Of a stretch of DNA of 50,888 nt, positions 1 through 50,888 are shown one piece after another. Below the pieces are notes generated by a model. That model saw only the letters and a list, made by a program, of their open reading frames with translations, was not told the origin of the DNA and did no database searches. The translations under genes and the position numbers were made by a program. Each line of letters starts with the position of its first letter. Position 1 is the stretch's first letter. The stretch comes from Bacteroidota bacterium (GTDB lineage: Bacteria > Bacteroidota > Ignavibacteria > Kryptoniales > JAKASW01), in assembly GCA_021794075.1 (NCBI GenBank), contig JAJYRM010000016.1, forward strand, positions 1 to 50,888, written 5' to 3'.

Positions 1-1
1 T

Positions 2-118
2 GATATTCGTCGCAAGGCGAAGGAGGGTGGATTGCATACTCTCCGTGAGGCTGCACTGAAGAAAGCCGCCCGCGGCGAAACCTCGCTCGAAGAGGTCCTC
101 CGTGAGACTGCGGTGTGA
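2..118 (+). CDS. pilB: Type IV pilus / type II secretion ATPase PilB/GspE, C-terminal end only
   Basis: Only the last 38 codons are present; the gene starts left of the window. The reading frame from base 2 gives GGLHTLREAALKKAARGETS followed by LEEVLRETAV and a TGA stop. The pattern TLR-x-A-x3-A-x-G-x-TS-x-EEVLR is the characteristic tail of the GspE/PulE/PilB family of hexameric ATPases, which power pilus extension or pseudopilus assembly at the inner membrane. The secretin 520 bases downstream and the PilM/N/O/P genes further on support this. PilB and GspE cannot be told apart from the tail alone; the PilMNOP neighbours favour the pilus version. Confidence 0.8.
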   Translation, partial: DIRRKAKEGGLHTLREAALKKAARGETSLEEVLRETAV

Positions 119-344
119 ATGCTTCAGGTTTGAACTTAACCGGACCTGCGTGCCGAAACAGTTTGTTGAATTGTGGAGCCTCTTTTCTCGAACTGCGGTG
201 TGCAGGCACGAGAGTGACAGAGTCACAGAGAAAGAGGTACCATCACTTCAGCGGGGCCCAACAATAGTAGCGCAGAAAGTTCCAACCTCCTTTACGAAGT
301 ACTCAAAGAATCCATAGATAGACAGCTATGTATGAAGTCCCTTC

Positions 345-497
345 GCGAAAATGGCGTCCCGTCCCCGTTTCGACAAAGATCGGTGACTCCTGAAGAGGCG
401 ATTTCAGGAGTTTCCTCCGGTACATATCAACCGCCGTATATTGAAATCGCCTCTCTTTACCGGGGACGGGACATCACGAAGGCCTCCCCATTTTCGC
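345..497. repeat. Long imperfect palindrome with alternative hairpins
   Basis: Four perfect stems can be read. Bases 356-367 pair with 461-472 (12 bp, gtcccgtccccg). The stem continues outwards, after a ~15-base bulge, as 345-354 with 488-497 (10 bp, gcgaaaatgg). Inside, 395-406 pairs with 442-453 (12 bp, gaggcgatttca), and this excludes a local hairpin of 386-394 with 403-411 (9 bp, actcctgaa). Mutually exclusive stems suggest a structured leader RNA or attenuator ahead of the secretin; a small non-autonomous mobile repeat with long terminal inverted repeats is the alternative. Confidence 0.6.
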
Positions 498-516
498 CGG
501 GCGCCCTTTTCTTTTG

Positions 517-553
517 GTTCATTTTCTTTTTGGGCGAGCAAAAGAAAATGAAC
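517..553. repeat. Perfect 14-bp hairpin (possible terminator or dispersed repeat)
   Basis: Bases 517-530 (gttcattttctttt) are perfectly complementary to 540-553, with a 9-base loop. The arms are nearly all A/T after the first four bases, so read on either strand the hairpin has a T-rich arm. It could end transcription from upstream, or be a dispersed intergenic hairpin. It lies 85 bases before the secretin start. Confidence 0.5.
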
Positions 554-638
554 ATCCATCATCAAATATCCGTACTCGGGTATTCTCCATTGGTAGTGAC
601 TCTGCACCGTGAGGGTGTCTCCTAAGAGAAGGATCGAA

Positions 639-2822
639 ATGATGCGCAAAATATTGTATCTGCCAACGCTGTTGACTTTACTATCCGCAACGGTGCTTCT
701 CGCGCAGGTGAGGCCCTCGCGCGACTCTGTTCGTAAGTCAATTATCCCTACCGATTCCCTGAGCCATGTTTCAACGCCTGCCCCGATCGTAAATCCGCCG
801 CATCCTTCCGGATTCGGGGGTGGAAATTCCTTTCGGCCTGATTCGTCTCGCCAAACCGACTCCGTCCACACCGTACCACCTCATTCCATCCCGCAACATG
901 ACGACAGCCTCAATTTGTCTTCTGCCGGTGAATCCGGAAATGATTCCTCACTCTATGTTCAGCCGACAGGTGCAGAAAAGAGTCTGCCCGCCAATCTCCC
1001 TCCCGGTGCCCTCGACACCACCACCATCAGCTTCAAGAACGCCGACATACGTGATGTTTTCAGAGGACTTGCCTACCAGCACGGCCTCAACATATTCGTC
1101 CAAAACTCAATCGACAAACATGTCACAATTTCGCTGAACGAAGTTCCCGTTTACTATGCTATCCAATTCCTTTGCAAGCAGAACGACCTCGACTTAACGC
1201 TCAAAGGAGGGATTTTCGAAATCACCGTTCCGCCACCTCCTGAGATTGTTCCTCCTCCGAAACCGAAACCTTATGTTGCATACGACGATGGAGACCTATG
1301 GATTGCAGCTGACAACGTCAGCCTCAGGTCCGTTGTCCAGGCGATCAGGGACAAGTCGCACAAAAACATTCTCATCACGGAAGGAACATCCGGTCCCGTT
1401 ACCGGACAGCTGAACGACATAAATTTCGATATCGGCTTCACTCAGCTCATGAACAACAACGGCTTTGCCGTCGAGAAGCGCGACGGGATTTATATAGTAA
1501 GTCGCCTCCAATATTATGTCGGAGGGAAGGAGAAAAACGGCCCTCCTCTCGCTTCCGGCCCCTACTGGATCAGCGCAAAAGACTCTCTTGTGACGATCGA
1601 TGTGACCAATGCGCCCATACAGCGAGTCATTTCCGACCTGGTACATCAAACCAACTCAGACGCAATTTTCTACAATGATGTGCCCGGCGACATAACCGCG
1701 AGGGTGTCCAACGTGTCACTCACCGATGCGCTCAATCTCCTTCTGATGAATACTACGGATACTTACAGAATCTCAGGCGGCAAATACTTCATCGGGAATA
1801 GGACGGATAAGACAATGACCTCGATGAAAATGGTCAGGCTGAAATATATGCGTCCCAAGGACCTCATCAAGATGATTCCGAAATACATTACCTCCGAAGC
1901 AACAATCAGGCCCGTGCCCGAGGAGAACGCGGTGGTCATAATGGCAACTAACGACGTCATATCGCAGTTCGTGCATTTAGTCAGGGATGTCGACAAACCA
2001 GTGCCGCAGGTGCTGATTGAGGCACTCGTCGTCGACTATAACCTGACGAAGAGCAGTCAGCTCGGAATAAACGCCGGGATACAAAACGCCCCTGACACCT
2101 CAGTTCAAAACTATACGGTAATACCTGGTATCAACTACACGACTACCGGACTCCGCATCAATGCCGACTTAAAACAGATAGGCACCATAAATGTCTTCGG
2201 CACAAGTCTCGGAGTCGCAAATTTAGGAGTGCTTCCTGCGAACTTTTACCTCAATTTGCAGGCACTTGAGCAGAAGGGGATAGCGGACGTCCGTTCGCGT
2301 CCCCTTCTGGCGACCCTGAACGGACACGAAGCAACTCTCAGTATAGGTACAACACAATACTACGAACTTTCTACAACGATTCCGTACAACGGGCAAAACA
2401 ACACAACGGTCTTCCAACAGAGCCAGACCTTCCAGAAGATTGAGGCCGATGTCAAGCTCGAGATAACTCCCTACGTCGGTGCCAACGGGATGATTTTCGT
2501 GGATATCAAACCGGATTTCGAAAGCCCTGTCGGACAGCTGTCGCCCAACGTCCCTCCGACTATCGAGCACCGATCATTAAGCTCAACACTCGAAATGAAA
2601 AACGGGGAAACCATAGTCTTGGGTGGGATGATCCAGAATACGACTTCTGTCAACAAGACGGCAACGCCCATACTTGGAGACATACCGATACTCGGTGCGC
2701 TCTTCTCGTCAACAACGAAGTCAAACGATAAGTCTGAACTAATCATATACATTACGCCTCACATATCCTACGGATCTGAATTCCGGAATGCCTCCATTCC
2801 TTCTCCAAATCAGGATCAATAA
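639..2822 (+). CDS. pilQ: PilQ/GspD-type secretin
   Basis: A 727-residue outer-membrane secretin, the ring pore through which the pilus or pseudopilus passes. The ATG at 639 is preferred over the upstream in-frame GTG because AAGAGAAGGA lies 6 bases before it and a signal peptide (KILYLPTLLTLLSATVLLAQ) follows at once. Layout: signal peptide to ~25; a Ser/Pro-rich linker to ~125; three STN/N0-like repeats at ~127-200, 215-287 and 312-387; a NolW-like N domain at ~393-458 (ending VRDVDKPVPQVLIEALVVDYN-like); the secretin core to ~710 with RSRPLLATLNGHEA, NGETIVLGGMI and the family signature ILGDIPILGALF. Three STN-like copies is more than the usual one. PilQ is favoured over GspD because PilM/N/O/P follow, although the operon is interrupted by the genes at 2847-9195. 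Confidence 0.9.
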   Translation: MMRKILYLPTLLTLLSATVLLAQVRPSRDSVRKSIIPTDSLSHVSTPAPIVNPPHPSGFGGGNSFRPDSSRQTDSVHTVPPHSIPQHDDSLNLSSAGESGNDSSLYVQPTGAEKSLPANLPPGALDTTTISFKNADIRDVFRGLAYQHGLNIFVQNSIDKHVTISLNEVPVYYAIQFLCKQNDLDLTLKGGIFEITVPPPPEIVPPPKPKPYVAYDDGDLWIAADNVSLRSVVQAIRDKSHKNILITEGTSGPVTGQLNDINFDIGFTQLMNNNGFAVEKRDGIYIVSRLQYYVGGKEKNGPPLASGPYWISAKDSLVTIDVTNAPIQRVISDLVHQTNSDAIFYNDVPGDITARVSNVSLTDALNLLLMNTTDTYRISGGKYFIGNRTDKTMTSMKMVRLKYMRPKDLIKMIPKYITSEATIRPVPEENAVVIMATNDVISQFVHLVRDVDKPVPQVLIEALVVDYNLTKSSQLGINAGIQNAPDTSVQNYTVIPGINYTTTGLRINADLKQIGTINVFGTSLGVANLGVLPANFYLNLQALEQKGIADVRSRPLLATLNGHEATLSIGTTQYYELSTTIPYNGQNNTTVFQQSQTFQKIEADVKLEITPYVGANGMIFVDIKPDFESPVGQLSPNVPPTIEHRSLSSTLEMKNGETIVLGGMIQNTTSVNKTATPILGDIPILGALFSSTTKSNDKSELIIYITPHISYGSEFRNASIPSPNQDQ

Positions 2823-2846
2823 AAAGCTAGACTCTTGAATAAGTCA

Positions 2847-4172
2847 ATGGGAGAAATCCGCATTGTGATCGTTGGAATTCGAGGATTGTCACGCTTGGTC
2901 AGCGTTTTGTCAGTATTCCTTATGATCCTCTTCTTAACGACAGACGGCAAATGTCAGTCCTCCTATCATGACCAGACTATCCAGCAAATCCTCGCGATGC
3001 CATCGGACAGCATCAATCTCGGCATCGCATGCCTTGTCCTTGCGAAAGACGCATATCCGAAACTAAATATCGACTACTTCAATTACTGCATCGACTATAT
3101 GGTGCGGCAGATTCGTTATCTCAACCAGCGGAGGACCGATCCCCTTGCGAGGATAGGACTCTTAAACACCTACCTGTTCAGACCGGGCTGGTGGAACGAT
3201 TCCATTACATTCACATATAATCTCAACGACCTCGAAGCCGACAGCACCGATGACCAGTTCTTAAACGGCTACATCGCGACAAAGCATGGCTCCTGCATCA
3301 CGATGTCGATGCTCTACCTTGTCCTTGCACAAAGACTTGGGTGGCCTATCCGCCCGGTGAGGAGCGCAAAGCATTTCTATTGCCGCTATATCGCGAAGGG
3401 ATTCAGGCAAGCCAACATCGAGCCAACCTGCGGTGGCGGATACATCCCGACCTGGAGGTATGCCGTGGACGCCGGAGAACCGAAGAGAGCCATACGAAAT
3501 GGTGTCTACGAGAGAGTCCTTACGAATAAGCAATACATCGCATCGCTCCTCGAAGAAAACGCCCGATATTTTCTTGATAAGAAGAAAGATTTGGACAAAG
3601 CCATTTACTACACGAGACTTTCCATCAAATACGACTCGACTAACTCAGGAGCCTACTGGAATCTCGGTGAGTTGTACCGGCGAAAAGCAATTCAGCTTGA
3701 CAGCATAAGATATGATAAGATTCAGGAGCTGAAAGCTTCGACGGGCGTCGATAAGCTTTTGATGCGACACCGCAGGTCGGAAGTCGAAACGTATATGCCT
3801 CCGCCGCGACCGACGGCCGTAAGCCCTGAACCGGCGATGCCTAAGGCTCCGGACCCTTCGGTATTCGGTGAATACTTGAATGGTGTAGTACCGGGGCCCG
3901 CACCACAATCTCGGATTACTGCCTGGCCTTCACCCAATCAGAACTTTCGCCGGCAAGACAAGGCGATCTACCAGGATGATCAGGGGATTCTATTTTCCAA
4001 GGTGCAGCAGATTAACAGCAACTATGGAAAACGGATAATGGAACTCCTGGCTCTTTCGCGCAGGCTGAAAGCGAAGGCTAAGAGACTTGGTATCGTACTT
4101 CGATTCCCACGAGAGTTTTTCATTAAACAGGCCGAATCTATTGCAAAATTCAGACGAACAGGTGAATATTAA
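2847..4172 (+). CDS. Secreted transglutaminase-like (SirB1/Transglut_core2) protein with TPR
   Basis: 441 residues with an N-terminal hydrophobic segment (VSVLSVFLMILFLTT) resembling a signal peptide or anchor. The middle carries KHGSCITMSMLYLVLAQRLG then PVRSAKHFYCRY, the Cys-His arrangement of papain-fold SirB1/Transglut_core2 domains; Cys150 and His176 (counting from 2847) would be the catalytic pair. A TPR-like stretch follows (KAIYYTRLSIKYDSTNSGAYW), then a Pro-rich linker and a basic tail. The start is uncertain: ATG 2847 was chosen, TTG 2835 is in frame, and neither has a clear ribosome site. It begins 24 bases after the secretin, so is probably co-transcribed. Its substrate is unknown; a peptidoglycan or pilus-maturation role is only a guess from position. 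Confidence 0.7.
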   Translation: MGEIRIVIVGIRGLSRLVSVLSVFLMILFLTTDGKCQSSYHDQTIQQILAMPSDSINLGIACLVLAKDAYPKLNIDYFNYCIDYMVRQIRYLNQRRTDPLARIGLLNTYLFRPGWWNDSITFTYNLNDLEADSTDDQFLNGYIATKHGSCITMSMLYLVLAQRLGWPIRPVRSAKHFYCRYIAKGFRQANIEPTCGGGYIPTWRYAVDAGEPKRAIRNGVYERVLTNKQYIASLLEENARYFLDKKKDLDKAIYYTRLSIKYDSTNSGAYWNLGELYRRKAIQLDSIRYDKIQELKASTGVDKLLMRHRRSEVETYMPPPRPTAVSPEPAMPKAPDPSVFGEYLNGVVPGPAPQSRITAWPSPNQNFRRQDKAIYQDDQGILFSKVQQINSNYGKRIMELLALSRRLKAKAKRLGIVLRFPREFFIKQAESIAKFRRTGEY

Positions 4173-4190
4173 ACTACGAAAGGGCGAACC

Positions 4191-5027
4191 ATGAAACGGT
4201 TTCTGTTTCTTCTTGCCGCAATAGCCACGGTGGTGGCTCTCGCTCCGAAGGCGAGTTATGCGCACAGGTATTTTGATGCTTGGGCCGCGAGGTGGACAAC
4301 ACCAGATCCGGCGTTAAATGAGAACCCGCAGGTTCTCATGAAGAAATACGGATATACGTTGTTTGAGACCTCGCCGTACATGTACACTCACGATAATCCG
4401 TTGAGGTATGCGGACCCGAACGGGAAGCGGGGTTTCGACATGATAGGAGGGCCAATGCTACCGCCGACCTCTTGGGCGCAGCTTAAACGGAACGTGATCA
4501 TGGCAGCAGCGGAGACCGGTGGTGCTGCGTTACTGTATTATGCTCCACAGGCTGCTCTCACCATCGCATCATGGTGGGCGGAAAATCCGGCGGCCGCAAA
4601 TGAAACTGCGAACACTGTCATTGATGCTCTGGCGCCTGCACCTGGTGGAGTCACTGGAGCTTTGCCGGAAGGACTTAACCTACCGGAGGGAAGGTCCCTT
4701 GGTGATATTTCCAGTATGATCATAGGGCCGATGCATGCTGTCGAGGGCCTTGTCAGCGAAGGTTACACGACTTCTGCCGAATCTAAGGGCGCCGCCTACT
4801 TCTTCCTATCCAACTACGATGAATTATCTCAAGCAGCGAGGGACAAACTCAATTTTGGGGCGCTTGATTATGCTATGAAGAACGGATGGGACATAGATTT
4901 AACGATTTCAAAAGGACAAGTGAGAGAAGGGACGCAACTTTACAAAGAAGTTCAATATATGGAGAAGAACGCGACGGATTACGGCTATCGATGGAATCAA
5001 AGTGGTACAGCTTTTACGAGACAATAG
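4191..5027 (+). CDS. Mini-RHS polymorphic toxin, cassette 1
   Basis: 278 residues; ATG preceded by AAAGGGCG. A Sec signal peptide (residues 1-24, ending SYA) is fused directly to the end of an RHS repeat-associated core: HRYFDAWAARWTTPDPALN, then YMYTHDNPLRYADPNGK. This corresponds to RYYDPxxGRWxxxDPL...YxYxxNNPLxYxDPxG of RHS proteins, with no YD repeats or cage before it. DPNGK is where RHS cores autocleave. Residues ~90-150 are Ala-rich and hydrophobic, and like in kind to those of cassettes 2 and 3. The ~90-residue tip ending GYRWNQSGTAFTRQ is unique here and I do not recognise it; by family logic it is the toxin. The likely immunity gene starts 13 bases later. The leader DNA is almost identical to the copies at 6183 and 8009. 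Confidence 0.75.
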   Translation: MKRFLFLLAAIATVVALAPKASYAHRYFDAWAARWTTPDPALNENPQVLMKKYGYTLFETSPYMYTHDNPLRYADPNGKRGFDMIGGPMLPPTSWAQLKRNVIMAAAETGGAALLYYAPQAALTIASWWAENPAAANETANTVIDALAPAPGGVTGALPEGLNLPEGRSLGDISSMIIGPMHAVEGLVSEGYTTSAESKGAAYFFLSNYDELSQAARDKLNFGALDYAMKNGWDIDLTISKGQVREGTQLYKEVQYMEKNATDYGYRWNQSGTAFTRQ

Positions 5028-5040
5028 GAAAGGGAAAACA

Positions 5041-5463
5041 GTGAAATCCTTTAAAGAATTTGATGACAGATTTGGACCTGCGTTCAAAGGCATGGGATTC
5101 ATCGGTCCGGAGGTGAAGTATTTCAGTAACCCCAAGGGTTGGCAAGCTGAATATAGGTTACGCGCAGTGAAGGTAATTGCCGATACTGATCCGTCAGGTA
5201 TTGTAGCGCTTTACGTAGTTTCAACACCGGAACCGCCAATTGCTTTTCCGCTGTCAACACTATGCACCTTAGTAACCGGCAGGGATTACTCATATCGCTT
5301 GACGGAAGAGGAGGAGATAGAGTTTTTGGAGGACAACTTTACCTCTGTAGAACGGATGATAGATGTTGATAATCGACTCAACACGCAAAAAAGAATAGAA
5401 AACTTTGTGGATGGCTATCATCAAAAGAAATTCCCCGATGCCTTTAGAAATGGCAAGAGATAG
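5041..5463 (+). CDS. Probable immunity protein of cassette 1
   Basis: 140 residues, cytoplasmic (no signal peptide or membrane segment), acidic and not recognised as a named family. The GTG at 5041 is preferred to an in-frame upstream codon inside the toxin gene because AGGAAAGGG lies just before it, and it begins MKSFKEFDDRFGPAFKGMGF. The 13-base gap after the mini-RHS gene, small size and lack of an export signal fit an immunity protein that neutralises the adjacent tip. By eye its base composition is more AT-rich than the flanking pil genes, consistent with horizontal acquisition. Function is inferred from position only. Confidence 0.6.
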   Translation: MKSFKEFDDRFGPAFKGMGFIGPEVKYFSNPKGWQAEYRLRAVKVIADTDPSGIVALYVVSTPEPPIAFPLSTLCTLVTGRDYSYRLTEEEEIEFLEDNFTSVERMIDVDNRLNTQKRIENFVDGYHQKKFPDAFRNGKR

Positions 5464-5468
5464 CTTTT

Positions 5469-5534
5469 TTGCAGAGACAAAATGGGTATGCATGGAACAA
5501 AGGCAAAACAGTTCTTGTCGCTGCACAAAAATAA
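5469..5534 (+). pseudogene. Orphan toxin C-terminal tip fragment (relic)
   Basis: In the short gap between two small genes, the forward frame ending at the TAA of 5532-5534 reads LQRQNGYAWNKGKTVLVAAQ then K-stop. This resembles the end of the cassette 1 toxin (GYRWNQSGTAFTRQ): both have G-Y-x-W-N, a Thr five residues on, and a Gln near the stop. No start or leader precedes it. It is read as the remains of a displaced toxin tip whose immunity gene (5559-6086) survives. The similarity is short, so the call is tentative. Confidence 0.4.
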
Positions 5535-5558
5535 GACGATATATAGAAAGATATCTTT

Positions 5559-6086
5559 ATGGATAAAGGCTACCCAAGCGTCAATAAAGCGAAGAGGCTA
5601 TTCATTGATTATCTCGGCAATTCCTTCTTGATGTGGCACGAGGGGGTGTTGGAAGAGTATCGTTCTTTCGGCATTGGCACTGCACAAGAGTCAGCCTGGT
5701 TTGAAGAGTTGAAGGCCAGTTTTTTGTCTAGGCTCTCTCAAGGCGATTACTCGGCGATGGGCGATCTGTGGCAGATGGGTGCTCAAGATGCCCTTCCGAA
5801 TATTCTCGTTGTCTCACCAGTAGGAAATAGCTGGACAAAACTTCGTTTTGCTGAGGACTTATGGCGTTTTACTAACATGCATACCAGCCATCCTGCGGAG
5901 CCTGATGTGATAAGGCAAGCTTGCAAGAAAGCAATTGAGATTTGGCAGGACTTGTTACACTCTGCTACAGATATCGACGTGCCAAATGATGTAATGAAAA
6001 TCGCTGCGAATGGGCGAACTCCTCACGACTACTTCCGTGATCGATTAAACTCAAACTTGAATAGAGCGTCTGCCACCGGCATCTAA
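5559..6086 (+). CDS. Probable orphan immunity protein
   Basis: 175 residues, soluble, no recognised family. Begins MDKGYPSVNKAKRLFIDYLG; Trp-rich in the middle (SAWFEEL, DLWQMGAQDALP) and mostly helical in appearance. The ATG at 5559 has only a weak AGAAAG upstream. It follows a toxin-tip relic by 24 bases and precedes cassette 2 by 96 bases, the usual place for an immunity gene kept after its toxin was replaced. An alternative is a second component needed by the cassette 1 pair. There is no direct functional evidence. Confidence 0.55.
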   Translation: MDKGYPSVNKAKRLFIDYLGNSFLMWHEGVLEEYRSFGIGTAQESAWFEELKASFLSRLSQGDYSAMGDLWQMGAQDALPNILVVSPVGNSWTKLRFAEDLWRFTNMHTSHPAEPDVIRQACKKAIEIWQDLLHSATDIDVPNDVMKIAANGRTPHDYFRDRLNSNLNRASATGI

Positions 6087-6182
6087 GCTTTGGGTCGAGA
6101 GAGTGACCAACAGACAGTCTCTTTTTAGATTCTGCCTGTCTGAATGGCACTTTATTTAGAGAATATATTACCCCGATACTCC

Positions 6183-7058
6183 ATGAAACGGTCACTGTTT
6201 CTTCTTGCCGCAATAGCCACGGTGGTGGCTCTCGCTCCGAAGCCGGGTTATGCCCACAGATACTTTGATACGTGGGCTGTCGAAGATCCCGCGCTTCGCG
6301 GGACGAGATGGACGACGCCGGACCCGGCGCTGAATGAGAACCCGCAGGTGCTCATGAAGAAATACGAATACAGGTTGTTTGAGACCTCGCCGTACATGTA
6401 CACGCACGATAATCCGTTGAGGTATGCGGACCCGAACGGGAAGCGGGGCTTTGACATGATAGGTGGTCCAATTATCGTCTCGACATCGTGGAAGGAATTT
6501 GAATATAGGTTCATTGGAACCGCTGCTGAAGGGGCAGCAGTCGCAGCGCTTTACTTTGTCCCCGAGCTTACTACCAAAGCAGTGCAATGGATGCTTGCTA
6601 ATCCTGCGGCAACTGCAGCCATCTCTACTGCGGCAGCGGAATCATTGGCTCCTCCGGGGGCTTCCCTAAATCCTGCGGGGACCGCTGAGGAGTTGGGTAA
6701 TGGAATTCTCTCAGACGCGAAGTTCGCGCAAAGCACCTATAGTGAATTCTTCAGCAAAGAAGGAGCGTTTGCAGGAAAGAGTATAGATGATATCGCAGCC
6801 GCTCTTAAGAATGGGACGCTAAGTGCCGAAGACGTTCCCGTTGATTATATTCTCAAAGATGGGCATGTCCTTATTCTCAACACAAGATCAGCGCAAGCAT
6901 TGGAAAGAGCGGGGATTTCACGAGCAGACTGGAACGCTGTTGATCGAACGGGTGAAGCCGCGTATGAGCAACGCTTGATGGAGCAATTGAAAAAAAACAA
7001 CCTCACAACTGAGGGCACCAGCAATGTCACTTCAACAGGAAGGCAGAATGAGCGATAA
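6183..7058 (+). CDS. Mini-RHS polymorphic toxin, cassette 2
   Basis: 291 residues. The ATG at 6183 matches the start of the other two copies; an in-frame ATG at 6144 is possible but would put 13 extra residues before the signal peptide. Signal peptide ends GYA; the RHS-core remnant reads HRYFDTWAVEDPALRGTRWT then YTHDNPLRYADPNGKRG, with an eight-residue insertion relative to cassettes 1 and 3. A hydrophobic Ala-rich stretch leads to AAAESLAPPGAS, a linker shared with cassette 3. The tip contains SIDDIAAALKNGTLSAEDVP, HVLILNTRSAQALERAGI and RTGEAAYEQRLMEQLKKN. I believe this type of tip also ends longer RHS proteins elsewhere, but I cannot name its domain or activity. Its last 11 bases overlap the immunity gene. 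Confidence 0.75.
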   Translation: MKRSLFLLAAIATVVALAPKPGYAHRYFDTWAVEDPALRGTRWTTPDPALNENPQVLMKKYEYRLFETSPYMYTHDNPLRYADPNGKRGFDMIGGPIIVSTSWKEFEYRFIGTAAEGAAVAALYFVPELTTKAVQWMLANPAATAAISTAAAESLAPPGASLNPAGTAEELGNGILSDAKFAQSTYSEFFSKEGAFAGKSIDDIAAALKNGTLSAEDVPVDYILKDGHVLILNTRSAQALERAGISRADWNAVDRTGEAAYEQRLMEQLKKNNLTTEGTSNVTSTGRQNER

Positions 7059-7431
7059 AAAAGTCTTCGAAATTCCCGTTCCATCCACTTCCTTCATCGA
7101 GCAGCCAAGCTTGATGGAGGAAGATGGATCTCTAATCATCACCTTTGCCTATTTGAACGGGAAAAGTAGGGTTCGTGGTAAACTCCTATTTTTGAAACCG
7201 AGGTCTTATCGTTGGCGGGCCGAAGTCCATTGTACCGCGTGGCATATTGGTAACTCCTACGATGCTATATCGGAGGTTATGGATTCCTCGTGGGCTCAAG
7301 AAATAGGCAATGACACTGCAAAGGGTTGGAAAGACAAATGGGTGCTTCGCCATTTCAAAGTCTATCTGGATAGTTGGGGCGCCTTCGAAGTCCTGTGCGA
7401 GGATTTTTCCTTTAGTGAAGTACCCGTCTGA
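7048..7431 (+). CDS. Probable immunity protein of cassette 2
   Basis: 127 residues, soluble. The ATG at 7048 (MSDKKVFEIPVPSTSF) is chosen over 7024 because CAGGAAGG ends five bases before it. It overlaps the last 11 bases of the toxin gene, so translation is probably coupled. Beta-rich look with conserved-looking aromatic residues (SYRWRAEVHCTAWHIGNSYD and RHFKVYLDSWGAFEVL). The family is not recognised with certainty. Tight coupling to a secreted RHS-tip protein and absence of export signals support an immunity role. Confidence 0.6.
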   Translation: MSDKKVFEIPVPSTSFIEQPSLMEEDGSLIITFAYLNGKSRVRGKLLFLKPRSYRWRAEVHCTAWHIGNSYDAISEVMDSSWAQEIGNDTAKGWKDKWVLRHFKVYLDSWGAFEVLCEDFSFSEVPV

Positions 7432-7433
7432 CT

Positions 7434-7529
7434 TTCGCAAACGGCGATAGACAAATAACACAGAGGGCGTATAATGCCGCTGGGCAACTAGTCCATGATC
7501 ACGTATGGAAGGCTTTTGGGCAACAATAA
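7434..7529 (+). pseudogene. Orphan toxin C-terminal tip fragment (relic)
   Basis: After cassette 2's immunity gene, a forward frame without a start reads FANGDRQITQRAYNAAGQ then LVHDHVWKAFGQQ and stops at TAA 7527-7529. That stop shares one base with the ATG of the next small gene (TAATG). A frame that looks like protein, ends exactly at an immunity-type start, and has no leader is what a displaced toxin tip leaves behind. It is under 35 codons, so chance cannot be excluded, but the junction geometry is the same as at 8792-8796 (TAGTG). Confidence 0.45.
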
Positions 7530-7972
7530 TGAGCCGAAACAATCCGTTAAACGAGATGGAACTGGTGGCTATCAAGAGATTCGTCAGATGTGAAATAACA
7601 CTCGACGAGTTGAGTACTCACCTCTCTGGCAAGATCTCAAATAGTTCGAATTCCGGTGAGTTTAATCTTAGAATTAGTGCAGATGCGTATATTTCAATCC
7701 CTTTCGAGTCTGAAGACCTCAAATCGGTATTGAGCAAGTTCATACAAGGAAAGGTAGATGATTCATGCATCGTAGTCTGGACTAAGACTCTACGTATCTG
7801 GCCGACTTTGGTTATTCATCGCGAGCATGAGGAGGTAATTAAGGAGGTCATATATTTGCTTGGCTCTCCCGAAACTCATACCGCTATTACTTTGAAAACC
7901 ATCTCGTATCTAATGAATTGTGTCGACGAAAACATTATGCGGGATGAGTGGCTACTTGAAGGTGATATCTAA
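7529..7972 (+). CDS. Probable orphan immunity protein
   Basis: 147 residues from ATG 7529 (MSRNNPLNEMELVAIKRFVR); an in-frame ATG at 7505 would overlap the relic. Soluble, with an early helical part (CEITLDELSTHLSGKI), then strand-like segments and HREHEEVIKEVIYLLG near the end. The family is not identified. It starts on the stop codon of a toxin-tip relic (TAATG), which argues for its origin as that tip's immunity gene. It ends 36 bases before cassette 3. Base composition is AT-richer than the flanking pil genes. Confidence 0.55.
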   Translation: MSRNNPLNEMELVAIKRFVRCEITLDELSTHLSGKISNSSNSGEFNLRISADAYISIPFESEDLKSVLSKFIQGKVDDSCIVVWTKTLRIWPTLVIHREHEEVIKEVIYLLGSPETHTAITLKTISYLMNCVDENIMRDEWLLEGDI

Positions 7973-8008
7973 TATCCAACAGCTTGAGTCGTAAATGCAT
8001 TCAGAACC

Positions 8009-8794
8009 ATGAAACTGTCTCTGCCTCTTCTTGCCGCAATAGCCACGGTGGTGGCTCTCGCTCCGAAGCCAGGTTATGCCCACAGGTACTTTGATACGTG
8101 GGCGGCGAGGTGGACGACACCCGATCCGGCGTTGAATGCAAATCCTCAGATCGTTGTCAAGAAGCATGGCTACCGTATATTTGAGGTCTCTCCGTACGTA
8201 TATTGTTCGGAAAATCCGATAAAGTACGTAGATCCGAACGGGAAGCAGGGAGGACTAAGCCTTGGCGGCCCGATCTTGCTGCCAACATCATTGCGGCAAT
8301 TGGAGTACAATGTTGTCGCAACATTGACGGCAAGCGCGGTTACACCAGGGATGGTTTATGCTCCAGGCGTAACGGCTACGCTAGTCGGAAATATACTGGG
8401 GAATCCGGCAACGGCTGCGGCAGTTGGCGCTGCAGCTGCAGAATCGTTGGCTCCGCCAGGGGCGAGTATGAATCCTGGCGGAGATGTCTCCAATGCCCTC
8501 AGCGGTGAGGTGGAAGGAGGCTCCCACGCAGCAGATGTTCTATCCCAGTTGATGAAAGGGACATCGGACTATAGCCAGGGGCAACTCACCATGTTTGAGA
8601 AACAATTGTCGAAAGATGGCATGGAATCGTTGCTGGAATCACGGGCGACCTTTTCGGAAAGACTGGCAGAACATTTGCAGAATTTGGAACAGTATGAAAA
8701 AGCAGGAGGTTATACAAGCAGTGTAAAGAGAGAGATAAGGAACTTCCAACAGCAAATTAACGCAATCGACGAAGTTATTAGGAGGCACAACTAG
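8009..8794 (+). CDS. Mini-RHS polymorphic toxin, cassette 3
   Basis: 261 residues. Same leader (LAAIATVVALAPKPGYA) and the same RHS-core remnant, slightly more diverged (YVYCSENPIKYVDPNGKQG). Ala-rich hydrophobic segment, then AAAAESLAPPGASMNPGGD as in cassette 2. The tip (~175-261) contains LTMFEKQLSKDGMESLLESR, AEHLQNLEQYEKAGGYTSSV and KREIRNFQQQINAIDEVIRR, a Gln/Glu-rich helical sequence. I think such tips occur at the ends of other RHS and contact-dependent toxins but cannot name the domain or activity. The TAG stop overlaps the next gene's GTG by one base, giving obligate proximity to its partner. Confidence 0.75.
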   Translation: MKLSLPLLAAIATVVALAPKPGYAHRYFDTWAARWTTPDPALNANPQIVVKKHGYRIFEVSPYVYCSENPIKYVDPNGKQGGLSLGGPILLPTSLRQLEYNVVATLTASAVTPGMVYAPGVTATLVGNILGNPATAAAVGAAAAESLAPPGASMNPGGDVSNALSGEVEGGSHAADVLSQLMKGTSDYSQGQLTMFEKQLSKDGMESLLESRATFSERLAEHLQNLEQYEKAGGYTSSVKREIRNFQQQINAIDEVIRRHN

Positions 8795-9117
8795 TGGTAT
8801 CCAGAATTTTAGGTAACGTTGATAAGATTAAGGAGCTTGCGAACCGCTTGTCTAAGTCAGATAGGGTTGCGAGCTACGACAAACCCGATGAGCCACAATC
8901 GTGGACGATGGCCGTTGCTCTAAATGACATCGAGGAGTCCTTCATCAGGATATTTGAAGAACAACTACCTCCACTATTGGATGGAGACATGTCAACATCT
9001 ATGCTGGAGCAGCATCTGCATGCAATTGGTGAAGAATTCCGCCATATACTTTACCACATGAAGGATTGCGCATACTATGGATACCTGTGGCCGGATGACT
9101 CCACAGAAACCCAATAG
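8794..9117 (+). CDS. Probable immunity protein of cassette 3
   Basis: 107 residues; the GTG shares its first base with the toxin stop (TAGTG), and AGGAGG sits 8 bases upstream inside the toxin gene. Soluble, acidic and helical (NVDKIKELANRLSKSDRV, EQLPPLLDGDMSTSMLEQHL, HILYHMKDCAYYGYLWPD). The short size, coupling and lack of export signal fit an immunity protein. The named family is not certain. It is the last intact cassette gene before the decayed leader at 9121. Confidence 0.6.
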   Translation: MVSRILGNVDKIKELANRLSKSDRVASYDKPDEPQSWTMAVALNDIEESFIRIFEEQLPPLLDGDMSTSMLEQHLHAIGEEFRHILYHMKDCAYYGYLWPDDSTETQ

Positions 9118-9120
9118 TTG

Positions 9121-9190
9121 CACCGGTTCCAGTTTCTTTTTGCCGTAGTCGAACTGTTGGCGTTGTCTTCAGTAGGCAGTTATCCTGCAA
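9121..9190 (+). pseudogene. Decayed copy of the mini-RHS leader
   Basis: Bases 9121-9190 align, with gaps, to the signal-peptide coding DNA of the three cassettes: ccggttccagtttctttttg against acggtttctgtttcttcttg, then gccgtagtcgaactgttggc against gccgcaatagccacggtggt, and ggcagttat against ggcgagttat. By hand count roughly two thirds of positions match. There is no start codon and the frame is broken. It looks like the remains of a fourth cassette whose body was lost. Confidence 0.5.
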
Positions 9191-9320
9191 GCATGCAAAC
9201 GGTGCTCTAACCATCCCACTCAAAACACCGCAACGCAAAACAATTCCGATCTACGTTTAAAAAGACCCACGCTTTAGATAAAACAAGATATGACCAAATC
9301 TTAAGTAATAGTCACCTCTG

Positions 9321-10847
9321 ATGGCTTTTACCATCACCGTTTTCCCTCCAAATCATTCCAAGACAATGAAACTTTCGACTGAAAAGCTAAATATGCTGAA
9401 ACTTTCCGGGATAACCTCTGTTCTCGGAATCGATTTATATAAGGATCGCGTCAGAGTTGTGGAAGTTCGGTCCCGCGGCGGCATTCTGAATAGGTTCAAG
9501 GCTGCCTATGTATCCGGCAAACATTTCGAGCTTGATTGTCCGGCGGATGCTTCGGCTGCCGAGCGGGGCAGTCTGCTTGCAGAAGAACTCAAGAAGAATG
9601 GAATAAAGATGAGGTTTTGCGTCTCGTCCGTAAGGTCTCTTAACAGCAGGGAGGTCACCGCGGATATTCCGATAGACGACAGGGAAGGGAGTTCGAGGGA
9701 TGATATCGAGTCGTGGATCCGGGAGAATTATCAGAAGCTGATCAGGGTTCCCGTACCCCTCAAAGAGCTGGCTTTCGATTTCCAAATCTTGTCGGAAAAC
9801 ATCGACTCGGTTCGCTGCGAAATCTCGTTTGTGAGGGCGTCCGACAGGGATAATGTGGTCGAGGTTTTGCAGTCCGCTGGCCTTCAGCCCCTTCTCCTCT
9901 CGATAGGGAGCCACAGTTCTGAGTTTGCCTTCCTGACCTCAGGAGAATCGGGAGAAAGCCGTTCACGTGCTTTCATCTTTGCCGACGAGGACGGATGTTC
10001 CTGCGCTTTCTATCCTGGTCTCGGATCAGAGAGCAGGTCCGATCAGGTCAAGAGGAAGACATACCGCGGTTGCGATGTAAACGAAGTGCTGGCATCGTTA
10101 GAGAAAGACTTGGGTCAAGCTGAGGAGGTCTTTGTCTCCGGCCCCGCCGCATCCGGCCTTGATCAAGCCTCTGTCAGAGTCTTTGATCCATATGGTCTGT
10201 CTCCTGAATATGTTTTGCCTGCCGGTCTGGCAGTCCAGGGCTTTGTCGCGGCTTCGTCCTTCAGCGGTTATGTGCAGGGCATTGACCTAAGGCCTGAAAA
10301 TGTCAAGGCAAAGGCACTTGAAGAGCGCGATAAGTCACTCTTCTGGATCGGCACATTGGCCATGGGATTTATCCTTCTGGTTCTGCTTGGTGTCCAGTTC
10401 GGGCTGCAGTCGTACCTCGGAAATGTCTCAGCCCGGCTGGACGCCAGGCTGGAAAGCATAGGTCCCGTTTACACACAGGTAAAGATGTTGAAGAAGCAGG
10501 TCGACGCTTTACGGGCCGAAGTTAATGGAAGGAGTGCCTCAGGGCATTCGTCGTCAATCGCGAAGACCTTACACACGATTGCCGCGTCTGTTCCTAAGAA
10601 TGTCTGGCTGTATAAACTCGTTTGTTCCAATGATCCCACTTTACCCGAATCCGTCGATATCTTCGGATATTCACGAACGAACAGCGATGCCGCTGATTAC
10701 CTTGCCGATTTGCAGACCAATCCGAAATTCACCGATGTTCGTGTCGTGCGCGTCGGCTCCCCGACACAATTGGAAGCGGCATCGTTTGTCACGAGCGCCC
10801 TGAAATCATTCGTCACTTTTGAAGCCAAGCTGAATATCTGCCCGTGA
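9321..10847 (+). CDS. pilM: Fused PilM-PilN type IV pilus assembly protein
   Basis: 508 residues. The N-terminal ~330 residues are an actin-like PilM domain (SVLGIDLYKDRVRVVEVRSR, later RGCDVNEVLASLEKDLGQAE), normally a cytoplasmic protein that binds the PilN tail. One membrane helix follows at ~340-362 (FWIGTLAMGFILLVLLGVQF), then a coiled coil and a PilN/Fims-type domain (SIAKTLHTIAASVPKNVWLY, DVRVVRVGSPTQ). Fusion makes one polypeptide of what are usually two partners; GspL of type II secretion has the same order, so a GspL reading is the alternative. The start is uncertain: ATG 9321 gives the full frame, ATG 9366 is equally possible. The stop overlaps pilO by 4 bases. Confidence 0.8.
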   Translation: MAFTITVFPPNHSKTMKLSTEKLNMLKLSGITSVLGIDLYKDRVRVVEVRSRGGILNRFKAAYVSGKHFELDCPADASAAERGSLLAEELKKNGIKMRFCVSSVRSLNSREVTADIPIDDREGSSRDDIESWIRENYQKLIRVPVPLKELAFDFQILSENIDSVRCEISFVRASDRDNVVEVLQSAGLQPLLLSIGSHSSEFAFLTSGESGESRSRAFIFADEDGCSCAFYPGLGSESRSDQVKRKTYRGCDVNEVLASLEKDLGQAEEVFVSGPAASGLDQASVRVFDPYGLSPEYVLPAGLAVQGFVAASSFSGYVQGIDLRPENVKAKALEERDKSLFWIGTLAMGFILLVLLGVQFGLQSYLGNVSARLDARLESIGPVYTQVKMLKKQVDALRAEVNGRSASGHSSSIAKTLHTIAASVPKNVWLYKLVCSNDPTLPESVDIFGYSRTNSDAADYLADLQTNPKFTDVRVVRVGSPTQLEAASFVTSALKSFVTFEAKLNICP

Positions 10848-11380
10848 AACGCCCATACCTGATATTGACAGGCCTGCTTGCGTTCGTGTTCGTTTATGTC
10901 CTTGTGAACAACGTCGCTAAAAGCTACTCGGAAACTCTTTCAAAATACGCTGCTCTTAAGAACAGGAGGGGGTCGCTCATAGATCCAGCCGAACTTCCCG
11001 TCGAAAAGTCACAGCTCGTTGCCGAACGAAGCGCTTTGTCGAAGGAAATTCTCAAATCGCAGAGCAGGTATCGCCAGAGTCAGGTAGGAGTTATTCAGTG
11101 CGTGACGGATAATGCCCGTCATCATCGTGTTGTCCTGGAATCATTCTCGCCGGGTCGTGAGGTGAGGAACGGTCAGTTCAGCAAATTCCATTTCAGTCTC
11201 GACGTTAGAGCCTCATTTTTGAGGTTGGGGTCATTTGTAAACAGTATCGAGAACGCAGGCATCCCAATTGGGATAGATCACATAAAGATTGTTTCCAATC
11301 CCATTGGCGAATCCGTTCTCACCGCTCACATTCAAGCTACCGCGACATTACATCATGGCTTTGGTCAAGCGGAACGGTAA
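10844..11380 (+). CDS. pilO: PilO-like inner-membrane alignment protein
   Basis: 178 residues, starting with GTG inside the GTGA overlap with the PilM-N stop. One N-terminal membrane helix (LILTGLLAFVFVYVLVNNVA), a coiled-coil segment (SETLSKYAALKNRRGS, VAERSALSKEILKSQSRYRQ) and a C-terminal ferredoxin-like domain. Size, topology and position are those of PilO, which pairs with PilN and links the inner-membrane platform to the secretin through PilP. The sequence is weakly conserved, so the call rests mostly on topology and order. GspM is the type II equivalent. Confidence 0.75.
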   Translation: MKRPYLILTGLLAFVFVYVLVNNVAKSYSETLSKYAALKNRRGSLIDPAELPVEKSQLVAERSALSKEILKSQSRYRQSQVGVIQCVTDNARHHRVVLESFSPGREVRNGQFSKFHFSLDVRASFLRLGSFVNSIENAGIPIGIDHIKIVSNPIGESVLTAHIQATATLHHGFGQAER

Positions 11381-11825
11381 ACTTCTCACGAAGATCCTCG
11401 CAGTCCTTGTGCTAGCGGTATGGGGAGAGATTGCATTCCAGCTATTTGCGAAAAAGGAACCTGGACCAGGAGATGCTACTCCAGTCATAATGGACAGAGT
11501 CAGAGCGCATACCGCCGGGCAGAAGTATATCTTCAAAGACAACGTTCGTGACCCATTTGCATACTTCAAGCCCGTCATACAGGTTCAGAAGAAAAAGTTC
11601 GTACCACTCATAGTGCATATCTGGACTCCGCCGCCTGTATCCCTTGAAGGGGTGATGCTTGGCAACGGCAGACGGACGGCAATCATTGCGGACCGAGCCG
11701 GCCAAACCTACTTCCTTTCACCGGGTGATACCCTCGATGGCGTCAGTATCCTGGCAGTGATGGATACGGAGGTGTCATACAGATATGACAGGAAGGACAC
11801 GAATTGGATCGTGGTGAGAAACTAA
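11355..11825 (+). CDS. PilP-like periplasmic linker protein
   Basis: 156 residues; the ATG at 11355 lies inside pilO (26-base overlap), giving MALVKRNGKLLTKILAVLVL and one membrane helix. After a short linker comes KDNVRDPFAYFKPV, then a small beta domain PVSLEGVMLGNGRRTAIIAD and YFLSPGDTLDGVSILAVMDT. The phrase RDPF followed by a beta-sandwich resembles PilP/GspC homology-region proteins that connect the inner-membrane complex to the secretin. It is membrane-anchored by a helix, not a lipoprotein as classical PilP is, and so also resembles GspC. It is the last gene of the operon; a terminator follows within 30 bases. Confidence 0.65.
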   Translation: MALVKRNGKLLTKILAVLVLAVWGEIAFQLFAKKEPGPGDATPVIMDRVRAHTAGQKYIFKDNVRDPFAYFKPVIQVQKKKFVPLIVHIWTPPPVSLEGVMLGNGRRTAIIADRAGQTYFLSPGDTLDGVSILAVMDTEVSYRYDRKDTNWIVVRN

Positions 11826-11852
11826 GCTAGTCAACAAAGGCCTTTGCTACGG

Positions 11853-11893
11853 ACCCGCTTCGACAGGTAATTGTTGGAGCGGGTTTTTCTTTT
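11853..11893 (+). terminator. Rho-independent terminator of the pil operon
   Basis: Stem acccgct (11853-11859) pairs with agcgggt (11878-11884), flanked by T-rich sequence gggtttttctttttttg. It stands 28 bases after the pilP-like stop. Confidence 0.75.
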
Positions 11894-12053
11894 TTTGTAT
11901 AAGATGTCCGGTAGAGGTGTCTTAAATGGCTTTGCTCGCTTTAAGTCACCAAAACATGACGACAGCTGGTACCACTCTGTACTACTCAGTACCAAGGTAA
12001 CCAAATCGTTACCACTACTTGTCAAAAATCGGGAAATTTGTCTTCGTTGGCTA

Positions 12054-12095
12054 AAGAAAAGTGCTCGAAATGAGCGGGAATCGAACACTTTTCTT
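12054..12095. repeat. 10-bp perfect inverted repeat beside the tRNA relic
   Basis: aagaaaagtg (12054-12063) is complementary to cacttttctt (12086-12095); after one mismatch the stem continues for three more pairs (tcg/cga). It sits 8 bases before the tRNA-Leu-like sequence, on the side where the tRNA 5' half should be. Confidence 0.5.
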
Positions 12096-12102
12096 GTGAA
12101 GT

Positions 12103-12169
12103 TGGCGGGTGGAATGATTCAGGGTCTAGTGACCGCAAGGCCGTGCAGGTTCAAGTCCTGTCCCGGGCA
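12103..12169 (+). pseudogene. Degenerate tRNA-Leu (3' half intact, D-arm missing)
   Basis: From the anticodon region onward this is a class II tRNA-Leu: ttcagggtctag (CAG-type anticodon loop and 3' stem), the long variable arm gaccgcaaggcc (one A:C mismatch in the stem), the T-arm gcaggttcaagtcctgt, and acceptor 3' strand cccgggc plus discriminator a. On the 5' side only ggcgggtggaatg remains: the D-arm and the 5' anticodon stem are gone, and the acceptor 5' strand does not pair. CCA is not encoded. It is either a decayed gene or the 3' copy left by an element that integrated into a tRNA gene. Confidence 0.6.
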
Positions 12170-12634
12170 CTTTAATTTGAAGCAAAACATGTTGATAGCC
12201 TTCTCTGCATCTCCAGTTTTCTTTGCATACCATAATTGACCAATCTCCCGGCATGATTTCGCATAATCTGTGCCACGATTCAATGTCCTATAACGTGAAG
12301 TGCAAGTGCGGTTGAGATGAGAGACTGCCACCTCTTCAGATTCCTTCAGCTGAAAATGGCCCAGCTCCGGCTGCTGCGCATCCAACTAACCTGTGGGATG
12401 CCAGCGGAGGCGGGTTTCAATACGGGTAATCATGATGTCGCGCTAGAGACTCGGAGAATCATACCTTCAAATCTTGGATGACGTTCTTGGAGCGGGGACG
12501 GTATTTGCGGCGGTCACTAATCTGATCACGCGTGCCGACTAATGCTTGCCAATGGGTGATAGTATCGCTAACTTAGTATGGGGTTACATTCCGGGCGCGG
12601 GTCGCTACGAATCAGATCGGTAAGGACGTTAATC

Positions 12635-15358
12635 ATGAAAACGAAATTAGTACTTCTCTCAATTGCACTCCTCTTAATAGCTATTCTGTTTCTATTCTCC
12701 CGCTTCGTAGGATATTACGGCGACTGGCTGTGGTTTCATAGCCTGCATTACGGCGCGGTGTTTACTACGATCCTGTGGGCGAAGATCGCGCTGTTCGTTG
12801 TTTTCTTCCTTGTGTTTGGAGCTTTTGCCTGGGTGAACATTGCCGTCGCAAGAAAACGAGGCGGCTACACCCGCTCTTTGAAAGTGCCCTTTGCCGGACA
12901 ACCCATAAGAACTTCCGATATCTTTTTCAGCGACAGATATGCTAAATATTCGTGGGCGGCAATTATTCTGTTCCTTTCAGTTATCATGGGTTCACAGGCA
13001 TCGGGCGCCTGGGAAACATTTTTGAAATTCCTCCATGCCTCGAAATTTGGGATCGCGGACCCGATCTTTTCAAAAGACGCAGGCTTCTATGTCTTCCGGC
13101 TCCCGCTTTATGAATTCTTGCAGGGTTGGTATTTGTTCTCCGTATTTATTGTTTCGTTAGGGGTTCTGACCTCCTATTTCATGGATCAGTCTATCGGATT
13201 ACAGGGTAATCGTTTGATTGTCAATCAGAAAGTCCGTTCTCATCTGGCGGTCCTGGGCGGATTACTATTTCTTGGGATCGCTCTAGTTTTCAGATTGAAA
13301 CTTTACGATTTGATGTATTCGACTTCGGGTGTGGCATTTGGCGCCTCATACGTAGATGTCCATGCACAGATCCCAGCGTACTGGGCCGTAACGGTCATGG
13401 CGGTTATAGTCGCGATTTTCTTCTTCCTCGTACCGTTCATCAATAAATGGAAATTCGTTCTCTATTCGATCGGCCTCTTCTTTGCTGTTCTCATAGGATT
13501 CTCATGGATCTATCCAAGCCTGATAGAACAGTATGTGGTCAAACCAAACCAGCTGACTATGGAGACGCCATATATTCTCAACAACATAAAATTCACCCGT
13601 CTCGGTTTTGCGTTGAACAAGGTAGAAGAAAAGCCTTTTCCTGTGGGGACGCCAATGACATATGCTGAATTGGAGGCGAACGACTCCACAATCCACAACA
13701 TCAGACTCTGGGATACCCGGCCGCTCCTCGACACTTACAGGCAATTGCAGGAAATCCGGCTTTATTACAATTTCAAAAATGTGCAGGTGGACCGATATCA
13801 TTTAGACGGTAAGTACACGGAGGTGGCCGTTGCCGCGAGAGAGCTGCCGGTTTCGCAGCTTCCCTCACGCGCGCAAACATGGATCAATCTCCATTTGAAG
13901 TACACGCACGGCTACGGTCTGGTCATGAGCCCCGTGAACGAGATCACGAAAAATGGAATGCCCAACCTAATAGTGAAAAATATCCCGCCCACTTCGAGCG
14001 TCTTGGATATAACCCGGCCGCAAATTTATTATGGCGAACAGACCGGTCAGTACGTCCTTGTCAATACCAAGACCAGAGAGTTCGATTACCCGAAGGGAAA
14101 TGAAGATGTTTACACGCACTATCACGGAACGGGCGGCGTCAGGCTCTCCAATCTGTTTCGAAGGCTGGTCTTCGCGTGGAAGTTTTCGGACATCAACATC
14201 CTCCTGACCGGCTACGTAACGAGCGAAAGTCGCATCATGTTCCACAGAGACATCACCGTCCGTGACAGGGAGATCGCGCCTTTTCTTAAGTACGATTCCG
14301 ATCCCTACCTGGTAGTGGGCAACGACGGCAAATTGTACTGGATCAATGACGCATATACGACGTCGACCATGTTTCCTTACTCGCAGCCTTTCTATGGGGC
14401 GCAAAACTTTTATGGGATCAACTACATACGGAATTCAGTAAAGGTAGTCATCGACGCGTACAATGGAGACGTTACATACTATGTTATCGATCCTTCAGAT
14501 CCGGTTATCCGCACCTACGAGAAGATTTTTCCTACTCTGTTTAAACCCATCAGCGAGATGCCGAATTTTCTGAGAAGGCATATACGTTACCCTATGGACT
14601 TATTCCAGGTACAGGCGGAAATGTTCAGGACATTTCATATGACAAACCCCGAGGTTTTCTATAACCAGGAGGACCTGTGGAGCATCCCGAAGGAGGTTTA
14701 CAATCAGCAAGAACAGCCGATGCTTCCTTATTACATCATCATGCGATTACCCGACACCAAGTCTGAGGAGTTCATCCTGATGATTCCCTTCACCCCATCC
14801 AACAAGAACAATATGGTGTCCTGGCTATGCGCGCGGTGTGACGGCGATAATTACGGCCAGTTGGTTGAGTACAGTCTATCCAAGGAGAAGTTGATTTACG
14901 GCCCGCTGCAAATCGACGCACGGATAAACCAAAAACCCGATATCTCTTCCGAATTGACTCTCTGGAATCAAATGGGGTCGAGCGTGATCCGCGGGAATTT
15001 GCTCGTCATCCCCATCGAACATTCTTTTCTCTATGTGGAACCCGTTTACCTACAGTCGGAACAGAGCAAGATGCCGCAATTGAAGCGAGTCATCGTTGCG
15101 CTTCAGGATAATTTGCAGATGCGGGATAATCTCGATGACGCCCTGCGAGCCGTGTTCTCTTCGGATAGCGTTTCTACCGTCCAGACACAGGAAGCTCTAA
15201 GCGGTATGCCAACGGGACCATTATCCGGCATGGCGCAGGAGGCATTGAGCCATTACAATAAAGCGCTGAATTATATGAAGAATGGTGACTGGTCGAATTA
15301 TGGCCAGGAACTAAATAAGCTCAGGGATATTTTACAGCGCATGACCAGGAAAAAATGA
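12635..15358 (+). CDS. UPF0182 family membrane protein
   Basis: 907 residues; ATG 12635 has TAAGGA 8 bases upstream, and an earlier in-frame ATG at 12578 adds a poor leader. The first ~330 residues hold about seven membrane helices (LLSIALLLIAILFLFSRFVG, ILFLSVIMGSQASGAWETFL). The large soluble remainder carries family hallmarks: RPLLDTYRQLQEIRLYYNF, DVYTHYHGTGGVRLSNLFRR, RYPMDLFQVQAEMFRTFHMT and FLYVEPVYLQSEQSKMPQLK. Length and order match COG1615/UPF0182, a widespread family of unknown function. The C-terminus has the usual short helical tail. It appears monocistronic, between the tRNA relic and convergent hom. Confidence 0.92.
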   Translation: MKTKLVLLSIALLLIAILFLFSRFVGYYGDWLWFHSLHYGAVFTTILWAKIALFVVFFLVFGAFAWVNIAVARKRGGYTRSLKVPFAGQPIRTSDIFFSDRYAKYSWAAIILFLSVIMGSQASGAWETFLKFLHASKFGIADPIFSKDAGFYVFRLPLYEFLQGWYLFSVFIVSLGVLTSYFMDQSIGLQGNRLIVNQKVRSHLAVLGGLLFLGIALVFRLKLYDLMYSTSGVAFGASYVDVHAQIPAYWAVTVMAVIVAIFFFLVPFINKWKFVLYSIGLFFAVLIGFSWIYPSLIEQYVVKPNQLTMETPYILNNIKFTRLGFALNKVEEKPFPVGTPMTYAELEANDSTIHNIRLWDTRPLLDTYRQLQEIRLYYNFKNVQVDRYHLDGKYTEVAVAARELPVSQLPSRAQTWINLHLKYTHGYGLVMSPVNEITKNGMPNLIVKNIPPTSSVLDITRPQIYYGEQTGQYVLVNTKTREFDYPKGNEDVYTHYHGTGGVRLSNLFRRLVFAWKFSDINILLTGYVTSESRIMFHRDITVRDREIAPFLKYDSDPYLVVGNDGKLYWINDAYTTSTMFPYSQPFYGAQNFYGINYIRNSVKVVIDAYNGDVTYYVIDPSDPVIRTYEKIFPTLFKPISEMPNFLRRHIRYPMDLFQVQAEMFRTFHMTNPEVFYNQEDLWSIPKEVYNQQEQPMLPYYIIMRLPDTKSEEFILMIPFTPSNKNNMVSWLCARCDGDNYGQLVEYSLSKEKLIYGPLQIDARINQKPDISSELTLWNQMGSSVIRGNLLVIPIEHSFLYVEPVYLQSEQSKMPQLKRVIVALQDNLQMRDNLDDALRAVFSSDSVSTVQTQEALSGMPTGPLSGMAQEALSHYNKALNYMKNGDWSNYGQELNKLRDILQRMTRKK

Positions 15359-15446
15359 TGCGGCGACAGTGGCCTGGTGGCCTTGCTGAAAAGCTTTACC
15401 ACTTAATGATGCAATGTAGACTTACCGCTCGCCAGCAGGAGTTCAT

Positions 15447-15545
15447 GACCAGGTAATATTCCTTCCTGGTCCCCTTTGCGAGCTCTTCGCGGGCACTGTG
15501 ATTACATCTCTTAAGGTTTCGAGCCGAAGGTAAGCTTCGGCTCGG
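15447..15545. terminator. Two hairpins between convergent UPF0182 gene and hom
   Basis: gaccagg (15447-15453) pairs with cctggtc (15465-15471). A stronger stem, cgagccgaag (15520-15529) with cttcggctcg (15535-15544), has a 5-base loop. Neither has a proper T-run, so they are plausible bidirectional terminators between converging genes rather than textbook ones. Confidence 0.45.
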
Positions 15546-15585
15546 TCATGGCGTGGGAAGAAGGTGTCCTTCTACAGGTCCTCCG

Positions 15586-16905
15586 CTACTGCAAAATTGG
15601 GATTGCCTTTGGTTCCTCCGTAAGGAGACCGGGTGAGCCTCTCTTGATCGACCCGATGGCGTCCCTGATCTGATGCATCGTGCATGGCATCGTTACCACT
15701 GAGAAGACGGCGTCCTTCTTATTGCGGCGGTTATGACTAACCGTATCTATGTTGATTTTCTGTCCACCGATTGCCGTCGTGACAAGACCGGTAACCCCGG
15801 GACGATCCTCGGTAGAAAAGGTTATGTTATACGGAAACTCGAAGTGGTCGGCGTCGACTAATTCCAGCTGTTGAGGCCCGCTGGAACTCTCGACGACGAC
15901 ACCGTACCGGGCCGTGAAGACGATATCCGCGACTATCGAGCTCGCCGTCTCAAGGCTCCCCGCGCCCGCCCCGATGAAATAATGTCTGCCGGAGTATCTA
16001 TTGATAAGCTCCACGCAGTTCGTCGCCCCGTTCACCTGGGAGAGTAAATTCCCGTGCCTGACCATCATCGGCTTGACTGATGCAAATATGCTACCGTCTA
16101 TCTTCTTCGCGAAGCCGATAAGCTTGATGCTGCAACCCATTTCGTTCGCGATCTCGATATCTTCTTTGTCGATGTTTTGGATCCCTTCCTTCATCAGATC
16201 CTTGTATTCTATTTCCTTGCCGAACGCGAGTCGGATGAGTATGGCAAGCTTGTGCGCAGCGTCGCCTCCCGATATATCGAGAGTTGGGTCGGCTTCAGCG
16301 TATCCGGCTTTCTGCGCCATCTTCAACGCGGGTTTAAAATCGATACCTTCGAGTTCCATCTTTGACAGGATATAGTTGCTCGTGCCGTTCATTATGCCTG
16401 AAATTTCCTGCACCTGGTCTCCGGTGAAACTTTCCCTGATAGCTTTGATGATCGGGATGGCGCCGCAAACGCTTGCCTCGTAACCGAGAGTCACTCCGTT
16501 TTCCTTTGCCGTTTCGAAAATGACGGATCCTCTCTCTGCGAGCATCGCTTTGTTGGCCGTGACGACATGCTTCTTCGCTTTCAGCGCGTCGAGGATTACA
16601 GAAAGCAGGTAATCGCCTGTTCCACCTATCGTCTCAACCACCAGGTCGATAGTCTCATCACTTATAACCTCCGAAATGAATCTCGATGCTTCTTCAGGGG
16701 TTAAATCCTTTCCGCCGCCGCAATAGAGGTCAAGCGGGATGTTGTACTTTTCTGAACTTTTCGTTGGAGAAAGGTCGACGATCTTTCTCAGTTCAATGGG
16801 ACGGGCAGACCTGTCTGATAGGGCGCTCGGCATATCGAGAAGGATTTTGGCAACGCCGCTTCCGACGGTACCGCATCCAAGAATGGCAATACCAAAGGTT
16901 TTCAT
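15586..16905 (-). CDS. hom: Homoserine dehydrogenase
   Basis: 439 residues. It reduces aspartate semialdehyde to homoserine (EC 1.1.1.3), the branch step to threonine and methionine. N-terminal Rossmann domain with GCGTVGSGVAK; the catalytic/dimer domain carries GIMNGTSNYILSKMELEG and AGYAEADPTLDISGGDAAHK, the family signature; a C-terminal ACT domain (STEDRPGVTGLV onward, ~355-425) is the usual site of threonine feedback. It is a monofunctional enzyme, with no aspartokinase part. The gene stands alone on the reverse strand, and repeats of ATGAAT lie in its upstream region (16946-16978), a possible operator. Confidence 0.95.
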   Translation of the reverse strand: MKTFGIAILGCGTVGSGVAKILLDMPSALSDRSARPIELRKIVDLSPTKSSEKYNIPLDLYCGGGKDLTPEEASRFISEVISDETIDLVVETIGGTGDYLLSVILDALKAKKHVVTANKAMLAERGSVIFETAKENGVTLGYEASVCGAIPIIKAIRESFTGDQVQEISGIMNGTSNYILSKMELEGIDFKPALKMAQKAGYAEADPTLDISGGDAAHKLAILIRLAFGKEIEYKDLMKEGIQNIDKEDIEIANEMGCSIKLIGFAKKIDGSIFASVKPMMVRHGNLLSQVNGATNCVELINRYSGRHYFIGAGAGSLETASSIVADIVFTARYGVVVESSSGPQQLELVDADHFEFPYNITFSTEDRPGVTGLVTTAIGGQKINIDTVSHNRRNKKDAVFSVVTMPCTMHQIRDAIGSIKRGSPGLLTEEPKAIPILQ

Positions 16906-16945
16906 TAGCTGTGTTAGTTCTCAAAGTATTATGGTTTCGTTTGTT

Positions 16946-16978
16946 ATGAATAATACGAAGAAGATGAATCTTATTCAT
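16946..16978. promoter_or_regulatory. ATGAAT repeats upstream of hom (possible operator)
   Basis: Half-site atgaat occurs at 16946-16951 and 16964-16969, and its complement attcat at 16973-16978. The last two form a palindrome with a 3-base spacer, while 16946-16953 (atgaataa) can also pair with 16971-16978 as an 8-bp hairpin. It lies 41-73 bases upstream of the hom start and 140 bases upstream of the divergent response regulator. Confidence 0.4.
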
Positions 16979-17116
16979 GCGGATAATGAAAAACCGCTGT
17001 TCGCTTGTATCAAGACCGCACGCCATTTGTATCAAAACCGTACACTTGTTCAGGGTAATTGGCGTTTTTGACCTTTTTTCGCGGTTTACGTGGCGGCATA
17101 ATCGTTGACGTCTATT

Positions 17117-17578
17117 ATGAAGCGTTCAATTCAAAATGGAGAAGGAATGCTGGCACAACAGGTGAAAAAGATGCCGGAAAAAGTCAAAGGATCGGATCTA
17201 CCCAAAGGTGAAGGGGAAACAATTCTCGTCGTTGAGGATGAGGAGAGGTCGAGAGATTTCCTGCGGGCAGTACTCGTGATGAGCGGATACAAAGTCATTC
17301 TCGCCTCGAACGGAACGGAGGGCGTACTGAGTTTCACTGCTTACAGAAACGAAATCAAGCTGGTACTTCTGGACATGGGATTGCCGGGACTGAGCAGTGA
17401 GGAAGTCCTCTCTATGATCCGCGCTCTGGAATCCGACATGAAGATCATCGCGGTAAGCGGTCTGATAAACCTCGAGGCTCGATCCGCCGTGATGGAGATG
17501 GGAGCGTCCGATTACCTTCAGAAGCCGTATTTGAGCGACGAGCTTCTTATCAAGCTGCATGAGAATTTGCGGCACTGA
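17117..17578 (+). CDS. Stand-alone response regulator receiver protein
   Basis: 153 residues; a short leader followed by one CheY-like receiver domain (~37-153). ILVVEDEERSRD gives the acidic pocket, LVLLDMGLPG the phospho-accepting Asp, AVSG the conserved Ser/Thr position and LQKPYLSDEL the Lys. No DNA-binding or enzymatic output domain, so it would act by protein contact, as CheY- or Spo0F-like proteins do. Start uncertain: TTG 17105, ATG 17117 and ATG 17147 are all in frame; only the last has purines (GGAGAAGGA) upstream, and those are too close. The hybrid kinase at 25698 is a possible but unproven partner. Confidence 0.85.
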   Translation: MKRSIQNGEGMLAQQVKKMPEKVKGSDLPKGEGETILVVEDEERSRDFLRAVLVMSGYKVILASNGTEGVLSFTAYRNEIKLVLLDMGLPGLSSEEVLSMIRALESDMKIIAVSGLINLEARSAVMEMGASDYLQKPYLSDELLIKLHENLRH

Positions 17579-18094
17579 GCCGCGATGAGCAGCCGCCCCC
17601 TTTGAAATTGCTAATAGTATTTTCATCATGAGAGCGGAGAAAGCGCCGAGCTTGGAACGATCATTCGCTGAGATTAGGCAATCGTCGTCGCCGTTTGAAT
17701 TAACAACCTCGTCTGATTTACCTCCCGGATTAAACGGGTGCATTACTAAATGGATTGAAATTTTTCTCTCGCCTTTCCATCATTAAAATGCTTTGAACCT
17801 ATTCCGTTAGTTTCCCGAGCGCGGAGCCTCCGACGTAAGTCCACGGAGAATTCCGGCAACGATCGGATTCGTTGACACCGGAAAAATCCAAATCGTAATT
17901 GTCGAAGGGGAGTCTCCGGGCAAGAGCAGGAAAGATTGGGGTCGCAAACAGGGTATGCATATAACTACAGGGCTTTGAGCATGCCGCCAGTCATGGCGAC
18001 GTGCAGGATGACTGTGTGTGTCGCTACTCTAAGATGCGGGACAAGGAGATCTAAACAGTGACATTACACGGAATGAGTAGGAGAATTTGGAAAT
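17579..18094. other. 516-base stretch without a supported gene
   Basis: A 52-codon ATG frame at 17628-17786 has no ribosome site and odd composition, and is not called. No hairpin with a T-run is seen after the response regulator. The promoter of the small ORF/efflux pair must be here, but I cannot place it. Confidence 0.4.
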
Positions 18095-18217
18095 ATGATA
18101 GATAAAGGGAAGATATATCCCAAAGGATGTTGCGGCGATCGCCTGCCGGCTAAAGAGATGCAATCTGTCTTCGGAGAGTCCCTCCCTCTAAGCGAGGAGG
18201 CAGTTGATTTCAGGTGA
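18095..18217 (+). CDS. 40-residue small ORF overlapping the efflux gene
   Basis: Reads MIDKGKIYPKGCCGDRLPAK then EMQSVFGESLPLSEEAVDFR and stops at TGA 18215-18217. AGGAG lies 11 bases before the ATG. The stop overlaps the GTG start of the DHA2 transporter by four bases (GTGA), so translation of the two would be coupled. It contains an adjacent Cys pair, no signal peptide and no membrane segment. It may be a leader peptide that sets transporter translation, a small redox- or metal-responsive protein, or simply a chance frame. No family recognised. Confidence 0.4.
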   Translation: MIDKGKIYPKGCCGDRLPAKEMQSVFGESLPLSEEAVDFR

Positions 18218-19836
18218 GCGCTGATTCAGGAAATGCCGGCGTTACCGCGTCGGGTCGCAGGACATCTTTTATAGAGAAGGGGGGCGGCAGTTACAAGTGG
18301 TGGGTGCTCGCCAATATAATGATCGGCACGGCGATGGTTGTTATCGATGCCAGCATCGTGAACGTCGCACTTCCAAAGATAATGGCCGCGTTTGGCATCT
18401 CTATCGACACGGCCGAGTGGGTGCTTAACGCATATCTCATCGCCTTCTCTGTCATGTTGCCGACCGCCGCCTGGTTCGCGGATAGATTCGGCTATAAGGC
18501 GATGTACTCTTTTGCTCTCGCGATTTTCACTGTCGGCTCGTTTCTTTGCGCGATAGCATGGAACGAAAATATGCTGATCATATTCCGGGCGATACAAGGA
18601 ATGGGCGGAGGGTTCCTTATGCCTGTCGGGATGGCAATCGTATTGCGTGAATTCCCCGTAGAGCAGCGCGGCACCGCGATTGGGTTCTGGTCGGTAGCTG
18701 CTGCCGGTTCCGTTTCGCTTGGCCCCCTTCTGGGCGGATACCTCGTCGACAGATTTGATTGGAGTTCTATCTTTTTCATCAACGTCCCTCTCGGTATACT
18801 TGGAATCATCGCTACTCTCATGATCTTGAAGTCGCATCGAGCCTCGAAGTCGCACGGCTTTGATTTCATCGGATTCATCTCTATGACGGCATTCATGGTC
18901 TCTCTTCTTCTGGCGTTGGCCGATGGAAATGCCGCGTGGAATACCGGAGGATGGACATCGAAATTTATACTTACGAATTTCGCAATCGCTTTTGTAGGGC
19001 TCGTGGTATTTCTCATTAGGGAGTTCACGGCGAAGCATCCACTGATAGACGTCAAGCTGTTCAAAAGCTTCAACTACTCCATGTCAAACTTGGTCCGGTT
19101 CATCTTCGGCCTCTCGGTGTTTGGAAGCATATTCCTCCTCCCATTGTATCTCCAGACATCACTGGATTACACTCCGTATCAGGCAGGAGCGGTTTATCTT
19201 CCGATGGGAATAATTCAGGGCATTGCAGGTCCGGTCTCTGGGATACTGACCGACAAAGTCAATCCCAAGTTGATAGCATTGGCGGGTATACTCCTTCTCG
19301 GCTGGAGCTGGTATTTGAACGGTTTCCTTTCTTTATACTCGATGCATTCGCAGATCATGTTCCCCATCTATCTACGCGGGCTTGGAATGGGACTCATGTT
19401 TACGCCGCTGACAGCCCTTGGTTTGAAAGATATAAAGGCGAAGGATATGGGGCAGGCTTCGGGACTTTTTAACGTGATTCGGCAGGTGGGAGGGAGTTTC
19501 GGCGTCGCACTGATCGGCACTATCCTTACCGAGCGAACTTTCTTTCACAGAGCGATCGACGGACAGGTCGTCTCTAAGTACTCACCTGTCTATCAGCATG
19601 TCGTCGATGGTTTGCGGAATTTCGTCACCTACAGAGTGGCTGGTCCCGTCTCGATTGAAACCGAGAGAGCGAAGGCTTTGATAATTTCAAACCTTTCAAA
19701 GCAGGCAATCATACAGGCTACGGACGACACCTTCCTCTTTGCTTGCGCGATAATGCTTCTGTGCGTCATACCGATAATTCTCCTCAAGAGACCGAAGAAG
19801 AGCGGTAGTGATAGGCGAGCAGTCGCCGAGCACTGA
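18214..19836 (+). CDS. DHA2-family (EmrB/QacA) multidrug efflux transporter
   Basis: 540 residues with about 14 membrane helices, a proton-driven drug exporter of the major facilitator superfamily. TM1 has the DHA2 pattern VVIDASIVNVALPKI; the loop after TM2 has AWFADRFGYKAMY; antiporter motif C appears as LGPLLGGYLVDRFDWSSIFF. The C-terminal half has GIIQGIAGPVSGILTDKV and the family's FNVIRQVGGSFGVALIGTIL. Starts with GTG inside the stop of the preceding 40-codon ORF; GAGGAGG is 13 bases upstream. No EmrA-like membrane fusion partner is adjacent. The drug substrate cannot be predicted. Confidence 0.92.
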   Translation: MSADSGNAGVTASGRRTSFIEKGGGSYKWWVLANIMIGTAMVVIDASIVNVALPKIMAAFGISIDTAEWVLNAYLIAFSVMLPTAAWFADRFGYKAMYSFALAIFTVGSFLCAIAWNENMLIIFRAIQGMGGGFLMPVGMAIVLREFPVEQRGTAIGFWSVAAAGSVSLGPLLGGYLVDRFDWSSIFFINVPLGILGIIATLMILKSHRASKSHGFDFIGFISMTAFMVSLLLALADGNAAWNTGGWTSKFILTNFAIAFVGLVVFLIREFTAKHPLIDVKLFKSFNYSMSNLVRFIFGLSVFGSIFLLPLYLQTSLDYTPYQAGAVYLPMGIIQGIAGPVSGILTDKVNPKLIALAGILLLGWSWYLNGFLSLYSMHSQIMFPIYLRGLGMGLMFTPLTALGLKDIKAKDMGQASGLFNVIRQVGGSFGVALIGTILTERTFFHRAIDGQVVSKYSPVYQHVVDGLRNFVTYRVAGPVSIETERAKALIISNLSKQAIIQATDDTFLFACAIMLLCVIPIILLKRPKKSGSDRRAVAEH

Positions 19837-19871
19837 GAGGCTCAAGGACCTCAATGACCAAGCAGGCTAAT

Positions 19872-20705
19872 TTATTTTGCCTCCAAAGCTTCATCTGAAT
19901 TATCTATCACGGCTTCGACTTTGGCGCGCCTGTCAACGCGGCCCGTTACGAGAAGCCAGAGGAAGAACATAATAGGGATGGCTAGAAAAAGGGTGACCTT
20001 TAAATCACCGAGACCGAGTCCGCCGACGCTCTGTGGCTTGTCCATCCAATCGGCGAACGAAGCTCCGAAAGGCCTGGTCAGGATGTACGCGGTCCAGTAC
20101 GCTATTACCGCGTTGCGCGTCTTGTGTTTGCCTCCGGAGAACGACAAAGATATCCGATATGAGACTCCGACAACGGCGATTAGTATGCCGAAGAGTATCC
20201 CCGACGAGAAATAACCGAGCTTGAAAGTGCTGGCTGTCAAATCGCCGGCGGCCGTGCCGAGAGCAAACGTCGTGAAAACGACGGCCCAATAGAAAATTTC
20301 GCGGCGAGTCGAGTTGACGCTGTGAATTGACAGAGTCTTCTCGCTTCTATACCAGACTATGAAGACTGCCGCGAGCATCAGGGCAAAGAAGGTCGTCGAA
20401 ACTCTGTACGGAACCCCCATTGCGACGTGAACTACGTCCGCCGCCATCGTCCCGAATATTGCCACCATAAGCGCGGTTAGCCAATAGGAGAGATGTGTGT
20501 ACTTTCGCAACCGTAGTTTCGATCCAAGCGCGATCACGAATCCAATTCCTCCGAGCATAACGGCCAGATATGGATTCATGTGAAAGACCAGAGCGTCCGA
20601 AGTACTCTCGCCCATGGCAGTAGTGAAGAATTTGAGAATCCAAAAAGTGATAGTGATTTCAGGGACTCTCGTTAATAATTCCTGAGACTCTGTTGTGTCA
20701 TACAT
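19872..20705 (-). CDS. COG4705-like multi-spanning membrane protein
   Basis: 277 residues, about seven to eight membrane helices. It matches the COG4705 family of uncharacterised membrane proteins, as I recall it. A short motif recurs four times, once per helix pair: TTAMGESTSD (~30), FGTMAADVVH (~88), LGTAAGDLTA (~150) and RPFGASFADW (~215), each ending in Gly-x-(Ser/Ala)-x-x-Asp. Repeated membrane Asp in an internally duplicated protein points to cation binding or transport, but this is inference. It is convergent with the efflux gene (35 bases between stops) and precedes nothing on its own strand. Confidence 0.7.
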   Translation of the reverse strand: MYDTTESQELLTRVPEITITFWILKFFTTAMGESTSDALVFHMNPYLAVMLGGIGFVIALGSKLRLRKYTHLSYWLTALMVAIFGTMAADVVHVAMGVPYRVSTTFFALMLAAVFIVWYRSEKTLSIHSVNSTRREIFYWAVVFTTFALGTAAGDLTASTFKLGYFSSGILFGILIAVVGVSYRISLSFSGGKHKTRNAVIAYWTAYILTRPFGASFADWMDKPQSVGGLGLGDLKVTLFLAIPIMFFLWLLVTGRVDRRAKVEAVIDNSDEALEAK

Positions 20706-20892
20706 GCTTTTTTTCTCTTCTGCGTTCGTTAATCATCCTATCCGGGAACGAGAGCTTCCGATTTCGCACGGAATCCGTGCCCCGTGTTGCTTCACCCGCT
20801 AAATGCCGTATGACAAACTGCTTGATAAATAATATCGGCTATCGACATGAATTCCAGATGAAAAGAAAAAGAGATGAGATGCCCCTGAAAAT

Positions 20893-20938
20893 ATTCCTTA
20901 ACGCGAGCGGGTGCGGCAGGGCGCAAGCGTTAAGGAAT
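20893..20938 (-). terminator. Strong hairpin downstream of the TonB-dependent receptor
   Basis: attccttaacgc (20893-20904) is perfectly complementary to gcgttaaggaat (20927-20938), a 12-bp stem with a GC-rich 22-base loop. Read on the reverse strand it follows the receptor stop by 40 bases and is followed by attttc, a weak T-run. Confidence 0.55.
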
Positions 20939-20977
20939 TAGAATATAAGGGAATAGATAGGTTGTCCTCTTGTTAGA

Positions 20978-23365
20978 TTATCCGTTATTGCCACTTTTCG
21001 ATTTAAAATCGTTGAAGTTGTACTGAAGGTTGAGCATCACCATCGGCGCCTCTCTGAAATAGAAGACATGCTCGTAGAAGTCAGAACCCTGAGATGTGAA
21101 TTCGCGTCTGCCGGTGGCCAGGAGGTCGTTCGCCTGGAGTGTCAGCGAGAGCACTTTCGCGATCAAGTCCTGCCTCACCGCCAGGTCTGTGATGAAGTAT
21201 CCTCCCCAAGTTCCCTGGGCCGTTACGGATGGACTGTGATACCTCACATTAAGCTGGGCCTCGGTCGTGTGCGTTAAGGTGAATGTATTATTGTACTTGA
21301 TTCCCCAATCGAAGCTCTCCCGGGCGAACGATTGATTGCTAATCGCTCCACTGATCTTGTAATCATACGCTGTTCCCATCAGGTTAAACTCCCATAGTTT
21401 GACCGGCCTAAACTGAAGACTGAATTCGTACCCGAGCGCGTAGTCGTTGCCGACATTCGCTACGGAAGTCAGCGTTACGTTCTCCGCATAGACGGAATTT
21501 ATATCTTCTATTTTGTCGCTTGTGAAACGGTAGTAGAGATCATTGGAGAATGTCGCGCTTCCGATGAAAGTCTCCATCCCCATCTCGTAAGAATCGATGA
21601 GCTCGGGCTTAAGAGCCGGGTTGCCGATATGTACCGTGTTTGCGTCGAACCATGAATAGTAGGGCTCGAGGTCGCCGCCGTCCGGGCGCTCAATTCTCCG
21701 AGTATAACTTGCCATGAGCTGCGTCCCCGTACCGAAATTGTAAGAGGCGCTCAGAGAAGGGAAGTAATCCCACCGGCTGAACTTGTAACTCTGACTACTG
21801 TCCGCTTGCGCCACGTACTGGTAAGTGTATTCGGTGCGAATGCCTACCTGAATAGCCAGGCTATCCCACTTGTCGGAAAACAGGGAGTAAGCCGCAAACC
21901 TTGCGCGCTTGAAGTCGTTGGTATGGCTGAACGGAGCCTGGAAGATGTAATCTCCCGTCGTGGAATCAAACGAGAACAGTTGGTTCACGTCCTGGTAATT
22001 TCTCGTGAAGAACTCCGAGCCCGCTGAGAATTTCTCTGCCGTGTTGATCGGGAGCGCATAATCGACGTTCCCTCTGAGTTCGGTGTGTGGACCGAGTTCG
22101 GACGTCTGAGTCCCGTTAAGTGTGGTGTTCAATTGGGTTGCCGTGCTGATGGCAGCGGAGTTCGAGCTGTGGCGCCTCAAAGAGAGGTACGCTGAGATCT
22201 GATGGCCATGGTTGTTGAACTTGTGTTGGTAGTTTGCATTAATCGCGTAGAAAGTCCCGAAATCGTTGAAGTTGTGATTGTCAAGATAATTAAGCTGGCT
22301 TGGCTGCGCGATCGAATACTGGTCGGTGCTGAGCGACGAGTAATGATGGAAAGTCCTACCTCCGTATCTTCCGCTAAGCGACAGGTTGTCATTACTGCTC
22401 AAGTTGAAATCGATCCCGCCTTGAACGCCCGAGAGAATGCGCTGCCAGAGTACCGTACCGTTCGAGTTGAGGTACGATGTGTTTTGCCCTATGATGAATT
22501 GCTTCTCCTGCCTGTTCGTGCCCGGAAATGTGCGGCGGTTGAAGTCGACGCCGAGCTCGTAACTGACGGAAGGCCTCCTGTACTGGAGAATGACGTTGCC
22601 GCCATACTTATCCTCCAGTCCGCTCATCAGATTCACGATACCGCTCCAGCCGAGATCTGAATTTTTCTTTAGGATGATATTAATGATTCCTGCAGCGCCG
22701 CTCGCGTCGTACTTTGCCGACGGGTTTGTGATTATCTGAATATTTTTGATGGAGCTTGCGGGAAGTTGCTGAAGGGCGTTCTGCGCGCTCATTATAGAAG
22801 GTCTGCCGTTTATCAGTACCTGGAAGTTGGAGCTTCCTCTCAGACTAACATTTCCATTTATGTCGACGCTGACTGAAGGGACGTTTTCCAGGACGTCTGC
22901 CGCCGTCCCCCCGGCCGCCGTCTTTATTTGGTTCACGTCGATGACCTGTTTCCCCGGTTGAAATGTGATTGGCGATCTTCTTCCTTCGGCGACGACATCC
23001 GGAAGGCTGATTGCCGAGGGCTTCAGATACACGCTCCCGATATTGAAGCTGGGGCGCGCACTTGAAAGCCGGACGTGCCTAATTAGTTTTACGGCATACC
23101 CGATTATCTGCACGCGTATGAAGTAGCTCCCTGGTTTGACTCCTGTCAACGCGAATTTGCCCGCTCCATCTGTCATGGTGCCGGTAACCTGCGCGCTGTC
23201 CTTAGCCGTGAAAAGAATTACGTTGGCGAACTGAACGGGCTGCTTCGTTTCCAGATCCAGCACTCTGCCGGATATTATTTCGTTGCCGGTGTATAAGCTC
23301 GTTCGAGCGTAAAGAGGGGATGCGACGATCAATATGAATAAGAACACATAGACTTTTCTAAACAT
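20978..23365 (-). CDS. TonB-dependent outer-membrane receptor (CarboxypepD_reg / beta-barrel)
   Basis: 795 residues. Signal peptide (VYVFLFILIVASPLYA), then a carboxypeptidase-regulatory-like Ig domain (ISGRVLDLETKQPVQFANVI, DGAGKFALTGVKPGSYFIRV), a TonB plug (VIDVNQIKTAAGGTAADVLE, VSLRGSSNFQVLINGRPS, DASGAAGIINIILKKN) and a long beta-barrel ending in LNLQYNFNDFKSKSGNNG. This is the outer-membrane beta-barrel type common in Bacteroidota. No SusD-like partner is adjacent, so a glycan-uptake role is not supported; substrate unknown. GGAG lies 6 bases before the ATG on the reverse strand. A hairpin follows the gene. Confidence 0.9.
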   Translation of the reverse strand: MFRKVYVFLFILIVASPLYARTSLYTGNEIISGRVLDLETKQPVQFANVILFTAKDSAQVTGTMTDGAGKFALTGVKPGSYFIRVQIIGYAVKLIRHVRLSSARPSFNIGSVYLKPSAISLPDVVAEGRRSPITFQPGKQVIDVNQIKTAAGGTAADVLENVPSVSVDINGNVSLRGSSNFQVLINGRPSIMSAQNALQQLPASSIKNIQIITNPSAKYDASGAAGIINIILKKNSDLGWSGIVNLMSGLEDKYGGNVILQYRRPSVSYELGVDFNRRTFPGTNRQEKQFIIGQNTSYLNSNGTVLWQRILSGVQGGIDFNLSSNDNLSLSGRYGGRTFHHYSSLSTDQYSIAQPSQLNYLDNHNFNDFGTFYAINANYQHKFNNHGHQISAYLSLRRHSSNSAAISTATQLNTTLNGTQTSELGPHTELRGNVDYALPINTAEKFSAGSEFFTRNYQDVNQLFSFDSTTGDYIFQAPFSHTNDFKRARFAAYSLFSDKWDSLAIQVGIRTEYTYQYVAQADSSQSYKFSRWDYFPSLSASYNFGTGTQLMASYTRRIERPDGGDLEPYYSWFDANTVHIGNPALKPELIDSYEMGMETFIGSATFSNDLYYRFTSDKIEDINSVYAENVTLTSVANVGNDYALGYEFSLQFRPVKLWEFNLMGTAYDYKISGAISNQSFARESFDWGIKYNNTFTLTHTTEAQLNVRYHSPSVTAQGTWGGYFITDLAVRQDLIAKVLSLTLQANDLLATGRREFTSQGSDFYEHVFYFREAPMVMLNLQYNFNDFKSKSGNNG

Positions 23366-23789
23366 CGGTGCTCCGGGTTACACAATATTCGTTAAAGCGG
23401 TTTAACCGCAATAATTCCTGAAGACATGGTTGGTTCAAAGGGGTTTCTCGAAAGAAGTTTTCGACTGGGGAAATTCCTCTGACGTTCAAACCAAAATAAC
23501 ACAACGGGCTAATGTAATCCAAGTTTGTGAAAACAAGATGAAAAGATCACAATGATGATTTCTCGGCGGATCTTTCTATATGTCATAAATGCCAAAGCAT
23601 ATCATCTATAGACGACGCTATTCGAGTTTTGTCTCAACCATACCTACATGTAGCTTTCCAAAGTGAGGTAATCATGGACCCAACATCTCTATTATTAGTG
23701 AGCCCGCGCACCTGAAATGGCGGTTTGCTTGGAATGAGGCCGCGCTCTATATACATTACTCCGTCGGGTTATTTAAAAGGGAGGTTGTC
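23366..23789. other. 424-base divergent promoter region
   Basis: Lies between the reverse receptor gene and the forward lemA and must hold both promoters. AT-rich in the middle (23500-23620). A 13-codon frame with a reasonable ribosome site sits at ~23673-23714 but is too short to support. No recognisable operator. Confidence 0.4.
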
Positions 23790-24356
23790 ATGCTCGTTTT
23801 CTATCTCGTCGCAATACTGATTTTGCTGGTGATCATCTGGGTAATCGCGAAATATAATTCCCTCATCAGTCTGCGCAACCAGGTAAAGAACGGCTGGAAG
23901 CAAATCGATGTCCAGCTGAAGCGAAGGCACGACCTTATTCCTAACCTGGTACAAGCAGTCAAGGGAGAAATGCAGTTTGAACAGGATACTCTCCAGAAGG
24001 TTATCGAGGCGAGGAACTCTGCGATTTCGGCGAAGGGAATCGCCGAGTCGGCAGGGAAGGAGGACATCCTATCCGGCGCGCTTAACAAACTGTTCGCGCT
24101 GGTGGAAAACTATCCGAATCTGAAGGCCAGCGAAAACGTTAAGCAGCTACAGGAAGAGTTGACCAGCACAGAAAATAAGATCTCGTTCGCTCGCCAATTC
24201 TATAACGACATCGCTACCAGGTTTAATATCTCGCAGCAGGTTTTTCCGGGGAACATCGTGGCGTCCTTATTCAACTTCACCGCGGCAGAGCTTTTCGAAA
24301 TAAGTGTTGAGGCGGAAAAGGCAGCTCCGGTGGTCGATCTGTCTTTGAAGAAATAG
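23790..24356 (+). CDS. lemA: LemA family protein
   Basis: 188 residues; AAGGGAGG stands 6 bases upstream of the ATG. One N-terminal membrane helix (LVFYLVAILILLVIIWVIAK), then the LemA helical bundle with its hallmark NQVKNGWKQIDVQLKRRHDL then IPNLVQAVKGEM, ENYPNLKASENVKQLQEELT, and AREFYN-like SFARQFYNDIATRFN. The short extracellular N-terminus and cytoplasmic helical bundle are typical. It is usually found beside HtpX/M48 peptidases or TPM proteins; here htpX follows by 75 bases. Function is not firmly established; an envelope-quality-control role is inferred from this partnership. Confidence 0.93.
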   Translation: MLVFYLVAILILLVIIWVIAKYNSLISLRNQVKNGWKQIDVQLKRRHDLIPNLVQAVKGEMQFEQDTLQKVIEARNSAISAKGIAESAGKEDILSGALNKLFALVENYPNLKASENVKQLQEELTSTENKISFARQFYNDIATRFNISQQVFPGNIVASLFNFTAAELFEISVEAEKAAPVVDLSLKK

Positions 24357-24431
24357 AAAAGTGTCGGGGACCTGTCGTCGTGTTCCATTCTCGCGTGTAT
24401 TTTTAGGCTGTCTCTTTCGGAAGGTGATTTT

Positions 24432-25415
24432 TTGCATAATACCACAAATATCTATGAACAGCAGGAGCACAATAAGCGGGATACCGCTCTGCTTATGGGG
24501 GTGTTCATCTTGTTCGTGGGGCTGCTGGGACTCGGGTTGGACGCGTTTTATCTCGGCACTGTGAGCGCGGACGTGTTCATGCCTGTCGGTACGGTATTAG
24601 CGATGGGCTTTGGAGCGATCACGGCCGTCTGGAGCTTGAAGAGCGGGGCGAAGGCGGTATTGAGTTCCACGAACGCGGTGCCTGTCGACGAAAGCATCCC
24701 CGCCCAGAAGCAGCTTATGAACATCGTAGAAGAGATGAGCATCGCTTCCGGGCTTCCAAAGCCGAAGGTCTACGTCGTTCCCGATCCGGACCCAAACGCA
24801 TTTGCCACCGGGAAGGACCCCTCGAATAGCTCGATCGCGGTGACACAAGGTTTGCTCGATTCGCTGAACCGCGAGGAGTTACAGGGAGTCGTAGCGCACG
24901 AGATGAGCCACATCAGGAATTACGACATACGGCTGATGACAGTGATAGCCGCCTTGATCGGCGCGATCCTTCTACTTTCAGACTGGGCCAGACGGGGAAT
25001 GATGTGGGGTGGAGGACGGCGCCGTTCCAGAAGTTCAGGAGGAAGCGCCGGTGGTGCGGTAGCTCTGATTTTGTTCATACTCTGGATAATCGGCGTCATT
25101 CTCGCGCCGCTTATCAGCCAGCTAATGGCGATGGCTGTTTCGCGCAAGCGTGAGTATTATGCGGACGCGTCAGGAGCAGAACTCACTCGAAACCCTCTAG
25201 CACTGGCGGCCGCCCTCGGGAAACTTGATGCCGCGTCAGCTCCGACCGCTTCGATAAAGCGCGGAGCGGCTCACCTATGCATAGTTGACCCTCTTGGAAG
25301 AAGCATGAATGCTAAGGAAGGAGCCGCCGCAAACCTGTTTGCCTCGCATCCTCCAATTGTGAGCCGTATCGCCCGGCTTCGGGCGATGGCTTACCAGCAG
25401 GAGCCCGCGAAGTGA
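24432..25415 (+). CDS. htpX: HtpX-like M48 membrane zinc metalloprotease
   Basis: 327 residues. TTG start chosen: GGAAGGTGA ends 5 bases before it, and the protein then begins MHNTTNIYEQQEHNKRDTAL before the first two membrane helices. Zinc site VVAHEMSHIRNYD, with His156, Glu157 and His160; a later Glu in RKREYYADASGAEL is the third ligand. Further helices at ~170-190 and ~215-240 flank a Gly/Ser/Arg-rich loop. HtpX degrades misfolded membrane proteins at the inner membrane. The gene probably shares an operon with lemA. The length is slightly greater than the E. coli enzyme (293 residues), mostly in the loop between helices 3 and 4. Confidence 0.93.
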   Translation: MHNTTNIYEQQEHNKRDTALLMGVFILFVGLLGLGLDAFYLGTVSADVFMPVGTVLAMGFGAITAVWSLKSGAKAVLSSTNAVPVDESIPAQKQLMNIVEEMSIASGLPKPKVYVVPDPDPNAFATGKDPSNSSIAVTQGLLDSLNREELQGVVAHEMSHIRNYDIRLMTVIAALIGAILLLSDWARRGMMWGGGRRRSRSSGGSAGGAVALILFILWIIGVILAPLISQLMAMAVSRKREYYADASGAELTRNPLALAAALGKLDAASAPTASIKRGAAHLCIVDPLGRSMNAKEGAAANLFASHPPIVSRIARLRAMAYQQEPAK

Positions 25416-25543
25416 GACTTCGGAAGAACCTTCTGCAACTCCCGTGGCGAGTAGCATTTGATTAAATCCTTCCCATCAAAGTTCCCCTATTCGGCTTACT
25501 TATGACCTTTGACACAGTGGTAAGCTCTCACGCTGTAGTTATC

Positions 25544-25580
25544 CGCGGAAATTCCGACAATCCTAATGCGGAGTTCCGCG
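25544..25580. repeat. Interrupted palindrome upstream of the hybrid kinase
   Basis: cgcggaa (25544-25550) pairs with ttccgcg (25574-25580), and inside it tccg (25553-25556) pairs with cgga (25569-25572). It stands 118 bases before the kinase start; it could be an operator or an RNA hairpin. Confidence 0.35.
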
Positions 25581-25697
25581 TATTTCACGGTTGCATTAAA
25601 GTGGAGGAAAACGGACGGTGGAGACATCTTTTAAGCCAAAGACAAAAAGTTCGTGGTCTCTCTACCTTCCTTTTTTCTATAATCAGGAAAATTTGAA

Positions 25698-28600
25698 ATG
25701 ACGGCTGCCGAAAACTATCCGGAATCTCTACTAACCCCTGACGGGGAGGTATATAAAACACTTTTCGAGAATAGCCCACTTCCAATGTGGATATATGATC
25801 TCGAGACTCTTCGTTTCATGGAGGTGAACGGTGCAGCCGTGCGCAGGTACGGATACTCGCGCTCAGAATTCCTCGATATGACCATTAATGACTTGCGCCC
25901 GCCGGAGGAACATGCACCGACGGAAACATCCACGGAGGCAGGCCCGGTGATCAGGGAATGGCGTGGCTGGCGTCATAGCCTCAAGAACGGCGAGGTTATC
26001 GAAGTCGAAATTACCACTCAGGGATTGAGATACAAAGGGCACAGGGCTGCGTTTGTAATCATCAGCAACCCGACAACACGTAAGCAGCCCCAGCCGCTTG
26101 CAACTGAAGAAGGTCGTTTCAGGAAGATATTCGAGAACGCCACCGTAGCAATGATTCTTCTTGATCCGGAGAGCGGACGGGTAGTTGAAGCGAACAGGTC
26201 TGCCGCATCATTTTATGGATACGCCCACGAAGCGATGGTGGGGCTCAATTTTTCGGAGATCGTTGTAGGACGGAAAGAGGGCTCTTTTCAGAATCTCACG
26301 GAATTCATTGCCGCGTCAACTTTGAAGAGGATAAAATCTTTCCACCGTTTCTCTGACGGCAAAACACGTCACGTGGAAGCGGAAGGAAGTGAGATCCCGA
26401 TCGGTGAACGAAAACTAATCTGCCTGACCGTCAGCGAAGCAAAAGCTGAAACGGAAGAGGAGGTTCCTCGTCTGGTTGCAGCTGAAAACGTTCAGGTACC
26501 TGACGATTCGCTGAAATCCGTGCTGGTGGATGTTTCCGACCTCGCCCTGATTCTAAGAAAATCTGATTACAAAATTGTTGAGGCGAATAAAGTCGCGGAA
26601 TCCATCTTCGGTCTGTCGCACGAAGGGTTGCTCGGTAGAACCATTTTCGATTTAAGCGCGGGAGGGAATTCAGATGCGCTGACTCGACGGCTCGACGAAG
26701 TGGACGGAAGCGGAGAAGTTGTTGAGAACATATTTACTCGGGGTGACGGCTTACCCTTCCCGGCGGAGATGAAAACGCGGCTGATACGGATCGGCGGAGA
26801 AGATGAACTGGTAGTAATTGTCCGGGATGATAACCATGAGAAACAGGCGGAGACGACTCTCAGGGAGTACCAAGAGAAATACAGGACAATCTTTGAGAAG
26901 TCTCCTGTGGGCATACTGAACTTCGATTCGCGCGGAGTGGTTACCGAATGTAACGACAGACTAGCTTCGATAATGTCTTCGCCTCGCGAGTCAATCATCG
27001 GTCTAAAACTCCTTGAACTCCCGAACAAAGAGCTTGCCGGCGCAATCCGAAAGGTGTTGGAGGGCAAGCTCTCGCTACACGAGGGTGAATACCGCTCATT
27101 CGCGGCCAACAAGGCGCTGCACGTCAGGACAACTTTTGCACCGATACCATCACTTGGAAATCTCCCTTCAGGAGGGATCGCGATTTTCGAGGATATTTCG
27201 GAGCGCGGCAGGGTTGAAAGTGCTTTACGAGATAGTGAGAAACGCTATCGCCTTCTATATGAAAGCTCGCCGGTTCCGTATCACCTTCTCGATGCAGACT
27301 GGAAGATTATCGATGTTAACGAGAGCTGGATGGATCTCCTGGGATATTCCAGGAAAGAAGTCGTTGGAAGATACTTTGTTGAATTTGTTTCCCAGGAGCA
27401 CAAGAACGAACTGAAGAAAAGACTCGATTCTTTCCTGTCGGCGGGCGTGCTGGGGAGCATCGAAGTCGAGGTCATCCACAAGAAGGGACAGAGATTCACA
27501 GTCGCCGTCGAAGGGAGAATCGTTCGCGAACCTGACGGAAAGATAAGCCAGTCGCAGTTCATGTTGTATGACATCACTGAACGCAAAATGGCTGAGAAGG
27601 CGTTGAAGGAGAGTGAAGAGAAGTTCCGAAATCTGGCCGAGAGCGCTTCGTCGGCGATCTTCATGTATCAGAACAATAAGGTCTGCTACGTCAACCCGGC
27701 TTGCGTGAAAATAACAGGTTATGATTCGGCAGAACTTCTCAGGATGAATTTTTGGGACATCGTCCATCCGGATTTCCGTGACCTCGTTAAGGATCTCGGC
27801 ATGGCGAGGCAGCGAGGAGAATTGGTGCCGAATCATTTCGAGCTCAAGGTAGTGACAAAATCTGGGGACGTCAAATGGATGGACTTCACGGCGGCCACGG
27901 CGAGCTACAAGGGGGAGCTCGCGGTATTGGGAACCGCGTACGATGTGACTGAAAGGAAAAAGTCCCTGACCCGGCTTGAAGAGATCGAAGAGCAAAGAAC
28001 GCTTCTAGTTGAAAAGTCGCCGGATGCCATAGTTATACTTACCGAAGGGAAAATCATTTATTTGAATCCATCGGCTTTGGAGGTCCTTCAATCGGACTCT
28101 GCCGACATGCTTGTCGGCAAGACGTTGAAGGATATAGTGGACCCGGAATCGCTCGACAGGCTGGCGACGGCGTTGAATGACGTTAAGAAGTCTGCTGAAG
28201 CTATCGAATTACGCGGCGAAAACCTCTGTGGCCTGGCAGGGAAAAAGACGGCAGTCGACATCACGGCAGGTCCGGTGACTTACCTCGGGAAGCGGTCGGT
28301 ACAGCTTGTAGCCAGAGCAACACCATCCCCCGAAATGACCGAGCAGGTTTTTGGCGTAGAGGCTAAAGCGCTAAAAGTGGTTCCCGACTCAATCGTTGTG
28401 ACCGACAAGCTGGGCAAAATCCAGTGGGCCAACCTTGCCTTCGAGACACTCTTAGGCTACTCAGCATCGGAGCTAAACGGGCGCGACGTGTTCGGATTAC
28501 TCGTGTCTGCTGGGAAGGATACTAAATCTGTAGATGCAATTCGCCGAACCACTCTTGACGGTAATGTGTGGCACGACAAGATCACTTGTCTGCGAAAAGA

Positions 28601-29858
28601 CGGCACCACGTGCAGCGAAGATGTGATGGTCACACCGGTTACCGGTGAAGACGGATCCATATCGCAATTTGTTTGGGTACAGCAGGACAGCCTGGTGCGA
28701 AAGTCCTTCGAGGAGCAGCTACTGCGCGCGAGGAAGCTCGAGGGAATAGGACGCCTCGTTAGCTCAGTGGTGCATGATTACAATAACATACTCGGCGTGA
28801 TTCTTGGATACGGTGAACTCCTCCGGAAGAGTCTGAAGAATGGAGGGCTGGAGAGGGTATCTATCGACGCGATTCTCAACGCGACCAGGAGGGGAACCGA
28901 CCTCACGAGACAGCTTCTTGATTTCGGCGAAGAAGGCGTGGTCACGACGAGGGCCGTGGATGTCAACAAGGCAATCAAGAGTATGGAAGATATGCTCCTT
29001 AAGACAATCGGCGAAAACATCGGCTTGGAAATTGTTCCGCTGAACGGGTTGTGGGTGGCAAGCGTTGATCCGATCCACCTGTATGAAATCCTGATGAATC
29101 TAGCCACCAACGCGAGGGATGCGATCGTTGGAGGACCGGGAACGCTCGTTATAAAAACCTCAAACGTTGTGGTGGACGAGACTTTTGCCGGGACTCACCC
29201 CGGTTTTAATCCCGGCGAATATGTCATGATTACCTTCATAGACAACGGCATGGGGATGACCAAGAAAACGCAAGACAGAATTTTTGAACCTTTCTTCACG
29301 ACCAAGGACGAGGAACTCTCGCCTGGTCTTGGGCTGGCCGCGGTGCATGGGATGGTTAAACGGAACGGAGGAGGAATCACTGTCAGGAGTACGCCCGGTG
29401 AGGGGACAACCTTCTGTATTTACCTCCCACGTTTCGATTCGGAGACCAATGAGTCGTCCGATCAGACCATTTCACACGAAATGCTTCGCTCCGATAAGAC
29501 GGTCCTTGTGGTAGAGGACCAGGCTGACTTGCTCCGGTTGGTCAAGCACGATTTGGAAGAATACGGTTACAAGGTTCTGTCCGCGGCGGGGCCTGAGGAA
29601 GCGCTGGATATATGTGAAGAATATCCGGGTGACATCGCCCTACTCTTAAGTGATATGATACTTCCGGGCGTCAATGGGAAAGAGTTGTCGGAGAAAATCT
29701 TAGATATACGTCCGAAGATGAGAGCGCTTTATATGTCCGGGTACAGCTCGGGAAGTCTGAAGATTGAGGGGATAATTGATGAAGGGGCGCCATTCATCCA
29801 GAAACCTTTTACCGCGTACGAACTCGCAAGGAAGATGTCTAAAGTATTAGGCGCTTGA
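25698..29858 (+). CDS. Multi-PAS hybrid sensor histidine kinase
   Basis: 1386 residues without a signal peptide or membrane helix, so a cytoplasmic sensor. I count eight PAS-like domains, each starting with a helix and an N-rich turn: near residues 17 (LFENSPLPMWIYD), 137 (IFENATVAMILLD), 275, 396 (IFEKSPVGILNFD), 515 (LYESSPVPYHLLD), 638 (LAESASSAIFMYQ), 765 (LVEKSPDAIVIL) and 895 (VVPDSIVVTD). The kinase core has VVHDYNNILGVILGYGELL with His1026; the usual DFNN here reads DYNN. The ATPase domain has NLATNARDAI, FIDNGMGM and GLGLAAVHGMV. A C-terminal receiver domain follows (SDMILPG, Asp1319; QKPF). No heme-binding pattern is evident in the PAS domains. It would pass phosphate to a separate phosphotransfer or regulator protein. 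Confidence 0.93.
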   Translation: MTAAENYPESLLTPDGEVYKTLFENSPLPMWIYDLETLRFMEVNGAAVRRYGYSRSEFLDMTINDLRPPEEHAPTETSTEAGPVIREWRGWRHSLKNGEVIEVEITTQGLRYKGHRAAFVIISNPTTRKQPQPLATEEGRFRKIFENATVAMILLDPESGRVVEANRSAASFYGYAHEAMVGLNFSEIVVGRKEGSFQNLTEFIAASTLKRIKSFHRFSDGKTRHVEAEGSEIPIGERKLICLTVSEAKAETEEEVPRLVAAENVQVPDDSLKSVLVDVSDLALILRKSDYKIVEANKVAESIFGLSHEGLLGRTIFDLSAGGNSDALTRRLDEVDGSGEVVENIFTRGDGLPFPAEMKTRLIRIGGEDELVVIVRDDNHEKQAETTLREYQEKYRTIFEKSPVGILNFDSRGVVTECNDRLASIMSSPRESIIGLKLLELPNKELAGAIRKVLEGKLSLHEGEYRSFAANKALHVRTTFAPIPSLGNLPSGGIAIFEDISERGRVESALRDSEKRYRLLYESSPVPYHLLDADWKIIDVNESWMDLLGYSRKEVVGRYFVEFVSQEHKNELKKRLDSFLSAGVLGSIEVEVIHKKGQRFTVAVEGRIVREPDGKISQSQFMLYDITERKMAEKALKESEEKFRNLAESASSAIFMYQNNKVCYVNPACVKITGYDSAELLRMNFWDIVHPDFRDLVKDLGMARQRGELVPNHFELKVVTKSGDVKWMDFTAATASYKGELAVLGTAYDVTERKKSLTRLEEIEEQRTLLVEKSPDAIVILTEGKIIYLNPSALEVLQSDSADMLVGKTLKDIVDPESLDRLATALNDVKKSAEAIELRGENLCGLAGKKTAVDITAGPVTYLGKRSVQLVARATPSPEMTEQVFGVEAKALKVVPDSIVVTDKLGKIQWANLAFETLLGYSASELNGRDVFGLLVSAGKDTKSVDAIRRTTLDGNVWHDKITCLRKDGTTCSEDVMVTPVTGEDGSISQFVWVQQDSLVRKSFEEQLLRARKLEGIGRLVSSVVHDYNNILGVILGYGELLRKSLKNGGLERVSIDAILNATRRGTDLTRQLLDFGEEGVVTTRAVDVNKAIKSMEDMLLKTIGENIGLEIVPLNGLWVASVDPIHLYEILMNLATNARDAIVGGPGTLVIKTSNVVVDETFAGTHPGFNPGEYVMITFIDNGMGMTKKTQDRIFEPFFTTKDEELSPGLGLAAVHGMVKRNGGGITVRSTPGEGTTFCIYLPRFDSETNESSDQTISHEMLRSDKTVLVVEDQADLLRLVKHDLEEYGYKVLSAAGPEEALDICEEYPGDIALLLSDMILPGVNGKELSEKILDIRPKMRALYMSGYSSGSLKIEGIIDEGAPFIQKPFTAYELARKMSKVLGA

Positions 29859-29885
29859 AATGGCGATTTCAGCGCTTCTCTCGGC

Positions 29886-29918
29886 GGAATAATTTCTTTA
29901 GCTATTCCTCCCTTTTTC
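29886..29918 (+). terminator. Probable terminator after the hybrid kinase
   Basis: ggaata (29886-29891) pairs with tattcc (29903-29908), followed by tccctttttc. It begins 28 bases after the stop. The stem is short. Confidence 0.4.
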
Positions 29919-30126
29919 ATGTTTCCTTTATGATGGCACAAAGTCTATTGTGATAACGCGATAGAGGCGGTATGCATTTATTCCGCTTTTGTCCGTTCCC
30001 GATGAGAAATCTGCGCTCTGATGGCAAACCGTGAGGCCTCAAAATGAAGAGTGTTTTGGATTCACCTCTGAAACTCGGGTTCGGACGGATGTGATCGCGA
30101 CTTTCAAAAATTTAAGGAGATGCAAT

Positions 30127-31167
30127 ATGAGAAATGCTACGATTGTTTTAAGCCTGATTTGCCTTCTCAGTCTAGGGCGCGTTTCAAGCGCCCGTACGAT
30201 GAAGTCTGATTACAAAGTAATAAGAAAAATCCATCTCCCGGGGGAGACCTGGTGGGATTATCCGTCAATTGATCCTTTCACCGGAAGGCTGTTCGTATCG
30301 CGGGGGACGATGGTGCAGATTGTCAATGTAATAACCGGAAAACTCATCGGCGTCATTCCCAATACGGATGGCGTTCATGGGATTGCGCTGGCAGAGGATC
30401 TCAACAAAGGTTTCGTGAGCGATGGGGCGGATTCCTCCGTTACAGTCTTCAATCTGAAGACACTCAAAGTTATCTCGAAGATTCCGGTCACAGGGAGGGA
30501 TCCCGACGCGATACTCTATGATCCTTACACACATAGGGTGTTTACCTGCAACGGTGAAACCTCAAACTCCACCGTCATAGACGCGAAGAGCGACAAGGTC
30601 ATAGGTACCATCAAGCTCACCGGCAGGCCGGAATTTTCCGCGACAGACGGGAAAGGGAGGATTTACATCAACATCGTGGATAAGAGCCTGGTCGACGAGA
30701 TTAATCCAGAGACGATGAAAATTATTAACGTCTGGTCGCTTTCGCCCGGAGAACATCCAAGCGGACTCGCTATCGATGCCGCACACGACGTGCTCTTCTC
30801 TGTGTGCCATAATAAGTTGATGGTCGTCCTGAACGGGCTCGATGGAAAGATCATCGCGACTTTGCCGATCGGTGGGCGCGTGGATGGTGCCGCATATGAC
30901 CCGGCGCTCCAGCGCGCGTATAGTTCCAACGGAGAGGGAACTCTCACGATTGTTCAGAGGGAAAGGAACGGGAAATACAAGGTCATCGAAGATTTGCCTA
31001 CTCAGCTCGGGGCGCGAACCATAGCGCTGGACGTCAGGAATCACCATCTATTTCTTCCGACGGCGAAATTCGGCCCGCGGCCCAAGCCGACTGCCGCGAA
31101 CCCTCACGCTTTTCCGAAGATGATCAAGAACTCTTTCGTCGTTCTTGAAGTAGCGCCGGTGAGATAA
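30127..31167 (+). CDS. Secreted YncE-like beta-propeller protein
   Basis: 346 residues. ATG 30127 is chosen because AAGGAGA ends 6 bases before it and a signal peptide (TIVLSLICLLSLGRVSSA) follows; an upstream ATG at 30031 lacks both. The mature part is repeats of YVTN/NHL type: DPFTGRLFVSRGTMVQIVNV, NTDGVHGIALAEDLNKGFVS, DPYTHRVFTCNGETSNSTVI, DAAHDVLFSVCHNKLMVVLN and AYDPALQRAYSSNGEGTLTI. This gives a seven-bladed propeller similar to YncE and surface-layer-associated proteins. Such proteins bind partners or DNA; none is catalytic so far as known. Function unknown. It stands alone between the kinase and the WYL regulator. Confidence 0.85.
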   Translation: MRNATIVLSLICLLSLGRVSSARTMKSDYKVIRKIHLPGETWWDYPSIDPFTGRLFVSRGTMVQIVNVITGKLIGVIPNTDGVHGIALAEDLNKGFVSDGADSSVTVFNLKTLKVISKIPVTGRDPDAILYDPYTHRVFTCNGETSNSTVIDAKSDKVIGTIKLTGRPEFSATDGKGRIYINIVDKSLVDEINPETMKIINVWSLSPGEHPSGLAIDAAHDVLFSVCHNKLMVVLNGLDGKIIATLPIGGRVDGAAYDPALQRAYSSNGEGTLTIVQRERNGKYKVIEDLPTQLGARTIALDVRNHHLFLPTAKFGPRPKPTAANPHAFPKMIKNSFVVLEVAPVR

Positions 31168-31182
31168 GAAGGCGTAAAACCA

Positions 31183-31282
31183 GTCACACAGAGTTCCACG
31201 CAGCGAATAGAGAGATAAGCTGAGAAGGTACTTTCGTTTCATGTTTGACCTTTCAACTTGATGGAATGAGACTCTGTGTGAC
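31183..31282. repeat. Inverted repeat with internal direct repeat
   Basis: gtcacacagagt (31183-31194) is perfectly complementary to actctgtgtgac (31271-31282), spaced by 76 bases. ggtactttcg occurs at 31227-31236 and again at 31283-31292. The right arm lies 123 bases before the WYL regulator. Similar cacacagag-type sequence also occurs near base 215, suggesting a dispersed intergenic family. Confidence 0.5.
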
Positions 31283-31404
31283 GGTACTTTCGAGGCTCGG
31301 ACAAGTGGCGGTGCCATCGTCGTGATGTTTGCTTTTTGAAAAGACGGCCGCTGTCGATAACTTTCCTTCAATAAATTCGCAAATCCAACAATATCAGGAC
31401 TGTT

Positions 31405-32280
31405 ATGGCCAAGCCGGATGCGCAGATTAACCGTATAAAAACTGCCCGACAGATAGAAATCCTGTCGTTGGTTGAAAAGAACCCTGGCGAATATGCGGTG
31501 GCAGATCTATGCGAGAGATTCTCCGTCGAAACCGCGACGCTTCAGCGCGACTTGCGTGAACTTCGCGAGATGGGATTTGATATTCACAGCTCTAAGAACA
31601 AGTTGGCCCTTCTGGGGACGCTTTCGGACTCCGATTACAGAATGCTTCTCTCGAATTACCTGACATCCGTAGGCGGCATCATCAGTTTCCCGAAAAACAT
31701 TTCACTCACCGTCAAACAGTTGGGTGAGAGGACACTGCAAATCTTCACGTCTCTCGTCGCGGCGATTGAAAAGCGAGAAAGCATCAATGTCAGCTATATC
31801 AGGCACCAGGACTCGCGGCTCTTAAAGTACACGCTCGAACCTTATGACATAATACCGGGCAATAAGGATTGGCGGCTTATCGCGATGTCGGGCGGAATCT
31901 TCAAACAATTCATCGTCGGCGGAATCAGGGAAATAGAGAGAACTGGAAAGCCCTTCGCACGCTCGAACGGGTATTCCGCTGATAATTATTACGCGAGAAG
32001 CTTTGGATTCTTCAGCGGCTCAGAGGTGTTCGACGTCGTGCTGGAATTCGACAGCAAAGTGGCGAATGTCATCGGCAACCGGACCTGGAGCGAGGACCAG
32101 GAGATATCAAGCAAGTCCAACGGCAATGTTCTCCTTAAGATGAAGGTGAATTCGATCGAAGAAGTCGGAAGCTGGGTGCTGTCGTGGGGCGGCGATGTGA
32201 AGGTGCTTGAGCCGGTCGCGTTGCGGGATTATGTGCTGGTGAAGGCGCTTGGAATCGTCGAGAGAAACGGGTCACAGTGA
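31405..32280 (+). CDS. HTH-WYL domain transcriptional regulator
   Basis: 291 residues. N-terminal winged helix-turn-helix of the DeoR/HTH_11 type (RQIEILSLVEKNPGEYAVAD, then TLQRDLRELREMGFDIHSSK), and a WYL-type ligand-binding domain in the middle (NVSYIRHQDSRLLKYTLEPY, GNKDWRLIAMSGG, KQFIVGGIREIERTGKPF). C-terminal WCX-like domain (FDVVLEFDSKVANVI, WVLSWGGDVKVLEP). These proteins often sense nucleic acids or nucleotides and control DNA-damage or defence genes, but here no defence operon is adjacent. In the WYL core the usual Trp-Tyr-Leu reads WRL. The start ATG has a poor ribosome site (ATCAGGAC). Confidence 0.88.
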   Translation: MAKPDAQINRIKTARQIEILSLVEKNPGEYAVADLCERFSVETATLQRDLRELREMGFDIHSSKNKLALLGTLSDSDYRMLLSNYLTSVGGIISFPKNISLTVKQLGERTLQIFTSLVAAIEKRESINVSYIRHQDSRLLKYTLEPYDIIPGNKDWRLIAMSGGIFKQFIVGGIREIERTGKPFARSNGYSADNYYARSFGFFSGSEVFDVVLEFDSKVANVIGNRTWSEDQEISSKSNGNVLLKMKVNSIEEVGSWVLSWGGDVKVLEPVALRDYVLVKALGIVERNGSQ

Positions 32281-32342
32281 GAGGAAGCAGTAGGGAGGAA
32301 GGGAGAAGGAGGGAGGAATAAGGAGAAAGCAGGAAGGGGGAG
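32278..32342. repeat. Polypurine tract
   Basis: About 60 bases after the regulator stop are almost entirely A/G (repeats of ggaggaagggagaaggagg type), with only isolated pyrimidines. It has potential for triplex or unusual DNA structure, or is a remnant of simple-repeat expansion. Confidence 0.5.
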
Positions 32343-32505
32343 CTTACCGACTTATCATTCCAGCAATCCCAAAATCCATCAAGGTCTAATATTCCAACTA
32401 CCTCTATTCCCCTAATCCACCATTCGCAAAATTATTATCATTCGATGATACGATTTCACCTGTCATTCGGGGTTATATATCTATCGCAAAATGGAGATAC
32501 AACAA

Positions 32506-32862
32506 ATGACAGGATATCACGGATTCATACAGAGCATTATCAGGCGAGGCCGGGATGCTTACCAGGTAACGCTTGGAATCTATCCGGAAAGCGAAAATGA
32601 GCTCAAAAACGAAAATGAAGCTCAGCAATCACTGGGTAATCTTTTCCTCTACAGAGCCGATATAGCTATTGAAGACAACCGGACTATCCTGTTTCCGGAT
32701 CGCGAACTGAGCAAATGCATAGACGCTTACTACGGTTCCGACGACGCGGATCTCGCAGCGGAAGGACTGGAGAAGCAGAAAACGGTCGGGAGGATCGCCG
32801 CGGCTATCTGCCGGGAAGTGAGCCATCAGCTCCTGGACCGTAGAATGGCGAGAGCGATCTGA
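32506..32862 (+). CDS. Small unknown protein, paralogue A
   Basis: 118 residues. ATG 32506 is preferred over 32491 since GGAG lies 9 bases upstream and the resulting start (MTGYHGFIQSIIRRGRDAYQ) lines up with the next gene's start (MENYQGVVQNVVMIGDGEYR). Both continue with VT(L/F), then an acidic stretch, an (L/Y)-x-LYR/EL-like strand, a DC(I/S)-like segment and a final helix (RIAAAICREVSHQLL against EIANGIVSSLAESGM). No signal peptide, membrane helix or metal site. The family is unknown to me; the tandem arrangement suggests a local duplication and possibly a heterodimer. Confidence 0.65.
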   Translation: MTGYHGFIQSIIRRGRDAYQVTLGIYPESENELKNENEAQQSLGNLFLYRADIAIEDNRTILFPDRELSKCIDAYYGSDDADLAAEGLEKQKTVGRIAAAICREVSHQLLDRRMARAI

Positions 32863-32910
32863 TGTTGAATGCATCTGAACACGACCACGAGAATCAGGAG
32901 AAACGATAAA

Positions 32911-33264
32911 ATGGAAAATTATCAGGGTGTAGTGCAAAACGTCGTGATGATAGGCGACGGGGAATACAGGGTGACGTTCAAGGCGTACAACGGGAAGGAT
33001 ATCGATACAGCCCTGTGGGAAAATGAGGACGTCCCTTACGAGCTTTACTCTCTCATTGCGAGACGGAGAGAGCGGGATTTCGCGTTCATCGCCGAGGGAA
33101 GACTCACCGATTGTATAAGCGTCCGTCGAGAAAACAGCTCCGTCGACACCGTGCCGCGCGAAGAAGTGGACAAGTGGGAGATCGGTGAGATTGCCAATGG
33201 CATTGTTTCTTCACTTGCGGAGAGCGGCATGTTCGAGCCGTTGGACGCAGAGCAGGAAATTTAG
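32911..33264 (+). CDS. Small unknown protein, paralogue B
   Basis: 117 residues; ATG 32911 with CAGGAG 10 bases upstream (an upstream in-frame ATG at 32869 lacks the alignment). It is a diverged copy of the preceding gene, 48 bases after its stop, and shares the Y-x-G-(F/V)-(I/V)-Q start and overall order of strands and terminal helix. Central sequence RRRERDFAFIAEGRLTDCIS is basic, then VDTVPREEVDKWEIGEIANG. Soluble; no known domain recognised. Probably co-transcribed with paralogue A. Confidence 0.65.
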   Translation: MENYQGVVQNVVMIGDGEYRVTFKAYNGKDIDTALWENEDVPYELYSLIARRRERDFAFIAEGRLTDCISVRRENSSVDTVPREEVDKWEIGEIANGIVSSLAESGMFEPLDAEQEI

Positions 33265-33656
33265 AGCTCTCTCTTCCCTGGGAAATCGCATCCATTCTAA
33301 ATGATTCCGGACGGGCAGGGAGATCCTGGGCGTCATCCTCTTCAAACGCGACCAGAAGGGCACTAAGGAAGCTCGAAGAATCGTTCTCCGCTCTAGGGCG
33401 ATTCGATACCGTCGCGCGCGTAACCACTCGGCTCTCGGCACCCCATCAAACAACAGCGAGTGTGGCCATCGCTTGCGCGGGCTTGTGACTGTCCTGTGAG
33501 GATGCCCACGCGTGAAGGTTCGTTTCTTGAAAGTCTACTGTTGGGGCTTGTATATTCACATTTAAGAATCACTCCGTAATGTTATCCCTCGGAATTGAGA
33601 CATGATTCTGATCAAGTGAACTGGTATGCACTCACTAATTCGTAGAAGGGCAAGTA
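33265..33656. other. 392-base stretch without a supported gene
   Basis: Between paralogue B and dedA. Short frames exist on both strands but overlap paralogue B or lack starts. No hairpin or operator recognised. Confidence 0.4.
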
Positions 33657-34262
33657 ATGGAATTTTTATCGCGACTCGTGATCGAAACAATACAGATTCT
33701 CGGATACCCGGGAGTTTTTATTTTAATGACTCTTGAGAGTGTGAACATTCCGATCCCTTCGGAAGTGGTGATGCCATTCTCAGGATTTCTCGCCCTTCAG
33801 GGAACATTTAATTTCTGGGCGGTAGCCTTTGCAGGGACGCTTGGAAATGTTGCTGGCTCACTTCTCTCATACTATCTTGCTGAATGGATAGTGAGCATCA
33901 GAAACAAGTACGGGTTCCTTCGTGTCCTCCTATCGGAGAAGCATCTTGAGAAGACCAACGAGTGGTTCAGAAGGTACGGAGCTTTTTCGATTTTTCTTGG
34001 AAGAGTAGTCCCAGTTATACGGACCTTCATCTCTCTTCCTGCCGGAATCGGTAAGATGAATGTTGTCAAGTTTACCTCGCTGACACTTCTCGGGTCGATG
34101 ATCTGGTCGGTGTTCCTCACATACGTGGGATTTTTTCTCGGAAGCAATTGGGACTCGATCGGCTCTTATTTCAGGCAAGCCGATTATGTCATAGGCGCGC
34201 TGGCCGTCATCGCTGTTCTTTATTTTATCTTGAAAAGGAAAAAGAGCAGGGCGCTGGATTAA
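33657..34262 (+). CDS. DedA-family (SNARE-associated/VTT) membrane protein
   Basis: 201 residues; AGAAGGG 6 bases before the ATG. Four to five membrane helices with the DedA pattern: an N-terminal re-entrant segment (SVNIPIPSEVVMPFSGFLAL), AGTLGNVAGSLLSYYLAEWI, and the conserved GRVVPVIRTFISLPAGIGKM, which holds the family's essential Arg and Gly. DedA proteins belong to the VTT superfamily of lipid scramblases and affect recycling of undecaprenyl phosphate or membrane phospholipids and proton-motive force. The C-terminus is short and basic (LKRKKSRALD). The gene seems monocistronic. Confidence 0.92.
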   Translation: MEFLSRLVIETIQILGYPGVFILMTLESVNIPIPSEVVMPFSGFLALQGTFNFWAVAFAGTLGNVAGSLLSYYLAEWIVSIRNKYGFLRVLLSEKHLEKTNEWFRRYGAFSIFLGRVVPVIRTFISLPAGIGKMNVVKFTSLTLLGSMIWSVFLTYVGFFLGSNWDSIGSYFRQADYVIGALAVIAVLYFILKRKKSRALD

Positions 34263-34492
34263 CCCCGAAAACGACGGGCAATAGTCCTCTCTCATCGTTT
34301 GAGGATATCGGGGTGATAAGGTGGCACACTTATGGCAGCGTGGTGCACGCGACGATCGGCTTGCGTGCGCTGTCCCGCGTTATCGTACTCTTCCTAATTT
34401 TTCCATTATCTTTTTGCAGGCGGGTTTGCCGGTTCTTCACGGCATGACGTGTGCAGAATCATTTCCTGAAACGAGATAAATCTGGAGTTACG

Positions 34493-35464
34493 ATGAAAAG
34501 AATCGCTGTTTTGACCAGCGGCGGGGATGCGCCCGGTATGAATGCCGCTATTCGGTCGGTAGTGCGCGTGGGCATTGAGGCAAAGATGGACGTTTACGGC
34601 GTTAACCGCGGGTACGCCGGGCTGGTAGGAGGAAGCTTCATTCAGCTCCGGGCTCGCGATGTGAGCGGAATCCTGGAAAAGGGAGGGTCGTTTCTCCAGA
34701 GCGCGCGCTGTCCGGAGTTCAAGACAGAGGAAGGGCAAATGAAAGCCCTTCATGTGCTCCGTGAAAATGGGATAGAAGGTCTGGTGGTCATAGGAGGAAA
34801 CGGATCGCAGACAGGCTCCTACGCCTTGTCGAAGCGCGGCTTCCCAGTCGTGGGAATTGCATCCACCATAGACAACGATCTCTATGGATCAGATATTACT
34901 ATCGGAGTCGACACGGCACTCAATGTTATACTTGAAGCGGTCGACAGGCTGAAGATAACAGCGTCCTCTCACGAACGCGCGTTTGTCATCGAGGTCATGG
35001 GTCGAGATTGCGGTTATCTCGCGCTGATGGCCGGCATCGCCGGGGGCGCCGAGGCTGTGATAATACCTGAGGTCGAAACCGATCCTGAGCTCGTCGCCGA
35101 AGAGATACGGAGCGCGTATGAGCGCGGGAAGAACCATGCGCTTGTGGTCGTCGCCGAAGGTGCGAAGTACAACGCGACCAGGCTCGCTTCATATTTCAGC
35201 GATAACCACGAACGCCTTGGATTTGAGTTGAGGGTTACTATCCTGGGGCACGTCCAGCGTGGCGGAACTCCGAGCGCGTTCGACAGGATTCTGGCTTCAC
35301 GCCTCGGAGAAGCTGCCGTCAATGCCTTTGTTGAGGGTGAACCCGGCGTGCTCGTCGGACTTGTAAACGACCAGATCGCCAGAACACCGCTCGATGTGGT
35401 TAACAGCCGGAAGAAATCTCTGGATCCTCGGGTCGTCAACTTGGCCAGAGTTCTCGCGAAGTAG
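34493..35464 (+). CDS. pfkA: 6-phosphofructokinase
   Basis: 323 residues, near the bacterial PfkA length. ATG 34493 has GGAG 5 bases before it. Converts fructose 6-phosphate to the 1,6-bisphosphate, the committed step of glycolysis. Motifs: LTSGGDAPGMNAAIRSVVR, VVIGGNGSQTGSYAL, STIDNDLYGSDITIGVDTAL with catalytic Asp127, VIEVMGRDCGYLA, and LGHVQRGGTPSAFDR. Numbering coincides with E. coli PfkA, so residue 103 is Asn (Asp in E. coli), 104 is Gly and 124 is Ser (Gly in E. coli). Gly104 argues for ATP rather than pyrophosphate as donor, since PPi enzymes have Asp104 and Lys124; Ser124 is not the standard choice for either. Confidence 0.93.
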   Translation: MKRIAVLTSGGDAPGMNAAIRSVVRVGIEAKMDVYGVNRGYAGLVGGSFIQLRARDVSGILEKGGSFLQSARCPEFKTEEGQMKALHVLRENGIEGLVVIGGNGSQTGSYALSKRGFPVVGIASTIDNDLYGSDITIGVDTALNVILEAVDRLKITASSHERAFVIEVMGRDCGYLALMAGIAGGAEAVIIPEVETDPELVAEEIRSAYERGKNHALVVVAEGAKYNATRLASYFSDNHERLGFELRVTILGHVQRGGTPSAFDRILASRLGEAAVNAFVEGEPGVLVGLVNDQIARTPLDVVNSRKKSLDPRVVNLARVLAK

Positions 35465-35538
35465 TCGGGATAAAACACTCTTCCCAGATATCAGACCGCC
35501 GGGATATACTTAGAGTAGGGGATGTCTGTGCTGGACTG

Positions 35539-36477
35539 TCACTTGTCCGCCAGCTGAGCGTAAAGCTTCGCCGTGTTGAACTGTTGTCCGTTGAAGAAGT
35601 AGTCCACCGGATCGAGATGTACGCCGTTCTTCCTGACTTCATAATGCAGGTGCGGCCCGGTAGATAGTCCCGTATCACCGCTGAGCGCGATGACTTGTCC
35701 TCTTGCTACCTTCTCGCCAACATGGACGAGTGGTTTCGACAGATGCCCGAACAATGTCGAGTATCCGAATCCGTTGTTTATCACTACAACGTTGCCGTAT
35801 CCCCCGCGCCTACCCACATACTCTACAACGCCCGCTCCCGTCGCGTGAACGTGCGTGCCAACTTCCGCTTCAATATCTATTCCTTCATGCATAAGGTAGA
35901 CGTGTAGAATAGGATGGAACCGCATTCCGAACCCATCGCTTATTACTCCGTTTCGTATCGGATCTATCGCGGGTATGTGCCTGAACAATTGCCGGTTTGT
36001 CTGGTATTTCGTGAGAATGTCAGCGTAGCTGTATTCCTGCAGACTGGCTTCTCTTTGAAGGACAGCCAGTGATTTCATGACTCCAACTATCAGAGAGTTT
36101 GCGCCCGGAGAAATGCCGAAGTCCTTATTCAACTTCACGCCGCCGATTGAAACGTTCCTCACTCCGGGAGAGAGGTGCGGCAGGTTGACGCTCGTGCGCA
36201 ACTGATCGTCGCTTGCTCTGAGCCGATTCATCACCGACGAGAACTCCTCGAGCTTAGCGTTCAGAGAGTTCAGCTGTGCTCTGAGGACTTTGTTCTCGCT
36301 GGAAATGTTATCGGCCCGAAGCTCCTGCAACCCAAGAGGATCGATGCCGAAGAAGCCAGCCAACATTGTTGCGAGGGATGCGAATAATAGAATGGCCAGC
36401 GTGATAGCGGCCAGCCGCGACCACCTGATCGGCTCATAGCTTACACGGGACTCGGAAAAAAAGTAGATTTTTCGCAT
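35539..36477 (-). CDS. M23 family peptidoglycan endopeptidase
   Basis: 312 residues; ATG at 36477 (reverse) is chosen because AAGGAGAG lies 6 bases upstream, dropping 21 residues of the longest frame. One N-terminal membrane helix (LAAITLAILLFASLATML), a coiled coil (~50-90, SENKVLRAQLNSLNAKLEEF), then a lytic LytM/M23 domain (~190-290) with GMRFHPILHVYLMHEGIDIE, NGFGYSTLFGHLSK and GPHLHYEVRKNG. HxxxD in MHEGID and the HLH in PHLHYE are the zinc ligands, so it looks catalytically competent. Probably cleaves cross-links in the wall, anchored in the inner membrane and reaching outwards by its coiled coil. Converges with pfkA. Confidence 0.92.
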   Translation of the reverse strand: MRKIYFFSESRVSYEPIRWSRLAAITLAILLFASLATMLAGFFGIDPLGLQELRADNISSENKVLRAQLNSLNAKLEEFSSVMNRLRASDDQLRTSVNLPHLSPGVRNVSIGGVKLNKDFGISPGANSLIVGVMKSLAVLQREASLQEYSYADILTKYQTNRQLFRHIPAIDPIRNGVISDGFGMRFHPILHVYLMHEGIDIEAEVGTHVHATGAGVVEYVGRRGGYGNVVVINNGFGYSTLFGHLSKPLVHVGEKVARGQVIALSGDTGLSTGPHLHYEVRKNGVHLDPVDYFFNGQQFNTAKLYAQLADK

Positions 36478-37069
36478 TTGCTCTCCTTCTCTTATCAAAC
36501 AATGTTTGTGCCGACTGCGGTCGTGTGAGACTTTGCTCACATCGGACCTTGGAAGCCGTTGTTGCGAAGAGATCTTCGATATTCTGTGATATCTTTTCCG
36601 TGAGTCTAAATAAGCGAGGAGTAAGAATTACTATCATAAAGTAATTGTTACATCCGCCACTCTTTGACCACTGGGCCGTCAATTACAGTAGAAATCTGCG
36701 GAGTCGTTGCCCGCCTTCGTTAACATTAAACAAATCTATTTCGCCCGTTCGATGTGCGCAAGAGCTTGGAATTTGGATGAGCCCTGAATCACATCAGACC
36801 CTGACGATAGGTAGAGTGACGGGATTTGTTAAGCAACTTGCAGCTACTACGATATGGCCTTGTTACGACAATGACACCAATTTATTACGAAACCTCCTCA
36901 CGAAGTCCCTCGCTGCGCCTTGGGCAGGTTGATTTTCCACAGCCGATGTCCTATACTCCCTACGTCAGGTCGTTCGGGTATGGTCGTGCAAGTGGAGGCA
37001 GCGCTCTTTATTTCCATACCGATCTCGTCAAGAAACAGAATTTTCATAATGTTGCAAGGGGGATGGGCT
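36478..37069. other. 592-base divergent promoter region
   Basis: Lies between the reverse M23 gene and the forward GH9 gene and must contain both promoters. Short frames on the forward strand (36645-36932 and the upstream part of the GH9 frame from 36920) have no leader, ribosome site or plausible protein character. No operator recognised. Confidence 0.4.
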
Positions 37070-39091
37070 ATGAAAATTGTTTCTAATGTTCTCCTGTTTT
37101 TCGGGCTCGCGCTTCTCGACGGACGCGCACTGTCAGCCCGGAATGTCTACGTGAATCAGGTAGGATACCTTCCGGATCAACAGAAGCTCGCCTATTTGTC
37201 CCAATCCGCCGACAGCTTTTTTGTGGTGAGTGCTGCGGACGGGAGAATATATTTCAGGGGGCGACCGGCGCTCCTTTCCTCAGGCGACGCGGCATCGGGT
37301 CTAACGACATACCTGCTCGATTTTTCCGCGATGTCAGACTCCGGGACTTTCCGGATCGCTTCCAGCGAAAAGGACACTTCATACTCGTTCAGAATTTCCG
37401 ATGACGCGTTCAGAGACGTGTTCGCGACATCGCTGAAGGGATTTTACTTTCAGAGATGCGGGACTGAACTTACCTCGCAGTTCGCTGGAAAGTTTGCGCG
37501 CGCCTCCTGTCATTTGAATGACGGGACGTTTCATTCATCCACCGGCATAACGGGATCCAAAGCGGCGACGGGGGGATGGCATGACGCGGGTGACTACGGA
37601 AAATATGTTGTCAATGCTGGCATAACCGTGGGCACTCTACTCATGGCCTACGAACAGACTCCCGCTCGGTTTGAGAGGGATGACCTTGGCATACCAGAGA
37701 GTGGGAACTCAGTTCCTGACTTACTCGACGAAGTGAGATACGAGTTAAATTGGCTCCTTGAAATGCAGGATACGACGGATGGAGGAGTCTATTTCAAGGT
37801 GACGCCCGCTCAGTTTGCCGGATTTATAATGCCGTCAAGCGACAATTCCACCAGGTATATCTATCAGAAGTCTACTACCGCGACCGGTGATTTTGCAGCC
37901 GTTACAGCAATGGCCGCGAGAATCTATTCTCGCTTCGACAGCTCGTTTTCAAGAACGTGTCTCGAAAGAGCGGAGTTAGCCTGGCAATATCTGTCGGCCC
38001 ATCCGGAAATCGTCCCGGCCGGCGGCTTCCATAACCCTTCCGGTACCGTGACCGGAGAATATGGCGACGGTGATGACTCCGACGAGCGTCTGTGGGGCGC
38101 CGCCGAACTGTACATTACAACCGGCGCAGACTCACTTGGCGTTTATTTCGAGAACCACTATGCCGACAAAGGCGTGATATCTTACGCGATGGGATGGCAA
38201 AACGTACGAACCCTGGCGCAGATTGAATATCTTTCCGCACACAGGCAGGGGGATAGCACAGTCAAGTCCGCTCTCTCCGGCGCCCTGTTAAACTACTGCG
38301 GCATGCTTGCCGGGGTTGCTTCAAAAGACGGTTTCAATGTGACGTTGAATCCGTCCGATTACTACTGGGGGTCTAACAGCGTGGTAATGAACAACGCCGT
38401 GCTCCTCCTCTTCGGTTACCGGCTCTCAGGCGCTAAGACTTATTATAACGCCGCGCTCAGCCAGCTCAATTACATCCTCGGCTGCAACATGCACAACATG
38501 ACTTTCATAACGGGAGTTGGAGCTAATTCCCCGATGCATATCCATCACAGGCCATCGGCCGCGGATGGGATAGCCGATCCGGTGCCGGGCCTCTTGGCCG
38601 GCGGACCGAACCACAATGTCTCCAACGATCCCGTGCTGCAGACGAATTTCAGCAGTAGCACACCTCCTGCCGCTTGCTATATCGATGATCAAGGGAGTTA
38701 CGGTTCCAATGAGATATGTATCAACTGGAATGCTCCTCTCGTCTTAGTGTCGGGATATCTTGATGAATCACCCGCCACTCCGGTTAGAACTTCCCCGGCG
38801 TTCCCAAAGAAATTTGGGCTCGAACAAAATTTTCCGAACTCGTTTAACTCTTTTACCAATATTGAATTTCAAATGGCGGAAATCGGATTTGTAACATTGA
38901 AAGTCTACGACGTGCTTGGAAGGCGAGTCGCGACTCTCGCCGATGAAGTTAAGCAGGCGGGCCGGTACAGGGTTATCTTTGACGGTTCCCGTTTAGCTAG
39001 CGGAGTATACTTCTATAAGATAATGGTACATCCCATGAATCGACCCGAGGAAGCTTATGTGGAGACCAGGAAACTCATGATGGTGAAATGA
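37070..39091 (+). CDS. GH9 endoglucanase with T9SS sorting domain
   Basis: 673 residues. ATG 37070 is chosen (AAGGGGGATG upstream, signal peptide IVSNVLLFFGLALLDGRALS); the frame is open to 36920 but that part is not protein-like. An N-terminal Ig-like (CelD_N) domain (NVYVNQVGYLPDQQKLAYLS) is followed by the GH9 (alpha/alpha)6 barrel. Catalytic marks: GGWHDAGDYGKYV with Asp172 and Asp175, MHIHHRPSAADG, and SYGSNEICINWNAPL with acid Glu548. The last ~85 residues form a type IX sorting domain (LEQNFPNSFNSFTNIEF, VYDVLGRRVATLADEV, LASGVYFYKIM), so the enzyme should be exported by T9SS. It hydrolyses cellulose or mixed beta-glucans. Forms an operon with the GH3 gene 33 bases on. Confidence 0.93.
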   Translation: MKIVSNVLLFFGLALLDGRALSARNVYVNQVGYLPDQQKLAYLSQSADSFFVVSAADGRIYFRGRPALLSSGDAASGLTTYLLDFSAMSDSGTFRIASSEKDTSYSFRISDDAFRDVFATSLKGFYFQRCGTELTSQFAGKFARASCHLNDGTFHSSTGITGSKAATGGWHDAGDYGKYVVNAGITVGTLLMAYEQTPARFERDDLGIPESGNSVPDLLDEVRYELNWLLEMQDTTDGGVYFKVTPAQFAGFIMPSSDNSTRYIYQKSTTATGDFAAVTAMAARIYSRFDSSFSRTCLERAELAWQYLSAHPEIVPAGGFHNPSGTVTGEYGDGDDSDERLWGAAELYITTGADSLGVYFENHYADKGVISYAMGWQNVRTLAQIEYLSAHRQGDSTVKSALSGALLNYCGMLAGVASKDGFNVTLNPSDYYWGSNSVVMNNAVLLLFGYRLSGAKTYYNAALSQLNYILGCNMHNMTFITGVGANSPMHIHHRPSAADGIADPVPGLLAGGPNHNVSNDPVLQTNFSSSTPPAACYIDDQGSYGSNEICINWNAPLVLVSGYLDESPATPVRTSPAFPKKFGLEQNFPNSFNSFTNIEFQMAEIGFVTLKVYDVLGRRVATLADEVKQAGRYRVIFDGSRLASGVYFYKIMVHPMNRPEEAYVETRKLMMVK

Positions 39092-39124
39092 TGAATCCTG
39101 TGTTCGAAAAAGGAGAAACTGGTA

Positions 39125-41635
39125 ATGAAGAATTTTGTGGTCTATATCCTGTCGGCGGGACTATTCTTAACGATCTTCACTGCGTTTGGCGGCAAAGATA
39201 GAATGTCGGCGGAGGATACGCCTTATAAGAACCCGAATCTCCCCGTCGAGAATCGGGTCGAGGATCTTCTCTCGAGGATGACTCTCAAAGAGAAAATCGC
39301 GATGTTGGGAGGTACCGGATTTACAACAACACCGATCCCTCGCCTCGGGATCCCCCCTCTAAAAATGAGCGATGGCCCGCTCGGAGTCAGATGGGGAAAA
39401 TCAACCGCTTTTCCCGCTGGTACTTGCATGGCCGCGAGTTGGGATACATCCATGATGTACCAGGTTGGCAAGGCGATCGCCGAAGAGGTGAAGGGAAAAG
39501 GGAGAGACGAGATTCTAGGTCCTTGTGTGAACATAGCTCGACTGCCGATGGGAGGAAGAACTTTTGAAGCGTACGGCGAGGACCCGTACCTCGCGTCAAG
39601 GATCGCGGTAAGCTACATAGAAGGGGTTCAGAGCGAAGGCGTAGCCGCCACCGTAAAACACTACGCGGCCAACAACCAGGAATACCAGAGGATGTTCGTC
39701 GATGCCAGGATAGATAAACGAGCCTTAAACGAGATATACCTTCCCGCGTTCAAGGCCGCTGTCGAAGAAGCGCATGTTCTTACGGTGATGGCTGCGTACA
39801 ATAAAGTGGACGGATATTTTTGCGCAGAGAACGATTATCTCCTAAACACGAAACTCAAGCGTGACTGGGGATTCAATGGGCTCGTTATGTCCGACTGGGG
39901 GGCCGTACACAGCTCTTTGCCGATCGCGGAGGGTGGTATGGATCTAGAAATGCCAACGGGGAAATACCTGAACGACAGCACGCTACTCCCCGCGATTAAA
40001 TCAGGTGGACTGAAGGAGAGCGTTATAGACGACAAAGTGCGCAGAATCCTGAGAGTCATATTCGAACTGGGGCTCTTCGACCGGACCCGTTCGGATGATC
40101 CCGCGTTAATCAACACTCATGAACACCGACGTATAGCCTACAGAGCCGCCGTCGAAGGGATTACTTTGCTAAAGAACTCTGCGGGCATTCTCCCGTTGGC
40201 CCTAACGCATGTGAAATCAATCGCGGTCATCGGACCGAACGCTGCGGTCGCCGGGACGACCGGCGGCGGGAGCGCGATGGTTGACCCTATCTATTCTGTG
40301 AGCCCGCTCGAAGCTCTCCGAAAGAAGCTCGGTGGAAAGGTTAAGATAAATTTCGTCGAAGGGGTACAGCTTGCAGGCGACTTCTCGGCTATTGACGGCC
40401 GGTACCTTTATCTTCCGGACAAAGCTGCTAACGGGTTGCGAGCGGAATATTTTGCCGACACTAATTTCGCAGGAGAACCGAAGGTCATTGAGGTGGACAA
40501 ACGCGTCGATTTCAATTGGCATGGCGAGTCGCCTGTCGCGGGCGTGCCCGGGCAGAACTTCTCAGTAAGGTGGACAGGGAGATTAATGGCGCCGGGAACC
40601 GGTGAGTACCTGTTAGACCTTTCGAGCGATGATGGATCGAGGCTTTATGTTGACGGCAAGATGGTTATCGACAACTGGGGCGAACATGGCCTTGAGGTTC
40701 GATCTTGCAAGATGCACCTCATTAAGGGAAAGTTTTACGATATCAGGGTGGACTACTTCCAGGCGGGAGGAGGATCAGGGCTAAGGTTAGGCGTGCGTGA
40801 AAGCGGAACCGGACTCATGCGGAAAGCCATTGACGCGGCAAGAAAATCGGATGTGGCGATTCTCTTTGTAGGAACTTCCAGCTACTACGAGACTGAGGGA
40901 AGGGATCGCGATAATCTGGATTTACCCGAAGGGCAGGATGAGCTCATAAAACAGGTGGCAAAGGCAAACAAGAAAACCATCGTCGTGATGATCACCGGAG
41001 CGCCGGTAACTATGAACAGCTGGATCAACCTCGTGCCTGGACTCGTTCAGGCGTGGTTCGGCGGAGACGAGGCCGGGAATGCGATAGCCGATGTTTTGTT
41101 GGGCAGGCATGATCCATCGGGAAGACTCCCTATGACTTTTCCGGTAAAATGGTCGGACTGCTCAGCATATGGCTCTTACAAACAGCAAGACAGTTTGTCG
41201 GACTACAGCGATGGCATATTTGTCGGCTACAGGTGGTTCGACAAACATGACATTAAGCCTCTCTTTCCTTTCGGCTATGGGTTGTCGTACACTAAGTTTA
41301 GCTACAGCGGGTTACGGATCACGCAGGTAGGTGACACATATGACGTGACCTTCAAGGTCACGAACGCCGGAAAGCATCCCGGAGTAGAGATACCTCAACT
41401 CTATGTCCAAGATCCCGATACCAAAGCCGATGCGCCTGTAAAAGAGCTGAGACGATTTGGCAGAATAACGCTTAAGCCTGGAGAAACAGAATATGTGAAA
41501 TTCACGCTCGCGGGAATCGATTTTGCTCATTATGATGCAGCCAAAGATAAATGGGGCACTCATCCTGGCCGGTACAATCTGCTGATCGGAAGTTCCAGCA
41601 GAGATATCAGGTTGCGGGGAGCCTTAAGGTTCTAG
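39125..41635 (+). CDS. GH3 beta-glucosidase with PA14 insertion
   Basis: 836 residues; AAAGGAGA 10 bases before the ATG. Signal peptide (VVYILSAGLFLTIFTAFGG). GH3 TIM barrel with MSDGPLGVRWG, YGEDPYLASRIAVSYIEG, VAATVKHYAANNQEYQR and LVMSDWGAVHSS, nucleophile Asp257. The second domain holds a PA14 module (~435-560, LRAEYFADTNFAG, LYVDGKMVIDNWGEHG), as in many BglX-like enzymes, and then YYETEGRDRDNLDLPEGQDE with the acid/base Glu. C-terminal fibronectin III-like domain (GYRWFDKHDIKPLFPFGYGL onward). Removes glucose from the non-reducing ends of cello-oligosaccharides. It follows GH9 with no terminator between; the pair would take cellulose to glucose. No T9SS tail is visible, so it is likely periplasmic. 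Confidence 0.94.
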   Translation: MKNFVVYILSAGLFLTIFTAFGGKDRMSAEDTPYKNPNLPVENRVEDLLSRMTLKEKIAMLGGTGFTTTPIPRLGIPPLKMSDGPLGVRWGKSTAFPAGTCMAASWDTSMMYQVGKAIAEEVKGKGRDEILGPCVNIARLPMGGRTFEAYGEDPYLASRIAVSYIEGVQSEGVAATVKHYAANNQEYQRMFVDARIDKRALNEIYLPAFKAAVEEAHVLTVMAAYNKVDGYFCAENDYLLNTKLKRDWGFNGLVMSDWGAVHSSLPIAEGGMDLEMPTGKYLNDSTLLPAIKSGGLKESVIDDKVRRILRVIFELGLFDRTRSDDPALINTHEHRRIAYRAAVEGITLLKNSAGILPLALTHVKSIAVIGPNAAVAGTTGGGSAMVDPIYSVSPLEALRKKLGGKVKINFVEGVQLAGDFSAIDGRYLYLPDKAANGLRAEYFADTNFAGEPKVIEVDKRVDFNWHGESPVAGVPGQNFSVRWTGRLMAPGTGEYLLDLSSDDGSRLYVDGKMVIDNWGEHGLEVRSCKMHLIKGKFYDIRVDYFQAGGGSGLRLGVRESGTGLMRKAIDAARKSDVAILFVGTSSYYETEGRDRDNLDLPEGQDELIKQVAKANKKTIVVMITGAPVTMNSWINLVPGLVQAWFGGDEAGNAIADVLLGRHDPSGRLPMTFPVKWSDCSAYGSYKQQDSLSDYSDGIFVGYRWFDKHDIKPLFPFGYGLSYTKFSYSGLRITQVGDTYDVTFKVTNAGKHPGVEIPQLYVQDPDTKADAPVKELRRFGRITLKPGETEYVKFTLAGIDFAHYDAAKDKWGTHPGRYNLLIGSSSRDIRLRGALRF

Positions 41636-41789
41636 TAGCCATCTTACATGTGAATTGGAACAACGGCCATTAATTTTAGGGCGGGCGAGATTTGCTATTT
41701 TCGACCATGGTAGATAAACTTCCTCACAAGAACTGAAGAGCGTCCCTTTACGGTATTGATGGTGCTGTAGATTTTAAAGGGAAATCAGT

Positions 41790-42836
41790 GTGGTCGAAAA
41801 CGGGATTAAGGAGAAAGGGGAGGAAGAGTCTGCATTTAGTATTGCCCGTAAGTCTTTGCGGGCAATACTCGCTGGTGCATACGAGCGCACGGATGTAAAT
41901 GCGCTGGTGAAGGTGTGCCATGCCCTGGCCGTTCCATATGTAAGACGACGGCTCAGTGGCGACGTCGTCCTCAAGAGGACGCTTGAGCTGAATGTAGGCG
42001 ATTTCGCGTATGACTGTCTCGCGGACTTGTTTGCTTTCGCCGACTCCGGCGATTTTCCCCACTTTCGTGCCTACTTTGCGGCGTATCCTCCGGCAAGGCT
42101 GACAGACGCAGAAACGCTGGTACACCTGCGGAGACTTGTCTTTTCACATGTCAACCAGGGATTATTCAGGCTCTATAACGAGGTCGATCCATCTCTCGGT
42201 AAGATCATACGAAACATCAAGTTGGCGCTTCAGCAATTCGACAGTCTGGTTTTGATCGAAAGATTTGGTGTGCCGTGTCTGGCTCCCGCGGATGCCGACA
42301 GGATGCTGCAGAATAGAAGTCCCGAGATCGAGGAGCTTGAAGCGGGATTGAGGGGATACCTCCGTGGAAAGGACAACATTCCATTCATGCTCGGCAAGCT
42401 GGCTCTCTATCTCCTTGAGACTCACGATATCGCCCGCGTTGTTCCCTTAACTCATGTCGCCATTGTGTTCCGTTCGATTTATACCACCCAATACCCCGAT
42501 GAGACCCCGGTATCGGTAGAAGAAAATGTGGATTCAAATGATCTCCAGGAAGTTGTGCGCGAAACAGTAGAGGAAGTCCGAAAACGGATGACACTGCAAT
42601 ATGTGAAAAAGAAGAAGATTCAGCCGCGGCTCCTCGATATCTACTTCATAGTCATCGAAGAAAGGTTGAGGCTCACGCATTCGGGAGATGGCGTCGAGAA
42701 AGGTCTAAAGGAGCTCCTTGGGAGACACCTGGATGGAATGACCGACTCCGAGTACAGGACAAAACATCGTAGCAAGCTCGAATATCTTTCCAGGCTTACT
42801 GGGAAGGAATTGGCACGGAAACTAAACAGTAAATGA
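41790..42836 (+). CDS. Sigma-factor-like protein (divergent), partner of the next gene
   Basis: 348 residues, soluble. GTG start with AAAGGGA 8 bases upstream. I do not recognise a named family with certainty. The N-terminal part (ILAGAYERTDVNALVKVCHA, YVRRRLSGDVVLKRTLELNV then GDFAYDCLADLF) has the length, helical spacing and Arg/Leu pattern of sigma-70 region 2, and the C-terminus (GMTDSEYRTKHRSKLEYLSR) looks like a DNA-binding helix region. The next gene, 41 bases on, is a zinc-finger anti-sigma-type membrane protein, which is the main reason for this reading. No region-2 signature is exact, so it may be another kind of regulator. Location beside GH3/GH9 hints at control of glycan genes. 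Confidence 0.5.
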   Translation: MVENGIKEKGEEESAFSIARKSLRAILAGAYERTDVNALVKVCHALAVPYVRRRLSGDVVLKRTLELNVGDFAYDCLADLFAFADSGDFPHFRAYFAAYPPARLTDAETLVHLRRLVFSHVNQGLFRLYNEVDPSLGKIIRNIKLALQQFDSLVLIERFGVPCLAPADADRMLQNRSPEIEELEAGLRGYLRGKDNIPFMLGKLALYLLETHDIARVVPLTHVAIVFRSIYTTQYPDETPVSVEENVDSNDLQEVVRETVEEVRKRMTLQYVKKKKIQPRLLDIYFIVIEERLRLTHSGDGVEKGLKELLGRHLDGMTDSEYRTKHRSKLEYLSRLTGKELARKLNSK

Positions 42837-42877
42837 ACTTTCAGCGGGATGCCTGAATTGTAAGGAACATCTTAAGA

Positions 42878-44326
42878 GTGGGACATATAGATGAACATAC
42901 TCTCGAACTCTTGGCCCTTGGTGACGCGGAGGTCAGGAAGAGCGAGAAACAAATAAAGAGACATCTAGAGGAATGCTCCGGATGCAGGGCCCTGTTTTCA
43001 GAGATAACAAGATTCTACGAGGATTTCCTGGAGGAAAACGAATCTGACCTACCTTCACTTGACTCTTTGACAAAGAGATCTCTGGTCAGGAAGAGGGATG
43101 ACCTGGAGCCCTACTTCTCCAAGCCGGATTTGGAACCCGTATCGTACTCGGAGGTCAGAGTGCCAACTGCGTGGAGAAGAATCGACAGGTTCAGGCATGA
43201 ACATCCGGTGGTTATCTCTTTTTTCGGATTAGCCTTGCTGGCGCTTATTGGGATGTCAATCACGGTCTTTTGGCCTAAGACTGTTCCACCATCATGGTTC
43301 TACTACAATACGGTGACAAACAGGCTTGATGTATACGGAAGCTCGAACAGACTCCTATGGTCTCTTCCCGCTTATGACATAGCAAATGACCGCGCTTACG
43401 AGGGTAGGTGGGGCGCGCATGAAACTATAATCACGGACCTTGACGGGGATGGGACACCGAACTTGATTACGACGATCCCACTGCGTGGACGCAAATTAAA
43501 TCAAGTGCTGAGAGTGTACAGCGAGACCGGGAGTCTACTGAGGACGCTTTCCTTCGGACCGCGTGAGATCTCGTTCAATGGTATCAATTATTACGACAGC
43601 TTCTCGCCAGTATTCCTATGCTCTGAGACTTTTCCCGGCAAGTCCGAGAACCTTTTTGTTTATTCGAACAACGGACGCTCGCCGTCGTTTCTGGCACGAC
43701 TCAATGGGAATCTCGATGTGGTGGGAGAGTACTGGCACTACGGGAATTTTATACCATATTTGAAGGGGCCCATCATTGACGGAGTCAGGCAAATCGTCTT
43801 AACTGGGATCGACGATGTCGGAGATTTGACGGGCGGAAAGTTCGAATTTGTCGCCGTGCTCGATCCAAGAAAACTCGTGGGTACGACTGAAAGCTCGGCC
43901 ACCCCTGGGTTTGGTTTTAAGAGGTCCGAGGCCGAGCTGTACTATATCAAGCTCCCTCAATCGAGTATACAGGCGGTGGAGTCGGTAGGCGGATATGCCA
44001 GATTACTTTCATCCAGCACGGATAGTGTTCTGCAGGTCCAGACTGAACCTGGATCTAACACTTTGCACGGCTATTGGGGGTTCGATTATGTCTTCTCTGC
44101 CTCGGATATGGCGGTTGTCGACGTAAAATACACCTCCCCGACGCCCGAAACTTTCGACACGCTCAAGCGGAAAGGAAAAGTACAAGGGACTTTTGATCAG
44201 CAGTACCTTACAAACCTTAAGAACGGCGTCAGATACTGGAACGGCGTTGAGTGGGTCAGGAAACCGACGAGGGTAATACGCCCAGCCAGTGGACAACCGA
44301 GTGTCGCGTCAGCAGGAGTGAATTGA
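42878..44326 (+). CDS. Anti-sigma-like membrane protein with zinc-finger and propeller-like exterior
   Basis: 482 residues; GTG start with TAAGGA 11 bases upstream. Cytoplasmic N-terminus has a zf-HC2 type site: His in IDEHTLELLALG, then RHLEECSGCRALFSEI (His-x3-Cys-x2-Cys), as in anti-sigma factors. One membrane helix at ~106-131 (VVISFFGLALLALIGMSITV). The ~350-residue exterior starts PPSWFYYNTVTNRLDVYGSS and carries an FG-GAP-like ITDLDGDGTPNLI, so it may form a beta-propeller that senses a ligand outside. This layout is that of an anti-sigma factor with an extracytoplasmic sensor. The upstream gene would be its target. Not a classical FecR. Confidence 0.7.
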   Translation: MGHIDEHTLELLALGDAEVRKSEKQIKRHLEECSGCRALFSEITRFYEDFLEENESDLPSLDSLTKRSLVRKRDDLEPYFSKPDLEPVSYSEVRVPTAWRRIDRFRHEHPVVISFFGLALLALIGMSITVFWPKTVPPSWFYYNTVTNRLDVYGSSNRLLWSLPAYDIANDRAYEGRWGAHETIITDLDGDGTPNLITTIPLRGRKLNQVLRVYSETGSLLRTLSFGPREISFNGINYYDSFSPVFLCSETFPGKSENLFVYSNNGRSPSFLARLNGNLDVVGEYWHYGNFIPYLKGPIIDGVRQIVLTGIDDVGDLTGGKFEFVAVLDPRKLVGTTESSATPGFGFKRSEAELYYIKLPQSSIQAVESVGGYARLLSSSTDSVLQVQTEPGSNTLHGYWGFDYVFSASDMAVVDVKYTSPTPETFDTLKRKGKVQGTFDQQYLTNLKNGVRYWNGVEWVRKPTRVIRPASGQPSVASAGVN

Positions 44327-44412
44327 GTGGGTAGCAAATTTTCGCCGGAGATAAATGTAGTCATGGAAAACTAGTACCGTGGTCGTTCACGGCAAATAGA
44401 AAGCGAGATGCG

Positions 44413-44739
44413 ATGTTCGAAATCTGTAATAACAAAGGATTTCTCGTGACTTTTCCGAACGGCATCACGCTGTCAACTCAGTTCGGCGGCGGCGACTATT
44501 GCATGAACTTCGACGACCCGGTCGAGCGGTATTCCGAGGGGAGGAAGTGCGTGGACGCCGAGATCGCGATTGTCGACGAAGGAGGAAATTGGAGAACGAA
44601 AGAGGTCATGGTTCTGGCGGGCGAACCCGAGCCGCCAGATAATGTCGTGGGACATGTCACTGTTGAAGTCTGGTGCAAGGTAGTGGAGGCGTGCAGAAAG
44701 ATTCCTGGGGAGAGTTTGGAAAAGGGGAAGTTCTTTTAG
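44413..44739 (+). CDS. Small unknown protein
   Basis: 108 residues, soluble. Begins MFEICNNKGFLVTFPNGITL then STQFGGGDYCMNFDD. The N-terminal pattern of NNKGF-x2-TFPNG-x-T-x-S is one I have seen in small conserved proteins of unknown function, some of them near phage or toxin genes. Four cysteines, one in a DYC context. Later EVMVLAGEPEPPDNVVGHVT. Ends with a basic helix. No partner is adjacent: 86 bases after the anti-sigma-like gene and 350 before GH31. Start ATG has no strong ribosome site. Confidence 0.6.
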   Translation: MFEICNNKGFLVTFPNGITLSTQFGGGDYCMNFDDPVERYSEGRKCVDAEIAIVDEGGNWRTKEVMVLAGEPEPPDNVVGHVTVEVWCKVVEACRKIPGESLEKGKFF

Positions 44740-45089
44740 AAAGTGACTTTGGATTGGGCGGTCTAATGAAAACTTGTTAAGACGGATAACGATGTATGGA
44801 TAACGGGCGACGCGTAGCGTTGCTTCACCGATCACTCCTCTCAGATTGTGCTAAGGAATAATAGATCCACTTGGATGGGAATCAAAGAGAATCCTTTCGG
44901 AGGCTATCCTGTGCCTCTTGCGAATAAAGAAGGGGTCGTGTCCGGCAGTTCCTTGGCGCGCAGGCGAGCCAATCTTTTCGCTTGAATCAGCTGAGTGAGC
45001 CTTTTCCAGCCCTCTTCTCGTTGAGCTTCTTGCCACTGCTGTTTATATTCTGACTCAAGCCGTTTCCAACTAGTCCGAGAGGTCGTCAG
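44740..45089. other. 350-base stretch before GH31, with a reverse-strand open segment
   Basis: The GH31 promoter must be here. On the reverse strand an open segment ends at TAG 44904-44906 and reads WKRLESEYKQQWQEAQREEG then WKRLTQLIQAKRLARLRAKE, a coiled-coil-like sequence with WKRL repeated, but with no ATG start. It may be the relic of a gene. Nothing else recognised. Confidence 0.4.
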
Positions 45090-47702
45090 ATGAAGATCGT
45101 CGGGAAAGGATTTTCGCTTGCGCTGTCACTGGCTTTTCTTGTTGAGTTGTCAATGAGTCACGCGATACTAGCTGAACAGGCGAACCCAATTGCGGATCCG
45201 AAGGCCGTCGTACTCGACGGTCACGCCCGGTTTACCATCCTTACGCCGGAACTTATAAGGATGGAATGGTCCCGCGACGCGAAATTCGTCGATTCACCTT
45301 CCCTTGTCTTTATCAACAGACGTTTGCCCGTTCCGAAGTATGAAGTTGTCAGGGAAAAAGGCTGGTTGGCAATCAATACATCGCGCCTTTTCCTCAAATA
45401 TAAGACGGGCTCGGGTGAGTTCAACCGGGAAAATCTTCGGATCGAATTCAAACTCGAGGGGAAAGTTGTCGTCTGGCATCCCGGCGACAAAGACACCACT
45501 AATCTTTTTGGCACAATCAGAACTCTCGACGGAGTGAAAGGAGCGACAGCGCTCGATCCGGGCCTTCTTTCTCGCGGAGGATGGACACTTGTGGACGATA
45601 GCCGACGTCCTCTCTTTGATAACTCGAATTGGAAATGGGCCATGAACAGGTCTTCGGATGAGGTGCAGGACTGGTACTTTTTCGGTTACGGTCATGATTA
45701 TGTGAAAGAGCTCGGCGACTATGCGAAAGTGGCGGGCCGTATTCCTATGCCGCCGCGCTTCGCCTTCGGCGCGTGGTGGTCAAGGTATTGGGCATACACG
45801 GATGAAGAGCTGAAGGATCTCGTGAATCAGTTCCACGATCACAACGTCCCGCTCGATGTACTTGTCGTCGATATGGATTGGCATCAGACATTTGATCTGA
45901 GATGGTCGAGACATGTACTCGACCAGGCAGGCCAGATGAAAGGATGGACCGGCTATACTTGGAACAAAATACTGTTCCCCGATCCACCGGAATTTTTGAA
46001 ATGGTGTCATGAAAAAGGGCTGAAGGTTGTGCTCAATCTCCACCCCGCTTCAGGAATTCAGCCGTGGGAGAAGTGCTACCCGGCGATGGCGCGGGCTATG
46101 GGCGTAAATCCGGCAACAAAAAATTACATTCCTTTCGATCCCACCGACAAGAAGTTTGCAGAGAACTATTTCAAACTTGTCCTCGACCCTCTCGAAAAAG
46201 AAGGCGTGAACTTCTGGTGGATAGACTGGCAGCAATGGGATACAACGAAGATACGCGATCTGAATCCAACGTGGTGGCTTAACTATACGTTCTATACCAA
46301 CATGGAACGGGAAGGGAAGGCAAGGCCAATCATACTCGCTCGTTGGGGTGGCCTCGGATCACACCGGTACGAAATTGGTTTCTCAGGCGACGTGATCACG
46401 GATTGGTCTTCGCTGCGGTTCCAGCCTTACTTCACGGCGACTGCCGCAAATGTCGGCTTCGGCTATTGGAGCCACGATATCGGAGGACACATACCAGGTA
46501 CGGTCTCGCCGGAGCTTTTTACTCGTTGGGTCCAGTGGGGAGCCTTGAGCCCGATCCTGAGAACGCACACTACACGCAATGCCGAGGCAGAGAGAAGAAT
46601 TTGGGCGTACCCTTATCCTTACGCAATGGCTATGCGCGATGCGTTTCTACTGAGATACAGACTGCTTCCGTACATCTATGATGCTTCAAGAGCTGCTTAC
46701 GACAGCGGCATTTCCATGATCCACCCGCTGTACTACGAATATCCTGAAATGAATGACGCCTACGAATTCGGCAACGAGTACTTTTTCGGAAACGACATTA
46801 TCGTTGCTCCCGTCGTGAGTCCGATGTCGAAGGACTCTTTACTGGCGACTGAAAATATCTGGGTCCCGCCGGGAACATGGATAGAGTGGAATAGCGGAGA
46901 CCGCCTAAGTGGACCCGCTGTCATGACGCGCCATTATTCTCTGGACGATATTCCCATACTTGTCAAGGCCGGGGCGGTTATCCCGATGCAGTCGCTGGCA
47001 CAGAAGGCCGACATCGAGAACGTCGACCCGCTCGTACTGCGGATCTACCCCGCGAAGGATGGCTCGGCGAGCGTCTATGAAGATGAAGGGAACTCGCAAG
47101 GTTACCTGCACGGTCGGTTCAGCCGCACTAAGGTCAGCTATCGAATGACCGACGGCCAGACTATGCGGATTCATATCGCTCCTGTCGATGGGAGTTATTC
47201 CGGAATGAAAAAGAGCCGGAAATATGTCGTCGAACTCATGAATGTCTTTCCACCGGCGAGAGTAACTTGCAATGGAAAGAACATCAGTCTTGGCAGGGAA
47301 GGGTGGAGTTACGATGGCGACAAGCTTGAAGCCGTAATAAGAACCGGCAGGTTCGATGTGCACACCGGAGTGAACATGACGGTCAAGTTTCCGGAGTCAA
47401 TCGAATCTCGCCTGCTCATCGGTGTGCGGGGAAAGATAGAGCGCTTCAAGGAAACGATGAACATTTTGAACCATCTCTGGCCACAGGATTGGTCGCCGGA
47501 TATTCTCATCGAGGCGGCGCAGACAGGCGATTTCCTCACGCTATATCCGGACTCGGCTCAGGCTCGTCTCAAGGTGTTCCAGTCCCAGGTTCCAAAGCTG
47601 CGCGATGCCATCATGCGGCTCTCAGGCGATAAGGATATTATCAAACATGCCCTGAATCATCTTGCAGGCGTGTTGCCCGCTCACGACGACACTCCGCGCT
47701 GA
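45090..47702 (+). CDS. GH31 family alpha-glycosidase
   Basis: 870 residues. Signal peptide (FSLALSLAFLVELSMSHAIL). N-terminal beta-sandwich, then the GH31 barrel from PPRFAFGAWWSRYWAYTDEE. Nucleophile in NFWWIDWQQWD, Asp379; acid/base in EIGFSGDVITDWSSLRFQPY, Asp434. Also WSHDIGGHIPG and the aromatic YPYPYAMAMRDAFLLRYRLL. Distal beta domains include IPILVKAGAVIPMQ and YPAKDGSASVYEDEGNSQGY. A further ~150-residue helical tail (residues ~770-870) has no clear match. Probably an alpha-glucosidase or alpha-xylosidase; the substrate cannot be fixed. It stands alone with its own promoter region, near beta-glucan enzymes. No T9SS tail. Confidence 0.92.
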   Translation: MKIVGKGFSLALSLAFLVELSMSHAILAEQANPIADPKAVVLDGHARFTILTPELIRMEWSRDAKFVDSPSLVFINRRLPVPKYEVVREKGWLAINTSRLFLKYKTGSGEFNRENLRIEFKLEGKVVVWHPGDKDTTNLFGTIRTLDGVKGATALDPGLLSRGGWTLVDDSRRPLFDNSNWKWAMNRSSDEVQDWYFFGYGHDYVKELGDYAKVAGRIPMPPRFAFGAWWSRYWAYTDEELKDLVNQFHDHNVPLDVLVVDMDWHQTFDLRWSRHVLDQAGQMKGWTGYTWNKILFPDPPEFLKWCHEKGLKVVLNLHPASGIQPWEKCYPAMARAMGVNPATKNYIPFDPTDKKFAENYFKLVLDPLEKEGVNFWWIDWQQWDTTKIRDLNPTWWLNYTFYTNMEREGKARPIILARWGGLGSHRYEIGFSGDVITDWSSLRFQPYFTATAANVGFGYWSHDIGGHIPGTVSPELFTRWVQWGALSPILRTHTTRNAEAERRIWAYPYPYAMAMRDAFLLRYRLLPYIYDASRAAYDSGISMIHPLYYEYPEMNDAYEFGNEYFFGNDIIVAPVVSPMSKDSLLATENIWVPPGTWIEWNSGDRLSGPAVMTRHYSLDDIPILVKAGAVIPMQSLAQKADIENVDPLVLRIYPAKDGSASVYEDEGNSQGYLHGRFSRTKVSYRMTDGQTMRIHIAPVDGSYSGMKKSRKYVVELMNVFPPARVTCNGKNISLGREGWSYDGDKLEAVIRTGRFDVHTGVNMTVKFPESIESRLLIGVRGKIERFKETMNILNHLWPQDWSPDILIEAAQTGDFLTLYPDSAQARLKVFQSQVPKLRDAIMRLSGDKDIIKHALNHLAGVLPAHDDTPR

Positions 47703-47762
47703 GAAAAAGGGCGAAGGGTCCCCCGCAACTTGTCGCAAGTCAAAACTGCATATCATGAGACT

Positions 47763-47836
47763 CTCTCTTTTGTATGGGGGAACGGCACGGTTTTCTGTTG
47801 TGTTTTGGTATTGAGTTAGGTAGTTTCAAAAGAGAG
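47763..47836. repeat. 10-bp inverted repeat between GH31 and the BNR gene
   Basis: ctctcttttg (47763-47772) is perfectly complementary to caaaagagag (47827-47836), with 54 bases between. It could be a terminator-like or regulatory structure. No T-run. Confidence 0.35.
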
Positions 47837-47964
47837 GTTCCTACTGGCGTTGACAATCCCGTCGGCAAGAGAGCACATTGTCCGCTCGCTCGCGATACAA
47901 GAAGACGGCCGTTAAGTCTTAAGAGTATTTCATCACTACCAGCACAAGCACGAAAGGGAGATCA

Positions 47965-50888
47965 TTGGAATCCGATAGACGAATCCTACGGGGCGAACGG
48001 GCGTGCTCAACTTACTGTAATTCACACCGAACTTCATCTACTCGTTATTTCAGCCTTGCCATAACCCTGGCTTTCGTGGCGTTCGCTTCTCTGGCCGCCC
48101 AGACGATACGGCAGAGAGATTACGCTGCTATGCGTTGGCGGCTAATCGGCCCCTTCCGTGCTGGTCGAGCTCTCGCCGTAGCGGGTGTTCCAGGTAATCC
48201 ATATACTTTTTATTTCGGGTCGGTCGACGGAGGCATTTGGAAGACGACGAACGCCGCGCTTACCTGGAAAGAGATTTCAGATGGAAAGGTGAATCCTTCG
48301 ATTGGAGCCCTTGCTATCGCGCCTTCAGATCCCAGGGTTATCTATGTTGGAACGGGCGAGGCCGACATGCGTTCCGACATGACAACGGGAGACGGCGTTT
48401 ATCGAACTACCGATGGCGGACTTAATTGGAAACATGTTGGTCTCGATGATACCCAACACATCGGAAAAATACTTATCGACCCGCATAATCCCGATCTTGT
48501 TCTTGTTGCCGCACTCGGGCACGCTTATAACGCGAATAAGCAGAGGGGCGTCTTTCGTACCACCGACGGAGGCAAGACATGGGACAGAGTTCTGTATAAG
48601 GGCCCGGACATCGGCGCCATAGACCTCGCATGGGATCCGGATGACCCGTCGATAGTTTATGCGACCATGTGGCAGGCGCGCCGCCCACCGTGGAGCCAGT
48701 ATCCTCCGGATCAGGGGCCGGGTGGCGGACTATATAAATCCACCGACGAGGGAAAGTCATGGACAGAGCTGCAAGGTAACGGGCTTCCTCCTAAGCCCTA
48801 CGGCAGAATCGGGGTCTCGGTTGCCACGGGGTCCGGGGGAATGAATGTGTACGCGCTTGTGAGCGATTTGAAATCCGGTTCTGGCCTTTATCATTCAATA
48901 AACGGCGGCGAGAGCTGGACTTTAACGAGCAACGATCCTCGGATCGTAACGAGGATGTGGTACTTCGGGAGAGTGTTCGTTGACCCGCAGAACGCTCAGA
49001 TAATATATGTGCCCAACCGATCCATCATGCGTTCGACCGATGGAGGTAAAACTTTCAAGGCTATCAAGGGCTCTCCGGGCGGCGACGATTATCATTATCT
49101 TTGGATCGATCCAACCGACGATCATCGAATGATAGTGGCGGCGGATCAGGGAGTAGTCGCGAGCTTTGACAACGGAAAAACCTGGAGCAGCTGGTACAAT
49201 CAGCCCACAGCACAGTTTTATCACGTCGCGGTGGACAATCGTTTCCCATTTAGAATTTACGGCTGCCAGCAGGACGCGGGATCGGTTTGCATAAAAAGTA
49301 GAAGCGATTACGGCTCCATAACTTTCAGAGACTGGCACCCGGTAGGCGCCGGCGAATCGGGTTACATTGCCCCTGATCCTCTGAACCCGAACATTGTCTA
49401 CGGTGGTGACACTTATGGCGCGGTATACCGATACAACATGGTTACCGGCCAGTCGCAGACCGTTTCCCCATCTCCCCTAGCGGAGTTTGGCACCCCCGCG
49501 CCGGCGAGGAGATATCGTTTCACATGGACTTCGCCGATAGTCTTCGATAAAATGAATCCTCATATACTTTACCTTGGCGCGCAGGTGCTCCTGAGGACTG
49601 AAGATGGAGGCCTTCACTGGAAGGCGATTAGTCCGGACCTGACACAAGCGGGACTGCGGGTAAAGAGCGCCGACACATCGCATGTCGGCTGGGGAGTAAT
49701 ATACACGGTCGCGCCTTCGCCGGTTCGATCCGGACTGATCTGGGTTGGATCGGATGATGGATTGATTCACCTGACAACCGATGGCGGACGGCAGTGGAGA
49801 AACGTGACGCCGAAGGGGCTTACGCCGTGGAGCAAGATTAGTTTAATAGAGGCATCGCCCTTCGAGGCGGGTGAGGCGTACGCGGCGGTGGATCGCCGCC
49901 GGCTGGGCGATATGGCGCCTTACATTTACAGGACGACAGATTTTGGCAGAACCTGGACGTTGACTGTCAAAGGAATCGGTGCGACGTCATATGTCCATGT
50001 TGTCAAGGCGGATCACACTAGGAAGGGACTCCTCTATGCAGGCACTGAAAGCGGAGTTTACGTTTCTTTCAATGACGGCAATAGCTGGCAGCCGCTTCAA
50101 CTTAACTTGCCCGCCGCTTCCATCAGAGATCTTGCCGTTCACGATAACGATCTAGTAGCCGCTACGCATGGCAGATCTTTTTGGGTCCTCGATGATATTA
50201 CGCCTCTTCAACAGTTGAGTCGGAAAGTGCTTGCCTCTGACGCGTATCTTTACAAACCCGAAACCGCCGTCAGGATTCGTCGGAGCATAAACAAGGACAC
50301 TCCGCTTCCTCCGGAGATTCCACAGGGAAAGAATCCGCCAGGCGGAGCCATCATAGATTACTACTTCAAATCGGCGCCGACGGGTCCCGTGACATTGGAC
50401 ATTTTTGATAACGCTGGTAATCTCGTGAGGCATTATACCAGTGAAGCGGTGGCTCCAACTCCGGATCAGCCTCCGTATTTCATGGATGCGTGGCTCCCGA
50501 AATTCAAGCCGCTTACGACACACGCAGGGCTTAATCGTTTCGTGTGGGATCTTCATTACAGTTCCCCGCCAACATCGAGTTATCGTTACAGTATGGCCGT
50601 GGCAAATCTTCATAGCGCAAGGGTTCCGCAAGGGCCGCTTGTGCTGCCAGGTACTTACAAGGTTGCGCTCAAGGTCGACGGACATACTTATTCACAGCTT
50701 CTGAAGGTGGTAATGGATCCAAGAGTGCATGTCTCGGATGTTGCACTGCGCGATCAACTCAGCCTCGCCATAAATGTTTGGAACAGCATGTCGGACGCCT
50801 ATGCGCTTAAGACGTCGATGGATACATTGGAGGCTCAGATTCAGGCGGTCGACTCGCTGACGAAGCCGGCGACTGAAGCTAGAAGTCT
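47965..50888 (+). CDS. Sortilin/VPS10-like BNR-repeat secreted protein, incomplete at the right edge
   Basis: The frame is open without a stop from 47965 to the window end (974 codons plus two bases). TTG 47965 is chosen: AAAGGGAG ends four bases before it, and a hydrophobic segment FSLAITLAFVAFASLAAQ follows, a signal peptide preceded by a long basic stretch. The mature part opens YAAMRWRLIGPFRAGRALAV then GVPGNPYTFYFGSVDGGIWK, typical of two-propeller proteins annotated as glycosyl hydrolase/VPS10. Asp-box (BNR) repeats of S/T-x-D-x-G-x-(T/S)-W recur: TTDGGLNWKHV, TTDGGKTWDR, STDEGKSWTE, SINGGESWTL, STDGGKTFK, TEDGGLHWK, TTDGGRQWRN, TTDFGRTWT. Later HAGLNRFVWDLHYSSPPTSS marks the C-terminal domain. 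Its function is unknown; some relatives bind or cleave glycans (xyloglucanases have the same fold). Confidence 0.85.
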   Translation, partial: MESDRRILRGERACSTYCNSHRTSSTRYFSLAITLAFVAFASLAAQTIRQRDYAAMRWRLIGPFRAGRALAVAGVPGNPYTFYFGSVDGGIWKTTNAALTWKEISDGKVNPSIGALAIAPSDPRVIYVGTGEADMRSDMTTGDGVYRTTDGGLNWKHVGLDDTQHIGKILIDPHNPDLVLVAALGHAYNANKQRGVFRTTDGGKTWDRVLYKGPDIGAIDLAWDPDDPSIVYATMWQARRPPWSQYPPDQGPGGGLYKSTDEGKSWTELQGNGLPPKPYGRIGVSVATGSGGMNVYALVSDLKSGSGLYHSINGGESWTLTSNDPRIVTRMWYFGRVFVDPQNAQIIYVPNRSIMRSTDGGKTFKAIKGSPGGDDYHYLWIDPTDDHRMIVAADQGVVASFDNGKTWSSWYNQPTAQFYHVAVDNRFPFRIYGCQQDAGSVCIKSRSDYGSITFRDWHPVGAGESGYIAPDPLNPNIVYGGDTYGAVYRYNMVTGQSQTVSPSPLAEFGTPAPARRYRFTWTSPIVFDKMNPHILYLGAQVLLRTEDGGLHWKAISPDLTQAGLRVKSADTSHVGWGVIYTVAPSPVRSGLIWVGSDDGLIHLTTDGGRQWRNVTPKGLTPWSKISLIEASPFEAGEAYAAVDRRRLGDMAPYIYRTTDFGRTWTLTVKGIGATSYVHVVKADHTRKGLLYAGTESGVYVSFNDGNSWQPLQLNLPAASIRDLAVHDNDLVAATHGRSFWVLDDITPLQQLSRKVLASDAYLYKPETAVRIRRSINKDTPLPPEIPQGKNPPGGAIIDYYFKSAPTGPVTLDIFDNAGNLVRHYTSEAVAPTPDQPPYFMDAWLPKFKPLTTHAGLNRFVWDLHYSSPPTSSYRYSMAVANLHSARVPQGPLVLPGTYKVALKVDGHTYSQLLKVVMDPRVHVSDVALRDQLSLAINVWNSMSDAYALKTSMDTLEAQIQAVDSLTKPATEARS

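Follow-up and report, generated by a model that had tools for sequence, protein, structure and literature searches.

The palindrome-rich spacer ahead of a secretin gene in the window, the whole 50,888-nucleotide stretch of Bacteroidota DNA that was analysed, probably holds one copy (339-554) of a non-coding, non-autonomous dispersed and mobile element with a 5′ domain, an H-type pseudoknot and a third-strand tract. Sequence comparisons establish the dispersal of the element, its helices, the covariation of its pseudoknot and of its mirror tract, and its spread over several phyla. The proposed fold is that of a single strand. A multi-helix 5′ domain would be closed by a stem, P1, and directly after P1 an H-type pseudoknot would form through base pairs between a linker and a hairpin loop (the hairpin has 14 bp in this copy). 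Between linker and loop, a pyrimidine tract of 8-10 nt would occupy the major groove of this hairpin as a third strand in parallel orientation, giving U/T.A-T and C+.G-C triples. The knotted 3′ end may be recognised by a trans-acting factor or may protect the 3′ end of the strand, and copies could be spread in trans by an enzyme that acts on the single strand.

The main feature of the element is at its 3′ end, where a pseudoknot is joined by a mirror tract compatible with a triple helix. It had escaped an earlier note on this DNA, which listed perfect stems of 10, 12, 12, 9 and 14 bp and read them as an attenuator or structured secretin leader, or else as a small transposable repeat with long inverted ends. 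All five stems were found again where the note had placed them, one of the 12-bp stems (P3) being in fact 13 bp long (Table 1). A palindrome search of the window added a 10-bp stem (507-516/539-548) that overlaps the 3′ hairpin. Folding of positions 330-640, a check that the note had proposed, gave -113 kcal/mol vs -88.9 +/- 4.8 for shuffles (z -5.0; 0/100 as good), and the other strand is also more stable than its shuffles (z -4.2; 0/100 as good); the palindromes thus exceed chance.

Table 1. Features of the element and its neighbours in the window (percentages are paired cells in the alignment of 32 family A copies).
Feature	Positions	Strand	Evidence
T2SSE/pilB-type ATPase gene, 3′ end, upstream neighbour	1-118	+	alignment to the terminal part of its orthologue in G009
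Dispersed element, family A copy, ~215 nt	339-554	+	homology to other copies begins and stops at both limits
P1, closes 5′ domain	345-354/488-497, 10 bp	+	97.6%
P2	356-367/461-472, 12 bp	+	6 pairs with double-sided changes; 93.0%
Competing hairpin of the earlier note	386-394/403-411, 9 bp	+	private to the locus, not a family feature
P3	394-406/442-454, 13 bp	+	7 pairs with double-sided changes; 89.2%
Pseudoknot strand CGCCC, partner of 532-536	502-506	+	4/5 pairs with double-sided changes; 98.1%
Putative third-strand tract TTTTCTTTT	507-515	+	parallel complement (mirror) of purine arm 540-548
3′ hairpin	517-530/540-553, 14 bp	+	98.1%
Pseudoknot loop strand GGGCG	532-536	+	pairs with linker 502-506
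Secretin gene, neighbour, outside the element	609-2822	+	start GTG 609 by ORF caller

Profile matches name both neighbours, the upstream one through its orthologue: the open reading frame 642-2819 to Pfam Secretin (6.1e-42), and the protein of the ATPase orthologue in G009 (L037:1207-2724) to T2SSE (1.3e-140, Pfam). Elsewhere in the window, two open reading frames (4191-5027 and 6144-7058) have a common 5′ half (YFDxWAxRWTTPDPALNENPQVLMKKYxY...YMYTHDNPLRYADPNGKRGFDMIGGP), differing 3′ halves and small open reading frames behind them; we take them to resemble RHS-type polymorphic toxin cassettes from the motif.

The 3′ module and the 5′ domain

In H-type pseudoknots, such as those of the telomerase type, the deep groove of stem 2 is occupied by the first loop, which runs parallel to the purine strand. 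Because of this topology the 3′ module would have the geometry of a pyrimidine triple helix, and a third strand is predicted to form there; C+.G-C triples need protonation. In the window the tract is the parallel complement of AAAAGAAAA in the purine arm at 9/9 positions. A genome collection of 84,980 species was scanned with a pattern in which linker and loop were fixed and the purine arm was left open beyond two A. It returned 94 stretches with 95 copies, among them several from one genome and some from the genus of the window; these are copies and not independent events. The tract matches the purine arm 8/8 in parallel in 89 of the 95; over 2000 reassignments of the tracts this number averaged 30.5 and never exceeded 45. 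Antiparallel matches number 9 in register and 35 with free shifts. For every tract variant, TTTTCTTT (38), TTTCTTTT (34), TTCTCTTT (8), TTTCCTTT (7) and TTTTTTTT (2), the arm opposite holds the complement of that variant. The linker and loop vary as well, and more than 10 different pseudoknot pairs were seen, among them CGCCC/GGGCG, CTTGAT/ATCAAG, CACCC/GGGTG, CGTCC/GGACG, CACGT/ACGTG, GGTCC/GGACC and GCGAT/ATCGC.

A descriptor scan of 135 sources (937,649 nt), which were chosen for holding such elements, gave 146 matches with the parallel tract and 54 when the tract was made antiparallel; a single block shuffle gave 0. With a 7-nt tract the antiparallel control was as good as the parallel descriptor (44 vs 43 matches), because the inner seven bases are mirror-symmetric; an 8-nt tract separates the two. 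A held-out set was taken from 53 loci found later with a covariance model, of which 21 were dropped (pattern-type, in the model, or duplicates) and 32 kept. Mean parallel length in this set is 8.06 vs a shuffled mean of 6.25 and maximum of 7.28 (0/1000), and pseudoknot length is 4.41 vs 3.26 and 3.72 (0/1000). The pseudoknot reaches at least 4 pairs in 26/32 and is not clear in 6/32. The parallel match is longer than the antiparallel one (mean 6.69) in 20 loci, equal in 10 and shorter in 2. The held-out set is separate from the counts above, yet it is not free of selection since the covariance model favours consensus letters.

The helices of the 5′ domain were examined in 32 copies of family A, to which the window copy belongs. 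P1, P2 and P3 together with the pseudoknot and the hairpin comprise 54 pairs, with 94.2% of cells paired. Both sides have changed in 22 of these pairs, a number reached in 0/500 shuffles, and pairing falls to 43-54% when the partner is slid by 1-3 columns. The covariation among homologues for which the earlier note had called is thus present in five helices, which carry compensating changes, but not in the competing hairpin at 386-394/403-411. RNAalifold without a preset structure returned nothing beyond P2, the greater part of P3 and a stem of 2 bp, and its covariation term was small (-1.2).

In family A the two strands of P1 make up an inverted repeat of 14 nt, 93% complementary, around the 5′ domain. 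By eye, the 3′ strand of P1 adjoins the pseudoknot strand in many lineages while its letters differ, as in Ilyobacter (CCCCTTTAAAAAATACC/GGTATTTTTTAGGGG), the Fulvivirga-type L078 (CCACGAATA/TATTCGTGG) and the Desulfobacterales L093 (CCCATCGTCCCGC/GCGGGACGCAGGG). When 78 distinct modules were tested systematically against mismatched controls, 17 exceeded the 95th percentile and 12 the 99th. Nine of the 17 are from the genus of the window, five are found elsewhere at plausible spans (L230, L098, L082, L167 and L105), and three (L121, L132 and L092) are doubtful and, at spans of 201-299, probably are not P1. No module of the Selenomonadaceae passes apart from the doubtful L121. Since 17 of 78 modules pass the control, the sequences support P1 in several lineages and do not establish it as universal.

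In Galbibacter the core is 163 nt long in 18 of the 19 measured copies (20 were fetched, one without the anchor). The 5′ border is sharp, upstream conservation dropping to background in ~10 nt, but the 3′ border is less so because ~50 nt downstream of the hairpin are weakly conserved. The Galbibacter helices have 98.8% of cells paired vs 98.1% in shuffles, and five pairs, one of them in the pseudoknot, have changed on both sides (0/500 shuffles as high). Among Bacteroidota copies (Galbibacter L282-L301; L225, L228 and L233) GGAGCG/GAGCG motifs that look unpaired are common to 5′ domains whose helices differ.

Dispersal and spread across bacteria

A search of the window's own genome with positions 340-560 found nine places. 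Three of them, the window copy and, both at contig ends, those on C230 and C50, hold the 5′ domain; the other six hold the 3′ hairpin part only. When 61 genomes were searched, all 13 of the genus gave a match and 1 of the 48 others did. Copies that match from position 1 to at least 215 span ~210-235 nt. Those in other genomes are 66-77% identical to the window copy, the copy on C230 is 81% identical, and the orthologue in G009 is 97% identical over the first 171 nt. The earlier note had named many copies at unrelated loci as the result that would speak for a repeat element and against a secretin leader, and this is what the genome searches gave.

Comparison of orthologous sites points in the same direction. 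In the near relative G009 this site is occupied by the same copy, with 95% similarity upstream and a further repeat inserted in the linker, and the element is absent from the pilB-secretin spacer of G010 and G012, whose secretins are 76% identical. A copy at G009:C30 occupies a site at which G000:C98 has 40 nt, and the L060 copy is missing from L066. The insertion junctions are inexact because the compared spacers are only ~68-78% alike. The secretin copy is best explained as having inserted between the pilB-type gene and the secretin gene, on which it would have a secondary effect at most. Orientation was listed for 28 family A copies, three of which lack a neighbour; of the 25 scored, 13 are sense to both neighbours, 6 antisense to both and 6 mixed. 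Thirteen of the 28 copies lie mostly within an open frame of at least 130 aa, and these frames are taken as spurious.

Several arrangements of repeats were observed alongside. A second repeat (TCCCGCTCCGACATT...GCGGGATCCCGC...GACTTTT type) lies inside the linker tract or the hairpin of L037 (3119-3187), L057, L058, L062, L063, L065 and L071. Its insertion place is similar across these family A copies, the orthologous window copy being without it, and it may target pyrimidine tracts. Family A modules also stand tail to tail with modules of family B (pseudoknot CTTGAT/ATCAAG) in composite pairs and small arrays (L045 3004-3500; L039 2862-3389; L074 1-1350, G000:C81). In G012:C24 (L252 5577-6026) there are three tandem 150-nt units close to truncated family A 5′ ends, and the first ~30 nt of the element occur there twice, 5 kb apart. 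An autonomous version of the element at G012:C24 was considered and rejected, as these two copies look like truncated pieces within other repeats.

Beyond the genus, the module is carried by Bacteroidota, beta- and gamma-proteobacteria, 'Deltaproteobacteria', Bacillota and Fusobacteriota. Named records include Dyadobacter, Fulvivirga, Galbibacter and Robiginitalea among the Bacteroidota, Kryptoniota, Dokdonella, Kangiella and Thioalkalivibrio among the beta- and gamma-proteobacteria, 'Deltaproteobacteria', Selenomonadaceae and Oscillospiraceae, and the megaplasmid of Ilyobacter polytropus in the Fusobacteriota (six places, two of them read). Many carriers are MAGs, and three phyla are represented by isolates, namely Dyadobacter, Fulvivirga, Galbibacter, Kangiella and Ilyobacter. 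In a sample of the window's own phylum at least 21/395 genomes and at least 14/170 genera carry the module, a lower bound given the E threshold of 1e-5, strict filters and 15 candidates scored per genome. Copy numbers in 24 genomes chosen as carriers range from 1 to 98, with 98, 77 and 32 in Selenomonadaceae, 28 in Kangiella, 26 in Galbibacter, 17 in HyVt-560 and 14 in the window's own genome. On plasmids no record was found for the Galbibacter element and one for the proteobacterial element. A phage or viral origin was rejected, as two queries of a phage collection and one exact pattern run on viral contigs returned no match.

The selected strand, mobility and the secretin gene

Is the selected strand RNA or single-stranded DNA? 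If the strand acts as RNA, G-U pairs are expected to exceed A-C mismatches. The counts are neutral in the core pairs of family A (GU 13 vs AC 15), 12 vs 2 in Galbibacter with one fixed G-U pair left out, 54 vs 25 in the hairpins of the 95 modules, and 33 vs 17 in four other groups ('Deltaproteobacteria' alone 7 vs 8), this last count being biased because the structure was chosen by an RNA program. A fixed G.U adjoins the tract in 20/20 Galbibacter copies. Taken together the sequences lean slightly towards RNA rather than single-stranded DNA.

It has to be considered whether the copies are structured RNAs (end-protecting, sRNA-like or mRNA-stabilising) that were spread by recombination or passive transfer and kept for their function as RNA and not for selfish mobility. 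The excess of G-U in Galbibacter and in the four other groups, the fixed G.U beside the tract in all 20 Galbibacter copies and the 13 of 25 scored family A copies that are co-directional with both neighbours favour this reading. It is a possible but rather doubtful account, however, as orientation is not fixed (6/25 antisense to both neighbours and 6 mixed; two Ilyobacter copies also antisense to both), the wobble count of family A is neutral, and the distribution within the phylum is patchy at the lower bound given above.

The enzyme that might move the elements was sought among known families. Mobilisation as REP-type elements by a Y1 transposase (RAYT/TnpA-REP) acting on hairpins of single-stranded DNA would suit units that are short, dispersed, hairpin-bearing and found as unlike units in tail-to-tail pairs. 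Y1_Tnp is present in 12 of 13 genomes of the genus, and ssDNA transposition is expected to leave no clear target duplication. A duplication adjoining the element was sought in 19 family A copies and 19 Galbibacter copies without success (183/300 and 78/300 shuffles as high). Against this, Y1_Tnp gave no match in the window's own genome or in 10 of 18 carrier genomes, neither Y1_Tnp nor RVT_1 matched in the four genomes of highest copy number (Selenomonadaceae at 98, 77 and 32 copies, Kangiella at 28), and 59 Y1-transposase loci (30 + 29; ~1.5 kb on each side) contain 0 modules. The tags of REPs occur near the hairpin as letters, paired and unpaired alike, in 23/95 (GTAG) and 17/95 (CGTC) modules, but GTAG, where present, is by eye mostly within the stem. 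This explanation is unlikely; its odds overlap with those of the preferred reading, which names no mobiliser. As a separate observation, the first letters of Cytophagales-type copies (L105, L112 and L225), right at P1, are ACGTCC and recall the CGTC tag known from REPs.

RVT_1 was found in 8 of 18 carrier genomes. A retro-element that depends on it was rejected, as the other 10 carriers, highest-copy genomes included, have no match (G000, Galbibacter, Kangiella and the three Selenomonadaceae are among those without). Stop-to-stop frames lying up to 2.5 kb from a module (1483 in all, at loci chosen for holding modules) were clustered, and no gene family was prominent among the top 25 clusters. 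Most clusters belong to a single lineage or are the repeats themselves. A cluster of 14 loci (HyVt-560 and two Selenomonadaceae) and one of six loci from several lineages (L092, L093, L120, L128, L144 and L154) appear by eye to be general families.

A classical DDE-type MITE, in which P1 would provide the inverted ends and a related IS would move the element with duplication of the target site, is an improbable alternative. The inverted repeat formed by the P1 strands of family A would fit it, and a direct-repeat search 70 nt wide gave a slight excess in Galbibacter (15/300 shuffles as high). The same search gave 44/300 in family A, the adjoining duplication is absent as described above, and the element extends beyond P1 through the 3′ module: P1 stops before this module, and the outermost ends of family A are by eye not complementary. 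The earlier note's small transposable repeat is therefore retained in outline, as a dispersed repeat, but its long inverted ends, if taken as classical ones, are not, since there is no clear target duplication.

Could the palindromes be kept perfect without selection on the fold? Template switching during replication would do so and may account for single 5′ helices. It would explain the compensating changes in P1-P3 and the hairpin as well as the balance of GU and AC in family A. As an explanation of the element it is very improbable, as a mirror repeat, which is parallel and not antiparallel, would not be expected from such a process and the mirror covaries strongly. For this reason the mirror covariation is unusually clean evidence for selection on a single-strand triple helix.

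The earlier note had also suggested that stems ahead of the secretin gene are mutually exclusive, as in an attenuator. The geometric part of this suggestion stands, as bases of the 9-bp hairpin and of the 13-bp P3 overlap. A conserved switch does not, because all nine pairs are intact in only 2/32 copies, the window and its orthologue L037, and the hairpin shows no covariation in family A (71.2% paired vs 70.3% in shuffles; shuffles as high in 94/500 by pairing and 213/500 by score). Although the element directly precedes the secretin gene, in its spacer and on the same strand, an attenuator or riboswitch in a secretin leader is a highly improbable reading. As a general role it is refuted by the copies at unrelated loci, the two orthologous spacers without the element, the unconserved competing stem, the lack of a terminator-like site at 119-760 and the lack of an Rfam match; the copy beside the secretin may still have an effect peculiar to its site. 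Rfam gave nothing at the gathering score, whether on the window, on 18 loci or on 2 kb of Ilyobacter sequence, and the best matches of two 401-nt stretches at E up to 5 were far under the curated scores.

Comparison with known systems and significance

The preferred reading, a dispersed element with a 5′ domain and a pseudoknotted 3′ module, has to be set beside systems that are already known. MITEs and ERIC-type palindromic elements are non-coding, 100-300 nt long, imperfectly palindromic and found at many loci, and the module resembles them in this. It differs in having no clear target duplication and a knotted 3′ hairpin outside the inverted ends. Known pseudoknots in which a groove-crossing loop forms a third strand parallel to the purine strand have the same topology as the module, but here there are 8-10 consecutive predicted triples in dispersed bacterial repeats without a known ligand or enzyme.

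Intrastrand triplex repeats are known in general. According to the available part of the ITxF survey (Holder et al. 2015, PMC4666352), intrastrand triplex motifs are abundant in bacteria, class IV is the pyrimidine motif, and pyrimidine-type intrastrand triplexes form in RNA too. Class IV, as it is defined there, has the order of parts in one strand that the module has, namely third strand (5′), pyrimidine arm and purine arm, with at least six matching triplets; the window has 9/9 and 89 of the 95 copies have 8/8. The loops of the module (~6-9 nt) can exceed the limit of 1-6 nt given for the ITxF program, and the focus of the survey, as far as that part of it goes, is the G/C-rich purine motif TMECO (BoxC/PIT), which is unlike the module (PMC4666352). 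The word pseudoknot is absent from its main text, and its available part describes no loop-linker pairing, P1 domain or element of fixed length (PMC4666352). Two related observations concern BoxC. The descriptor used here also found a G/C-rich triplex hairpin of the BoxC/TMECO type in a proteobacterial MAG (L119 160-201), and on its opposite strand BoxC has its parts arranged as in the module but lacks a clear pseudoknot.

The REP/REPIN/BIME and TIR repeats of tyrosine transposases are, in the available part of their description, likewise short, dispersed, extragenic, hairpin-bearing and often arranged in inverted pairs (PMC3733652). In comparison with REP/REPIN/BIME as described there, the module has no established unpaired GTAG or CGTC tag and no Y1 nearby, is a longer unit of several helices, and possesses a pseudoknot and a mirror tract (PMC3733652). 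A search of the open full-text literature, which is mostly without subscription papers, found no published description of the element class, its pseudoknot or its P1 domain.

We tentatively put forward a bolder reading, which is more likely to fail than to hold. The elements may belong to a previously unnamed class of mobile structured RNAs, present in at least five bacterial groups, in which a pseudoknotted pyrimidine triple helix of 8-10 triples would stabilise or mark the 3′ end and which would be spread through that strand by an undiscovered enzyme. Such a class would be a bacterial counterpart of the telomerase and MALAT1 triple helices.

Repeats of unrelated bacteria, at up to 98 copies per genome, are thereby no longer loose hairpins but a single class that has a defined fold and can be tested, and Galbibacter mesophilus, Kangiella taiwanensis and Ilyobacter polytropus are cultured organisms in which it could be tested. 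If the strand is RNA, the modules would to our knowledge be among the longest natural triple-helix pseudoknots; if it is single-stranded DNA, they would point to an undiscovered single-strand mobiliser.

What the first reader, a model, noticed from the sequence alone, without database searches (positions are those of the whole stretch)
4191..4437. Signal peptide fused straight onto the last ~55 residues of an RHS core
RHS toxins normally have a large YD-repeat cage that ends in this core, and the DPxG site releases the tip inside it. Here the cage is absent: the core remnant (HRYFDAWAARWTTPDPAL to DNPLRYADPNGK) starts at the predicted signal-peptidase site. The same is true at 6183 and 8009. 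Either the remnant has a new use (signal, cleavage site or docking tag) or it is a recombination handle kept for capturing new tips.
Basis: partly seen in the sequence, partly recalled or inferred. Interest (0 to 1): 0.75.

Follow-up and report, generated by a model that had tools for sequence, protein, structure and literature searches.

The report
Cage-less secreted RHS toxins with partner
Three neighbouring genes encode small exported proteins, probably antibacterial toxins, that keep only the last stub of the large RHS toxin shell; the same stub, fused to an export signal at the same residue and sitting beside the same enzyme-like gene, recurs in distantly related uncultured bacteria, so it looks like a stripped-down toxin system and not broken gene ends.

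Summary
Three tandem ORFs (4191-5027, 6183-7058, 8009-8794) are signal peptide + C-terminal half of the RHS-associated core (TIGR03696 positions ~32-75 of 76) + unrelated tips. The predicted signal-peptidase site lies one residue before RY[YF]D. They are not tail ends of an upstream RHS gene. The gene before them encodes a secreted transglutaminase-fold/TPR protein (TG). The same TG + SP-core-tip + small-gene cassette occurs in a same-genus Kryptoniota MAG, Ignavibacteria and Melioribacteraceae MAGs and a Latescibacterota MAG, with the same junction. In a 391-genome class sample every SP-core locus lies next to this TG. Tips and downstream genes match polymorphic-toxin families (Ntox23, DUF6973, Tlde1-like, a CdiA-type tip, SUKH immunity). 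The core is under purifying selection (dN/dS 0.06-0.17), so it probably works as protein. It is also where recombination joins new tips: two Ignavibacteria copies are DNA-identical up to eight codons into the core, then diverge. The canonical autoproteolytic motif pair is not met. Best reading: a Sec-exported, cage-less polymorphic toxin system, organised like Neisseria MafA/MafB, with the RHS stub as constant domain. The TG's role and outer-membrane crossing are inferred or unknown.

The parts
2835..4172 (+). Secreted transglutaminase-fold (Transglut_core2) + TPR protein, constant partner (TG)
   Evidence: PF13369 E 2.4e-11; Cys154 and His180 invariant in seven homologues, acidic third residue E or D; ends 18 bp before copy 1; 63% identical homologue directly upstream of SP-core gene in G010
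4191..5027 (+). Copy 1: signal peptide (4191-4262), RHS-core stub (4266-4424), pre-toxin region and tip
   Evidence: TIGR03696 E 2.3e-7, profile 32-75/76; junction table
5041..5463 (+). Probable immunity gene of copy 1 (GTG start 13 bp after stop of copy 1)
   Evidence: position and spacing only; no family match
5472..5534 (+). Possible tail remnant of a displaced toxin tip (QRQNGYAWNKGKTVLVAAQK-stop)
   Evidence: translation; inference
5559..6086 (+). Orphan immunity-like gene behind the tail remnant
   Evidence: ORF and position; inference
6183..7058 (+). Copy 2: signal peptide (6183-6254), core stub with 8-residue insert (6258-6440), CdiA-type tip
   Evidence: TIGR03696 E 8.7e-4; tip matches C-termini of filamentous-haemagglutinin toxins, 38% identity, E 1e-16
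6285..6304 (+). Palindromic 20 bp within the extra in-frame insert of copy 2 (GATCCCGCGCTTCGCGGGAC)
   Evidence: only match in the window; 0.01 expected
7048..7431 (+). Probable immunity gene of copy 2 (ATG overlaps the end of copy 2 by 11 bp)
   Evidence: overlap and position; no similarity to the gene after the Burkholderia tip
7440..7529 (+). Possible tail remnant of a displaced toxin tip (NGDRQITQRAYNAAGQLVHDHVWKAFGQQ-stop)
   Evidence: translation; inference
7529..7972 (+). Orphan immunity-like gene behind the tail remnant
   Evidence: ORF and position; inference
8009..8794 (+). Copy 3: signal peptide (8009-8080), core stub (8084-8242), tip
   Evidence: TIGR03696 E 8.2e-10, profile 33-75/76
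8794..9117 (+). Probable immunity gene of copy 3 (GTG overlaps the stop codon of copy 3)
   Evidence: overlap and position

Best explanation
These are Sec-exported, cage-less polymorphic toxins. A constant N-terminal part (signal peptide + the last ~41 homologous residues of the RHS core) is joined to interchangeable C-terminal toxin tips, each followed by its immunity gene, downstream of a constant secreted TG-TPR partner. After export, signal peptidase leaves a mature protein that begins at the core strand (x-R-Y-Y/F-D). The core stub then acts as a folded or extended constant module recognised by the TG-TPR protein, which anchors, processes or exports the toxin, much as MafA serves the constant domain of MafB. 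At DNA level the same stub is the joint at which new tip + immunity pairs are spliced in, displacing older ones downstream as orphans. Shown by sequence: the architecture, the recurrent junction, the TG linkage, toxin and immunity family matches, purifying selection, and mosaic DNA. Inferred: that copies 1-3 are toxins, that recognition by TG occurs, what TG does, and how the protein leaves the cell.
For: Same architecture next to a homologous TG in G010, G372 (three tandem copies), three loci of G363, and Latescibacterota L080; TIGR03696 begins at 31-35 of 76 in G372, G363, G010 and L080. TG is rare: 5 of 391 class genomes at E<=1e-20. In the same class sample every core match that extends into the signal peptide (query start <=9: four genomes, ten ORFs) is TG-linked, while matches starting at 21-25 are ordinary cores preceded by 'YFGA|RYYD'-type sequence or orphan fragments. 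Tips and immunity: Ntox23 E 3.9e-8 in G556; DUF6973 E 1.3e-6; Tlde1-like orphan (E 1.4e-3, below cut-off); SUKH-1 (E 1.5e-4, just below cut-off); CdiA-type tip for copy 2. Core dN/dS 0.06-0.17 with dS 0.5-1.4, signal-peptide DNA nearly identical, tips unalignable. G372 copies 1 and 3 are DNA-identical from the last codons of TG to eight codons into the core, then diverge; G363 carries an orphan cassette whose homology starts inside the signal peptide.
Against: No experiment. The TG role is guilt by association only; the TG reading frame is damaged or truncated in some relatives (L064, L080, L092), so it may be dispensable or those are assembly errors. Tips of copies 1 and 3 match no known toxin family. 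Immunity assignments in the window rest on position. AlphaFold gave no usable model of copy 1 (mean pLDDT 43.5). If cores are repeatedly captured from full RHS genes, part of the purifying selection could have acted there.
Confidence: 0.6

Rival explanations
1. The stub has no protein function; it is kept only as a homologous-recombination handle for swapping tips, carried behind a generic signal peptide.
For: Recombination joint inside the core in G372; orphan cassette starting mid-signal-peptide in G363; mosaic divergence between signal peptide and core in the window.
Against: A pure DNA handle should keep synonymous sites, yet the core has dS 0.5-1.4 with dN/dS 0.06-0.17. The window copies share a 12-residue insert absent from the RHS cores of the same genome, so they diverged as SP-cores while keeping their protein sequence. 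The linked TG would be unexplained.
Confidence: 0.2
2. They are decaying 3' ends of full RHS genes (orphan rhs-CT modules) with a fortuitous hydrophobic start, as in enterobacterial rhs loci.
For: RHS gene ends and fragments exist elsewhere in this genome, and ordinary orphan RHS modules starting mid-core occur in class relatives.
Against: In the loci with the direct junction the signal peptide joins at the same core residue beside the same TG, across at least two phyla; start codons and spacing from TG fit an operon; no RHS gene lies upstream in the window or in G010.
Confidence: 0.07
3. The TG-like enzyme is itself the effector or cell-surface enzyme and the SP-core proteins are its secreted substrates or adhesins, without toxicity.
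For: TG is constant, keeps Cys, His and an acidic third residue, and is always adjacent.
Against: Tips are hypervariable, match Ntox23, a CdiA-type tip and DUF6973, and are followed by SUKH-like or exported small proteins: the pattern of polymorphic toxins.
Confidence: 0.08

Closest known systems
MafB/MafA/MafI polymorphic toxins of Neisseria (PMC4287609, PMC7738311)
   Same: Signal peptide + conserved N-terminal domain + variable tip, immunity gene behind, constant secreted partner gene upstream, silent tip cassettes downstream
   Different: Constant domain is DUF1020 in MafB, an RHS-core stub here; the partner is the outer-membrane protein MafA there, a transglutaminase-fold/TPR protein here; no Pfam match to DUF1020
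Rhs/YD-repeat polymorphic toxins and orphan rhs-CT modules (PMC8636562, PMC3967940)
   Same: C-terminal half of the Rhs-associated core followed by polymorphic tips and immunity genes; recombination between displaced modules
   Different: No YD-repeat cage, first half of the core missing, signal peptide fused directly to the core, own start codon, linked TG gene; orphan rhs-CT fragments usually lack initiation and export signals (PMC3967940)
CdiA (two-partner) toxins
   Same: Tip of copy 2 is shared with CdiA/FHA-type toxins of Burkholderia and Duffyella
   Different: No TPS domain or haemagglutinin repeats in a 291-residue protein; no CdiB gene seen beside it
RHS toxins with fused N-terminal inactive transglutaminase domain (Zhang et al. 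2012, PMC3482391)
   Same: Association of a transglutaminase fold with Sec-exported RHS-type toxins
   Different: There the domain is fused and lacks catalytic residues; here it is a separate gene with Cys, His and an acidic residue kept
SitA lipoprotein toxins of myxobacteria (PMC5562445, PMC8546572)
   Same: Exported polymorphic toxins with linked immunity
   Different: SitA are lipoproteins moved by outer-membrane exchange; here there is no lipobox cysteine; no relation of SitA to an RHS core is known to me

Membership tests
Rhs/YD-repeat polymorphic toxin | YD-repeat cage upstream of the core | tested here: not met
   ORFs of 261-291 residues; PF05593 absent from the assembly
Rhs/YD-repeat polymorphic toxin | Rhs-associated core domain | tested here: inconclusive
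   Only the C-terminal half, profile 32-75 of 76; copy 3 above, copy 1 just below and copy 2 well below the curated cut-off
Rhs/YD-repeat polymorphic toxin | Two DPxG motifs 17 residues apart (aspartyl autocleavage) | tested here: not met
   First motif is DPAL, second DPNG, 32 residues between (20 in G010); canonical spacing from PMC8636562
Polymorphic toxin system (general) | Constant N-terminus, variable C-terminal tips with toxin-family matches | tested here: met
   Tips unalignable between copies; CdiA-type tip, Ntox23, DUF6973
Polymorphic toxin system (general) | Adjacent cognate immunity gene | tested here: inconclusive
   Small overlapping or adjacent ORFs behind each copy; SUKH-1-like in L065 just below cut-off; neutralisation not testable here
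Polymorphic toxin system (general) | Toxic activity of the tip | not testable with these tools
   needs an expression assay
MafB family | DUF1020 domain after the signal peptide | tested here: not met
   no Pfam match
MafB family | Upstream MafA lipoprotein | tested here: not met
   upstream gene is Transglut_core2 + TPR
Transglut_core2 (partner gene) | PF13369 match with Cys-His-acid residues | tested here: met
   E 2.4e-11; Cys154 and His180 invariant, third residue E or D
CdiA two-partner toxins | TPS secretion domain and CdiB partner | tested here: not met
   protein too short and no Pfam match; neighbours are TG and pilus/secretin genes
SitA lipoprotein toxins | Lipobox cysteine at the cleavage site | tested here: not met
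   cleavage sites SYA|H, GYA|H, TFA|G; no cysteine there

The most novel reading that the evidence does not exclude
A previously undescribed Sec-dependent polymorphic-toxin system in which a catalytically competent transglutaminase-fold/TPR protein recognises the mature N-terminal RHS-core stub as a tag and cleaves, cross-links or exports the toxin: the RHS core reduced from autoproteolytic plug of a cage to a substrate tag for a partner enzyme.
Probability: 0.3. Interest if true: 0.8.

Novelty: new variant of a known kind. Interest (0 to 1): 0.62.

Why it matters
RHS cores are studied as the plug and autoprotease of a toxin cage. Here the C-terminal half of the core is kept under selection without any cage, behind a signal peptide, and with a dedicated partner gene, in lineages far apart. 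That makes it possible to ask what the core does by itself, gives a compact two-gene system for testing how Sec-exported polymorphic toxins are processed and released in Bacteroidota-like phyla, and shows toxin-tip exchange in progress at a defined joint.

Tried and rejected
Tail end of an upstream RHS gene: rejected, the upstream gene is TG in the window and in G010. Canonical DPxG autocleavage: motif pair incomplete. AlphaFold of copy 1: uninformative (pLDDT 43.5). AlphaFold of TG: mean pLDDT 67; best PDB fold hits are menin (TG-like fold + helical repeats) at E 0.009 and TM about 0.3, below the usual significance, used only as a hint. Tip of copy 3: no match in plasmids, one weak match in a class relative. 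Immunity of copy 2 does not resemble the gene behind the Burkholderia tip. PADLOC: nothing. Literature: no paper found that joins truncated RHS core, signal peptide and transglutaminase-like partner.

Full report
WHAT IS THERE. The window is one contig (C228) of a 4.5-Mb, 240-contig genome. Its same-genus relative G010 corresponds to a Candidatus Kryptoniota MAG, identified through matching contig length and locus (L078, JAHECO010000046). Three plus-strand ORFs at 4191-5027, 6183-7058 and 8009-8794 encode 278, 291 and 261 residues. Each starts with a typical signal peptide and then carries the C-terminal half of the RHS-associated core: TIGR03696 matches at E 2.3e-7, 8.7e-4 and 8.2e-10, over positions 32-75, 43-75 and 33-75 of 76. 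The predicted cleavage sites (SYA|H or GYA|H) leave mature proteins starting HRYFD. No YD repeats were found in the assembly. The three copies share about 155 N-terminal residues and differ beyond that. Copy 2 has an extra 8-residue, palindrome-bearing insert.

SURROUNDINGS. Immediately upstream (18-bp gap) is a 445-residue Transglut_core2 protein with a TPR-like C-terminal part (PF13369 E 2.4e-11; TPR matches), here called TG. Behind each SP-core gene is a small ORF starting at or overlapping its stop codon, or 13 bp after it (5041, 7048 and 8794). Two further small genes (5559-6086, 7529-7972) are preceded by short open stretches that look like the 3' tails of lost tips. This is what displaced tip/immunity pairs would leave; it is an inference. 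The cassette lies between a secretin gene (609-2822) and PilM/PilN-type genes (9321 on).

RELATIVES. In the same-genus genome G010 the TG homologue (63% identical) is again directly followed by SP + core + an unrelated tip. A search of 391 genomes of the class with the SP-core alignment found the same fusion in G372 (three tandem copies) and at three separate loci of G363. Each locus has the same TG upstream. A scan of 84,980 species genomes with the TG alignment gave named records: Ignavibacteria, Melioribacteraceae, Candidatus Kryptoniota, Candidatus Latescibacterota and a truncated TG in a 'Gemmatimonadetes' MAG. The latter fell in the same phylum group as the Latescibacterota genome. In the Latescibacterota record TG is again followed by SP + core + tip. 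A TG search of the class gave 5 of 391 genomes at E <= 1e-20; a phylum search added G556. G556 has SP + ~45-residue linker + core + Ntox23 tip, a lipoprotein gene, then TG; G317 has a decayed version. In G372, G363, G010 and L080 the TIGR03696 match starts at 31-35 of 76, and at 43 in G556. In loci with the direct junction the residue before the RYYD-type sequence is the first after the signal peptide, while ordinary cores in related genomes read mostly '..YFGA|RYYD'. Recurrence of the same junction beside the same rare gene is not what fortuitous starts would give.

WHAT KIND OF PROTEIN. The tip of copy 2 matches C-termini of filamentous-haemagglutinin (CdiA-type) toxins in Burkholderia and Duffyella plasmids (38% identity, E 1e-16). 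Other SP-core tips match Ntox23 (E 3.9e-8) and DUF6973 (E 1.3e-6). An orphan G363 tip is Tlde1-like (E 1.4e-3, below cut-off), and the gene behind one G363 tip is SUKH-1-like (E 1.5e-4, just below cut-off). In G372 the genes behind the tips encode proteins with their own signal-peptide-like starts, as expected if those tips act in the periplasm. These are features of polymorphic toxin systems (Zhang et al. 2012, PMC3482391). The tips of copies 1 and 3 have no recognised family.

SELECTION AND RECOMBINATION. Between the window copies the core has dN/dS 0.06, 0.15 and 0.17 with dS 0.53-1.41. The signal-peptide DNA is nearly identical (dS 0.08-0.10) and the tips are saturated. The three cores share a 12-residue insert absent from RHS cores elsewhere in this and related genomes, so their divergence took place as SP-cores. 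That points to protein-level function. DNA also records recombination inside the stub. In G372, copies 1 and 3 are identical from 22 bp before the ORF (the last codons of TG) to +92, eight codons into the core, after which the cores differ. Copy 3 thus once sat directly behind TG, or received that junction. In G363 an orphan module downstream starts its homology inside the signal peptide and lacks the original start.

MECHANISM. Best-supported model: Sec export, removal of the signal peptide at the core edge, a constant stub presented at the mature N-terminus, and interchangeable tips with immunity genes. TG-TPR is the dedicated partner. TG keeps Cys and His in all seven aligned homologues and an acidic third residue (E, or D in Latescibacterota), so a peptidase or transamidase role is possible, but scaffold or export roles are equally open. 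The TG model gave weak fold matches to menin, a TG-like fold with helical repeats that binds a peptide; this is only a hint. Canonical RHS autocleavage is unlikely: the known site needs two DPLGL-type motifs 17 residues apart (PMC8636562), whereas here the first is DPAL and the spacing is 32 (20 in G010). Crossing of the outer membrane and entry into a target are unknown.

COMPARISON AND NOVELTY. The layout is closest to Neisseria MafA/MafB/MafI, where a signal peptide and constant domain carry variable tips and an adjacent outer-membrane partner is needed for secretion (PMC4287609, PMC7738311). It is not a member: no DUF1020, no MafA. It is derived from, but not a canonical member of, the Rhs family: no cage, half a core, incomplete protease motif. 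Zhang et al. describe transglutaminase domains fused to RHS toxins with lost catalytic residues; here the gene is separate and the residues are kept. No paper describing this combination was found in the held library, which lacks most subscription journals. I rate it a new variant of a known kind.

LIMITS. Signal peptides were judged by hydropathy and the (-3,-1) rule. Most loci come from MAGs, and some TG frames are broken there. Class and phylum searches were samples. The window immunity genes are assigned by position.

Noticed in passing
window 1-118 and contig C71 (L032) 4249-6213: The window starts with what looks like the C-terminal end of a GspE/PilB-type ATPase, and contig C71, which carries two full-core RHS gene ends, runs through pseudopilin and prepilin peptidase genes into the start of such an ATPase. 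The two contigs may be neighbours, so both toxin clusters of this genome may flank one type II secretion/type IV pilus-like operon; relatives' cassettes lie elsewhere.
   Followed up: partly
window 6285-6304: In-frame palindromic insert GATCCCGCGCTTCGCGGGAC in the core of copy 2, resembling a small palindromic element; genome-wide distribution not tested.
   Followed up: partly
L082 3296-3847 and L083 3282-3881: In Burkholderia and Duffyella plasmids an RNA 2'-phosphotransferase gene lies close behind the CdiA-type tip related to copy 2, on the opposite strand; it might repair RNA damaged by this tip.
   Followed up: no
L065 5108-5827: Orphan module with a Tlde1-like (L,D-transpeptidase type) tip and two small membrane-protein genes behind it; its homology to the main gene begins inside the signal peptide.
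   Followed up: partly
L066 (G276) 2503-6192: Several RHS orphan modules in G276 share an unusual N-terminal stretch (KKYVIKKRILIIFPKGMALPGA) joined to RYYD, a second, TG-free type of truncated core start.
   Followed up: no
L093 6512-9120: Downstream of TG in G556 lie further metallopeptidase-like and lipoprotein ORFs that look like a displaced toxin/immunity array.
   Followed up: no
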